The notes under the pieces: model-generated
Databases searched by the model: none
Seen by the model: the letters and a program-made list of their open reading frames with translations, nothing else
What the model was told of the DNA's origin: nothing
Position numbers and translations under genes: made by a program
Shown: positions 1-64,000 of the stretch, in pieces
Layout of the letters: every line of letters begins with the position of its first letter
Position numbering within the stretch: position 1 is the stretch's first letter
DNA from: Polytrichum commune
Taxonomy: Eukaryota; Streptophyta; Polytrichopsida; Polytrichales; Polytrichaceae
Length of the DNA stretch: 64,000 nucleotides
Direction: 5' to 3'
Assembly (NCBI GenBank): GCA_950295325.1
Contig: OX485803.1
Span: 4,400,001 to 4,464,000 of the forward strand

Positions 1-1060
1 GTCTCCGTGTGCAAGGTTTGTGCATCCCATAGTTATGGCCCATAGAATGAACACACAGTGCTTAATAATGTTATGTATGTGCTCTTTGATGCACATATAA
101 TATAAAAATAGGTGAGAAATGTTATTAAATCATAAAGCCTTCACTAAGTTGGGAATCTACAGGCATATCTTTGCCACATGTTACTTGGAGTGTGCTTGAG
201 ACAATAATTTAGTAAATCCCCCCCCTAGGATATTCACAAATCACAGCAATAGTTTCTAGGGTTGATTTTGAGTGGACAAGAACTTCACCTTAAGATACCA
301 TAATTTAATGTGGGTCATGCACTATTTGGACCATGCGAAAGCCACAGTAATTACAAAGAAGACTTTAGTTACACGGTCTACAATACTGCACATATACAAT
401 CATTGTAATGTTTGGTCAACTTTTGAACCACACCAATTGTTTTTAAGCTATTATTGGTGTGGACTTTCTCATTCATGATGAATTAGTCATAAATTATAAA
501 CTTCAACTGGCAATTTACCCTCAATCCTATCAAACAACCAACACAAACACTCCCGGTAGAGAATCTCAAAAAGATTCGAATGAGCCTAAGGCTGTCCTTC
601 CCTTGGTTTCCAAGAGTATGTAGTAGTAGCATCTCGATATTATGATTGAATCGATGCACTTCTTCTACTGCTTTTGACATCAGAATTGAATAAGAATTTC
701 TAGGTCAAAGTCTTTGCTGATGGAAATCTAATATTGAGCACTTCAAAATGTAGAGAATTTCAATGTCTTTCAGGTGAGCCTCAACTTCATCAAACACAAG
801 GGCAAAGTAAGAATAGGTTTTTTGGGAGATCCCAAATATCGTGAAAGGCAACAATCGTACTTGTATCAAAGTTTTATGGGCATCATTGGTCTCATGGACT
901 TTTGATGTGCTCAAAATCAGACCAAGAGCTGAAATATATATGTAGATATGAACTTAGATCTCAAGTTCAAGTGTCGCCAATGACGTTGGGGAGGGTTTGA
1001 ATGGCTCCCTCCATGGTTATAGGCTCTACGACAACACAACAAAGTGCTTGTAGCCTAAAG
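1..1060. other. Unresolved AT-rich sequence
   Basis: No exon, RNA gene or recognisable mobile-element domain was identified. Short open frames exist on the minus strand (483-680 and 705-914), but they match no family I know and lack splice-supported partners. The sequence may belong to an older retroelement, but nothing proves this. Confidence 0.3.
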
Positions 1061-1265
1061 GAGGCATAACACCCTATTCTGCATCACGGGCCCCCGTGAT
1101 CAGCACAGGGTTAACGGGCTCATATTCACGCCAGTATAAATTATACGGGCGTTTTCTTTTCTTTCTGCTTGTAGCCATGCGCATGTCAACCATGGTATTC
1201 CAATACATGTCTTTATCATCTTGATTTTAATGATGAGTTGTCAACCCTTGTAAGATTAGAAAGAA

Positions 1266-1585
1266 ATGAAGGATTCCCATGATACTTGGGTGGCCAAATT
1301 CCCATGGGTTGAGCTTCATTTGAATGTGCATGATCATTTGCACACAACTAAGTGGAAAGTCTACACGAAAGTTGTGAGTACCCACGGGGAGTGCCCAAAA
1401 TTGTTAATGCCAAGCAAGATAACTTATCTAAACATCTTGTCCAACCATGTGGCACTAGAAGTATGAGTCATACTTTGATGAGCTTTAGTATAAATATGCA
1501 ACGAGACGGGTTTTATTTCTTGCCATTAGACACAAGATTATCATGCATACGATGGCAAGGGGGCCAAGGGGTGAGAAACTCATGA
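1266..1585 (+). pseudogene. Decayed BED/hAT-type transposase N-terminal remnant
   Basis: The first frame (from 1266) reads a WVAKFPWVELH motif followed by KWKVYTKV. This resembles the start of plant hAT-type proteins, where the second motif is normally a CxxC zinc-finger segment. Here both cysteines are replaced by W and Y. The homology then moves to another frame (from about 1390, with KQDNLSKH), so at least one frameshift is present. No downstream transposase domains follow before the LINE sequence begins. The family assignment is from memory of motif shape. The fragment cannot encode a working protein. Confidence 0.4.
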
Positions 1586-1879
1586 AAGTAATGCAATTTG
1601 CTACTATCTTGACATGTCATTAATCCATGTATACAACTTTCATTATAGGTGGTCAGAAACAACTCATATAATACCTTTCCAATGGTATATTACACGCCCC
1701 AAAAATTTTAAAATTGCAGTTGCAAGATGAAAAAGAAAAAATTGTAGTCGTTTAGTGACTGTAAATCAGGCTGGTCAAAAGAACTGCAACCGATATCAAT
1801 TGTGGTTTTTTTGGGCATAATTTTCTACTAGTGAATTGAAAGAAAAACTTGAGACTTCCTAATACTACCTTCTCAAATA

Positions 1880-4500
1880 GTGATTGAAACTTATCTCTGA
1901 TAAATTTATATAGGGGACACTCCAATACAAAGTGTGCCTCATTTTCAACTACATTATAAGAGCAAAAGTGATAATATCTATTAGCTTATGGAGATAGGGA
2001 TAGTTGACCACCGTCCAGTTTCAATGGCAAATTTATGATTCCAGGTGTAGTAAGCAACAATGATCTTGCATTGTGTGGGTATTCAATGGTTGCTTCAAGT
2101 ACAATTCCCATTCGTATTTGAGAGAGTTCTTGAGGTGGAGGTAGTCTAGTTTCTTCTCCAAGAGATGGAACGAGTACCACTCTTTAACAAGAAAAACCTC
2201 CTTCTAATGTGATTGTTGATGTCATTGGGTTGTCATGTGTTTTCCAATGAGATAGTCCCCATGATGCCTTCCACATGGTTGTTGATTTGTGTTAGGTGTC
2301 AATCCCTTGTTCGACAAGATGTCAGGCTAGCAAGGTTGCTTGACCAACTAACCAAGAGGAGGGTAGGTGGGCAAGCCGGTGTTGAAAACCCACAATGAGC
2401 ATAAAAATGTATAATTTTATGGGAAGTTCTCCAAATTTGGCTAGCACAATATGATAGGTTGTCAAAGAATGCGCTTTGACGTGAGACAACATATGTATCT
2501 TCATGCCTTTTCAAAAACCTTCCAATGAGAGTTTCTCAAGTCACCTCCCCAAATTACAATGCCATATATGCAAGTTGGAAGCACCAAAGCCTTAAGTAGA
2601 TGAGGTTTGAGTTCCCAACTACTACTTCTTTTCTTAAAGTGCCCATGAAGGCTTTCAAACTAACAAATTTTCGCCATTTACTTGATGGCTCAAAGTGGCC
2701 AAATTAGTAAAAAATAAAATCCCAAAGTATTTATATTCATGGGTTATCTCAATTTGGTCATTGCCTAGGTTACAAAGAATGGCAACCACCGCATTAAATA
2801 CCCATAGAGAATCCCAATCAAGTTTGACCAAATATGTTTCAAGTTCATCAATGTATAAGCCAAATAGTGTGATGGAAAGGGGACATCCTTGTTTAACAGT
2901 AATGTCCAACATTACTTCACCATGTGACTCCCGTTAATTTGTACTTTTGCATAGATTGTCATATGCATCGCTTTTACAACTTGTTGTAATTAAAGTGGTA
3001 CACATTGGAGGCGTTCCCAAAGTTGGAAGAGTTCCCAACACTTGCCACATGGAACCGTGTCAAAAGTTTTTTTTGAAATCAACAAAACATGAATAAAGAC
3101 ATTGAACTTCAAATACTTTTTCAATTAAAGTACACAATGTAAGGATGTGGTCCAAAGAGATCTACCTTCCATGAAACTTGCTTGTCCTCTTGCTATGACC
3201 CCTTTCAATTATGCCCATTAATTAATTATTTTTTAAAAGGGAGCCATAGAGCTTGCTAAAGATAGTTCCTAGATTTATGATCATGTTGTTCTCTAGGGTG
3301 TTTCTTTTGTTGGATTTGAAGATCATTTAAATAATATTGGTATCCCATGAAAGCTTGGAAATCTTCTCTAGTCAATAAATTAAATAATATCATGACTGGC
3401 TCACATAAATCAATCGCAACCCATTTCAAAAACTTAGGTTGCAGCCTATGAATATCTTCTACCTTGCAATTTGCTAAGTCCCTTCTATGAATAAAATAAA
3501 AAACAAATAAAAAATCATTGATACCTTGTCTTGAGGTGTAATATGTTGTGCAATAATCTGTGGCTTCTTGTGGCATAATTGGGAGGGTTGAATTGTGTTT
3601 TTCTTCAAAGCTCATTCCAAATAAAATTTGAGTTCCTTTTTAGCAATTTTTTTAGCAAAAGATGTTATTCCTTTTGATTGTGCTTCAAGTAAGAGCATTT
3701 CTTATGCCAAATCATCATGTGGTATTTTTTGAAAGCTATTGTTGGAATCAATATTGACCAAGCGACTAGGGTTTAACACAATATGGTAGTTTTGCCTCGC
3801 CTCTCGACAATCATTATTGAACCATGTGTTGAATGGTCTGCCTCTTTGTTTGCCACAAATTTTTTTTAAAGAGAGGATTGGTTGAGCCGCATGTAATATC
3901 AAGTCTAACCAAGTTCAAGTGTCTACATCTAATCAAGTGTAGGTCTTGCCTTGCATATAAGTGAGTTCAATTAGAACATATTGGTTTGCCATCTTAGGAT
4001 TGGGACGAAGCACTTGACATTGACTAGACAAGGCTAGAAGTCTTAATCCTACACTTTTGACATATTTTGAAGAGATGACCATGGTCTAAATCGGATGTTC
4101 ACTAACTATGGAGAAACCAAATTTAGAATTGCAAAGGGAGGTAGGATCATCTATGAGATAATTAAGTACACCATGCCCACCCGTACTAAAGGAACAAGTG
4201 AAATTTTGACATAACTTATTTACCCCATTAAGAATTATAGAGCAGAAGAAAGACAAAATTTCTACTAAAAAAACAACATAAAGCATTATAATGGCCAATG
4301 TCTTTAGACTCTTGTAGCCAGTGTGGTCTAGGAACCTCTAGCAGATTGATGCCATTGACATCAAGATGGAAGTCTTGTCCTTGGTGAGAACTAGGTTGAG
4401 CATTGAAATCACCTACTAGAAAACTCAAGAAAAGAAAAGAAAAAATAATACCCATTCTAAAGTACCGACATGAATACGAGCATGTTAGCCCTGTGCTGAT
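1880..4500 (-). pseudogene. Dead LINE (non-LTR retrotransposon) with endonuclease and RT remnants
   Basis: Read on the minus strand from 4500 downward, an endonuclease fragment carries the LVGDFNAQ motif (about 4380-4420). A linker piece with TWFNNDCREARQNY follows (3790-3840). Next are reverse-transcriptase pieces, including KTFDTVP (near 3065) and VKQGCPLSITLFGLYIDEL (about 2845-2905). The 3' part ends near 1900. Stops and frameshifts separate all of these, so it is inactive. The stretch 1905-2400 is closely related to the LINE tails at 46555-47900. The order EN-RT-C-terminal region and the motifs define a plant LINE. Confidence 0.8.
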
Positions 4501-4538
4501 CACGGTGTCCTGTGATGCAGTATAGGGTGTTATGCCTC

Positions 4539-6129
4539 TTGTGGGAGGTGGGCTCTGCTGGTGTATTATTTAATCCCATTTCATTAGGGTGGGGGGACGG
4601 GGGTTTATTTATTATCAAGTTTCCTTTTGTTTAGGAACTAAAAAAACCACTTCTAAAGTTTGATAAGAAACAAACTCGGTGAAAAGAAGAGTGTAAGGGT
4701 CTGTAGTTATAGATTTGTAGCTTTTGGCGCTAGAAGGTGAGAAGTAGCATATACCAATACAGATTTCCATGTAGACACCTATATCCTTGTGGATCCTAAT
4801 CCACATATGTATGTTCGTGTGAGTGGAAGGGAGATGTGAGACCCATGAACAAATAGACTTCCTAATAAATACAATAATACCCCCATGTCCTTGTGAAGTG
4901 GTGCCTAATTTTTATGTTGTCATATTCATACCATGCAATGAAGAAATGACCATAACTAGGGGTTTTTGCTACACCTATTCATCTTTCTCCCAAGTTTTTA
5001 TCAAGAAGCTTAGATGTATAGTTGAAAAAATACTTATTATTAAAATAATTTCGTGCATAGAATAAGCTCTACAATTTCAAGAGATACATGAAATGGGACA
5101 CAATTTTTGAGGTTAAAGTTCTCCCTTGGTGTTGCTTCAATTTAATTTGACTTGTTGTGAAATTAAGGCCTGAAGCTCAGACTAACCTATCTACAACATG
5201 GTTTGAAGGCATTTCAGATATGTTTAATGAAAGTTGTATAACTGAGCTTAACCCTTCAACAGCCTTGGTAAGACATGGTTAAGGGTTAAAGCGCACCATG
5301 TTATACAACCCATAAATTTAGCCCATCGAACCAGAGTTCAAATCATTTTGCTTCAGGTTAACCTTAGGGTTTTTTTTTTTGCGAAGAATATGCTGCAATA
5401 ACGATGTTGCTTGCCGCCACAAATCCCAACTGTATGTATGTAGTCTAAAATGCATCCTTCACAACTTTCTTTTGTAAGTCAACTTTAAATTAGTCCACCT
5501 AAAGAAGAGTGTGGGAGACTCTCACCAGAAAGAAATTCCCCTCAGAAATGTTCCAGTCTCAGACATCTACCAACTTCAGGTGTAAATAGGTATTAATAGC
5601 TTAATATGAAGGGTTGAAATTATGCATGCAAAGTTATAATCATGTGGATGCAGTCCAACACACATCAGTGGAAATTTGGCTTGAGGGTTTGATTAACTAT
5701 TTTACTCTGAAAATATAGCATCTGTGACGATCAAGTGGACAACAGACACCCTGAGTATTTTTACAAGGCAAAATTCTCTCCAACAATCCTAGTGCTGCTA
5801 ATCCCATTTCCTTGATGTTGAATTGAAATCAATCAATCAATGAACATGATGGGAGCTGGAACACCGCCATTGAGGCACGTCAAACATGTAACCATGACAA
5901 CTTCTTTATCCTACACAATGCATAATCCGTAGAACCTTGGTGTACAAATTCATAACTAATGTTCAAAAGTACAAACCTGAATTGGAAAAATCTCCAAACT
6001 CTACAAAGGGACAACCAAATGCGTGATAAATGCACATCATAAGATGGTATGACTACTATTCCCTGACTTCAGTCTCTTGTGGTGGCAGTAATAAAACATC
6101 TTCATGATGCAAGGCCCCACTCTCGTCTG
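4539..6129. other. Unresolved 3' flank of the KEULE-like gene
   Basis: No coding exon was recognised. The stretch just below 6130 is presumably the 3' UTR and polyadenylation region of the KEULE-like gene. No canonical AATAAA was pinpointed there. An imperfect hairpin (5233-5309) is the only distinct structure. Confidence 0.35.
5233..5309. repeat. Imperfect inverted repeat (hairpin)
   Basis: The left arm (5233-5260, GTTGTATAAC...CTTAACCCTT) pairs with the right arm (5279-5309, AAGGGTTAA...GTTATACAAC). A GAGTTCAAATC segment just after it (5334-5344) resembles a Pol III B box, so a small foldback or SINE-derived element is possible. No target duplication was found. Confidence 0.4.
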
Positions 6130-9100
6130 CTAAAAGTCAAGCATTTCTAATTTGCTCAAATTCTTCATTTTCTGCAACCCAAACAAACCGTTCAAGCATT
6201 AGATATCTTGCAACTCTTTGAACAATGCTCACACCTGCCATGCCCAGGGAAATTTGCAACCGTTATGCAGGCCCAACTTTCTAGATTTCATGGCATTAAA
6301 ATTCGGAAATAAAGAAAGGCAATTCTGACGCTGCCACCAGTGTGAATTATTGGGTTGCTTCATTTCAAGTTGGTTAAGTATATTTGTAATCCCAAAACAG
6401 GCATTACAAGAATTAGAGGGCCCCCAAAGACTACTGCCACCTTTAGAAGGTGAACATCTTGAACCGGCAGAGACAAGTGGGCTGGCACCTATCTTCACCA
6501 AGGGCAAGCCTCTGATTTCCCACATGGTTGGTGAAATATATCCGGTTCGCCCATTTATCCCCAATATGATTGGGTGGAAAATAGGCGGTAGGGTGCACCA
6601 GAAATCAAGTGCTAGGAAAGTCACCCATTCATGTACTATTCCTGACATAGGCGGCTTAACCTCAGACTTTCCTTGGGTTCAAACTACCATTTCCAAAGGA
6701 ATCCATCTGTGTCCTAAGTTGTATAATGCAACAGGTGACAGTGGAACATACGCGAAGTGAGCAAACATAAAAGATCAAGGGGTTTCTTTTTCATAGAAAG
6801 AGGGACAAAACATTTATTTATCAGGATGGAAGCATTTCATAAATATTACTTCAAGATTCACAAGAAATGTGTTTTGAAAATAGGCAACATCCAACTGAAA
6901 AAAGAGACACAACACAGCATTGCATGTAGTTTGTTGATCATACATCAAAGAATATATCCTCATAGCTCAAGACTTCACATGTTTTCACATTTCATATCTT
7001 GATATTTATTTGTTGACAAACTAGGGTCAACGGTGTGATAGAACAAGTACCTGGACAAATTGGTGGGGATCATCAACATTTGTGGAGCCAAGTACGACTT
7101 CTCGTCTCAACTGTGGAGTGAGCTTATGTGCTACTCGTAGCTGCAGTGAAGCCAATGTCAATCTCAGGTCCTTAACATATGTGGCAGCATTTTTTTCCTT
7201 TATTAAATTAAACACAAAGGTCACCACTTCGCCAACTAGCGTTACCCGAGGCCTTTCTTGCCATCGCAGGCCTCTGTGGTCAGTACTAGGTGTTTTTGAG
7301 GAACTTCGTGTCAATGAATGACTCACCTCAGATCGAGTCATGCCTCCTATAATAAAAACAAACAACCGCCTGCCATTGATTTTTGGATCACTGGTAGCAG
7401 TCCTCAGAACTGAATCACTGCACTCAATCACAGATTACGGCACAATGTAAGAAAAAATGATTTGCTGACACTACATAAATCCTGCAACCTAACATTAGAA
7501 GTTATTCCATAACTCAATAGGACTTTTTATCAAGAATTGGACCTCTGTGATTTTCCATTGATTGATTTGCATCCAAAATCACCAAGTTCTCTCCAGTTGT
7601 GATGCAACCTTGGAGGTAGTGTTTGAATTTCAACGAAGAGCAACCTATTTTGGTTCCTTGAGGGCTAACCTCACTTTAGCACCTCTTGGAATGCCAAAAC
7701 GAGTCTGACCTTGAATGAACCAATCTAGACTATTCCTTGTTCATGCCTCCACACTACCTCCAAGCATGCCCCACAAATTTACCAAACATGGAAGGTGTTG
7801 TATGCAAAACAACTAACTCCCAACCAAAAGTCCACCATGTTGAGTTTAACTCTACATGGTGATAACTCTACTAAGTAATAAAAAGCACAAAAACTACATA
7901 TTGGGCCCATTTATCCCGAGTCATGGTAGTACAATCCCTAAAAAATGTAGGGCTGAAGGTAATAGGTTTAAGGAAAATGTAGGTGCTATTAGAACACTAC
8001 CTTGGTCCATCCTAGCCCAGTGAAAGAAAGTTTTAAAACATCTTTAGCGTGGGTGCTTTGATAATGTGACATTGAATTAGGGTGCCCTACTTTCATTGAA
8101 GATATTTGTGATATGATGTGGCCTACTAAAATAAATGCCGTTCACATGCGTCATTGCATGGACTATCACTCTGCACACCGTGCTGCCACAACTCTCAAAG
8201 TGAACATTGTTTTTAAAAATCTCAACAGTGCTTGAACATTGCATTTTGGATTATCTTTAGTATAGTAAGCCACATTAATTTGTAAGATGCAATATCTTGT
8301 ACACTATACAAATTTCTCTATTTTGTAGAATAATGTGGTGTTCTACTATAGTTTGCACCACATCAAATCAAGCCAACAAAATTAGTGACAAAAGTTTCAA
8401 ATAATAAAACCCTCATTAGAGGGAAGAAAGAGTGTAGTGATAGACCTCGAGTATCCGTCATCTGATGGCACACGCCCCTTGGATGCCCAGGTGGTACCCC
8501 CACTCCTGCCTACTGTACGTTTAGAAATAACGGAGGGTTTAGAGGCAGGATTCACGGGTGGGCGTGACGAGGGTGACGATGAAGAATGGTGGCCTGAACT
8601 ACCAGCAGGGTCTTTCACATAAGGATACTCTTCCCTTGAAAGAGTTCCCTTGTCTATTTCCTCTACCACATCCTGCACGAATGGGACAAATATTTTGGTC
8701 AATCATAACACAGTGCTAGAAAATTAAAAACATACATCATGTCCACACCTAAGGCTTGTAGGCCTTGGTTGGACAGTTTTTCTTCCTGCTCCCACTTCTC
8801 CTAGGATATGAGACACGGAATTTAGTACAAGATGATTACCAAATCTAAGTGGTGCCATAAATTACTTTCCTCATAGTTTTCGGATCTCGTATGAATATCT
8901 TAATCATTATCAAAGGTAAGATTCTCGTGCTCATTAAATGGTCATATAGGTTAACCCCAATTGTGTTGACTACTGAGCCTAGAAAGTTTAGGTTTAAGGT
9001 AAATCTAAGTGGTGCACCTAAAAAGCAAACGACATTTTTGGAGCACGTAGTCCAGTTGCTTTTAAACACACGATGCCTTTTTGGTGTCCAATCTTAATTC

Positions 9101-12100
9101 CACACCAACCCATACATCACTCAAATATAGGGGTTCACATTTTGCGGGTGTTGGATTAACACCAGTCTACCTTAATGTTGGAGTTCCTATCAAGTCTTAT
9201 GAGGCATATGATGATGTGTCACTTGATGTAAACCAAAGTGGTATGAAACCACTTAGTGCTAAATGGCTAAAACTTAGTGTGGCCAAACCTTTTGTGTTTG
9301 TGAATATCTTTGTGAAAATAAATGTGAAGAAAATTACATGGTGAGTCAGCCTCCTGAACTATTGTTAAGTCATCCCTAAAACAATACTGGATACCACACA
9401 AACTCAATACCTGAATTAATGGATAGAATCGTGAAAGCTGCCAACTCTCCTCATCTTGCTCTTTTGCCTTTCTTGCTGGTCGTTTCGCCTGCATACATCA
9501 ATATGCTGTTTCAATACATGATGAACAATGATCTCTTGCGAGGACTAAGTTTGTATATAGCAAATCAATCATGTAGCGATTTAACAAAACATAGTGGCCA
9601 CCCTGTATCCATGAAATGTCCTGCGTACCTTGCGTGCACCAAATTTCAGTGCAAACTTTTCAACTCCAGATGTTTGCTTTTTAGGTGCTTGTACTCCCAA
9701 AAATTCCAAATTATTTACAGCACTCATTTCGTCGTCTGTTAATTTGGCCAACTGCACAACACACACCAGACAGAAAAAATAATCAGTGGGACATACCTAA
9801 CCTATCTAAATCAGAAACAACATTATCTCCTATCAAATCCAAATGTAAAGATAAAAGTTTAAACACCTTCTGCCATTGACTCCGCTTAGTTGCATCCAAC
9901 TTTTCAGGATGCGTAGCTGCATATATCATCAGGAGCCGCAACTTGTTTTCAGAACTCATTTCCTGGAACAAGCCCAGATTTAACCAGTCATTCCATTATG
10001 AAAACTTTCAAACTTTCAACGGTCAAAATAGAGAAAAAGATTGGCAGTGGTTCTGTTGACCCCTTTTCAGTTACTTAACAGCTGGGTTACCCATACAATA
10101 GAGTTATCCTTTGATTCAACATGACTTTTGGTTGAGAGTTGGTTGTTTTGCATACAACATTTTCCATGTTTGGTGAGTTTTCAGTGCACACTTGAAAGTA
10201 ATGTTAAGGTTTGAGTGGAAAACATTCTACATCGTTCATCCAGGGTCAAACTCATTTTGGCATGCCAAGAGTTTGCCCCTAAATGTACCGAAATAGGTTG
10301 CTCTTCATTCAAATTCAATCACTACCTCCAAGCATACACCACAAGTGGACAAAAATTATTAATATTGTATGCTGAACAACAAAAGGAATATCAGAGAGGA
10401 CCAACTCCCAACAAAAGGTCCCAGTGAATTACAGGATAACTCTAATGCAGAAGAGAAGCTAGTGAAGAAAATTTCCCAGAAATCAGCTCCACGGATAACA
10501 ACCAATTTGAAATACACTAACATGCTGTTGGAAGGAGGATGTGTGATAAGTAATCAAACCGGATGGGCATTCAAAATATTGATTAGCTCCTTGGTAGTTG
10601 CATCACCATAAACAAAGTCCTGCTCCACATTGCCTATGTCGCTCAACCCATCTTCCTTGGCTTTGTTATTCAACACTGTAGCAATCTACACCAGAAAAAG
10701 TTCTTGGTTAGGTACTCAACTGGAAAATGCATAAGGACGTGGAAAATGCCATAAGTGGTGCAAGTGATCATTTGTCATGAATGTGTCAATAGCAAGCACA
10801 CTCAATAATATGTCACCTAAACATTTCTATTTGATTGAATTAGCCAATAGTGATTATTTTCTTGCAGCCATAATGTGGGCCTACTTTGAATCAAGATCAA
10901 ACTTCCAACATTCTGAAGTCTATAAATCTTCAGTTTGACTCACATGAATGTGGAGGCTGAGCTTATCAATTTGATCTCGATATTGGGGGAGAGCCTGGAC
11001 CAACTTCTGCATATCTCTTGTAGATAGTTCCTGCCCTTCCCTATTTCAAAAACAGCCTCTGAAAAATAAGTGCTGTTTCACATCTAATCAATAGATATTG
11101 CTAGTAATCTGAAAAATCTTGAAAAAAACATCACTCTAGAATACTTGAACTACTGGAGCTCTACATTAAAGCACACTGAAAACTACAACCATCCAGGGCA
11201 TATCCTACAACAAAGCTGAAAACATACAACAGAAAAAACTCCGTCAACATACCTTGTCCCCAATTTGATTTGAGCAGCTTTGTTCTTGTTTGTGAAGGCC
11301 GACATCTTATCCGTAATGCGAATAAATGCCTGTTCCAACATTTGTCCAGAAGTTATTTTTGGAAACAACCGATTTCTAATATAATAGTGTATTTGGAAAA
11401 TAAAAAGTAAGTAGTACATACATCAGCTATGAAAAGATCACGCATCTCCACCCAGATGGGGTCATGCTCCTCTAGCAGCACCTCTTTACGTTCCTTCTTA
11501 GTTCCGTTCACTATCTGCACATAACAAGCAAAAAGATCAGAAAATAACAAATACCAGCACTCTACATTTGATGCCCCACTAAGTAATCAACCTCCAAGAG
11601 TCAAATCACCCTAAAGAAGAGATCCAGCACCCTAAACCAGATTAACCCTTAAATGTCCAAGAGGCTCAGTCTGGGCCTCAAAATGTCATAGGGAGGTTTA
11701 AAAATACCTCTCGATAATTTTAATTAGAAATGTCAAAAGTGACCCTATCCAAAATTACTCCATTTATCATATGCATTATTAATCAGAGGATACATATATG
11801 TATCACAATTCATAGGGCGACTTGAGCTCGTATAAATGACTAAGGCCTCAATACATACTGTGCATACCTATCTAATTACCGTTGTCACATCTGACGTCAA
11901 TTCCACTTCCTCTTACTCTAAGGTTGTGCTAAATATGGGTTCAATACCATAGACCAAATAAAATTTATTTCATTAATTGTTAGAGGTTCGTACAAATCAT
12001 CACATATCCCATATAAACACACCCACAAGGTCCTTATTACTAGACTTCATATGAAAGTTCAAAATTAACATTCATGATTGAACTTTATAATTAACCCCAA

Positions 12101-15100
12101 CAAGTGATGGAATCATATTTAAATTTAAAAATTGAAGTAACCTACCTCGTAGGTATACTTATTGCCTTCCATGCGCAGGAGATCGTGACACATGGCATCA
12201 TATGTCCACTCGTGGATGACTGAAGCAACCTGTGTGACACCCAATTTCTTAGAAAAGCTTTACCTCTCTTGTTGGAGGCAACTTTTAAAATACGAGGTAG
12301 GTAGGTGTTCAAAAGCAGTATCATTCAAACAGAGTTGTACCAGACATGGTAAAAGTTGTTTAAAGCACAATGGGAACAAATCAAATACATTGTTTTAGAA
12401 AGAGAGGTCTGTTGATCTTGGAAGCCTCCACGAACAACATTCTGAAAGGTTCATAGATTAGACTAACTTCAATTTATTTGCAAATAACCTTTTAGTTCTA
12501 CTGACAAATCATATATAAATAATATATATATGCACATTGACCTTAACCTAATATCCGCATGAGCATGTCAGAAGTGATCTATTTATATAGCAGAGAGAAG
12601 AGTTTGTAGAGAAAAACATATTAAACATACCGGGTCAATGGACCTGTCCACAATGACAAGGTCACAGGTCTCAAGTTGTGGGAAGTTGAGCAAAGAGGAT
12701 TTGTACTTCATAAGCTTGTCCCAAAGTGACGCAGCAACTTTTGTTGGCACGAGCTCACGAGCTGTGGTGGTTGCGGAAGCATCAGAAGCTGACCTAGCCG
12801 CACGATATCGCACATAAGGGAATTCCTACACCATGAAAAGAAAAGAAATAAGGATAAGATCCAATATGACAAAGCGTTGCATCAACAAGTTCCTGTGAAC
12901 ACTTTTGATGGCAGAAAATCTGGAATTGTATGTAGATTCCCATTAAAAATAAGAAATCTCACTATTTACTCCTTCATATTGCTTTAGTACACCCGCAAAT
13001 AGTGCAGTAAAAGTGGTGCAAAAAAGTCAAAATATAGAGCAAATCTCTTATAAACCTTCCACATCTGCAATACCAGTGTGTCAAATGTAACCTCGACCAT
13101 AATCTAAGACAAACATGACACACTACGAACCCCCACTCAAGATCACCACAAGGAATAAAGCTAAGAGGGTGTTAAATTGTCATTTTAAGCTCTGCACCCA
13201 CTTCTCAGAGGTTGTGAAACCCGCAAATCGTGTGAGATAATTGCCAATTCCAAATCACATCCATAGCCAATTTCCTCATAATTTTCATAGCTCATATGAA
13301 TATCTTATTCATTGTCAACATTAAAAGGTAATATAGGGCCCCCAATTATGTTGACAATTGAGCCTAGAATGGTTGACATATTTTGAGCACATCTCTTTGA
13401 ACAAATGCCCAATTTAATGTCCGTTTTACATCCACACCTAACCACACACCACTCAAATATAGCTGTCCGATTGGGAAAAGTGACCATGAAAGGCCCGCTC
13501 ACTTAGACAATTGAGCATTGGACTAAAATATGAACAGAAGGTCAACATAAAGTTGGAAGTTGATTGATGACAATACTTTCAAAGATGCAAATACAGTAGA
13601 GAGCCTTGCTGCTATAATATCAATGCAGGCATCATAATCGCGAGTGCCTTCGCTGTGCTCTCCAAATAGCTGCTCCAAGGCATGGTCATTATCTGTAGTA
13701 AACCCCTGCAAAGTGCAAAGTCCCATTCAATATAAAATCCAGGTACCAACACCTCATTGTCCATATTTTTGGAACATATTTTTGTGACTGGATATTATGT
13801 CAGAATGAAAACAACCACTAAGCCCTAAACCCACTGATGATTCTTAGACATATAACAAGAAAACTGCCTTCATAACCATATGGTATTAGAATTATATTGA
13901 CCCTACTAATAACTCAGGTATACAAAAACCCTAAACCAGCTTGTCATACCCACAGAGTATCAGTGTCTGATGGGCATTACAGTTTTGATACTGGTCAAGT
14001 AGATTCTTGAGTACCTGAATTAGTATTGTGTATTGGTACCATGCTTTCAACTATAGACCGGTCCAACATTGGTACAAACAATTAAACCACCTAAGGAAAG
14101 GCATACCTGGGTATCAATTGTCAAATACTCCAGATTCATCTGCACAAAAGCCAGAGAGTTCTCAGTACATAGCAGAATTATAAAAAAAATATACTACTTG
14201 CGGGGTTTGGACTGTGAATGAAACTGTAGAACTGCTCAATAAAAACCCCCCTCCATAATTAAAACACTTATGAAATATGGCAAGTTTCAAGTAGCAGACT
14301 CTGCACCTCTCTAAGTGCTGCTATTCTCGACAGAACTGATTGGTCACCCTTAATAGCTTGAAGCAGGTTGCGGTTGATAGGTGAGCTAAAAAACACATAA
14401 GCCCTGCAGATAGATCAACAGATCAAACGGAAATTCTCAAAATGATGAAGTCATAGGAGTGCATTTAAGAGGTACATAAGGCACACAATTTCTATTAGTA
14501 AGTAAGCATACAAAATAGAAACTGTGTACTAGCAATTACTTCAATGTATAGATACTGCCATGCTGAAGACAAAGGTGAAGGGAAAAAGGGCTCACTTCTT
14601 GTATAGAGGTGCTTTCCCTGACATGTCTTGGATGAACTTTCGCACGCTGCAAAAAGAAAGAAAATCACTCCAGTTTCAATGATATTAAAAATATCATTTG
14701 AATTCACTTTGATGCTCTTAATCAAAGTTTTGAAAAATTAATTACGACAAATCAAAACAACAAAGTAAATGAGGTCACCTATCATGGGAAGGCTGGATGA
14801 AGTAGACTGCATCAAGAGCAGGAAGAGGCTGCCTGCGCTTGTTTAAGTCCTCTACAACTGTTCCAGAAAAAGAGCATCTGGTAGTTAGTGGGTTCAAAAA
14901 CTAGTAGAAACACAAATCATAATTCTGCATCAAAGTTAAAGATTTCAAAATGACATAAAAAATCCATGAAACAAATAGAGCGCTGTACGTATACACAAGC
15001 CATTGATTTCATTGACAATAAAAAATCATTATTATACTGCTGAGTATAGTATAATGTTTCAATGATAAGGACATTTGCCTGAATTATAAATGAGCTATTG

Positions 15101-18100
15101 GTTCAAATGTAGTTTTGTTGACCCTGTTCCTGTCTTAGGGCAGATAATTAAATGCGCTTTGGATTGCATTCGGGCTATGTGTTTGCCATCTAATTTCATG
15201 AGAACCTCTTGATTACTGGGATATAGCACAACAGACAGCCTCACATTCCGGAGCTTTACATATTTTCTAAAAGAACCTTAAGTATTAAGGAGAGTGAAGA
15301 ATATAATGCTTGAAAAATCTGCAGGAAAATAAGTAGTACGTACGTGAAATGCCTTCATCTGTGATATCTGCCATCTTGCATGAACATGACATGACTTTCA
15401 CAGTCACTTCATCCATGATCAGAACCTGCAAGTAACCAAAATCCTCTTCAAGATACAACCCAGAAAAAGTAGTGGAGGTAAGGGAATACCGTAAATTTAA
15501 GAATAACATTCTACAACAACATCAAATTCAAGGAAGGTGACATCATAGAAGATAAGTTGAGGCACATCACCTAGCCTTGTTATTTAGAGACAAACAGAAT
15601 CTAAGACAATGGCCACTAGAAGCTCAATAAACAGGAGATTAAACTTCCGTGCATGTAACATATTAAACATGTGGCAATTAGTATTAACATCTCCATACTC
15701 AGGAGGATACAAGCTTGATGAGAGTGATGCTCATTCTCAAGCTTGTTGAGACACAAAAACAAAAGAAAAAGAGAATAAAGAGAGAAAACCTTAAAATTTG
15801 TTTGAAACTCTTGTTCAAGTTTAATTTGTTCTTTGGAATTTTGTCCGTGACAAGTGATCAAATTGCGGAAGCTTCTCCCAAAAACCAAAAACTTCCCATT
15901 TTGATTTTTTTCCTTAAAACTTGAAGGGGCAACTTCATCCCCCACACCCCCTGCCTATGATTGCTCTCCCACACAATTTGATAACCACATTTAAAAGCTC
16001 AGAAAATCCCTGCCTACATCTACAAGCTATAAAAGTAGCACAGAAATAAAGGCTCATGTATACTGAGTTAATCTCCATCCTTCACATGGGAGAGGATTGA
16101 TTGCTCTGTTCATTCATCCAGTAATTTAATCCACATGAAGAGCCAGAAACCACTTTCTTTGAGTTTACAGGTTGGGTATAAGGTATGCAGCCTAATTCTG
16201 TCAGTTTTCTTAAATGGCCACCTATATTTAAATGGTGTCGTTTAGGTGTGGATGAAAGACACGCATACAAACAGATTGAACTATTTCCTCAATAAATAAC
16301 CTTTCCTCAATTAATAAAGTTATTAACCTTTGAAATAATAAATTTTATCAATAGTCAACAGAATTGGGGAGAACTATGTTTTTATTTTTTAAATTGGCAC
16401 ACATGCACTTCTGATAATCATAAATAAATCAGAGGAGGAGGTCAGATTTAAAATCTGATTTCTGCTGATGCTTCATTTTAGATTTCCTAATGCAACACAA
16501 GTTATGGTACACAAATCTGATCAATAGAAGATTGAGAACACGAAAAATCAACCTAATAACACCTGCATATTTTAGACAAGATTGTGGAAGTGAAAGTAAG
16601 GACACTCAATTACCCACCTTCCATTCAGCTGATGCCTTGCCAGTCCTGGCTGTGTGTAACATCTCTTGCAAAAGCCCTGCACATAATTGTCACTTATTTT
16701 TGTCAGCACATGAGGGATAGGTAGGAACCTAGTAAAAAAATTAAGTAAATAAAAACCCTGAAAGAAATCAGGGGAAAGCTGAAGTACTAGGATTACACCT
16801 CGGAAAAAACATGTAGATATAGTAAGTCATTCTACTCAATCTCATAAAGACCTGAATAACTTCTCGAGTCCAATATTTGAAGACTTTTTCATCTCAAACA
16901 TTGTGCATAAGAACAATAGTTTGAGATTTGTCTGCATATCTAGGCCAAGTTTAATTAGGAAAAGAAGGTACCTAGATGCCAAAATAACCAAGCATGCATC
17001 AAACATCATGCAATATACATGTAGTTTCTCAGAAAAGCCAAAAGGATGCAAAAAGATTCTAATCATACAAACAACTGAATATGAAGCCAAATCTGTGAAT
17101 TGGCACATGAACCTCAAGCGTGTGGCACTTGGGTATAAAAAAATGTGACTAACAACTTCAACTATCGCAGTGTTGATATGAGTCCTCTCCCTTAACATGA
17201 CAGCATTTCTCAAGTGACTTCAAAGAGTTAATTTCATGCCAACCTAGATGCAACACAACATTGGCAATTACTAAACTTGGCAATCCAAACTTTCCATCAC
17301 AGAAATGAAGCGGGGTTGTTGTTCATAGAATATTCCATCTTAATACATCGGAACCTGCTACTTACAATATTAATATCGCCGGACAACATGCAAATATAGT
17401 TCAGAATCCGGGAGCTACAGGTTCGATACTGCCATCTACTTCCCGTGCTCTATATTTGAGACAAATCTGAATGCATTGACTGCAAAAATTTCATATGAAA
17501 ACAAACAAGCTAAACTTCCATTTCCATCGACATTTTAGAGACAAACTATCTTGATTCAACTTGCAGATCGAGAGTGAAGACCTAATTCCAGAGATAAATT
17601 AGTTCGTGGCCACTGCAATGCCAGCAAAAGCAGATTACCAACAAAATTCTTCCTTGTTAATGGGGATAGGCAATTCAACATGACCCAACGAGAGAAAAGT
17701 GCAGATTACTGATGGGAGTTTGTAGAAAAACTCGAAGAGAAATTTCAGGGATGGGCAAACTACTGTCTCCGATAAGTTTTCAACCACAATAACTTCCGGC
17801 CCTTTCCTGCGCAAACCTCGCGAGATAGAAGAATCAAATGCCAGAAAATGAAATGATGGTCTCTGTAGGATATAAGTCTTCGAGGAAATCCAGTTTTGAG
17901 AACTTAACCCCAACTTGAAGCTCCCGTACAAAGTCCAGGAAGATCGTGGCGTAGATATACATGTTTACCTAAGAATTTTATATATCCAACAAAAATCTAA
18001 TACCCCCAGTTTCAATTTCCAACATATACCTGCATAAAAGGCTGGCTCCATGCAAGTAACACATGTGCAACCCATGGGAGTAAGTAGAGATTGAATCTTA

Positions 18101-18156
18101 CGATCTCGAGTGATTTGGCGAAAGGGCCGGTAATCCCCTCCATGCGAGGAATCCAT
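6130..18156 (-). CDS. KEU: Sec1/Munc18 family protein, KEULE-like (21 exons, 667 aa)
   Basis: SM proteins bind syntaxins and SNARE complexes and promote vesicle fusion; plant KEULE acts in cytokinesis and exocytosis. Exons (minus strand): 18156-18102, 16676-16618, 15425-15344, 14857-14779, 14646-14596, 14403-14307, 14139-14107, 13705-13577, 12825-12631, 12229-12146, 11514-11422, 11329-11253, 11040-10944, 10685-10560, 9962-9867, 9751-9629, 9488-9411, 8672-8446, 7417-7327, 7140-7051, 6171-6130. All phases join without a stop (2004 nt). Length matches Arabidopsis KEULE (about 666 aa). Landmarks: [17 protein letters not shown] (N-terminus), [23 protein letters not shown] (about 248-260), [38 protein letters not shown] and [13 protein letters not shown] near the C-terminus. 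The start is chosen by homology, 55 nt before the first donor. Introns hold TA-flanked MITEs and other repeats. Intron 14 has a weak GTTTGA donor. KEULE versus SEC1A/B paralogue identity is not settled. Confidence 0.95.
6415..6720 (+). repeat. Dispersed ~300-bp repeat, copy 1 (last KEULE intron)
   Basis: This stretch is clearly similar to 31095-31385 in the same orientation. Shared blocks include CAAAGACTACTG, ATGATTGGGTGGA and GGTAGGGTGCA, in the same order. It lies within the last intron of the KEULE-like gene (6172-7050). No coding domain is recognised and the class is unknown. Open frames on both strands here are by-products of the repeat. Confidence 0.7.
7498..7868. mobile_element. TA-flanked foldback MITE, copy A
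   Basis: The left end (TA then GAAGTTATTCC) and right end (GATAACTC then TA) form degenerate inverted termini flanked by TA. The interior contains inverted subterminal blocks such as TTGGAGGTAGTG and CACTACCTCCAA. The family is shared with 10101-10442 and about 40714-41044. TA duplication with no coding capacity suggests a Tc1/mariner-type non-autonomous element. It sits in the KEULE intron between exons 18 and 19. Confidence 0.6.
8795..9125 (+). repeat. Dispersed repeat family X, copy a
   Basis: Shared order: CTCATAGTTTTC, ATGAATATCTTAAT, GTTGACTACTGAGCCTAGAA, then a GAGCAC block and CACTCAAATATAG. Related copies occur at about 13230-13510, 35800-36010 (inverted), 38210-38450 and 49480-49770. 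Three of the five lie in introns of the window's genes. No coding capacity or clear termini were recognised. Confidence 0.55.
10101..10442. mobile_element. TA-flanked foldback MITE, copy B
   Basis: The ends are GAGTTATCCT at the left and AGGATAACTC at the right, a perfect 10-bp inverted match with TA directly outside both. An inner pair (CTTTTGGTTGAGAGTTGG and its near complement at 10400-10424) extends the TIR imperfectly. It lies in the KEULE intron between exons 14 and 15. It is the best-preserved member of the family. Confidence 0.7.
13230..13510 (+). repeat. Dispersed repeat family X, copy b
   Basis: This copy sits in the KEULE intron between exons 8 and 9. It keeps the family blocks CATATGAATATCTTATTC, GTTGACAATTGAGCCTAGAA and TTTTGAGCACAT, and the CACTCAAATATAG end. 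It has no coding potential. Confidence 0.55.
15055..15170 (+). repeat. Possible tRNA-derived SINE fragment
   Basis: A tRNA-like stretch, AATGATAAGGACATTTGCCT, is followed about 20 nt later by GGTTCAAATG (15100-15109), resembling A- and B-box spacing. It lies in KEULE intron 3. No poly-A tail or target duplication was identified. It could instead be a degraded tRNA pseudogene or chance. Confidence 0.3.
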
Positions 18157-18172
18157 CTTCGCGGTCAACCAC

Positions 18173-18203
<31 letters not shown>

Positions 18204-21200
18204 ATTCCACGAGAGTATTGCAACCTGCTTAACTTGACCCTGCACACCGTAATACTGGTTTCCAAACTGCTCAATCTCTGCTTGACGAATCTTTCGACCT
18301 CCAACTGCGTCTTAGCTTTGAGATCAAACCTTCCGTCCTGTTGGAGCGATCGCCCCGCCTTTTTCCTCAGATCCGAGAAATGGCACTACAACTAACCCTC
18401 TTTGTCCCGGAAGCTTACTTAGTAGCTTGCTTTCTTCACTTCCACCTCCACCCACTTGTAAGTATCTGTGAAATGAAATCGCAGCACCACAAGTAGTGGC
18501 AGCAGCGATGTGACGATGATAGAAACTGCGTTGCAACAGACCTACCGAACTTATTGGAGATAGTGTGATGGTTGGCGACTTTGGAACCTGCTACCAATCC
18601 GCAGCAGTGCCACCACCTAACACGAAAGTGTAGGCGAGAGAGAGATGGACGACAACACTCTGCCACCTCGAAACCACTGCGCCCAAAATAGAACCCCTCT
18701 CCTTTCTTCTCACAGATTTTATTTATTTATTTATTTATTTTAACAAATGACGAATGAAAGTAAGTTGCCACTGCCACCGGGCCTGCCTCAGTAAAATAGT
18801 TAAAGCGCACCACACAAAATAGGAAACTACAGTGCAGTGGTGATGAGTGAGTCGTCACTTTCGTCACACACATTCAATGGTCATGACATACCTACTACTT
18901 ACTTAACCCTGTTTCAATGCCAATTTATCATCCTTGAATAATTAAGTTTCAATGCACTAACTTACATACATAGTACCTACCAACTGAAAACTTCTGCCTC
19001 TCTCATTGGACATGAAAAAGTCCACTACCCACTTTTCCAAAACCTACGAAAGTAGAGATCGTGGAAAGGACTAAGCTTATTAGGTTACTCAGGTTGTGAT
19101 GATAAAGTGAAAGTCAAGTGCTACTACTGTACTGCTCATAGAGTTACCATCTAAACCTAGGCTTGGCTATAGAAACTAAATTAAATTAAATCATTGAACA
19201 AATACTAACCCCTCACATGGCACTCACGGTTTTGAGAATTGTGGAACATTTCACAATGCGCAAGGACCGTGTAGAACACCACAATCGGATGTCGTCCGAC
19301 GTTAAATTGCACAAAAAGGTGGCTCCCCAAATTGCAGGAGGGTCCTTGTTGTTCTGAGATGTTCACCGTGTGTGTGTGGTGTATACCTACAACTCAAAGG
19401 TTTACCGTCTAAAACTAGGCTAGGCTATGACGGAAAGATAATTAAATGGCTTAAATAATTAACCCACAGGTCGGTAAACTATGGAGTCTCGGGAGGCCCG
19501 GTTGGGTTGAACCCCTCTTCATTCTCTTCTCTGTTTGTTCAATGTGGTGTGTCCGTAAGAACTATCTATGCCTCCGGCCACTGTTTTGACGATGTTACTG
19601 TTTTGTAGGCTAGGGATTGCGTCGTTGGGAAACCCCCCTCTCTGACACCTTTGACCCTCCTTTCCTGCGTTGCCAAGGTCTCTCTCTACATGCTCATGTT
19701 GATGTTGTCTCACATATCTTACTACTTCCATACATCGCCTAACCTATATCTTTATTTTCTTTTAGAGATCTCGGTCCTCCACGCAACGTCTTCCTTCGAC
19801 CGCCTCTCCTGCTCATCAAGAATTACCGGGTTAGCGCATGGGTCGTGGTTTCAAATGATAGGTTGGTGTGGCTTCTGGTGATGATACAGTTTCAATCGGG
19901 ATGTTCGTTGCAATTGCAAGGAAGAAGACACAGAAGAGATCGCTCTGGATTGATGGGGACGAAGGAGGAATTCTCCAATTCAGCTTGTTGTTGTTGATGA
20001 TGTTGTGATGGGTTGGGTTGGGTTGGGTTTTTAGGACAGGTACATACGTACATTTAGGCATACTTAATATGCAGCTAAGTTCAAGTTTTACTTCCCCTTC
20101 CTGCCTGTCTTTGTCTGTCTGTCTGTCTGTCCACGTGGGCCAATTCCTTGCGAGTCCTCTCTCCCTACTATTGTTGGCTTCTCCTCAAGTCCATCTGATG
20201 TAGGTAAGTAAATTGGAGTGTGGTAGATCTCGCGGAGGCAATCATAATGATTCGCCTATGAAGCCAGCCAATTTTGTCTGTGGAGCTTTTACTTATCATT
20301 GCTCCCATAATTGGGCGCAAGTGACCAAGAGCCTCGGTGCAAAGGACTACTTCTCATTGTAGATTCATAGATGACATTAGCCTTTATGATGACGATGAGT
20401 GCATGATCCTGTCCCGCGAGCTACTCTTGGTGGGCGTGTTGTAGTTTGTCAAGTAACTAGGCGTATTGGAGCTACATTACGATCCGACTACTTACAATTT
20501 GAAGTCATTTTCAAATTCCCAGGACATGGTGGGCAAAATAGGGTCTTTTGGAGTCTAGGGTGTTGCAGAATTTGGATCTATCTGTCTTTGACAGAGAGCC
20601 AATTTGTGTTTCCTAAATACAATTTCTGAACTTGATCCGGCCCTTGTGATGACCCATTGATAATTGAGAATTAGGGTCAGGTTTAGGCTATTCACTGTTC
20701 AACCATGTGCAGTAGTAGATCACATGCCTGTGATTGATTACATCGTCTTCAGAAGACAAATTTCGGCTGAAAGATTTCTGTTTTTGGTAGGAGAGGTCAA
20801 TGTAGGTCTTAAGATCGTCGGTTACGTCTGAATTGCAGCGATTTTTAGTAACTTCTCTGGTTCCCATCTACTCTTGTTGGAGTTAGTTGTGGAAATTTGT
20901 GGGAGTGGAACCAGATACGAAAGTGGTAGAGAATTTTGTTGTGAAAACTGAGAGAGTTTGTTGCTCGTGCATGTAGATCAGCAGATCGCATGGGCAGGAG
21001 TATGTCCACGGGATCTAAGCAGAGCAAAGGTACGAAACCGGACCTCTTCTTCAGCTGGCGGTCGAAGGAGATCGAAACCTGTGCAATGTTGTTACTGAGG
21101 CATTAATCACTTCGCCAATGTGATCAGCAGTTACTGTGGTTAACATTTGAGCATTTGGGGAAGGACGACGAGCATGTCCGTGATAAACTTGGCTTCGAGA

Positions 21201-21741
21201 ACACTCACTCCTAGTGCTCCAATGTGAATTTTGAACAAGATCTACAGACATTGGGAGCTTTTCAGGTTCATTTTCTCTGTGATGTGTCGTTAATCGGTGC
21301 TGGCTGCTTCTCATCATTTGTGATTTCTGGGGACTTAACCCTGTCTTCATCATCGTCATCATCATCAGCTTCGAAGATCTGAATGTAGTCTCTCCTGCAC
21401 CGGAACCATCATCACAAAGTCTTGGGTTAACATTGTGTATTGTGGTTAACTTTTGAACAGGAAGGACGACAAGCATGTGCAGGAACTTGGATTCGAGAAC
21501 TCCCACTTTTTGTGCTCCAATCTAAATTTGGAACAAGGGTCTACAGACATTAGGAGTAATTCAGGGGCCATATCCTCACTGATATGTCGTCAATCAGTGC
21601 AGGCTTCTTCTTCTCATTTGTGATTTCAGAGGACTTAACCCTGTCTTCATCATCATCATCAACATCATCATCAACATCATCATCATTATCAGCTTCGAGT
21701 TTCTGAATGTAGCTCTGCTGCACAGAAACCATCACAAAGAA
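18157..21741. promoter_or_regulatory. Shared 5' intergenic region of a head-to-head gene pair
   Basis: About 3.6 kb separates the start codons of the KEULE-like (minus) and pPLA-I-like (plus) genes. It must hold both promoters and 5' UTRs. No coding exon was recognised. Visible structure: a CT run at 18173-18199 directly upstream of the KEULE ATG, ATTT repeats at 18718-18741, TTGGG repeats near 20008-20029, CTGT repeats near 20113-20131, and a tandem duplication ending at the pPLA-I start (21136-21755). Short similar blocks recur at 19139-19190 and 19396-19460. No TATA box is assigned. Confidence 0.5.
18173..18199. repeat. (CT)n microsatellite in the KEULE 5' leader
   Basis: An uninterrupted CT run ends about 17 nt upstream of the KEULE-like start codon, reading GA on the coding strand. 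GA/CT tracts are common in plant 5' UTRs and core promoters. Translation upstream of the chosen ATG would give an Arg-Glu repeat, which argues against an earlier start. Confidence 0.9.
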
Positions 21742-21755
21742 ATGTCTTGGGTAGG
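21136..21755 (+). repeat. ~305-bp tandem duplication across the pPLA-I leader and start codon
   Basis: Unit 1 (about 21136-21435) and unit 2 (about 21441-21755) share blocks in order: GTGGTTAAC, GGAAGGACGAC, TCTACAGACATT, GACTTAACCCTGTCTTCATC, TTCTGAATGTAG, and CACAAAG followed by TCTTGGGT. Unit 2 has the start codon (CACAAAGAAATGTCTTGGG). Unit 1 lacks the AAATG (CACAAAGTCTTGGG). Both carry CATCAT microsatellites of different length. Confidence 0.85.
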
Positions 21756-24700
21756 CTGGAAGAGGCAGGTGGATGCGTTCCACCTGACTCTGGGGTTCGG
21801 GGACCAGGAGATATCTCAATCTCCGAAGCCGGAATTACTAAAGAACGGACAACCATTGAAGCCTGACATTGTGGCTGACCTGCTGTCCTCTTGCAAGTAT
21901 CGAGTTGTGCTTGACTGGTCTGCCGGTGACGATGAAGACCAAGTGTTCCTGAAGCTGCAATCTCAGCTGATGATCACCCTGCCCGCCCCACATGATGAAA
22001 TTCAGGTCAACATTGGAGTTGTAGCACAACAACAAGAGGAGGGGGAGGAGGAGGATCTTCCGAGTGAAAAGAAGAAGGTGCACCTCAATTTGCTGGTTCA
22101 CAAACAACGAGAGCTTCTTAAAGTGGTTTCCTTAACAAGAACTGTGGGGTCGGGGCCATCTGGAGATGGACTGAGTGTGTTGACAAGAGTACTTGTTCCA
22201 GAGCCCATTGCAAGAGCCAGTATTACGGAGGAGCTCCTGGGATACACGCAAAATTATCGATCTATTTCCGTTCTCAATCTTTCCAGCTGCGTCCTCACCG
22301 TAATTTCCTCCACAAAAACATTTTCAACCCTCAGTATTTTGCTCTTTATTTCAAGTACATCTCTTGAGTTTGCTCTTATTGAATCCTCCACAATGTGGTT
22401 CTATTCAAAACTATTGATCTATCTCCATTCTCAATATTTCTAGCTGCTTCCTCACCTTTGTTCCCTACACAAACTCTTCTGAACCCTCAATGTGGCCCTT
22501 TATGTCAATTACATCTGTTGAATTTGCTGTTGGAATTTTCCCATCCACAATGTGGTTTACACACCATCTCTGATGACCTGAGTTTTTTGAAACACATTCA
22601 TTGGGAAACTTGCAGGCTGTACCTTCGGAACTGATGAAGCTGCCTATGCTGGAGAAACTGTACCTTGACAACAACAAGATCACACTCTTGCCTCCAGAGG
22701 TTGGCCACCTTACCCGCCTTCAAGTTCTCCAGTGTGACCACAATGCACTCATCTCAGTTCCAGGTACATGCTCTTCATCTTCGTTTTCTATTCTCAGAGG
22801 TCTGAAAAGTTATGCAAATTATTTGCTCCACATCACGTAGATTTTCTAAGATGTTTTGCAGATTAATAAGATGATTCTGTTATCCAAGTTAGCTGCTTGT
22901 TAAACATATGTATGTTTCCATATTGTCTTTTGGACGACATACCTTGATTAATTGGAGCCTCTGAAGTGTCCGTCTTACATAATACATTGCCTGCAGCGGA
23001 ACTTCGGCAATGCATTGAGTTAGTGGAGCTCTCACTTGAACATAACAAGCTTGTGCGCCCTCTTCTAGATTTCAGGTGACCTACTCCACAGTGAAATGCT
23101 GGAAGTGGACAGGTGGAATTTGTGTTAATGCTGATGTTTGGAAGAATTTTGTAGTGTAATATAGAAAGTGCCAATCGGTACTTTTATAGTAATTTACTAG
23201 CCAGGAGAGGTTGGGTCCTTATGCTTTTGAATAGCATTGAATTGAAAGCCAGTGAGACTTAGTTGTGATGTATGTAAGAAGCAGGAATCTTAGTGCAGGT
23301 TTTTGCTGGGGGTTGTGCAACCAGGGCCATGTCAAAATTACGAGTTTTGCGGCTATTTGGCAACCCTCTGGAGTTCCTGCCTGAAATTGTACCTTGTAGC
23401 AACTTGAGGCATTTATCACTGGCTAATGTTCGCATTGAAGGAGATCAAGCTCTCTCCTCTATCAAGGTGGAAATTGAGGTATAATCCAAGAGCCCAGCTA
23501 TAAAACATTTTTTCCTTTGTTAATATCATTATGAAGTGAACCAGTAGAATTTCCATTCATTATCTGTGATACAGTTGTTCCAAACGGATAGTTTCCAATT
23601 GGTTGCCACTTTTTTTCAATGATGTTCAATTGGCTGCAGGCTGAAACAACTTCCTACTTTGTTGCTTCCAAGCACAAGCTGAGTGTGTTCTTTGCCCTTA
23701 TATTTCGCTTCTCGTCTTGCCAACACCCACTACTTGCCTCCGCTTTGGCAAAAATGTCACAAGATGACAGCAATCGGGCTGCTATTGGCAAGGATGAGAG
23801 TGCTCTTCGTCAACTTCTGAGCATGATGCTCAGTGACAACCCTCATGTGGTCAGTTGTTATTCACCAGCTGACCTCATTCTATAAGACTCCATATCTGTT
23901 GATTTTTTTATTCTCATAGTGATCTCTCTTTTGTTTCTATTATTTCTCTACTACGCTTGCATTGCACTTGGGAAGGATTTTCACTTAAAGAAGAATAAGC
24001 AATGTGGGTCCTGGGTGTGTGAAGGTTGACCAAGCCTGCATAGCTTTGGCATCCCTAGCTGTAGATGGAGCAGTGGGTGTGCGGTTAATGCGAGCTGATT
24101 TAGTGCAAGCTATTGAGATGGTGTTACGGAATACAAGCAGTGCAGAGGAGCTGCTTATTTCAGTTCTTCAGGTTTTGATGAATCTCGCCTTCACCTCTGA
24201 CGCCGTTGCAACCCGATTGCTCACGAAGGAAATATTGAAGCGGCTTAAGATACTGTGCGTACATAAGAGTTGCGAGGTTTGTTTCTATGCAACATGAGCA
24301 CTTCTCATCAAACCTATTTAATGTCCACATCTGTTGGGATTTTGTTATTTATTTGAACAATTGGTCATAGGTGGCTCAAGTAAATGTTTCTTTTGTATTA
24401 GCTTGTTCCTGAACATACATTGGATTGACATATTGATTGCACATGTCTTTTTTGCGGTTATTTCTATTGGGTAGTTCAATGTCCTGATATTTATTGTGAA
24501 TCTCTTCCTCCATCTTTGTTTAAGAGGATGAAGCTCCTTGCAGTGTCCAAATCTGGTTCAATATCAACTGAGGAAGGGTATGTCACAAGGTCACTGGAAT
24601 TGTACTGTATAAATATGACAAGCACCAGCATTGCCATGTTCCTCCAGTACTATCCTTAATAATAAGGGATCAGTCTTGATGACAACCCTGCAACCCCTGA

Positions 24701-27700
24701 GGGAGGGATGTCCTGGAAGAGAACTAATAGCTTCCTTTTTTCCAATTTAAACTGCATCACAAACTTCCAGATGTGGAATTAGTACTAAAAATTACACCTA
24801 GTAGTTTATAATGTAATTATGCTATTATTACTATGTAATTTTAATGTAAGATGCTTTTCAATCGTAATCCGACTCATAACAGATGCAACACAAACATCAT
24901 GTATTATCACGAGATGCTTAGAGAAGTATTATGTTATTTCAGTATATGATTGATTTGACATAATAACTTTGTGTCCAGAAATTTGTGAAGTGGCTGGCTG
25001 ATGTACCCAACTTTGGATTACCAGGTTCAACGCCAAGCTCTTCTGACAGTAGGGAACTTGGCATTCTGTTGGGAGAACCGGCGAACTTTAGTTGCATCAG
25101 AGAGCCTGCGGGATCTTCTATTGCGGCAATCTTCGGGTACTAATGCCACTGTTTGTAAAGCTTCGGCTCGAGCCTTGGCTATACTAGGTATGCACATCAC
25201 CAACTGGGGTATTATTTTTCTGCTGGGTTATCTTTCTTGAGAAGCTGCAAAATATCTCAATTTAGATTCTTATGCATAACATTTCTTTCAATATTGGGCA
25301 GGTTTTAGAATTGGCACCAACCTGGCTAGCATGGCAGTTCTCTAAATTCGTAAGCTGGGGTTCTTAAAATGTCAAATAACCGGATTTGTTCATTTCCTCT
25401 GTTCTGAGAAATCACAACCCGGTCAAATAACCTTTTTGAAAACCACTATCGCTTATCTGGTTCTTTCATGAAAACTGCTGGTCCTTTAAAGAATTAAATT
25501 TTTAAAACCAGGGCCATTGGAGATTCTTTAATTTGAAGGTTTCAAAACCCTGGATCCAGAGGTTCTTTGATTCCAACTTGTTTTAAAAAACTGGAACCGG
25601 AGGTTATTAACAAAATCAAACACCTGCCCAACATTGGGCACCTTTGTGTATTTCTGAAAGGTGCTTTCTAAAGTTGTGAGTGAATGTAAACCCCTTTATC
25701 TTAGTTTGCAGGTGAAAATGAATATCTGCGACGAGCAGTTCGAGGCCGGCCCGTGTCCAAGCGAGGGCTGCGCATTTTATCAATGGATGGTGGGGGCATG
25801 AGGGGAATGGCAACTGTACAAATGCTGAGGAACATTGAACGGGGCACTGGACGGCGTATCCATGAGATGTTTGATCTTATTTGTGGAACTTCCACTGGTG
25901 GCATGCTTGCAGTCGCGTTAGGAATCAAACTTATGGACCTTGACCAGTGTGAAGAGATATATAAGACGTTAGGTTATTATCATAATCACTTCTACCTGTC
26001 ACCGTTTCTTTTGCTACTTTGTACATGCAGGTGTTTTAAATGAATGAGTTCCCTCCTCTTTGATTGATTTGGAACTGGTGCTCCATGCCCTTACGTTGTC
26101 ATCAAGTAGGCAGAGTCTTGTCATTTTTATTGGGCCAGGAAATTTAACCAATTCAAGGTTGCAAGAACATAAATTGGTTTTTTGGTCAGAATGATAACTC
26201 TTTATTGTGCAGTCATGCACTCCTTATTCTGGAATTTGTAACTTCTGCAGTGGTCTGGTTTTTAAAGTAGCCTCTTTATATATAAGAAAATTACAGGTTC
26301 ACAGTTATCCAACAGAAACTTTCAAGTCTTGGGAGGGTTATTATCTGTTGCATGCAGTGAAGGATGGATTTTGTTTATATTTTGAAATTCGTGAGGTGTG
26401 TATCCAGGTAAGCTGGTGTTTGCTGAGCCAATTCCAAAAGATAATGAGGCAGCAACATGGCGTGAGAAACTTGATCAGCTCTACAAGAGTTCTTCTCAGA
26501 ATTTCCGAGTTGTGGTACATGGTTCAAAGGTAGGGTATCTTCCTGGAAATTGTTGTTATCTGCTGATCAAATTAATCGGTCTTCTTATGAGTGTTTGTGT
26601 TACTACAATCAAGGCTAAATTTAACCTTATGTTTGATAATTAAACAGCACAATGCAGAACAATTTGAGCGCTTGCTGAAGGAAATGTGCGCAGACGAGGA
26701 AGGGGACCTGCTAGTTGAATCAGCAGTAAAGGGAGTTCCTAAAGTCTTTGTGGTATCTACACTTGTCAGTGTGACTCCTGCTCAGCCATTTGTCTTCCGC
26801 AATTACCAGGTATATCTTTTGTTTATGAGCTATTGTGAAATGGGTTTCCTCCACACTAAGGGAATGTGAATAGTATCAAAATTATGTCTATGTTTAGAGT
26901 GGACATCTAAGCTTATTTCGGATAGGAATTTCCTAGAACAATCAACAGCTCATGAGTCATATGAAGGGCACTTTTCAATATCAATGGTGTGCTTGGATAA
27001 ACCACATCGCTCTTTCATGAAGGGCACCAGGTTTGGGTCAGAATATCAGTCGCAGCTTCCATGATTGACAGCTATTACGATTTTTTGGTATACATCAATG
27101 CTGGAGCAGGGTAGTTGACATGTTGACACCAATGTTGGACTGGTATGAAGATGAATGCATGGTATCAATACACAATGTTAAGAATGGTATCAAAGAACCT
27201 ACCCAACTGATATCATCAAAACTCTATTACCGTTCAAATTTTGATACTTGGTAGGTATCACAAGATGAGAATCTCTTTAACTACCTGAGATTTTATTTGG
27301 GTCCATACCATCCTAATACCATACTAGGGTATGTTTATCAAGGTCTGAAGGTGCTTGCATGGTATATAGACCCAAATGATATCAATATATATATATACCC
27401 TCATAAAAGGTGATCTGAGTCCAGCACTGGTTGGCACTCATAATTGTGTTGGTAAAATAGGAATTAATTTGATAATTGTTTATACAGTATCCACCCGGAA
27501 CACCTGAGACAGCACCCTGGACAAATGATGGCCCAGCAGCCTCAATTTCTGGAACTCCTGCTACAGCCAGCCCACTCACAACCCAGGTCGGCCCACGAAG
27601 AGCAGCATTTATAGGCAGCTGTAAACATCAAATATGGGAAGCAATTCGGGCCTCGTCAGCAGCTCCGTATTATCTTGACGACTTTTCAAATGGTATGGGT

Positions 27701-30700
27701 GCTTTTTCTAACATTTCATATTATTCCTAAGTGGTGTAGGGGTTGTTCATTACAAAATTTCAAACGGTGGTGTATTATACAATTATTACTTTAAAACTAT
27801 ACCTAGTGGTGTATAATTTAAAAATCTTAAAATATATGCATTATTGTTATGTAACTTCCGCTTCACAGTAGCGTAATATGGCACATAAGAAAAGAAAATA
27901 AGACAACCATGTGATTTTTACAATGTTATACATAAATTCAAGATGTTATTTCAACACTTTACTGGGTCTGCACGATAATTTTGCCTCCGGAAGTTTGTGA
28001 GGTTCTCCCTAGATATCTTCTCAGTGAGATTCTTTTTGGCAAGGCTCTTAAGTTAAATTTTGGTAGGTGGGATAGTCTTTTTCCAAAGATAGGTAACAAT
28101 GAGGTGTTGACAAATGAGAGCTTGCCACTTGACTATGCTTGGCAGTCATGCATGTAATTGAGAACCTGCAAATCCATGTGGCTGGAGATCATCCATCAGT
28201 CTTATATAGAAGATTTGATTTAACAATTATGATTCAAAAGGTTGCTCGAAGATTCATCTCGGGAAATTTTGTGACATGCATCACTTGTGTCCCCAGAGTC
28301 AAATCGGTGGCAAGATGGTGCAATTGTAGCAAACAATCCCACCATTATTGCAATTCGGGAAGCGCAGCTTATCTGGCCAGATACTCCGATTGATTGCCTC
28401 ATTTCAATAGGGTGTGGAAATCTCCCCACTAAGGTAAGCACTTACTCCAGTCTTTTCTAGTTGCTTGTATATGCAGTATTCCTGGACTCTCCATGTTTGG
28501 AAGAAATTCAAGGAACATTGTACAAGTCGACGTTTTTGTTTTGAGAATGAAATGAAGTGGTTGTGTAACAGATAGTTATTAATCTCCTGTTGATGCTTAC
28601 TTGATTTTGCACATACTTGTATGAAACACAATTGGTGCCTATCCATTTTTGAGTTTAAACATCTGTTCATACTCATCTGTGAATCAACTTCACCTCGTCA
28701 ATGTGTATTCATCAATACTGATGTGATGGAAGCACTAAATGACTTGAGTGTGCTTTCTGAAGGCCCGAGGGAAAGGAGGATGGCGGTACCTGGATACTGG
28801 TCAGGTGCTGATTGAAAGTGCATGTTCTGTGGAGAGGGTAGAAGAGGCTCTTGACACACTTCTGCCCATGCTTCCAAATCTCCAGTACTTCCGCTTCAAT
28901 CCAAGTAAGAAAATCTAGAACTTTCATGTTTATGCGTTGCAAGTCTTGAACATTCATCATTTATTTTCTTAGTCTAAACCAATTGGGTAATGGATGCGAA
29001 GAGCCCTGTCATGGCCTGTAGTAGGTGCCAAACCTACCAAGCCATGGTAATGGCAGTGTAATTACCGGGTGCCTACTACAGCCGATGGCAGGGCAACACA
29101 TGTCCATTACCGGATGTAGTGGTCAGGCCATGGCAGGGTGGGTGATAATGTGTTTCCTCATAGCCCATCAGGAATAGACACATCAGAAAAATCTCTTGGC
29201 CTGACCACTATGTTGTTTCATGTGAGCATTGGCCAATTAGAGAAGTAATTTGTAAGAGCTCTTTGTAGCTGGAAGCTACACTAATTGTCCTCTTAGTGTG
29301 GGTGGAAAATGAATGTGGGCTCAAGACCCCAGGCCTACTCCTAAGTCTTCTAGAGAATTCAGACCAACACCTTTCACCTCTCATAGTGAGTAATTGAGTA
29401 GTAGTTCACAGAAAAAAGTAGCATAAATTTACAGTCACCCACAACAATTCCATACAATAACAATTTATGTGGCCCACACTAATTTATTCTCGAGATATGG
29501 CGTGGGTTGAAAATTAAATCGGGGTCTATTGAAGTACTGTGGCTCACACTAATAGGACAATTTAGTGTAAGTTCTTCTAATTGATCTGGTTCTGCCAAAT
29601 CTTTCAAACTCTCAGTCATGATAAGAATGGGATATAAGTGGGCACACAATGAGAGGCCTGCTGAGTAGGCCAGCATTGTCTGTGCAGTTGATGAAAGATG
29701 CGGGATGGAGTTGGACGAGACGGATCCTGCGGTCTGGTTAAAATTGGAGGCATGCACACAAGAATATGTAGATGCAAATGCTGCTGTCTTTCAGGCTGCA
29801 TGTGATGCTATTGCTCCACTTCAACAGGAGGAAGACCTCTGGCTAGACAGAAGTCGCCCTACACGGGGGGTTCGAAAGAGCCCACAAACTGGCAAAGGTT
29901 TTCTACTGCACATTTGCAGGCTTATAATCACTCTGTACTAATCTATGATGAGTTCTACAAGCCACCCCACTATTTTGTTCTGTGACTTGATTCAAGGGTA
30001 CATATATTTGTTCCAAAATGATGGATAAGTGGTGTTATTGTCTGTAGGAACCCCTATTCTAATCTATTTCTTGCAGTTCGTTATATAGAATCTCTGATGA
30101 CCCTCCCACTAATAATTGCTTGTCGGCAAACTAGTGTTATCAAATCTCCTCTAAGGAATGGTCATGGGTTAGGATTCTATCCGTTCAATCACGTGTCTAT
30201 TCTCTTATTCCACAAAAACTTTTAACTTCCACCTCTTGAACAATTCACCATGAAGCTAGTTTCTCAACTCAGTTTCAGCTTTATTAAGGTCTGTCCTCAG
30301 AACTTTGGTCCTGCTATGTTGTACCTAAACTTCGAGGTATGACCTTTTCTCAATTTTCCAGATTCAATGAGGCAAATAATTTTGTCTATTTTTGTGAGTG
30401 TCACAACTTGTTCAGAGTTTCTCACAAGCCTCAGTATGAATTAATAATGGCAGGAGAGGAGACGGTGGCAGGAATTGGGTGGAGGCGACGTGTGTTACTA
30501 GTGGAGGGATGCCGCAGCCCTGAGCTCCTCAAGCCATGGCGACACACACGCATTTTGGAGGCTTTTTGTGGACGCCATGGACTTAAAATTGAGTCTTTTC
30601 ATTACGGAAAACCATCTCCACCTGTTTCCTCATCAGTGAACAATAATGTCACACCATTTGCTTCTCCCCTGCTTGGTCCAGGCATGCCAGGAAGTCCTTT

Positions 30701-33366
30701 GCTCTACAGTCCTGACCTTGGACTGAAGTCTTTTGCAAATGATGGGATGCCTCCCCCTCTTAGCCTTAATGACCATGGCTTGCTGAAAGGCCCCCACTCT
30801 CCCCCATGGTCACCTCCCTTGGGACCACGGCTGCTTGCATCTCCTGTTGCGGCTCTGCAAGAAAAGCTACAGGGATCTCCTCAAGTAGGTGTAGTTCACC
30901 TAGCACTTCATAGCGACATCACGGGCATGATCCTGAGGTGGGTATTATTCCTTTCTCTCTCCTTAATTGCCTTTGTTATGCACAAAAGAAGAAAGATGAC
31001 TCTGATGTTGCCACCGGCATGAATTTTGATGTTGCTTCATCTTCAAGTTGGTCTGAGTTTATATGTAATCCAGAAACGGGCATCATGAGATTTAGAGGAC
31101 CCTCAAAGACTACTGGCTCCTTTCGAAGGTAAACACCTTGAACGGGCACGGACAAGTGGACCAGCACCTATCTCCCTAAGGGCAAGCCCCTAGGTTCCTA
31201 TATGGTTGGTTGAAAACATATGGTTAACCAGGATACCCCCACAATGATTGGGTGGACTATATGTGGTAGGGTGCATTGGAAATGAAGTGCTATGAAGGTC
31301 ACTTATCCAAGTGCTATTCCAACCTTAGGCGGCTTATCCTCAGAGTTCCATGGGATCCGGGTTAAGGCCTTGGATTTAAGCCACCCTTTATGCAGACATT
31401 TATGTTGTTGTGGTGTGTTATTTTCTTGTGAATTTTTCCTCTATGTGAGCTATGCTTTTGTCTTACACTCTACACGTCTAATGATGTGGACATGTCTGTA
31501 ACATATTTCATCTGTTTATGTGCCTTGTTGCCTGCATCGTACCTTGTACTCCAACTTCAATCGTCTTCTTCTTTTCAGTATGAACTCTCAGGTATTAAGG
31601 CCACTTTACATTACGGCCAAGGTATGTGACCATGAGATTGTGAAGGCCCTTGAAACTCATTTGAAGGCTGTACCATGGACAATTGAATTTACATTCTTGT
31701 GTGGTCGTAGTGTAAAGACATACGCGACGAGGCTCCCAACCGAATGCTATTTTATTGCAATCCCATTTCTGTAGGCCCTTCCATACAATAAGTTAAGAAA
31801 TTAAGGGTTGGGAGATTTTAAAGTGTCATGGTCTCCTGGTTTTTTATTGACCCCACCTCTCAAGTACAGTACATGCCATATAAGGTTTAATTCTGGATTT
31901 TACATTTATTTTAGCTTCCTTGGTCCCTTAGGCCCTCGAGCTCTAGTGTAAAGTGAAGTGGGATGATCTTGACATATTCCACCAATGAGCGATTTTGGAG
32001 TTCATTGGTCACAGCCTTAATCCCTAGTGTAAAGTGGCCTCTCGGTTTCAGAGGAGGAACTCCAGCATTTTGTGACAAAGATTAATTGTGAATCAAAAGT
32101 AATGTCTGATTTTACTTTTATTTTCCTTATCTTTGAAATTGAGCAGCTGGAGGAGTGATATATTGGCAGTAGCAGAACCAGGTGAAATAGCATCAGAATT
32201 TTTACAAAATGTGATTGGGAGCATGCGACTGGGATCGTTTGGAAGGCGGCCTGCTCGGCTTTCGCACTTCTCAAACCTTTCAGATCTGGTGGCTAGGTTT
32301 CCAAGATTCATCATGGGTGGAACACTATATCGCTTCATGGGTCGCCATACACAGGTTTTCTTCTTGTTTAGTTTTCTAAACCCCCAATTGCAAACAGTTC
32401 AGGAGCTGATTTGGGGGCCATGTATGTGGAGCTGTATGCTTAGCATGCATCTATAATATGACAATGGATATTCTTAATTCCAATATTTTAGTCCTTTATA
32501 AAGTCTCACTTTGCTATGGCATAAGATCTATCTTAGGTGGTATCTAATACTGAGATGAAAATCCTGTCGCAGGTCTTAGCAGATGGTCAGGAGGTCGGCG
32601 CCTATATGTTCCGCAGAACGCTTGCAGATGTTCACCTTACTCCAGATGACGTACGCTGGATGGTGAGTTAGGTTGAATTATGTCTTATTTCCTCTCTCAT
32701 AATTTCTTGCCCTTTTAACTTGTCACGCCATTTCTACTCACCTTCATAAGAGACAAATCCACAATTGGCATGTAACTGAAAGCTTTGGATTAACTACCTC
32801 TCTTTATTCTTATTTGGAGGTTCATTGGTTCTCTCAATCCTTAAAGTTTTTCTCTGAACATCTTAACCTCGATAGTTGATACTCAGAAGAATACTTTAAT
32901 ATGTGGTATTTCATTGGCACAGGTGGGTGCCTGGAGAGACCGTCTTGTGTTCTGCACAGGACGACAAGGCCCACCTGGCAGTTTGGTTAAAGCATTCTTG
33001 GACGCAGGAGCGAAAGCAGTGATTGTTTCTTCAATCGAAACAGACACCCAGACGGCGAGTGGTGGCGATATCACACCTGTACGGAGGAGGGAGGCCGATG
33101 AGTCGAGTGAAGGAAGGTTTGTGATTGCTGACGACGAGGATTCGGAAGACGAGCCCAATAGCCCGGAGAGTGACTGGGAGGACAGCGATTTTGAGCGCCA
33201 AGAGGGGCGAATGGAGCGCCAAGAAGTGGAAGAGAAGGATCTTGCGGCTTTTGTAGGTGTATTGTACGATGCGCTATTTCGTCAAGCCTTGGGAGCTGAA
33301 TCGGCACTCCAACTTGCCCTCGATGCGCACCCAAAGCAGCATTACAAGTGTTTGCTGCCACACTGA
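21742..33366 (+). CDS. pPLA-I: Patatin-related phospholipase pPLA-I with LRR and armadillo regions (18 exons, 1342 aa)
   Basis: A lipid acyl hydrolase of the plant pPLA-I type (Arabidopsis about 1310 aa), acting on membrane phospholipids/galactolipids. Exons: 21742-22299, 22616-22763, 22997-23075, 23325-23478, 23640-23849, 24025-24276, 25025-25187, 25712-25972, 26408-26529, 26648-26809, 27488-27692, 28297-28433, 28763-28904, 29688-29897, 30454-30937, 32147-32354, 32573-32662, 32923-33366. Phases all fit (4029 nt). The start MSWVGWKR matches the family. Leucine-rich repeats span about 187-300 (LPMLEKLYLDNNKI), armadillo-like repeats about 330-520 (VQRQALLTVGNLAF), and the patatin domain from about 540. 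DGGGMRG forms the oxyanion loop, GTSTG holds Ser582, and the catalytic Asp778 is in QDGA. All catalytic residues are present. The acidic C-terminus is DEDSEDEP...SDWEDSD. The exon 13 acceptor (GAAG) is chosen by homology. Introns carry several repeats. Confidence 0.95.
22256..22570 (+). repeat. 157-bp tandem duplication across the first exon-intron junction of pPLA-I
   Basis: Unit 1 (22256-22412) covers the last ~44 nt of exon 1, its donor and the start of intron 1. Unit 2 (22413-22570) repeats it with the same block order (GATCTAT, TTCTCAAT, AGCTGC, TCCTCACC, CCACAATGTGGTT at offset 157). In unit 1 the junction reads CACC|GTAATT. In unit 2 it reads CACCTTTGTT, so the GT donor is gone. The exon-like part of unit 2 also has an in-frame TAG where unit 1 reads CAG (TTTCTAGCTGC versus TTTCCAGCTGC). 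Confidence 0.85.
29010..29215 (+). repeat. Dispersed foldback repeat, copy in pPLA-I intron 13
   Basis: It contains TAGTAGGTGCC and its near complement GCCTACTACAGCC, then ATGGCAGGGCAACACATGT, TAGTGGTCAGGCCATGGCAG and TTGGCCTGACCACTA. It is closely related to the tandem pair at 33395-33705. It is non-coding and its class is not recognised; internal self-complementarity suggests a MITE-like origin. Confidence 0.6.
31095..31385 (+). repeat. Dispersed ~300-bp repeat, copy 2 (pPLA-I intron 15)
   Basis: Same family and orientation as 6415-6720, inside the 1.2-kb intron 30938-32146. Shared blocks: CCCTCAAAGACTACTG, GACAAGTGG, GGGCAAGCC, ATGATTGGGTGGA, GGTAGGGTGCA and AGGCGGCTTA. It is not coding. 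Confidence 0.7.
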
Positions 33367-33394
33367 TGGTGATGGACAAGAGGATGTAGCAGCA

Positions 33395-33705
33395 AGGTAG
33401 GTATCAGGTGCCAAATATAAGCCAATGGCAGGTCAACATGTGTCCATTATCAGATGTAGTGATCACGCCATGGCAAGGCCATCAATTACAGGTGACAATG
33501 TGTCTCATGTCCAACTAGAAATAGACACATCAACAAAACCACTTTGGCCTGACCATTAGGTATTACCTACTACAGCCAATGGCAGGGTGTCACATATCAA
33601 TAGCAGACATAATGGTCATGCCATGTCAGGTCATCAATTACAAGTGATAATGTGCCTCATTTAGAAACAGAAACATCAGCAGACTCGCTTGGCCTGACCA
33701 CTACG
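33395..33705 (+). repeat. Tandem dimer of a ~153-bp repeat just past pPLA-I
   Basis: Two units repeat GCCAATGGCAGG, CAATTACA, AAATAGACACATCA (or a variant) and TTGGCCTGACCA, with the GCCAATGGCAGG blocks about 153 bp apart. It starts about 30 bp after the pPLA-I stop codon, so it probably lies in the transcribed 3' UTR. It is related to 29010-29215. Confidence 0.65.
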
Positions 33706-34720
33706 AAACCAGGTTACACATCTGCAAATATACAGCTCTTACTGCAGTCTTGCTGGGCTATGAGATTCATACCTTGACCCAAAAAACCGACCAACCTTTT
33801 TTTGTGTAGATTCGTATATACCCAATACTACTGGAAGTCACAGAAGAATCTGGGCATTTGGAAATCAATCCATTCTGCTCCATTGAAGAATGTTGAAGGC
33901 AAGAAATTTGAGGCATCTTCAACAAGACGTGACATCCTCATTTCGGGGTCCATTTTGGGATCTCTTTATTAGATGCCTTGTCACCATAAGTTTGTTGCTG
34001 CCCAGATTGAGCAACTCAGGACTTGCAATTTAGACAAACTACTTATGTATAGGTATAGTCCCCCTCCACATTCAACCACATATTCATTCTGCACCCATTT
34101 TACAGGAACAATAGTGTGACGGAAACCAGTAAGCAAGCAAAACCCTTCATGGTTCTCTCTGACTAGAAGCCAGAAGTGAGTATGTACATATGGCGGATGA
34201 CATGTCTTGTATTACATTCATATGAACATTCTTTAAGCTACCATTCTTTCCTGTTGATTCTTAACCAGGACAACTTTTTGTCTTGTTTGTCAGAAGATTG
34301 CCGTTGATTTCTGACCCACACTTTGCTTGGTGAATTTCGTTTTGGAATGAAAAGGCAAACTTATAAAGAAGCTGGTCGTTTGGGATCATGTTTCTGATCA
34401 AATCTCTGAGCTGGTTTTGGGCACAGAAATTAGAAATACGAGGGTAGGTGCAAGCTTAGAGATTGTTAGATGCCTCCTCTACATGTCAAATTGTGTTCAA
34501 TTTGAAATTTTCAATATACTTCACTATAATTTGTTATTCACAAGATCTACTAAAATCAATCAGTGTACTCAATATATTTTGGTTAGTGGAGGTAGTCCTA
34601 AAGCATAAGATATACAATGTGCTGTGCTATTGGACAAAGTACAAGGGCTCACTGATGATGAATATTGATTCCCTTATGGAGTGGAATCATTTCCCTCTTT
34701 CATATTTGAGCTGTCCAGCC
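33706..34720. other. Unresolved intergenic sequence
   Basis: No exon, RNA gene or clear repeat was identified between the 3' repeat dimer and the MITE at 34724. Part of it could belong to the pPLA-I 3' UTR. Confidence 0.3.
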
Positions 34721-34723
34721 TTA

Positions 34724-35270
34724 GGGCCAAGTTCCATGTGCCGGTCCCGGTCCGTTTTTTTCAAAATAAATGGGTGGGCCGGTGAAAAGAGGGTGGTGCC
34801 ATGTGCCCATCCTTCTCACCCAAGGACCGGTACCCCCCATGGATGGGTGTCCACATTTTGTGTTGTGCAAGAACGGGTGCCAAAGGACCGGCGGTCCTAA
34901 TGGTCACAAGAAGGACATGTGCCGGTTAGAAAGCTCCGGTGACCGGATCGGCCGGTCATCTAGGGTACACCCTTGGATACTAAAGGCCACTTTGTTCTTC
35001 TAGTCCCTTCTTTTGAGGAGTATTCCTAGGGAACGTGTATTTTATGATTTTTTTAGAATCTAGATGACCTTCATTGCCGGTGACCTTCATAAAGTGTCAT
35101 GTCTTATCACTCACCAAATTTAGTTAGAAAGTAGGAAATCGAAAAAAACCGGCACCCCACATAGAAGTACCCCTCCATAAAATGGGTGACATCACCCATT
35201 TTTTGGATGATGTCACCTGTTTCTCACCCATTTAAAAAACGGACCAGGACTGGCACATGGAACTTGGCCC
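34724..35270. mobile_element. PIF/Harbinger-like MITE (547 bp) with TTA target duplication
   Basis: The termini GGGCCAAGTTCCATGTGCC and its inverse at the right end are perfect over 19 bp. The inversion continues imperfectly through the GGTCCGTTTTTT block. TTA stands directly outside both ends (34721-34723 and 35271-35273), as expected for PIF/Harbinger insertions. Subterminal copies of ATGGGTG and an inner GGTGACATCACCCATT dyad are present. It has no transposase, so it is non-autonomous. Confidence 0.85.
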
Positions 35271-35273
35271 TTA

Positions 35274-36193
35274 GCCGGGGGTGATGGCAACTAAATACCA
35301 CCTATGACCCTACAATATCCAAGTTCTCTTCTGGCATTGCAATGTGAGTCACAATCCATGTACCTGGGTTGTTCACCCTTTGCGTCATCGACTAGTGTAC
35401 AATTCATAGCATTGATCACCTCAATTCTCAGACACATCATTCCTCGTTGGATACAAGCATGGCAATTTTAAACCATAGCAAGCTCTCTGCATGACATTGT
35501 GATTGGTATGTTTGATATTATACATGTGTTGCCATGCTACCAATCATAACAAGGGTCCTTGCATGCAATATCTAGTTCATTGTAAGTCAAGGACTTTGTC
35601 GTGTTCCTCACAGATTGTAGTATATTCTCACAATACATTGCAGGGAGGTGGCGATTACTTCATCCAAAATCAACAATGAACATCTTACGATTGTCAACAT
35701 TTATGTAAGCCACATGTCATGGTATACCAAGAGCCCATGTGATACCTTTAAATTGGGTGTGTCGTTAATCTAGCATGGGGGTAACATAAGCAGGCCTAAT
35801 TTGGTTACTTACTTTAACCAAGCACATGTATTTGAGTGGTAGGTGGTTAGGTGCAGATCTAAGAATAGATCACCAAAAAGATATGTGTTTACGAGAGATT
35901 GGACTACATGTTCAAATTTGATAACCATTCTAAGCTCAATAGTCAACATAATTGGGGAGGACCTATGTGACTCATGTGGCTCATTGTCAGTGGCTTTGAT
36001 AATATATAACAATTTGAGATTAGTTCCAAATCTTTGTGGCATTGATCCCCACTTCTTTGAATACATTTGTGGATGCACATAAATTTCAACCGCACATAGC
36101 TGAGTCGTGGAAGGTTGAAGACACAGAAATTTTTCTTTATAATTAAAAACAAAACCAAAAACCAAAAACAAAACAAACACACTCTCACACACA

Positions 36194-36236
<43 letters not shown>

Positions 36237-36925
36237 CTACCTTAGAGAGGATCTGAAATCTGTCTGGACCTGTGGAATTTGCTTGCAGCATCCCATGTGT
36301 ATTCAAATGTCGGCTTATGGACCTTCTGAAGCTCTCAGATGTTGGAAGACATATTTCTAATGTCACAGCCGGAGTTGATTGATGAGGCTTGATGACTGGA
36401 ATTTTTTCCACAACAGCAACGAGTTGGGCAGGGGGTGACAACATGGAGCACTTTCACGTATTCCAATATATAAACACGCGCACCATGTATGGCAACCCAA
36501 TTTAAGCCTCAGATGCTCTGATATCCCATAATACAGCACTAAATTTACCCAAATTGCTGATTATTGATAGATGTTTGAGTTTGGAAATGAAGGTGGAGGT
36601 ACTATTATTGAGAGCAGTAATTCAAGGAAACTAAACTACTTGTCACAAATTTTGTGTGGCATATAACAACCCACTGGAAGTAAAGTTGTGACTACCACAA
36701 GACTGAAAGTGTAAGTTGAGATTGCACAACTACAATGCACCACGAGTGGATCGACTTGTGATTTTAAATAAGCAAGACTGCCCCGAAATTTTGGTGTACA
36801 AAAGTATCAGAAGGTCCAGAATAAACTGTTACCTGATTGACAAAAACATCAAACTATAATTGTCAGGAACATGATTGTACTATATTTCTTCACGGAACGA
36901 AACCTCAGCTCAAAACGAGATTGTT
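35274..36925. other. Intergenic, includes family X copy and a CA/TC microsatellite
   Basis: An inverted family X copy spans about 35800-36010, and mixed (TC)n/(CA)n runs occupy 36181-36236. No exon is recognised. A 211-codon minus-strand frame across 35809-36444 is explained by the repeat and the microsatellite. The trihelix-like gene's 3' UTR presumably extends below 36926. Confidence 0.45.
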
Positions 36926-39900
36926 TTAGACGCGAGGAAGGTTATCAACAACAGGTGGTCGTACTTGCGCCTCCCGAACTGAGTGATTACTACTCGCCTT
37001 TTCAGACGAAGCGCCCATGTCCTGTCCAGAATCTTGTGTTTCTTCCCCATCCACAGTGTCACTGCTAGCCGGCTGGGTGCTGTTGGGGTCCGCATCTGGG
37101 TCACTTGAAGTTTCTGTAGTTGGGTTAGGGTTAAGAGTCCGCAAAACCCTGGGCAGGGCTAACACTGGCCCATGGATTGCACCCTCCTGCTGCTGCTGCT
37201 GCCACCCGTGCCTTAACCCTGTCATGTCGACTTCTTTATGAAAATGTCCACTTAACCCTCGTCCCAGGTCATTTAAACCCCCTGAGGATGGGCTTACCGA
37301 AGTGGTAGTTTTTTCTATTTTCACATCTACACCCGGAGGATGCCGTTGTCTTGACAATCGATCACTTTCATTTACAACATACGTGCATTTCGTGGGGCCT
37401 CCCGGACTGGGTGCGGGTGATAGTGGACCAATGGGAATGTTAAGCGGCCGGTTGTGTCCCAAAACGCGGTCGAGCTCGCTAATCACAAATGACGTCTCAT
37501 TCCAGCTAGGCGATGGAGCTGGCATTGCCTGTTGTTGTTGCCTTAATATTCTATCTACGTCATGAATATGTGGGAGGAGTCGCGTTTGATGACAAGGCAC
37601 TACATTTTCAACCTTTTGAACATCAGAAATGTGGGGGAGAAGCCGATTTGTCCTTGGAGGAGGAGCAGGTAACCCTTCCGAGACATGTTGATGCTCTCCG
37701 ATTTTTTGGCGGACGCTCCTTTCTTTATCCCGAATGCTCGGTATTGGCATCGGCTGGAGTGGTGGGACAGGTAGTTTTGAAAAGTCAACTTGAATTTCGG
37801 GTGGCGATGGTCTCGGAACCCGCTCGGGTTCCCAACTCCCATTCTGTATAGTAGTAGTAGTAGCAGCAGTAGTAGTCGTAGTAGGCCTGTCCTTTGGCAG
37901 CAGCGGAGGTTGGCCCAAAACATGAGACCCCATAACCGAGTAATGTAATTGAAGTTGACTATAGACCTGATCGGAGTGCGCCTGCAGGAGCGTTTGAAGC
38001 TCTGCTTGAACAGCCCGTGTAGACTCATGCACTTGTGCTTGCATTTGCGCACTGATCACCTGACAAACATGACACCATCTTCACATGAGCACATAACATA
38101 TTGTGGCCTTATTTTGGCTGTTGGATCGGATCAGCAAATTGTCTCATCCAGTTAGCAATTGCAATAAACCCGGAAGACTGTCATTTCAAGTTCCAAAGTT
38201 GAAGTTGAGATGCAAAAGACATAGAAGGTCTTTTTCTCTATTTAAGTGTTACATATGCTCTCCCAAGTCCGATGTTAACTATTGAACCTAGAATGGTTGA
38301 GGTGCTTTGAGCATATCATCTAATCTCATCACAACAGTCTTTTTGGTGCACATTAGTAACTACAAGCCTTGCCATATGCAACTCATCCATAGATGTTCGA
38401 TTAAGAAGAGTGACCACATAAGGTACCTTACAGATTTGGATTGCCCACACTTTGAGAAGCCAATTCACAGTAAAACAGTGTGCAAATTATTTATGAACAA
38501 CATCAAACATTAAATAGAAGGAAGTAGGCTGGTCCACCTGAAGTTGCATTCGAATCTGGGTGAAGAGAGATTGAAGCTGCCCTTGCAGGCGTTGATTGCT
38601 CATGTCCACCACTTGCACTACCTGGCCAAACCAGTTACAAATGGTAAGGCAAACTGAGAGTACACCTGCGGGACAGAATGCATCTAAGGACTTGCAAATA
38701 TCATAATAATATAATTTGACTTCAGAAATACTTGATGGAAGATGAACAGGTTCAGAAACAAATTATCTTAGACCAGCTAGTCAACTAGGTCATATTAGAA
38801 GATTGCAAACCTGTTCATTCAACATGCGTATCCGTGACCACACAGCCTCATTCTGGGCCCCTAACCGTGCCTCAAGAGCTGACAAACTTTGCTGCACATC
38901 CCAATCAGACCTTGAAGTCCTTTCAGCAATGCTTGCCGGTCTTTCATCAGATCTGGTGCTGTCTATAACAGGTGGAACATTGAAATGGATTGGCTTGATA
39001 GGTTCCATGCTTGGTTCTTTACTAGTGTCAACAACATGAATGACTCTACCATCAGCACCAACCATCATAGCTGGTATTGCACCTATAGGAGGAGCTATGG
39101 AAGCTCGTTTCCTTTTGTGTCCAGGGGCAGCTGGAAACTTATCATCTTCAGGTGATCCTAAAAACACATAGAAACATGCAGTCAAATTGTCAGCAGGAAG
39201 AGGGAGGAAGGGGATCTACCAAAGAAGAAATCCAAATAGATGTGGTGCACCATATAAATAGATGTGGCATAATTACTGAAACTAACCTCCACTTTGAGAT
39301 TTAGGACCATGCAATGACTCTCCACCAGTCCCTCTAGCCTGAAGACGGGCAAAATCTGACATTGATCCTCCTCCATCTGAACAACACATACCAGAAACAA
39401 TTAGTTCTCTTTGACTGGATAAAACTAAGAGTTGCAAAGACCTCTCTGCCACAAACCATAGGCAGGCTTTGATTTTTGTAGGAATGGAAAAGGGAAAATT
39501 GCACTGAATAAATTGTTGATTAAGACACTTTGTACGGCACTGTGGTAATGACTTCATCCTTTGAAAAACAAGAAACTCCCAGACAAAACTATGTAAATCA
39601 GTAGCAGTAAGCTATCCTGCACAACCCAGAAAAATTCAGCCCACTGTAATGTAATTTGCTTACAGAACACCCCCTCTTGCTCTATTACTTAAGCCTATCA
39701 AGACCAAATCCTCTACTTTCTTGCACACCAAACACTAATCCATTACTTGAAACGAGAAGAATGACAAAAGACCTCCTGTTTGTGGAATCAGATTGAAGGC
39801 ATGAAATGAGTCTGGAACAGAACAGGATCATGAAGAGGAACAGCACCAGCATAACCCAGGAAGTTTCCACTCAATTTGCAACATATCATCTTACAGAACA

Positions 39901-40599
39901 CCTCTCTTGGTCTATTACTTGCACCAATCAAGACCAAATACTCTATTTCTTGCATACCATGTTCCAAAATTGGGCGTTCCACCAGATACTAATCCATTAC
40001 TTAAATGAGAAGAATGACAAAGTGCTCAAATTGAAAGCAGGAAACTCACCAGAGTCTTGAAGAGGAGACGCACCAGCATCAGCACCAGGAACAGAAGGGC
40101 CTGCTTGCTGATGGCTACTTTCGGGAGGCTCCTTGTCCATTACCGGAACCGTTGACACAAGCTGTAAGGGTCGATCACTATCTACCTCCGACTCCGGGGT
40201 TCCAGTTTGCTTCAAATCTGGGTCAAGAAATGAAACCAAGATACTGTAAACTTCTTCATCCAGTGCACCAGGCAGCTTGTTCTCTCTCCTTTTCCTCTCT
40301 TTCATCTTCCAATAGGATTCCACTCCCTTCTTCCTCTGCCAGTCTCGCACCTTACGGTAGTCGAGGTAGAGTCCCTTGCTCCACCTGCTATTGCATTGAG
40401 CACTCGAGCGTGGAACACCATGGCTGCGACAGAACTTCGATACCCATTCCCACTTGTCACTTGCAGTGCCAACCGCACTTTTGGAGGCCACATCATGAGC
40501 CTCTTCCTCCCTAGCTTTTAATGCATTCACCAGAACCACAGTCTCCGCTCGCGTCCACCGGTGTGCAACTACAAATTCCTCTTCTCCTCCACCCTCCAT
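36926..40599 (-). CDS. Trihelix/SANT-like DNA-binding protein with Gln-rich C-terminal half (5 exons, 734 aa)
   Basis: Exons (minus strand): 40599-40050, 39376-39287, 39157-38811, 38621-38538, 38059-36926; phases join cleanly (2205 nt). Residues about 12-100 hold a Myb/SANT-like trihelix fold, with tryptophans at 15 (HRWTRAE), 50/52 (DKWEWV) and 73 (SRWSKGLYLDYR), then a basic run (KERKRRENK). A Lys/Arg patch in exon 3 (GHKRKR) may be a nuclear localisation signal. Residues about 290-400 are Gln- and Leu-rich and helical-looking, perhaps a coiled coil. A poly-Thr tract (about 416-427) comes from a trinucleotide repeat. The C-terminal part repeats a degenerate motif such as HIHDVDRILRQ and VISELDRVLG. 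It probably acts as a transcriptional regulator; no named orthologue is recognised. Exon 5 has GTG after its acceptor, so it is not a separate gene. Confidence 0.85.
38210..38450 (+). repeat. Dispersed repeat family X, copy d
   Basis: It lies in the intron between exons 4 and 5 of the trihelix-like gene. It retains GTTAACTATTGAACCTAGAA and GGTTGAGGTGCTTTGAGCAT, then a partial downstream half ending in AAGAGTGACCA. Confidence 0.45.
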
Positions 40600-40713
40600 T
40601 TACTCAACCCACTTGTTCCAGTATGTTTGGTGTGACGGTGCTACGCATTCTGTGTAGTACATAAAAAAAATATGTCATCAACATACAATATGCCTCAATA
40701 ATTGGGGGAGGTA

Positions 40714-41044
40714 TTCAAATTATCCTTTAACTTGATGGGACTTTCTGTAAGGAGTTGGAGCACTATGGTTTTGCACTGGTTGTTTTGCATACAAAAACAA
40801 TAATTTCTTTCCACTTGTGGTGCATGCTCGGAGGTAGTTCTTGAATTTGAATGAAGAGCGACCTATTTCGGTTCTTCATGGAGGCCAAACTCAATTTAGC
40901 ACCACTTGGCATACCAAACTAAGTTTGACCTCTATGAACCATTATAGAATGACCTCTTTTTAAAAGTCCTCCACGCTACCTCCAAGCATGCACCAAAAAC
41001 TTGGTGCACAAGGAAGGTGCCAACCAAAAGTGTGAGGATAACTC
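40714..41044. mobile_element. TA-flanked foldback MITE family, copy C
   Basis: It has the same interior as copies A and B (TGGTTGTTTTGCATACAA, GAGGTAGTTCTTGAATTTGAATGAA, CTACCTCCAAGCATGCACCA) and the right end GGATAACTC. The left end is decayed and the right flank is TT rather than TA. It lies about 115 bp upstream of the trihelix-like start codon, possibly within its promoter. Confidence 0.5.
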
Positions 41045-42560
41045 TTATTGCCTCAAGGATATCACCAGAAGCTTGCCAATAAACCAGACTCCAGTGACTT
41101 CCTCATGCCCTGAATTTCTGACCTTTGTAAGACTGGTAGTGGGTTTACCATACATTTAAATAAATTTCAGAAGTTTATATATCATTTTGTTGTACAAAAA
41201 TGTGTCACCAACAAACATTCTGTCTTAATAAAGGAGGAAATTTTCTCAAGCATACCACCATGATTTGCATTTCAAAATGGAAGGAAGCATACCAAGCATT
41301 TTAGGCAACCTCAGAAAAAGGCTGTCAAATCTTTCAATTGTGTCTGGCCAGGGCTAACACTTAACTGGCTGCAAAAGTTCCACTCCTTAAACACTCCTGT
41401 AAAACCAACATAACAAGATAAGATTATACAGCTGTGATTATTGTCTGCCAAAGAGGATATTATTAAATCAGTATTCGAATTCCATAATGTGCCCTTACAC
41501 ACAGGAGTACTCTATGTGGGCAGTAGGACCTGCATCATTCTAAATAACCTGCAGGACATTGTGCCTAATACCTCCCAAAACGTATATGGAGGAACCTTAT
41601 GAAGATGTATCCATCAAACCTCGCCTCCACATTGTGGCAGGATCCACATGATGAAAAATGGTTTGAACCCTAATTACAGCAGAACACTGGCTTGTTGTTG
41701 TTTACTGCACCATGTGTAATTTCAGAAGTCTCTTCAATATAATGAAATGCTCTCACTGTAACCCACTGCCATAGACAGACTTGGGTTTCCATGTTGTACA
41801 TCCATTTGATACCAGATAATCAACTATTCATCACCATGTGCAAATGCAGCTACAACCAAAAAAATAATCCCCTTTTCTCCTGTTTTCCCCTTTGTGTAAA
41901 TATGTGATACACTTCTAAAACTATATCATAGAAAAGTTGATATTCCTCTTTCAAAAAAACTCTACACATATTCAATGGCAATACAGAGTATGTGATATTA
42001 GAATCCCCGAAGCGCACACATACCTCACACATACCTCAGCTCGAAAAGCAGCTCCACACCATCCGCCCTTTGCCTTCCCGCCACCTATTTATAGAGAGAC
42101 CCTTTAACTAAAGTCCACATTTTTGCATTCCTGCATAAGAAACCACTAGCTTTTTTCAGATGAAACAACTTGATAATAAAACCCAAAACAACTCTAGACG
42201 AAGCTGCATATAGTAAAAACCTAAAAGTTCATACCTACTTGATGCCAAGTATCTAAGACATTAACACGATGAACACATGAGGGAGCACCTCACCAACACT
42301 TTTCTGGGGTACTTAAATTATTCCTCATGACCCGAAACCAAGGACTAACACTATCAAGCTTGAAACCTTACAATTGGTCAGCAGAAAACTTGAAGTATCA
42401 AAATCTGAAAAGAAGCGAAGTATGCCCCTGATCATATTTTTCATTGATCATTTCCCTAACCTCGACCGACGATATCATCCTCCAGATTCATTTACTTAGC
42501 CCCGTGCACACCGACAACTCAACGCTTATAACTAAATTAGAGGATTAATTGGTGAAGAAG
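41045..42560. other. Unresolved sequence upstream of the trihelix-like gene
   Basis: No coding exon, RNA gene or clear repeat boundary was recognised. It is moderately AT-rich. Isolated open frames (for example 41311-41502 minus) have no recognisable domain. Confidence 0.3.
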
Positions 42561-44120
42561 GTGAAGCGGGTGACAGACACCTGTCTCACATTCCGCAAAA
42601 CCCTATGGGAACGAAGAAAGAGCTCGGAGTATCTCGTCATTTGTTACAAATTTCAACACACATGCACAAAAGTTCCTTCTTTTTCGACACCTCGAGACTT
42701 GAATGTCGAATTCCCAACAAGGCTAGGGTTGGATATGATGATAGTATATACACATAGCCCTCCTCTCTATTATACCAAAACCCTCACCCTTTTCACCAAC
42801 TCGCTCAGAACATCTTTGATACTGGAGATACATGACCCATTTCTTTGCTACTTCGCCCCTTCAAACATGCAAAGAAACTGGACGCAATTTCCCACCTAGG
42901 GATTGAGTAGCTTGCAATAACTGGGGTTCGGTGTTACACGATCATACCAAAGTATAACAAAGTTTCTTCCTAAATGCACAAAGTTTTTTGTCGAATTCCC
43001 AAACAAGGCTAGGGTTAAATGAGTTTACATACTCAAAATCGTCGCCTCCATTTTATCAAAACCCTCACTTTTATCACTGACTCACTCAAAACCTCATTGT
43101 TACTGAAGAGAACAACCAACTCAAAGATACTTCGCCCTTCTAACATGCACAGAAACTGGAAACAATTTTCCACCTTGGCGATTGAGGAGGTTGCAATAAC
43201 TGCGGTTCGGTGTGCTCGGATCAAACCGAAGAATAACCAAAACCACCCAAATGTACAAAGTTTCTTCTTGTTCGAATGTCAAATTCCCTACAAGGCTAGG
43301 GTTGGATATTAATGAGTCCATGGCCCTCGCCTCCATTACACCAAAACCCACACTTCAATCACCGACTCGCTCAGCACTTTTCCTTCGTTCCTGGAGACAA
43401 AACCCAACTCGAACCTACTTCACACCTTCTAACATGCACAGGAACTGAACACAATTTTCCACCTCCGGGTATGAGTAGCTTTAGTAGCTTGAGATAACTG
43501 CAGTTCGGTGCTACACGATCGTACTAAAGAATAGAAAAACCAACGAAATGCACAAAGTTTCTTGTCGAATTCCCAACAAGGCTAGGGTTAACTGAGTGTA
43601 CATACACACACACACATCCCTCGCCTCCATTTTACAGAAACCCTCACTTATATCACCCACTCACTCAGAACTTCTTTGATACTGTAGAAACCATAACCCA
43701 CTTCTTTGCAACTTCGCCCTTCTAACATGCACAGAAACTGGACACAATTTTCCAACTTGAGGATTGAGTAGTTTGCAATAACTGCGGTTCCGTGTGACAC
43801 GATCGTACCAAAGAATAACAAAGTTTCATGTCGAATTCCCAACAAGGCTAGGGGTGGATATGATGACAGTATATACACACATGGCCCTCGCCTTTTTTTC
43901 ACCAAAACCCTCGCTTTTATCACCGACTCGCTCAGAACTTCTTCTTTGATACTGAAGACGTAACCCAACTCGAAGCTACATACTCTGCCCCTTCTAACAA
44001 GCACAGAAACTGGAAACGATTTCCCACCTTGAGGATTGAGTAGCTTGCAATACCATGGTTCTGAGTGCTCGGTGAGTTACACGATCAAGCCAAAGAAATA
44101 GCAAAAACCACCCAAATGTC
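42560..44120 (+). repeat. Tandem array, ~286-bp unit, about five copies
   Basis: The block AAGGCTAGGG(T) occurs at 42719, 43005, 43292, 43578 and 43854, giving spacings of 286, 287, 286 and 276. Each unit also carries TCGAATTCCC, CTCGCCTCCATT-like, CACTCACTCAGAACT-like, ACATGCACAGAAACTGGA and GATTGAGTAG...TTGCAATAACTG in the same order. A partial copy ends near 44120. Open frames on both strands are by-products of the array. Confidence 0.9.
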
Positions 44121-46150
44121 GGCCTACCGAGGATCGATGCAGGAAAATACTTTGGTATTGTTAAGAATCGGCTGCAGCTGGCAAAATCCAGCCCACCCAA
44201 GATTGGTTGCCTCGTATCCACATGCAGTCTGGCAATCGAAACAACCTCTCAAAACCTTTCTCCAATTGCCGTACCCGCAATTAGGCTGAGCATCCAAACA
44301 CCTCGAAACCTCGGTTCCTTCAACTCACATTCCCTTGCTCATCAACTTACTCAAAAGGCCGGGTTCAATGGGCACCTCATTAAGTGCGAAGTCCTCGTGC
44401 GGGGAGCTAAAATTAGCAAATCGCACACGAATTGCGTGAAACCGGGTCATCAATGAAAGGCCAGGAGGGAACTGGTTGAAATGGTGGAAATGGAAATGGT
44501 CGAAACTCACACACGGTGACATTCTTCTCTTCCCAAATCTTCACATAACCCCAAAACCCAACACTTAATTTGGGCTTCCCGAATCCGTTCCGAAAACCAC
44601 AGCATCGCATCGCATCGCATCATCACAAACCAAAACCTCGTCACTTCCAAATTCTTCAATCCGCTTCGACGAGCTCGCTCCCGCCCGAAACCCCTGACCT
44701 AACCCAAATCTACCTCTCGGGTACACTTGACTCCAACATCAGCTTCAAATGTAGATCTTCCACCGCAACAATCTCAGATTTTCCTAGATTTCTGACCCCG
44801 TGATTCGCTACCTACAAGAGAGCGCTTGCCAGGAAGCAGCCAAAAGGAGAATGTAAACCATCCCCCACCGGTATTAGCCGGTCGTGATGTGTTGGTCCCT
44901 GTGGCGACGCGGGTTGGAGATTGGTGATTGCGGGTTTCTGCTGGGTAGACCGCCGGTAACCCGTGGTGGACGGTTCGGGCGACCGGTGGTAGCGGGTGGA
45001 TAACGGACTAGTGAGATACTAGTGAGTTACGAATATCCGCCGCCAAATTTGGAATGACCGGGTGGGCACTCATTAATGGTCACGCGTGAAGGTACACCAA
45101 CGGTACGTTTCACACTATGAGGATATAATGGCCACCCCCACTGTCCACGTGGACGGATGGCACTGGTCGACCACTTCCTTCTTTGCTAAGTTGCCTCCAC
45201 CCGTGACCCCCTCATGTCATTTCCGGAAGGCGGGTTCCCGGATTGGGGTTCGGAGAGACTCAACTCAAACACAAATTGGTGGTTTAGGGTAAAAGCCAAG
45301 GTGTCACTTTTCACGAGATGTAAGAATACAAACTATAGCATTACGTAAAAACTCAAAGATTACATTCTCTTTGTTATTTGGAGAGGTTATTATAAAGCAC
45401 GGCCTTTAGTTACGGTATTGCCTTTGTAACCACTACATTTTGCTTCATTTAGCACCCTAGATCACAATTATAATATTATTGAGTTGAATAAGTATGCTAG
45501 GTGGGGTCGAAAATAAGCCAAATTCTATTTGGAATTATACTTTTGTTTATTGTCACAACAAAGCACTGCACCGACATAATCAAACTGAAAAAAAACTCAG
45601 ATGAAACGATGTTATTAGAATAAAACGACTGATAGTAGCTGAATAATGTCATGGTTTAGTAGTCTGGACTCAGAAAAAGAAAAAAATCGGCGATTTTTAT
45701 TACAAACAATGAGTCACTTTCACTTGGAATTTCCTTGATTCTCACTTCTGGCACTTAGGCATCGCTCTCGTGTAAGGAAACCTGAAACCATAAGTCCCTC
45801 GTTAAAGGGACTTATCCTATACTAACAACCATGTGAATTCCTAAACATTTTGTAAAAGTTTGTAAGAAACAAGGGTTGAATGAAATATGATATCATATAA
45901 ATCTGTGAGGGTTATTTTGTGTTGGATATATCAAACTAAAAAGATGGAGCTAAGGATTTTGTGTTTAAGAGTAAAGGGGAAGATGTCAAAACGTGAGATA
46001 ACAAACTATAACACTTATAAGAATCCCATGACTTCTTGAACGGTTCGTAGAAGTTAGTTGGAAACATCCCTAATAAATTAGATGTCTGAGAGGTGAGGCA
46101 ACATGGACTATCATCAAGATCCAAGGGACCCGAGCACTCAATGCCCAGTA
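44121..46150. other. Unresolved region with a GC-richer core (44560-45290)
   Basis: The core contains CATCG repeats (44604-44620), then C-rich sequence resembling a plant leader or first exon, then GGT/CCGG-rich sequence (44870-45080). A 77-codon plus-strand frame at 44570-44803 has no domain and no matching downstream exon. The rest is AT-rich and featureless. Confidence 0.3.
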
Positions 46151-46189
46151 AGGTTGGTTATATCTTGTAACCCTCCTTCAATCTGAGAT

Positions 46190-46300
46190 GACCCTAAACT
46201 ACTGGATGATGGTGGAGAGATACCCAAATCTCAAGGAAGAGGTTGGTAGTTCGATTCCCGGATGTGAAATCTCCTCTCTACTTGACAAAAGAACTTGTCA
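46190..46300 (+). repeat. Possible tRNA-derived SINE fragment
   Basis: GTAGTTCGATTCCCGG (46246-46261) matches a Pol III B box well. A weak A-box-like TGGTGGAGAGATA lies about 40 nt upstream. It does not fold as a tRNA by eye. No tail or target duplication was identified. Confidence 0.35.
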
Positions 46301-46554
46301 GGTTGTCAACTACCTCCTATGCTTTGGCATTGGACTGTCGGCCTTCTGTCTCAAGACAAAACAAAACAAAACAACTAATCCTCCTACAGACCTCCAACCA
46401 ACACCTTACATAAACTAAACTATTCACCCGCATCAAATTCCAAGGAAAGCAATTATTGTGGCTCACACTATTTTGATGTGGATTATAAATGTCGGTTTTA
46501 TAGAATTAATCTAGCACACACCAACTCCCCATAGAATCATACGCTCTTAAGCTC

Positions 46555-47295
46555 ACCATGGGTTCTCAACAACAACTTGCTCACCTACCCTCCTCTTGGC
46601 TAGTTGGTCAAGCAACCTCACTCTCTTGAAATATGGCCAAACAAGGATTCAACGCTTGACACAAATCAACAATTACTTGAAGGACATCATGAGATCTATC
46701 TAGACAACCCAACCACATTAAAAATAGCATATGATGATATCAAGGAGGCTATTCTTGCTAAAGAGCGGAACTCTTTCCAACTCTCATAGAAGAAACTAGA
46801 TTACCTCCGCCTCAAGGACTTTCTCAAATAAGAATGTGAACTGTAAGTGAAGCATCCATTGACTACACCATATTGCAAGATCATTGTTGCCTACCGCACC
46901 TTGAACCATAGACTTTCCATTGAAACTGAACAATGGACACCTATCCCTATCTCTAGAGATACTAGACTATGTCATTTTTCCTCCTATAATGGAGTTAAAA
47001 ATGAGTTAAACATGAAATACTTAAAAATGTTTAAGTATTTCATGTTGGAATGTCCCCTATATAACCCCATTAGTGAGAAGTTTCCATGAATATTTAAGAA
47101 TGTAGTATTAGGGAGCCTCAAGTCTTTCTTCCAATAGGATCATCAAGTTGGCAGTAGCCTCTATCTCATAGAGGCTATCCTAGAGAACTAACCGGTTTGA
47201 AACCATCCCAATGTACTTTTAGTCCCATTAGCATTTTGGCTTCCCGGACCCTAAAATCAATCTCATTTGACCAAGAATGAGGACAATTAGAGAGG
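46555..47295 (+). pseudogene. LINE 3'-terminal fragment, left arm
   Basis: On the plus strand it matches the minus-strand LINE at 1905-2400 (shared CTACCCTCCTCTTGG and AGTTGGTCAAGCAACCT). From about 46930 it encodes a zinc-finger-like reverse-transcriptase C-terminus (TRLCHFSSYNG then FMLECPLYNP). Of the expected C-C-H-C set, Cys and His of CHF and the last Cys are visible. A short palindrome (TGAAATACTT...AAGTATTTCA, 47010-47042) is inserted inside the finger. The tail is the mirror image of 47400-47900. Confidence 0.7.
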
Positions 47296-47399
47296 TCTAC
47301 ACAATCATTTAATTGATAAAAGAACATTCACTTCAAACTCTTGTAATTTTTGCATTTGTTCCAAAACTTCAAATGTGAATCTTTATAAATCATATAAAC

Positions 47400-47900
47400 A
47401 AAGTGGACGAGACAATTCCCAAATTGGTCCAATGAAATGAAATTGATTTTAAAGCTCAAGAAGCCAAAAGGCTAATGGGACTAAGAGTACATCATAATAG
47501 TTTCAAACCAACTAATTCTCTATGGTGGCAGAGTGTGGGAGCCTCCATGAGATAGAGGCGAATGCCAACTTGATGATCTAATCGAAATAAAGACTCGAGC
47601 CTCCCTTGAACTATGTTTTTAACTAGTGATGGAAGTTAACTCTAATGGGACACTCCAACATGAAATATGCCTCATTTTCAATTGTATTATAGGAGCAAAA
47701 GTGGCATAGTCTAGTATCTCTAGAGATGGGGATAGTCATTCATTGTCTAGTTTCAATGGCAAGTCTATGGTTTGAGGTGTGGTAGGCAACAATGATCTTG
47801 CATTGTGGCGGAGTCAATGGTTGCTTCAAGTACAATTCACATTCATATTTGTGGAAATCCTTGAGGTGGATGTATTCTAGTTTCTTTTGAGAGAGATGGC
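47400..47900 (-). pseudogene. LINE 3'-terminal fragment, right arm (inverted)
   Basis: Its reverse complement matches 46850-47295 block for block: CTCTAGAGATACTAGACTATG, TTTCATGTTGGA(A/G)TGTCCC, GATCATCAAGTTGGCA, CCTCTATCTCAT and TAGTCCCATTAGC. It lacks the palindromic insertion of the left arm. The two 3' ends face each other across a ~100-bp spacer. Confidence 0.75.
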
Positions 47901-48720
47901 CAAAGTTCCACTTTTAAATGGGCGAAAATGTATGCAAGGTCAGTCGTGCCCTCAATTGGCCCACGAAGATAAATATGACAACGACTTGTTAGGGTTGGCA
48001 TAAATAAGACATGATTCTATCCCAAACATCATAGTTATTTGTAAAGTAAAGCAGATTAAACCATGGATTTAGTCTCAAACCATGAGTTTATATATAATCA
48101 ACAAAAAATCAACTAATTCCTCTTAATGCTTAATTAACATACACAAATAATGGTGTCATGCTATCAAAGACCGGTTTTCTGGATTGGATGCACCTTGTGG
48201 AAGGTGAGCACCACTTAATCATTTTAACTACCATAATTCAACCCGCCCGGGGTGGGGGGGTGTGAACTCTTCATTGAAAACATAAATGATGTGCGTGGGT
48301 GATTATGAAATAAAATCCCAAGATATAACACATAATAAATTGACACTAAAGCACACGTCATTTGGATGAAACTAGTACATCTATTGTCAAAAGCATTCTC
48401 TAAACCTTAAGATCCCCTTTTGCACAAATACCTCTGCTTTAAAATCTGCAACAACCTTTTAAAACATTCATACTAGAAAGAAAAAACAATGCCTCTCCTT
48501 TATGTATACCAATGTATCAAAGAGTACCCCTTTGTACACTCACATTAGTTTGTATGTGGGATGGAGAGTCCACCCTTTGGGGAATTTAACCTTGAAGGTA
48601 GATATTCCATTATTCGGAGGGTAAGATTAACACACATCTACCTTACCTTGTGTGTGGGCCTCTCCTCACTACACCAAAACACCGTAGAGTGAACATGACA
48701 CTCTTTTCTTCTTTCCAATA
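47901..48720. other. Unresolved sequence
   Basis: No exon, RNA gene or defined repeat was recognised between the LINE fragment and the TIR element at 48724. Confidence 0.3.
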
Positions 48721-48723
48721 TGA

Positions 48724-49242
48724 TGCCCCCTCCCCACATGACTTTACCAAATAACCAAAGTTTCTTCCTTAAAACTAGGTAAAGCTCCCTCGGTTATAGC
48801 GGAGGCGTCCAACTATCCCAATGCACCTACAAGAACTTGCTCCGGAGATTGTCGAGTAGGTTTTAGTTAAGTAGCTTTTGCACATGTTCATTGTTTTATC
48901 TACCAAGTCATGAATGTTGGGTAGTTTTTGTCCCATCCCCAAATGCCTTACTACTCATCTATCTTACCATCAGTTTTTGTTAATGGAGCCCCTCGTACCC
49001 TCATAGCTAAAACTAAAAGCAACCAATTGCATGGGTGGGAGGAGACTTTTAAAGGTCCTATATTCTTACCTCATGTCTAGGTACCAATGGGAGGGTCAGA
49101 GCTTGAGGCTTTAAACCTCCACTTGTAAACCATGCCACATCATTTGCCAACTAGGCTCGGCACTAGATAATGTCAATGGTGTGAAGGCCGTGTTTTTAGA
49201 ACCAACTTTTAGGCTTAGCTATAGTGAGGTGGGGAGGGGGCA
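48724..49242. mobile_element. ~520-bp non-autonomous TIR element, copy 1 (TGA target duplication)
   Basis: The termini TGCCCCCTCCCCAC... and its inverse ...GTGGGGAGGGGGCA extend about 30 bp with few mismatches. TGA lies directly outside both ends (48721-48723 and 49243-49245). The interior is collinear with 54627-55149 at high identity. A 3-bp duplication fits PIF/Harbinger or CACTA superfamilies, but the termini match neither classic consensus. There is no coding capacity. Confidence 0.75.
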
Positions 49243-49245
49243 TGA

Positions 49246-50370
49246 GCATTATTATTTCTTCAAACCAACAGGTTTACTAAACCTGGTCATCTTTCTTTCT
49301 ATCCACATATTTGAAAGCTCATTGTTATTTGACAATCACCAGTTTTACATCCCCATGCTTGAATGACACACACCCCACCCATCTTATTCCAGTACTCCCG
49401 CTAAAGAGAAGAATGAGGGGAAGGCACACGGGTCTTAAAATGGTCACTTGCTCCAACTACCCCGCATCTTCCTAGGATATGAAACACAATATTAATACAA
49501 GATGGTTAACAAATCCAAATCAAGGTTGTAGCCACTTTCTTGATGATTTTTCGGAGCTCACATGGATACCTCGTTTATCATCAAAGTGAGGATTCTTGTG
49601 CTCATTAAATGGTCACATAGGTTCCCCCCCCCCCCTCCCCAACCCCAACTCCCATATATGTTGACTATGGAACTTATGATAATTATCATATTTTGAGCAC
49701 TTTTGTCCAATCTCATTTAAGCACATGTCTTTGTACCAAAATATAGACCAGTGTCTTGATAAGAAATGTAACCAAATAAGGGTTGTCCAACTTAGTTGGG
49801 ACAATAGGTTCAATTTGTTCTTCCAAAGGAGTGTCCGCAAAGATATTTAGGCATAATCGGTCCAAATCCTAGTGTTTGCAAGTCCAACCGGTTACATATG
49901 GTGATTGATCAATTTTTCTTTATTAACTTGAGGTGTATTCTATAGATACTTCTAAAATAATCGGTAATTTTGCTAACATCTTCAACTTCGGCCAGATATC
50001 TCTCAAACTCAATTGGTTCATTTGTAACTAAGGGAAAAAAACAATGAACAATCACAACTGGTGCTCTAGACTGGGAGTAGAACGATCCTCGTGTGGACCC
50101 AAAATGGCTAATTGTAAAAGTGGTGGCTTGCAAAGAATGCAATAATAGGCCGGATGCAACCATTAGTCATACGTTATGTTCCACGCACCCACTTGGGAAC
50201 GCTTCTGGGTGTCATCAAGTTAGCCATTTTGTGTGCATTCGTATGCAACGTAGGATATTATAATGCTCAAATTAAGGAGACTATATTGTATACAAGTAGG
50301 ACGTTTGACTTACTTGCTCCTTTCAGAAAACCAGACTAACCATTTCACAAGAAACAAAATTACGAAACAA
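49246..50370. other. Repeat-derived intergenic, includes family X copy and a C-run
   Basis: A family X copy spans about 49480-49770, interrupted by a C-rich run (49624-49640). A 84-codon minus-strand frame (49909-50163) contains EPIEFERYLAEVED and has a plausible acceptor (TTTTTTTCCCTTAG) inside it, but no partner exon was found. Confidence 0.35.
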
Positions 50371-50506
50371 CTTGCATTCCTCATCATTCCCTTCACCCCC
50401 ATTGCTGGAAAAAAATTGCACAAATCCCAAGCCACTCTTTCTCGCCGAATCGGCTAATTTTCACCCTTCTCCATTTCTCTTTCCCAAGGTTTCGAAGGCA
50501 CTTGGA

Positions 50507-50540
50507 ATCTCCTCTCCTCTCCTCTCCTCTCCTCTCCTCT
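50507..50540. repeat. (CTCTC)n pentanucleotide microsatellite
   Basis: Seven or so tandem TCTCC/CTCTC units follow C-rich, leader-like sequence. No gene could be linked to it. Confidence 0.9.
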
Positions 50541-50729
50541 TGGCTCGTGTGATGGGTGAATTGTCCCTGTCTGTGCACACACACATCATGGGGGTGGCAG
50601 AACAGAACAGGAGAAGTACCTTAATCCACCTGGGCAGGCAGGGGCAGCAGGGCAGGTGGTACGAAGAATAAATTTGTCGTATATATGGTTAAGTGTAGTT
50701 GTCACCGTGTCAATCATGTGCACACGAGC

Positions 50730-50730
50730 T

Positions 50731-50766
<36 letters not shown>
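50730..50766. repeat. (AG)n microsatellite
   Basis: An AG run with one AAAG interruption. A poly-T tract (50917-50938) followed by a G-rich segment lies 150 bp downstream. No associated gene was recognised. Confidence 0.9.
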
Positions 50767-50789
50767 CAAGCGAATCCACACTTTCAAGC

Positions 50790-51960
50790 ACCAAAACATG
50801 TCCAATCCTCCAACTTGTTGAAGCAGCGGGCGGGCGGGCAGACACCAGAAGAAAGAGAATCCCATGTAAGTTAAGAAGATCTTGTTCCGCTAAAGAGGGT
50901 GAGGTGGACGGTTCTGTTTTTTTTTTTTTTTTTTTTTTGGTGGGGGGCGGGTCACCTCTGCCACGTTTTACTGATCATAAGTTCAACGATTCCAGCACTT
51001 GGGCAACAGTTGGAAAATGGCCTGTCAACACTCTTGGATTGACAGAGCTTTTATTCCGTTCCCACTGGTCAAATAAGAGCTGCTGGCTTTCTACTGATAA
51101 GCTCCTGCTTTGGATGAGATTTGAGAAGATTTTGTTCTGGCCTTTACGGGTTAAGTGAGGTGTGTAGGGTACGTGGTCGTGTTATTGTGGGCGGATCTAG
51201 AAAATACGTTTCGCAGTATATATTCACACTTCACATTTAAGTAAGTTTTCCTTCGAGCAACGACTTAGTTAATCTCCTTGCTTTTTCAACTCAGCTCTTG
51301 CATGTCCCGTATCCTTGATCCCATGCTTTTCTCGTGCATCTCGAGCAAATTTTGAAGAGCGTAAAGACGGCCGGTCTTTCACATTGTTGAAGCGACGAGA
51401 GAATGAGAATCTTGTGTAAGGAAGGAATGTTTGTGGTTCTATTGTGGGCGCTTTGAGTAACTATATTTTTGAATAGATTGCACACGTTACATTTGGTCCT
51501 TTCTTGATTCAAAGCAACCAAATTAGCGTCCTTGCTCTTTCAACTCGACTCTTGCAAGTCTTGTATCCCTGATCCCATGCTTTCCTCACGCATCTTGAGC
51601 AAAAAGTTAGAGAAAACAAACTTGAAAACATAACATGTGCAATCCTCCAACTCGTTGAAGCAACGGGGAGAAGTGAATCCTGTGTAAGCAAGGCATATAT
51701 ATATTTGTGTGTGTGGGTGGTTTATTGTGGGCAATTATAGAAATTGCAATTATATTAATTGCACACTTTATATTAGGTAAGTATTCTTCAAGCAACGTAA
51801 AGACCAATGTCGAATCTTCTTTTGTAATATGAGATTACCTTACTTTGCGTAATACACTCCACATATTTCAGAGTGCACTACAATGTTGGGAAGAAGAGAA
51901 TCATGTGTAAGCAAGGCAAACATGTGGTCATACTGTGGGCAATTCTAGAGATTACATGTG
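50790..51960 (+). repeat. Decayed tandem repeats, ~240-270-bp unit
   Basis: The block (C)ATTGTTGAAGC or its variant, followed by GAGAATC(C/T)(C/T)(A/G)TGTAAG, recurs near 50815, 51387, 51650 and 51880. Intervening blocks such as CTTGCTCTTTCAACTC and GATCCCATGCTTT(T/C)CTC recur near 51275-51325 and 51530-51590. A related piece appears at 54250-54330. Spacing is irregular and identity low, so this is an old array. Confidence 0.6.
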
Positions 51961-52380
51961 TATTAGAGTTATCTATAAAGTCTCTCAAAGAGGGATGAAA
52001 TTCTCGGTTTGATCCTTCTTAGAGAAAACTTTCTAATAAGACCTCCTTAGCTTGTCCTGTATTGGAGCTTGTTTTGAAAGTTGGATGAAACTTTTAGGAC
52101 TTCCACTTCTCAAACTTTGAGAGGATTTTAGGATCTAGAATAGTGTATGCACATGAACCATGTTGTTTGAAATCCCGGATTGGCCTATGCAAGGCTAGCT
52201 TGGCCCACCCATTCTAGTAGGACAAGCTTAGGGTGAGTTCCCATTGTAGGCCGCTTGCCCACTGGAGTCTAGATAATAGTGGATCGGAGGTGTTCTCGTG
52301 TAGATAAACAAAGGCAACCAATCAACCACGTTTTCGCCTACTGGAATGTGGAGAGCCGTGGCCTTAGCCGTTAGACTTTA

Positions 52381-53920
52381 ATGTGCCCACCAGGGCATAA
52401 AACTGACACCATGGGGGGTGTATTTTGCTTCCTAGAGTGTCCTAGGACACCCAAATCTCAAACAGGGTGTCCCCGAGGACACCCAAAAATCCTACAAGGG
52501 TGTCTTTTTTACACCCAAAAAAAATTCAGGGTGTCCCCTGTACTTGTAGGGCCTATCAGCGTATATGTTTGACAAAGTTTTTGCAAGTTTTTCTTTTTGA
52601 CACGCAAAAACTTGCACAAAAAAAAAATGCACGTCAATTGACACGCACATTCTAGAAATTGACACGTACTGTGACTTGTGAAGAAAAAAATCACACGTCA
52701 ATTGACACACTAGAAATTGAAATGACATGTATTACTTGAGTACTATAAAGTGCAGCTCAAGTATCCGGAAAACATAACCCATAACAGTAGGAGAACTTCC
52801 TACACTCACTCGCATACTTAAGTTCAACTTTGCTCTTGCAATTTCCTTTGTAACCGGGAGCTAGGACGGTGAATGGAGAGCGAGACTAACTAGGAACATG
52901 GCGAGGCAAATGTTTCTATCACCGTGGTGCCTCCACATCCTCCACTCAATATGAGTTTTTTCTTGCTTCCAACCAATGTGAGTTTTTCTTGCTTTTCAAC
53001 CAAAACTGTTTTGAGCAATTCCCTTTGAATCACATGCTTCTACATATCTGTTGATATTCTGACAGTGGGTGATAGATCCAGACTTTCGAGCTTAGTATTC
53101 CTTGTCCATTCTTTCTTTGCAAGTTTGACTTAATTGCACAGGCCTATGTGGTTAAGGTGATAGAATCATTGCAGCAACGATTTCCTAATTTGAAGCTCTT
53201 CAATGCAGCTAAGCTATTTAGCCCTGTCTGTTTTTCAACAGACTTGACACTTCTTCATCGAAATGCTCATTTATGGCTTCAGAGTTTCATTGACCACTTT
53301 TGCACAAATGGAGGGAATCTTTTTGATGAGCGTGGTTTAAAATCAGAGCTTCGAGGTTTTTTGGATACACTTCATATTTCATGTGGTGGTCTTAAAATGC
53401 ACCAAGCTTGGATGGTTTATTCTTCCAATTTGGACTATGTTGGAAGATATCCTCATATGACAAAGTTGTGGCAAGTTGTTCTTGTAATCCCTGCTAGTAC
53501 AGCTTCTTGTGAGAGAGGATTTTCTATTCAAAATCATATTAAATCTACTTTACGGTGTAGTTTGGTATTAGAGACTTTGGAAGCACAAATGAGAGTTGCA
53601 ATGGCTAAAATCCCCATAGAGGCCATTGACTTTGAACAAGTATGGGTAAAGTGGTGTGCTATGAAAGGCCGCCGCTTGTAGGTTTGATTTGCATTGCAAG
53701 TTATGATATGTAGTGATTTTTTTGATTTTTAATTGAAAATTTGAAATTATATTATATATTTTTCAAAATTGTACCTATTCTGACAAAAAAAAATTTAAGA
53801 GAAATTTATGAGGACACCCAAAAATTGGAGCAGAGTGTCCTTGGGACACCCAAAATTTGGGACAGGGTGTCCCTTGGAAATTTGGCTAGGGTGTCAAATT
53901 TATGGCCTGGTGCCCACTAA
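52381..53920 (+). mobile_element. hAT-superfamily relic (~1.5 kb)
   Basis: The left terminus GTGCCCACCAGGGCATAAA and the inverse of the right terminus GTGGGCACCAGGCCATAAA match over about 28 bp with five mismatches, followed by GACACC in both. Flanking 8-mers AGACTTTA (52373-52380) and ACACTTGA (53921-53928) agree at six positions, consistent with an aged 8-bp hAT target duplication. GACACCC-type subterminal repeats cluster near both ends (52435-52540 and 53810-53900). Most of the transposase is missing. Confidence 0.75.
53143..53681 (+). CDS. hAT transposase C-terminal exon (partial, with dimerisation domain)
   Basis: An open frame follows a plausible 3' splice site (TTAATTGCACAG just before 53143) and encodes about 179 residues. 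The hallmark C-terminal hAT dimerisation region is clear: PHMTKLWQVVLVIPASTAS, then CERGFS, then LVLETLEAQMRV. It ends KGRRL before the stop. The frame is intact, but the catalytic core and zinc-finger exons are absent, so this is a deletion derivative. It resembles the ZNF862-like hAT branch found in plants. Expression is doubtful. Confidence 0.75.
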
Positions 53921-54626
53921 ACACTTGAAATAACAATAATTGGTTGACACATACATCAAACACTCTAAATAGCAACAGTTGGTTTGCACATATAAACACC
54001 ACCCCACTAGATTCCATTTGCATTTGTCCTTATTCCCACTAGAATCTTGTGAACGAACAACCTACATGAAAACTCACCCTTAGAGTACCAATTTGTTATA
54101 GCCCAACACCACTCTTTGTGTGTGCTAATTTAAGCATTCGGAAAAGTGGGGTGGCTTTGTGTTAAGTCTCATAAAAAATGACTCTATTATTTGCAGACTT
54201 CGCAACACATAGTAGGTTACCTTCGATCAAAAGGGGCCAAAGAGTTCAAGTAACAAATCAACCTCCTTTGCTCTTTCAACTCATGGGTCCTATTCTTGCT
54301 CCCATGCTTTTCTCATGCACCTTGACTTGAATTCTGCATGCTTACAACTTTCAACTAGAGAGGATTAAGTTTGTGGCGCTGCAGCGGACATTTCCAACTC
54401 CACAAATAATTTTGGCCTTGTGGATCGGTTTAGGAATCGTGTAGCCTACTTAGCAATTGTCAATCATAAAGATTGTCATTTTGATCTTTGGAATCGGAGT
54501 AGAAATGCACATGTGATATGAACCTAATGTAAATACTTAGTTTATCTTGATTCACCTTTTCCAACTAGATGAAAGTAAATATGGTTTTACTTTAACCTTT
54601 TGGTATATTGCAATATAAGAGAGTTA

Positions 54627-55149
54627 TGCCCCCTTCCCACCTGACTTTAGCTAAGAACCATAGTATTTCCTAAAAACCGGGTAAAGATCCCTCGGTTACA
54701 GCGGAGGCATCCGGCTATCCCAATGCACCTACAAGAACTTGCTCCGGAGATTTTCAAGTGGGTTTTAATTAAGTAGCTTTCACACATGTTCATTGTTTTA
54801 TCTACCAAGCAATGAATGTTGGGTAGTTTTTGTCCCATCCCCAAATGCCTTACTATTCACCTATCTAACCATCGGTTTTTGAATGAAGCTCCTCGTGCCC
54901 TCATAGCTAAGACTAAAAAGCAACCAATTACAAGGGCGGGAGGCGACACTTTTAAAGGTCCTATGTTCTTGCCTCATATTTAGGTACCGATGGGGGGGGG
55001 GGTTGGTGCTTGAGGCTTGAAACCTCCACTTTTAAGCCATGCCACATCATTTGCCAACTAGGTTGGGCACTAGATAATGTCGATGGTGTGAAGGCCAGGT
55101 TGTTAGAACCAACTTTTAGGTTTAGCTAAAGTCAGGTGGGGAGGGGGCA
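54627..55149. mobile_element. ~520-bp non-autonomous TIR element, copy 2 (TTA target duplication)
   Basis: The ends are TGCCCCCTTCCCACCTGACT and the inverse of ...AGTCAGGTGGGGAGGGGGCA. TTA lies directly outside both (54624-54626 and 55150-55152). It is highly similar over its whole length to 48724-49242 in the same orientation. A shared internal block, GCGGAGGC...ATCCCAATGCACCTACAAG, is nearly unchanged. There is no coding capacity. Confidence 0.8.
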
Positions 55150-55152
55150 TTA

Positions 55153-57054
55153 GGGTAGGTGATTGCCAACTCTTTGGCAAGTATGGGCGTTTGGAGTGCT
55201 CCAATTCATATATCGATTGTCTTGTTGGATTGGCCAATACCCCTTATATTTCATCCTACATATATGCATGCTCCAATTGGTATTGTGCATATGGTAAATG
55301 TGCTAATTTATGGTACATTCATTTCTAACTATTTAAAGTTAAATTTGCATCAAATAACCTTAGTAACCCTTGTAATTATTTTTCCGGGACTATAGATTTA
55401 CAGTGTTGCAATTACTGTCACTTACCAAATGAATTTTCATCAATATTTTAATCACATGTGACAATGTTTCATCACAAGTTGTTGACGAGAGAAAGTAGGG
55501 TTTCGGCCAATGGATGAACATCATCCATGACAATATTTGTTCAACTTATTCATAAGAAGTGCCATCCAAAAAGTTCTAAATATCATATTTAGTGTAGTAT
55601 TGAGCAAAACAAATAGAATTGATGACACTAAATACAATGTTTGGTGTACTTAAGAAGGTACCCCCCCTTCCCCAATGTCCAACTTCTTTAGTAAGACCTG
55701 TGCATCTTGGTTAGAATACTCGAATGTTCAAACATGTGGACTCGGACATTTTTATGCACTTCCAATACTTTGAACATTAATCATGGATGTTGAAATCTTG
55801 GACATGAATGAACTTGTGTATCGGTAAGGTAAGTGGGTCTAAGTCAGTCACTTACCCTAAACCCATGTTTAAGTGAATATAAGAACAAACACACAAACAA
55901 ATACATATGTTTTAAATAGATTAAATTATGCGTTCAAGACTTGTTGACCATTTTAGACATAATAGTCAACATAATTCAGATTTGATAATCATCTCACATT
56001 AATTGCATGTTCCATACCCTACAACAACTAGATGTAAGCTGTAGAAGTGTTTCAGGTCCCCTTATCTTGATGCGTCGTTGTCCATGAACTTTCGTAATGG
56101 ACCCTTGATGTCAAAGAGTAGTTCAACCCACTATCACCAAATATGATCAAACACTTGTGCATGAAAACCAACTCCATTATGAATAAATGAAAGAGAAATC
56201 GCTCTGTTCCAACAAAATTTGAAAAAGAATCCAACGGTTGCAAAGTTGAAGTTCTCAAGTCGGAGCAACTACTGAAGAACTTGTTTTTTCAAAGTTTGGA
56301 TGATGTTGATAGATGAGGCAATTCAAGAAAAACATAAAAGAACAATACATGTTTATAATAAATACATACATACATATGAGGATTTGGATATTCAAATATG
56401 GAACCCACTCAAGAGGTGGTTGAAGTTCATTGACTCGACGATGAGATATTGTCACAATGAGTATCGATGCCAATTTTGAAACATTTATTGTTCCAAGCAT
56501 TGTTGAAACAACTACTAAAATTGGTTGATCCTTGCAATGGGCAACACCTTGGACATGAAATTTGCATGCTTCTTCAAATCTTAAGTTAATACCCTTCTAT
56601 GAGCCTCAAAAAACTTCAAAGCATCGTTCCCCTTGGAATTAAAACACGTTTAAATGAGACTTGTGTCTATGTGTTCTTGAAATTCAAAGAACCCTCATAC
56701 AATGTGGAGGGGGGGGGGGGGGAGGGGGGCAGATGAAGACATGACGTGGCTCCACGACAACTTCGCTTTTGGTGAGATTGCATGTGGGGCCCTTGAGCGT
56801 AAGAAGGGGTGAAAGGCATAAGTGATAATGTGAGGTATTAGAAGAACACGTGATTAAAAATATATTTGATCTTTGAACCTAAACCTTTGAAATAGTAGAG
56901 TTCAAGTTGAGATGCAATAACAAAATACTATAAATGTTCATCATAATTGTAGGATATTCTACATGTATACATGCTATTTAGCCCCAAAACAATTTTCCAT
57001 TTGCCACACATGGTACAAACAAAACACATATCAGAGTAACCCGTAAAGTCCTGC
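55153..57054. other. Unresolved AT-rich intergenic with a G-run
   Basis: No gene was recognised. A G-rich run at 56708-56729 (only one A) is the distinct feature. Sequence at 55930-56000 weakly resembles family X (TTGTTGACC, ATAGTCAACATAATT). Confidence 0.3.
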
Positions 57055-57400
57055 AAAGGGGGACAAAACCATGGGTTTGATTCTTTGAGAACACCTTTTA
57101 TTAAGAGTTCTTTAGCTTGTCGTGCATCAGAATATATTATGAAAGGTGGGTGAAATTTTATTCTTGGGACCACCTCTTTTTGACTCTCAAATTTGGAGAG
57201 AATCTTAGGATACGAAATAGGGTTTGTGCGTGAGCCCTGTTGTCCTATCCCATATCGGTCTATGCAAAACCAGCTTGACCAATCCATTCTAGTAAGACGG
57301 ACTAAGAAACCAATTTTTAGTCGCCCAACACCAGTTTTTGTGTATAGAGATTTAAACATCAAGAAAATTTGGGTGATTTTGTATTAATTCTCAAAAAAGC
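57055..57400 (+). repeat. Old dispersed repeat, copy 2 (uninterrupted)
   Basis: It matches 51981-52230 and then 54083-54180 without interruption, so it represents the state before insertion of the MITE. Shared blocks: TCTTTAGCTTG versus CCTTAGCTTG, CCATTCTAGTA(A/G)GAC, and CGCCCAACACCA versus AGCCCAACACCA. A 144-codon minus-strand frame covers it but has no recognisable domain. Confidence 0.65.
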
Positions 57401-58562
57401 GGGGTTTTGGATCCCATGGTTTCATGTGCTTTACTTTATGGATAACTCTATTAGTGTAGTACCCCTCTTTATACCATCATTCACAAATCGGATATTCCAA
57501 TACACGCACGACTTGGCCCGGGACCCAATCCACTACCTCTGCATGCTTTGAATCTACACATTATTTGTAGTGGCCGGCACCTACAAGGCCACCTTACCGT
57601 AGGGTAGTTAACCGTCTCCACAATTATTTCCACGTGAAGTAGTAGTAGCACGCTATGGGGCGTATTAGTCTAATAAGTTAAGGTGGGTATCTTAATGAAT
57701 TCCAATGTGTGTCCCCCTCCCTCTCTTATCTCCAAACCTTACTTATCATCACCATCAATGAGCCCTTGAAGGGCCTTCACTACAAAATCATCGAAGTAGA
57801 ATCCTCCTTGATCTTGGTACTCGGAATATTTAATCCTTTTCTACATTTACTTTGTTGTAGTTTAGGGTGGGTTTACATTAGGGTCCATGTCCAAGAACTT
57901 GGGGTTCATAACACAAGTAGACTATGTTTTCGGATCCGAGCTTGAGTTGAAATGAGAAGATTGGTTTTTCAAATTAGGAGGAGTTCTTTTCTTCAGTGAG
58001 GAGTCGAACCTACCAATATTTGACAGGGAAATAAAGTCCCACTAGTATCACTCCAATCTTTTGAAGTTCATTTGACACCGCAATCAACCTCAAATTGTTA
58101 TAGACACAATACCGTAGCACCATAGCTGGTTCGTGCACCTCAAAACGAATATTTATATATTTATTGGAAAATAAGGTTCGTCAACTAACAATATAATTTA
58201 TGAAATTTCATCACTCTTATGATTTAAAAATATTTAATTCGTTTTTTTGGTAAGGTCCAACAATATTGGAAGTAGGTTGTTGTTTTTTTCATTCATTCGT
58301 GGTGGTTTCTTGGCCTTAAACCTAAGTATCCACCTTAACCTTACTTAGTGTGACTCTTGTTTGTCTTTGCACAGTGTATGCGTTAGGTCTTTTGTATGTA
58401 TTTGCACTTTGACATGTGTGAGAAGAGTGTTAGAAATGGCACCAAAACAACGATGGGTTGATTTTGCTTTTATCCCTATCAACAAGGAGGAGAAGGGAGA
58501 TGGATATAGAAAGAGAGTTTGCCGCTTTGAGTGAGCAGGGCACCGAGTCATTAACGCGTTAG
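57401..58562. other. Unresolved sequence
   Basis: No exon, RNA gene or clear repeat was recognised up to the solo LTR. Confidence 0.3.
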
Positions 58563-58567
58563 CATGC

Positions 58568-59372
58568 TATTACGAACCTCTCACCGGTTGGCAATTTGTG
58601 TCTTGACCACAAAATCTCAAAGTAAAGAATTGAAACCAACACCAATTTTATTTCTTCCTCTAAGTACAAACCGCAACCAAATAAAGTTTGGTCAACGAAG
58701 CTCTACCACCCGACCATAGGAGAGAGACAAAAAAGATATCCTCTCTCCTCCCCCGAGCTTCCTTTTATGCCGAAGCACTACTTTTACTTTCTATATTTAC
58801 ATATAGTAAAAGTATTCTATTCATAGCTCTATCTCATAGTTCTACTATGAATCTTCTATCTATGGTTCTTTTAGAACCTTCTTTCATCTCTTGTCTCAAT
58901 TCCATTCTTCCAATTGGAACTGTCTAATTCCAATTGGATTCATCCATTCTTCTTTCTAGTTGGAACTGTCTAATTCCAACTAAATACATTCATCCTTCAT
59001 TCCAGTTGGAACTGTCTAATTCCAACTTGGTTCATCCAACCTTTCTCTTAGTTGGAATTGTCTAATTCCAACTAGTCAATCTTCTAGTTGGAACTGTCTA
59101 ATTCCAACTAGCTTTATCCATGGAGTGGTCTAACTCCTGTGCACCTCATCGAGAGTTGTCTAACTCATGTGCACTTGTTCTCACTTGGAATGGTCTAGTT
59201 CCAATGCACTAAATGCGGAGCTGTCTAACTCCAGTGCACATGTTGTCAATCTGGAGTTGTCTTACTCCTTTCCATTCATCCTCAACCGAGAGTTGTCTAG
59301 CTCTCATCTTTTTCTGCTTACACACTGGCACATGTAGTTAGAATATTCCTTAATAATTCTAGTTACATTACA
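58568..59372 (-). mobile_element. Probable solo LTR (~805 bp, copia-like)
   Basis: Perfect 5-bp direct repeats CATGC flank it (58563-58567 and 59373-59377). Read on the minus strand it begins TGTAATG and ends GGTTCGTAATA. The start resembles Ty1/copia LTRs (AGAATTATTAAGGAATATTC). A dyad array fills the first half (U3-like), a TATA-like CATAAAAGG lies at 58761-58769, and an AATAAAAT polyadenylation-like signal lies about 110 nt later near 58648. No internal retroelement sequence is adjacent. The TG...TA ends are non-canonical, which lowers certainty. Confidence 0.6.
58905..59315. repeat. Array of about eleven short dyad (hairpin) repeats
   Basis: Units share a (C/G)TGTCTA-like or TGGTCTA spacer flanked by complementary arms. 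The first five have TTGGAA/TTCCAA arms. Later units have GGAGT/ACTCC, GAGTT/AACTC, TTGGAA-type again, GGAG/CTCC and GAGAG/CTCTC arms. Spacing is 35-50 bp with linkers such as TTCATCC or GTGCAC. Arms change sequence but stay complementary. It lies in the U3-like part of the LTR. Confidence 0.85.
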
Positions 59373-59377
59373 CATGC

Positions 59378-60715
59378 AACCTCTTATGGCACGTTGATGT
59401 GGTTGGAGCTTAGAAGAGTCCAAAATTTTCATTTGTTAGTTTTTTTCCCAATATAAATTTTCACTTATTCATTTGATTAGGTTCATAATTTCCGATTTTT
59501 TTCGTTTTAATATTTGAGAATTATTTTTGCACAAACCAGCTATGGTGCTACGGTAGTGAATCATGTTCTTATAGTGGACGGATGAAAAATACACTTAGAT
59601 TTGATGATTCCCTCTTGCCGTTGGAGTCGTCTTGAAAGCTAAATTGGTGGGGAGATTCATTCTTGTCCCCTTGTTGGTCTCTCCGCTAGAATGGGGTCTT
59701 CGCTCTGCTAATCAATCTTTAAATTGCATGAACAACATAAGTTAGTGGAGGGTTGTTAGCAAAGTTCCAATGCCACTACATTGTTTATGGTGTTTAGTGT
59801 CACATACATTATTTGCAAAGGCCCTAAACTAGATGCCTATAGGTCTTAAAGTATCATGTCCGTTAACTACCAATAGAGTATTATTTGGCAAACATAAATG
59901 ATTTCTTAAAGTGAACAAAGACTTACATTATGACATTTAGCATAGCATATTGGGATATTTGAGATGTCGGTTTTTCATTTTAAAATGCAAGGGGAAGGTA
60001 TTATTGAGCATACTAATGGCAAGTGTCATGTGTTTCCATTTTAGTATGCAAGAGGAAGATATTCTTGAGCATACTAATGTCAAGTGTCATTTGTGTACAC
60101 TAAGTCAACTTGTAGATCATTATGTAACATAGGTATGCGCCTCATAACACTACTTAACATACTCATGCTAAGATATTAGTAAGCGCACTTGAATGCCAAG
60201 TTCCATGAGTGGGTATTAATGATGAAGTTGTTGATCATTAGTGTAACCTAAGATACGCCTCAAAACAAGGTAAGTGACACTATAACGCATGTGACATTAA
60301 ATATCATAAAGAATGTAGTACATGAATAAGTTAGTGATGCTCCCAAATTGTCACTTTAAGACAAAATGAATGCTAATGAATTGTCAGAAGAAGAAGAAGA
60401 AGATATCGACATGAATATGAGCCCATCGTACTTCTCCTTATCATGTTTACCATGCTACAATATAAGGTGTATGACCTTCCTTCCAGAAGATGGGCCCTAT
60501 GGGTCCAAGTTAAATATATCATTTGGTAAGCGGTGGGTTATTGGGGGGGGGGGGGGGGGTATCAATGCTTGTTTTTGGTCTAATTTTCATTTGTTGAGGA
60601 TAAGTATGTAAGATATTTTATAACATTTTCATGCAAGGATTTCATATAGTTATAGATTGTGGCTTTAGGAATATTTAAGTTTTCTAGTTTTGCTAGTGAG
60701 TACTCGTAAATGGCC
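59378..60715. other. Unresolved sequence with short local duplications
   Basis: A ~70-bp tandem similarity occurs near 59970-60110 (AAATGCAAG(G)GGAAG..ATT.TTGAGCATACTAATG...AAGTGTCAT). A 17-G run is at 60543-60559. A small plus-strand frame at 60366-60611 spans the G-run and shows no known domain. Confidence 0.35.
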
Positions 60716-60719
60716 CTTT

Positions 60720-61720
60720 GTACTCTCATCTTGATGGCCATTATAGGCTTAATATTTTAGCAACGTTGTTTAAAGGTGTCTATTAGTGGGTCGTACTTTC
60801 TATGTTTGGTCTCAATGGTTGTTTCTGGAAAATTGGTCATGGCAATATGTGAATTTTATGAGTTGGACTGCATACGCAGGCGTGGGGTTGAAGGGTGTTT
60901 AACTATGTTTTAGGGCTCCTATAATGCATAGGATTTTGGCCCTTAGTTTCGCCATGCATCGGCATGCAGTGTTGAAGCATGTGCATGGTAGTAGCCAATT
61001 AGGTATGGTTGGGTTGGGGGGTTGATCAATGATGATTCCAATGTTGGCTTAGGTGAAGAGCCTTGTAAATTAGCAGGCATGTAGTGGTTGTACTATAAGG
61101 TGCACTGCTTGTTGTGTTAAGTTATTCGCAAACTCTGGATATATTGATTTGTGCATTTGGAGAGGAGATGTGGCTACGTGTCTTTGTCGTTGTTGGGGCA
61201 TAATATGCACTCATGATTTGTGTTTGTGGGCATCCAAAATATGTTTATTTGGTGGTTACCCCTATATTGTGCATACGTAAATTGGAGCATCTTGGCAATT
61301 TGTGCATATGTGATATTGGGTGCTTTCCATAAGAAGTTAAATAGTTTATGATTGATTTGTTCGTTAGATAGCCACTTGTCATTTGTGTAGCTATGGTGGT
61401 TTCATGATTTTTGTGGTCTTTGTTGGTGAAGGTGTGGAGGTTTCGGATTGATCCATTGTGTGTGGTACATGGTACATTTGTTAGCCAATACGGTGTCACT
61501 AGCAGGTTGTATGCTATTTATTTTCGGTTATTCCAATGTGAGTTTTCTTTTCTTTTCTTTTTAGTCTAGCATATTTCTTGCAATATGGCTCCAGTTGTAC
61601 TTTGTTTGGGTGGTGGTGTTGTGACAATGAGAATCTTATGCGGTTATTGATTGAGTTTGTGCTATTGAGGCTATCCATGAGGATATGGGTGTCTAGTTGG
61701 GTCATTTATAAGAGAAGCTA
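60720..61720 (-). pseudogene. LINE C-terminal remnant with zinc-knuckle
   Basis: Read on the minus strand from about 61705, frames with KVQLEPYCKKY and GKHPISHMHKLPRCSNLRMHNIG are followed, after a frameshift, by CILCPNND and SHLLSKC. The latter give a C-x2-C...H-x4-C knuckle as found at the C-terminus of plant LINE reverse transcriptases. Several stops interrupt the reading. The RT core is not present. The assignment rests on the knuckle and overall style, so the precise family is uncertain. Confidence 0.5.
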
Positions 61721-62929
61721 GCATGTGAGTAGTGAGCAGTGAGCAATAACACGAGATATAAGTTTCTATTTCTATAATATATTCCTTGAAATTCAAATAG
61801 TTTGGTTATAAATGGAATGTAAGGGGACATTTAACAATTGAGAAATGAACCATGTTATCGTGGAATTCATGCTCTCCATCTTGTTGAGGGGTCTATTATC
61901 AAGTAATCAACCTGGCATATGTAGATCTAAGAATTAACCTTATTATAAACTGTAGCTTGAATATAGGTCAATGGACCTTGAAAATAACTACAATTACCTA
62001 CATATTTTGAAATTCATAAAACTATATATTGACAGTGTTCTAACATCACATCCTAATTATACATTAATGACTATTATTGCTTGATAATAGTTGCAACCTT
62101 GTATAATGCGGGTATAATGCGCATGACCTTGTTGTAGTTTAAAGTTGTACCTGCATACACAAGGGTGTTCGCCATCATGTAAGCCAAAAAATTAATAGGG
62201 GCCTTAGCTACTAGATTGTAGTGTATGTACTTTGTGTATGTTATGTTGGGTTGCTAGATACAAGCACATATGTTTGGGAACAATAACAATCATTAACATA
62301 AAAATATCTAAAAAATTAAAATAGTAATAATGTGAGCATGCTATAAATTTGCGTCTCCTACATCATCTAAGTAATTATAAGATCATTGAAATTGATTAAA
62401 AAGAAGAAGAAGATGGTGTTATGCGTAATAATTGGGTGCATTCAAATCAAGATCATGAACAAAAAACACCCAAACAAATACTCACTTAACGCATTTGTAT
62501 AGCACAACACACATATTAGTTGTCCTCCCTAGGAACCTACCAAGAGCATGTGACCAATTCATTATCTGTAATAGAAAGGCTACAATCTCAATTATTTCAA
62601 AAATTTGTGGAAGCCTTCCTTTGTGGGCGGACTAGAATACAACCACCAACATAGAGTGATATAGCATTATGTTTCAACATCCTTCATTATATTGTGTACA
62701 TCTAATCCTTGCAAGATTTTTGTGTTAAAATTGCAACAATAATTAAATGTGATTTTGTTGGTGTTGGCAAACGCCTGGAAAACATTTACATTCGTGATCC
62801 TCTATGGCTGCAATCTATACAATATATTCATTAAAAAAAAGTCACCTTACAATTCATTTTCATGGATTACCTGACATGAATACCTAAAATTTCATGTAGG
62901 GATCACCATTCTCATTCTCTTGGTGGTAC
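61721..62929. other. Unresolved AT-rich sequence
   Basis: No gene or repeat boundary was recognised. Some AAG repeats occur near 62400. Confidence 0.3.
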
Positions 62930-64000
62930 CCAACATTTCACTTAATGTTGCCCCAGAAAAGTTGACTCGATGTCCTTATGCAAAATAAAAATTCAACATT
63001 TTGAGGACCTAAATTTGGTTTCAAATTTCAACATAATTTTAAAATTTCTTTACAAATGGTCCCAACGAAACTTTACAACAAATTAGATTTTTTTTTTAAT
63101 GAAACCCAAAAGATTCAAATTCTTTCCTTAATGCCAAGGATACAATTGATAATCAAACGTGGTTTGACATTTAAGTCAATTTCCTCAGTTGCTTTGGAAA
63201 CAACCTCCACAACACTCCGTATGGCTTTGGAAACCACCTTCAATAAAAATCTAAAGGAACCAAAACTTTCAAACTAGGTGCCGATGATATAAATATCAAC
63301 ATTTTGTTAAGTATTAATTTCGTTCAAATTTATGTTATTTTTCTCAAATAGTTTACAAATGACCCTCGAATTGTTTTACATAGCTTTGGAAGTGACTTTG
63401 AAAAATATCCAAAAAAGTGAAATTTGTACACTTGGATCCGAGGGTACAAATATCAACATTTGGAGAATTTTAATTTTGGACATAATTTCTTTTATTTTCT
63501 TAAATGTATTGCAAATGGCCCTTACAATGCTTCCTAGGGCTTTGAAAGTGACTCTAAAAAATCTCCAAAGAATTGAAAATTTTCCCCTTGATTTTGAGGG
63601 TTCAAATATCAAAATTTTGGTAACTTTTAATTTAGTCATCATTTCATTTTTTTTTCTCAAATGCTTCACAAATGACCCTTGCATCGCTTCCCAAGGCTTT
63701 TGAAACGATTTTGAAAAATCTCCAAAAATCTGAAAGTTGCACCCTTAGATCCAAGGGTACATATATAAGCATTTCGGTAACTTTAAAGTTGGCTCAAAAT
63801 TCCTTTTATTTCTCTCAAATGCTTATAGTTGGGCCTCACATTGTGTTTGAGGGCTTTCAAGGTGAGCTTGAAAACATCTCCAAAGAATAGAATTTGTAAA
63901 CTCGGTGCCAAGAATACAAACATCCACATTGTGGAACCTTGAGGTTGGCTCCATTTTTTTTTTTAACTTTTTGCTTAAATATTTTGGAGATGGTGTTGTA
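62930..64000 (+). repeat. Satellite-like tandem array, ~157-bp unit (continues beyond window)
   Basis: The (A)CAAATG(A/G)(C/T)CC-type block recurs at 63052, about 63208, 63355, 63511, 63668, about 63825 and about 63981, i.e. every 147-157 bp. Each unit also contains GCTTTGGAA-like, AAAAATCTCCAAA-like and GGTACAAATATCAACATTT-like blocks in order. Units differ by 20-30%. Open frames on both strands are by-products. The right end is cut by the window. Confidence 0.85.

What the first reader, a model, noticed from the sequence alone, without database searches (positions are those of the whole stretch)
58568..59372. Solo LTR whose U3-like half is an array of dyads with covarying arms
About eleven hairpins keep a TGTCTA-type centre while their arms change (TTGGAA, GGAGT, GAGTT, GAGAG) and remain complementary. 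Covariation implies selection or a mechanism maintaining pairing rather than sequence. It could act as RNA structure, as a dimeric factor-binding array in an LTR enhancer, or arise by templated repair of hairpins. I know of no standard element class with this signature.
Basis: partly seen in the sequence, partly recalled or inferred. Interest (0 to 1): 0.75.

Follow-up and report, generated by a model that had tools for sequence, protein, structure and literature searches.

The report
Hairpin array in a retrotransposon's promoter
A lone end-piece of a recently active retrotransposon carries, just ahead of its likely promoter, eleven short mirror-symmetric repeats whose two arms largely match each other although the arm sequence differs from repeat to repeat, most likely a stack of duplicated control sites.

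Summary
Window 58568-59372 is exactly one 805-bp solo LTR with CATGC target duplications; sense is the minus strand. It belongs to a recently active Ty3/Gypsy chromodomain family: 8 of 9 full-length LTR pairs checked are identical, the ninth differs at one base. Eleven dyads with an invariant AGAC (GTCT) centre lie in U3, upstream of a TATA-like box.

Dyads far exceed chance (13 centres in the LTR against 1.4 in shuffles). Arm covariation among the eleven units is real but modest (4 of 500 shuffles reach it) and recurs among V-type units across the family.

The inference is only partly supported. At orthologous dyads in 66 distinct LTRs, 21 of 24 double-change cells come from one pair. Three mismatches persist in 77-78 of 79 copies, though others became pairs in one subfamily. 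Tree-mapped changes to G-U and to A-C are about equally common.

I read it as a tandemly duplicated cis-regulatory array of dyad sites, reshuffled by unit duplication. RNA hairpins in the 3' UTR are the more novel rival. Ten loci of relatives (integrase about 50-70% identical) showed no such array. New variant of a known kind.

The parts
58568..59372 (-). solo LTR, 805 bp, ends TG...TA in sense
   Evidence: flanked by CATGC on both sides; 41 matching LTR pieces listed (itself included), 22 of them in 11 pairs about 5.3 kb apart
58563..58567 (.). target-site duplication CATGC, left copy
59373..59377 (.). target-site duplication CATGC, right copy
59287..59306 (-). dyad U1 (GAGAG/CTCTC type)
59253..59268 (-). 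dyad U2 (GGAGT/ACTCC)
59217..59232 (-). dyad U3 (GGAGTT/AGCTCC)
59185..59204 (-). dyad U4 (TTGGAA/TTCCAA)
59153..59166 (-). dyad U5 (GAGTT/AACTC)
59122..59137 (-). dyad U6 (GGAGT/ACTCC)
59084..59111 (-). dyad V1 (CTAGTTGGAA type, long arms)
59049..59074 (-). dyad V2
59004..59027 (-). dyad V3
58956..58983 (-). dyad V4
58909..58938 (-). dyad V5 (TCCAATTGGAA type)
58868..58882 (-). heat-shock-element-like site (GAAnnTTCnnGAA in 56 of 81 LTRs; third module altered in this copy)
58762..58769 (-). TATA-like CATAAAAG, putative U3 promoter
   Evidence: sequence; inference
58647..58652 (-). AATAAA, putative polyadenylation signal
   Evidence: sequence; inference

Best explanation
The array is the U3 cis-regulatory (enhancer) region of a young Ty3/Gypsy chromodomain retrotransposon. 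It is a stack of dyad-symmetric sites with an AGAC centre, interleaved with E-box-like sites and placed ahead of the TATA-like box. It grew by tandem duplication of unlike palindromic units (starts 30-36 bp apart for U-type, 36-46 bp for V-type) and is reshuffled by unit gain, loss and recombination. The arms match because a two-fold symmetric binding site has two like half-sites; the arms differ between units because the units descend from a few different palindromes. Shown: location, strand, family, youth, array, unit turnover, mild constraint on stems. Inferred: enhancer function, a dimeric DNA-binding factor, and the descent of the units.
For: All eleven units lie upstream of a TATA-like box, on the strand fixed by the primer-binding site, polypurine tract and integrase frame. 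Unit number varies: 3 to 7 V-filter hits per LTR in 81 LTRs, the filter also catching some U-type dyads. One whole dyad present in other subfamilies is missing from the window's subfamily. V units with the left outer arm of one type and the right outer arm of another occur (5 of 292 join CCAAT with ACTAG or TTAGT with ATTGG). Stem columns vary less than spacers (mean diversity 0.064 against 0.108; permutation p = 0.023). Some mismatches are kept as sequence: U5 pair 6 T.T in 78 of 79, U6 pair 1 T.C in 78 of 79, U1 pair 2 C.A in 77 of 79. Changes from Watson-Crick to G-U and to A-C are about equally common in sense (internal 7 and 7, terminal 28 and 22), as expected if DNA rather than RNA is read. 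Three CATGTG/CACATG sites lie in the window's U part against 0.34 expected (33 of 5000 shuffles reach it). Tnt1's U3 BII boxes bind defence-induced factors (PMC3316501, passages).
Against: The centre is invariant in the eleven units, and a dimer's spacer usually is not. V arms pair over 10-13 bp and outer pairs covary too, more than one dimer would need. Other mismatches are not fixed: between L003 and the young L091-type, four mismatched positions of the former (U2 pairs 1 and 7, U4 pair 2, U6 pair 7) are Watson-Crick in the latter, which leans to pairing. One-sided changes within stems among L003, L091 and L069 are five of G-U type to one of A-C type by my count (five to two if U5 pair 7, outside its stem, is counted), a small lean to RNA that is not significant. 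The core is not significantly less diverse than spacers (p = 0.056). No known factor was matched; no expression or binding data.
Confidence: 0.48

Rival explanations
1. RNA hairpins: in the genomic RNA the 3' U3 lies in the 3' UTR right after the integrase stop. The dyads fold into a row of hairpins with an AGAC loop and variable stems, acting in export, stability, packaging or 3'-end formation.
For: Sense fold z -9.25, 0 of 100 shuffles. Constant loop with variable but mostly paired stems. Outer V pairs covary. Integrase frame ends 14 nt before the LTR, so U3 would be 3' UTR. One shared compensatory change at an orthologous pair. Four mismatches of one young type are pairs in another, and one-sided stem changes between young types lean to G-U.
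Against: The antisense strand folds equally well. No clear excess of G-U over A-C changes on the tree, 7 and 7 internal, 28 and 22 terminal. Only 1 double change among 24 internal changes. Three conserved mismatches. No Rfam family reached its gathering score in the window.
Confidence: 0.25
2. By-product of mutation: palindromes are kept and multiplied by slippage and template switching during reverse transcription or by hairpin-templated repair, without function.
For: Units gained, lost and recombined. No such array in ten loci of relatives with integrase matches of about 50-70% identity, so elements of this kind do without it.
Against: Templated repair should remove standing mismatches, yet three persist in 77-78 of 79 copies. 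On terminal branches changes that restore a pair are few: 8 from G-U and 1 from A-C to Watson-Crick, against 68 away from Watson-Crick. Stems vary less than spacers. The array is kept in two subfamilies that both have near-identical copies.
Confidence: 0.25

Closest known systems
Tnt1 BII boxes (tobacco Ty1/Copia U3 enhancer repeats)
   Same: repeated boxes in U3; BII boxes bind defence-induced factors (PMC3316501, passages); tandem repeats in Tnt1 U3 (PMC3601003, passages)
   Different: Tnt1 is Copia (recalled); here 11 dyads with constant centre and variable matching arms in a chromodomain Gypsy element; no binding data here; no sequence comparison was made
ONSEN-type heat-responsive LTR (Copia)
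   Same: three-module heat-shock element in the LTR of 56 of 81 copies
   Different: it lies outside the AGAC dyads; 25 of 81 lack it, the window copy among them; heat response untested; ONSEN features recalled
SIRE-type U3/PPT stem-loops
   Same: inverted repeats near the 5' end of U3 and the PPT (PMC3601003, passages)
   Different: there a single stem-loop exposing the PPT; here an array further inside U3

Membership tests
Ty3/Gypsy with chromodomain (chromovirus) | integrase with C-terminal chromodomain | tested here: met
   Integrase_H2C2 1.6e-21 and Chromo PF00385 2e-07, both above cut-off; rve 2e-05 below its cut-off
Ty3/Gypsy with chromodomain (chromovirus) | Ty3-type gag and aspartic protease | tested here: met
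   Retrotrans_gag 4.3e-16, Ty3_capsid 3.2e-14, RVP_2 1.5e-13 in the 5' piece
Ty3/Gypsy with chromodomain (chromovirus) | reverse transcriptase and RNase H lying before integrase | not tested
   that middle stretch was not scanned
Solo LTR | single LTR with matching target-site duplication and no internal part | tested here: met
   CATGC both sides
U3 tandem-repeat enhancer (Tnt1 BII-like) | repeated units in U3 upstream of promoter | tested here: met
   the promoter itself is inferred from a TATA-like box
U3 tandem-repeat enhancer (Tnt1 BII-like) | units bind factors and raise transcription | not testable with these tools
   needs reporter and binding assays
Conserved RNA structure | compensatory changes at orthologous pairs above control | tested here: inconclusive
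   covariation score 0.082 against 0.068 (0 of 500 shuffles), double-change cells 24 against 8.6 (0 of 500), but 21 of 24 on one pair and 22 with the partner slid by +1; pairs with double change 4 against 1.9 (31 of 500); tree: 1 of 24 internal changes
Conserved RNA structure | strand bias for G-U over A-C changes | tested here: not met
   7 and 7 internal, 28 and 22 terminal; a small non-significant lean to G-U among three young types
Known Rfam family | match at gathering score | tested here: not met
   0 matches in the window

The most novel reading that the evidence does not exclude
A row of structured RNA elements with a constant AGAC loop and freely evolving stems sits in the 3' UTR of an active chromodomain retrotransposon. 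It is recognised as hairpins by a host or element protein, and is gained and lost unit by unit.
Probability: 0.22. Interest if true: 0.65.

Novelty: new variant of a known kind. Interest (0 to 1): 0.36.

Why it matters
Repeated U3 enhancers are known, but repeats in which the centre is fixed and the arms change together are unusual to my knowledge. The family is recent (8 of 9 LTR pairs checked are identical), and relatives without such an array sit in the same genome (ten loci), so the array's effect on transcription or RNA could be tested directly. It also shows how 'covariation' between tandem repeats can come from duplicating unlike palindromes and need not mean conserved RNA.

Tried and rejected
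Rfam search of the region and of the window: nothing at gathering score; all 12 rows of the E-value list for 58000-60000 have E of 0.5 or more and scores well below the families' cut-offs. Heat-shock phase in the V dyads: the GAA to TTC distance is 11, out of the 5-bp phase, so the dyads themselves are not heat-shock elements (by eye). Auxin-response (TGTC) reading: two of eleven units have GGTCT instead, so not followed (motif recalled). Templated arm repair: not supported, see rivals. Literature: the searches listed no paper whose title or shown abstract describes such an array (one search showed 12 of 50); one search was on heat response (12 of 19 shown). Only passages of PMC3316501, PMC3601003 and PMC11656987 were seen.

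Choice of rows: one search used 81 LTRs (window plus 80 loci). It left out the second LTR of most young pairs and near-identical copies, but holds both LTRs of some elements (L047 and L048, and by their places also L027 and L082, L029 and L074, L030 and L056). One search used 66, after dropping 5 short ones (L030, L057, L061, L089, L090) and identical rows. For V units I first hand-picked 17, which left out decayed ones; I then repeated with all 33 V types seen in at least 2 LTRs (39 listed, 6 U-type removed), with a similar result (score 0.182 against 0.130, then 0.175 against 0.134). The tree is midpoint-rooted, so directions of change are uncertain. The first report text said eleven array-free loci and 8 of 8 LTR pairs; on recount these are ten, and 8 of 9.

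Full report
What it is. The window lies in an unnamed eukaryotic genome of 408 Mb in 64 contigs. The stretch 58568-59372 is one LTR of 805 bp, flanked by CATGC on both sides. A search with it lists 41 matching pieces at 89-100% identity, itself included (40 of 689 candidates scored, so a lower bound); 22 of these form 11 pairs about 5.3 kb apart. I compared the two LTRs of 9 such pairs: 8 are identical, with the same 5 bases at both outer ends; the ninth, L047 and L048, differs at one base. Two further single LTRs with matching flanks were seen, L008 and L018. The family has moved very recently.

Strand and class. Inside full-length copies, one LTR is followed by the reverse complement of a purine-rich tract and the other is preceded by the reverse complement of TGGTATCAGAGC, which I recognise from memory as the initiator-tRNA-Met type primer site. 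Sense is therefore the window's minus strand. The integrase frame stops 14 nt before the 3' LTR and carries Integrase_H2C2 and Chromo domains; the 5' piece carries gag and aspartic protease. This is a Ty3/Gypsy element with a chromodomain. Reverse transcriptase was not scanned.

The array. In sense, eleven dyads centred on AGAC lie at LTR positions about 67-464, ahead of a TATA-like CATAAAAG at 604. Six short ones (U1-U6) are followed by five long ones (V1-V5, arms up to 13 bp). Dyads exceed chance: 13 centres in the LTR against 1.43, never more than 6 in 300 shuffles. Fold z-scores are near -9.3 on both strands.

Covariation between units. Over 10 pairs and 11 units the covariation score is 0.307 against 0.210 in shuffles (4 of 500 reach it); 80.9% of cells pair against 72.1% (0 of 500). 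The number of pair types is ordinary (270 of 500). Half of the 10 double-change cells are one switch, A-T in 6 units against G-C in 5. For all 33 V types found in at least two LTRs the score is 0.175 against 0.134 (0 of 500), with three outer pairs changing on both sides, while the number of such pairs is not unusual (323 of 500). Tandem units are related, so these shuffles overstate significance.

Covariation between copies. I took 66 distinct LTRs from several subfamilies and tested orthologous U1-U6. Cells paired: 95.4% against 94.7% shuffled (0 of 500). Double-change cells: 24 against 8.6 (0 of 500), but 21 of the 24 belong to one pair, U1 pair 6; the control slid by one column gives 22. 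On a tree of 80 LTRs (1 of 81 dropped as too short) I mapped pair changes: internal branches show 7 changes from Watson-Crick to G-U, 7 to A-C and 1 double Watson-Crick change among 24 in all; terminal branches show 28 and 22, with 2 doubles. Roughly equal G-U and A-C counts argue against strong selection on pairing in sense RNA. Among three young representatives (L003, L091, L069) the one-sided changes within stems lean to G-U (five to one by my count), too few to decide.

Mismatches. Three persist: U5 pair 6 T.T 78 of 79, U6 pair 1 T.C 78 of 79, U1 pair 2 C.A 77 of 79. Others do not: U4 pair 2 is C.A in 34 and T-A in 43 of 78, U2 pair 1 is A.A in 51 and T-A in 26 of 78, and four positions mismatched in L003 are paired in L091. 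So over the life of the family the units are kept mostly as sequences, with some drift towards better pairing in one subfamily.

Constraint and turnover. Stem columns are less diverse than spacers, 0.064 against 0.108 (p = 0.023); the core is 0.056 (p = 0.056). V-filter hits per LTR range from 3 to 7 in 81 LTRs, with some U-type dyads caught. The window's subfamily lacks a whole dyad present in others. Five of 292 units join the left outer arm CCAAT to ACTAG or TTAGT to ATTGG, as recombination through the shared core would give. Downstream of integrase matches of about 50-70% identity I examined ten loci, L034-L042 and L044: none shows AGAC-centred dyads in rows in its first 700 bases (stems of 6 bp or more), and their fold z-scores run from -3.1 to +2.4. 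L043, a 72% match, has the array.

Reading. I favour a duplicated cis-regulatory array of dyad sites. It is in U3 ahead of the likely promoter, its units turn over, and its sequences are largely kept. The window's U part holds three E-box-like sites (0.34 expected; 33 of 5000 shuffles reach it). A three-module heat-shock-like site lies nearer the promoter in 56 of 81 copies (71 of 5000 shuffles of one LTR have one). Tnt1 is the precedent: its U3 BII boxes bind defence-induced factors (PMC3316501, passages). Against this, the constant centre and the long covarying V arms look more like hairpins. RNA structure and a mutational by-product each keep about a quarter of my belief.

Noticed in passing
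window 58107-58137 and 59528-59558: The solo LTR sits inside a repeat of about 640 bp with 31-bp terminal inverted repeats (94% complementary); 40 long matches at 89-100% identity, itself included, were listed for its left part. Looks like a non-autonomous DNA transposon.
   Followed up: partly
LTR sense 491-505 (window 58868-58882) and related loci: Three-module heat-shock element GAAnnTTCnnGAA in 56 of 81 LTRs. The string GGTTCTAGAAG that holds two of its modules is in 19 of 19 loci L002-L020 but is altered in the window copy.
   Followed up: partly
L034, L035, L037, L039 and others, first 40 bases in sense: A 7-bp dyad GTCATTG-NGGA-CAATGAC at the end of the integrase frame just before the polypurine tract is kept in four array-free relatives, shorter (6 bp) in L038, L040 and L042, and not seen in L036.
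   Followed up: no
L047, L048: The bases beside these older LTRs suggest that they end in TG...CA, so the TG...TA ends of the window's type would be a recent change.
   Followed up: no
L025, L026: One young subfamily has about 250 extra bases near the start of U3, with further dyads.
   Followed up: no
L013: Two LTRs in inverted orientation 45 bases apart on C2, a rearranged or nested insertion.
   Followed up: no
window 42704-43822 and 63291-63824: Tandem arrays of 279-bp (3.9 copies) and 157-bp (3.4 copies) units.
   Followed up: no
window 53148-53681: Open frame with hAT C-terminal dimerisation domain, PF05699, 2.4e-08.
   Followed up: no
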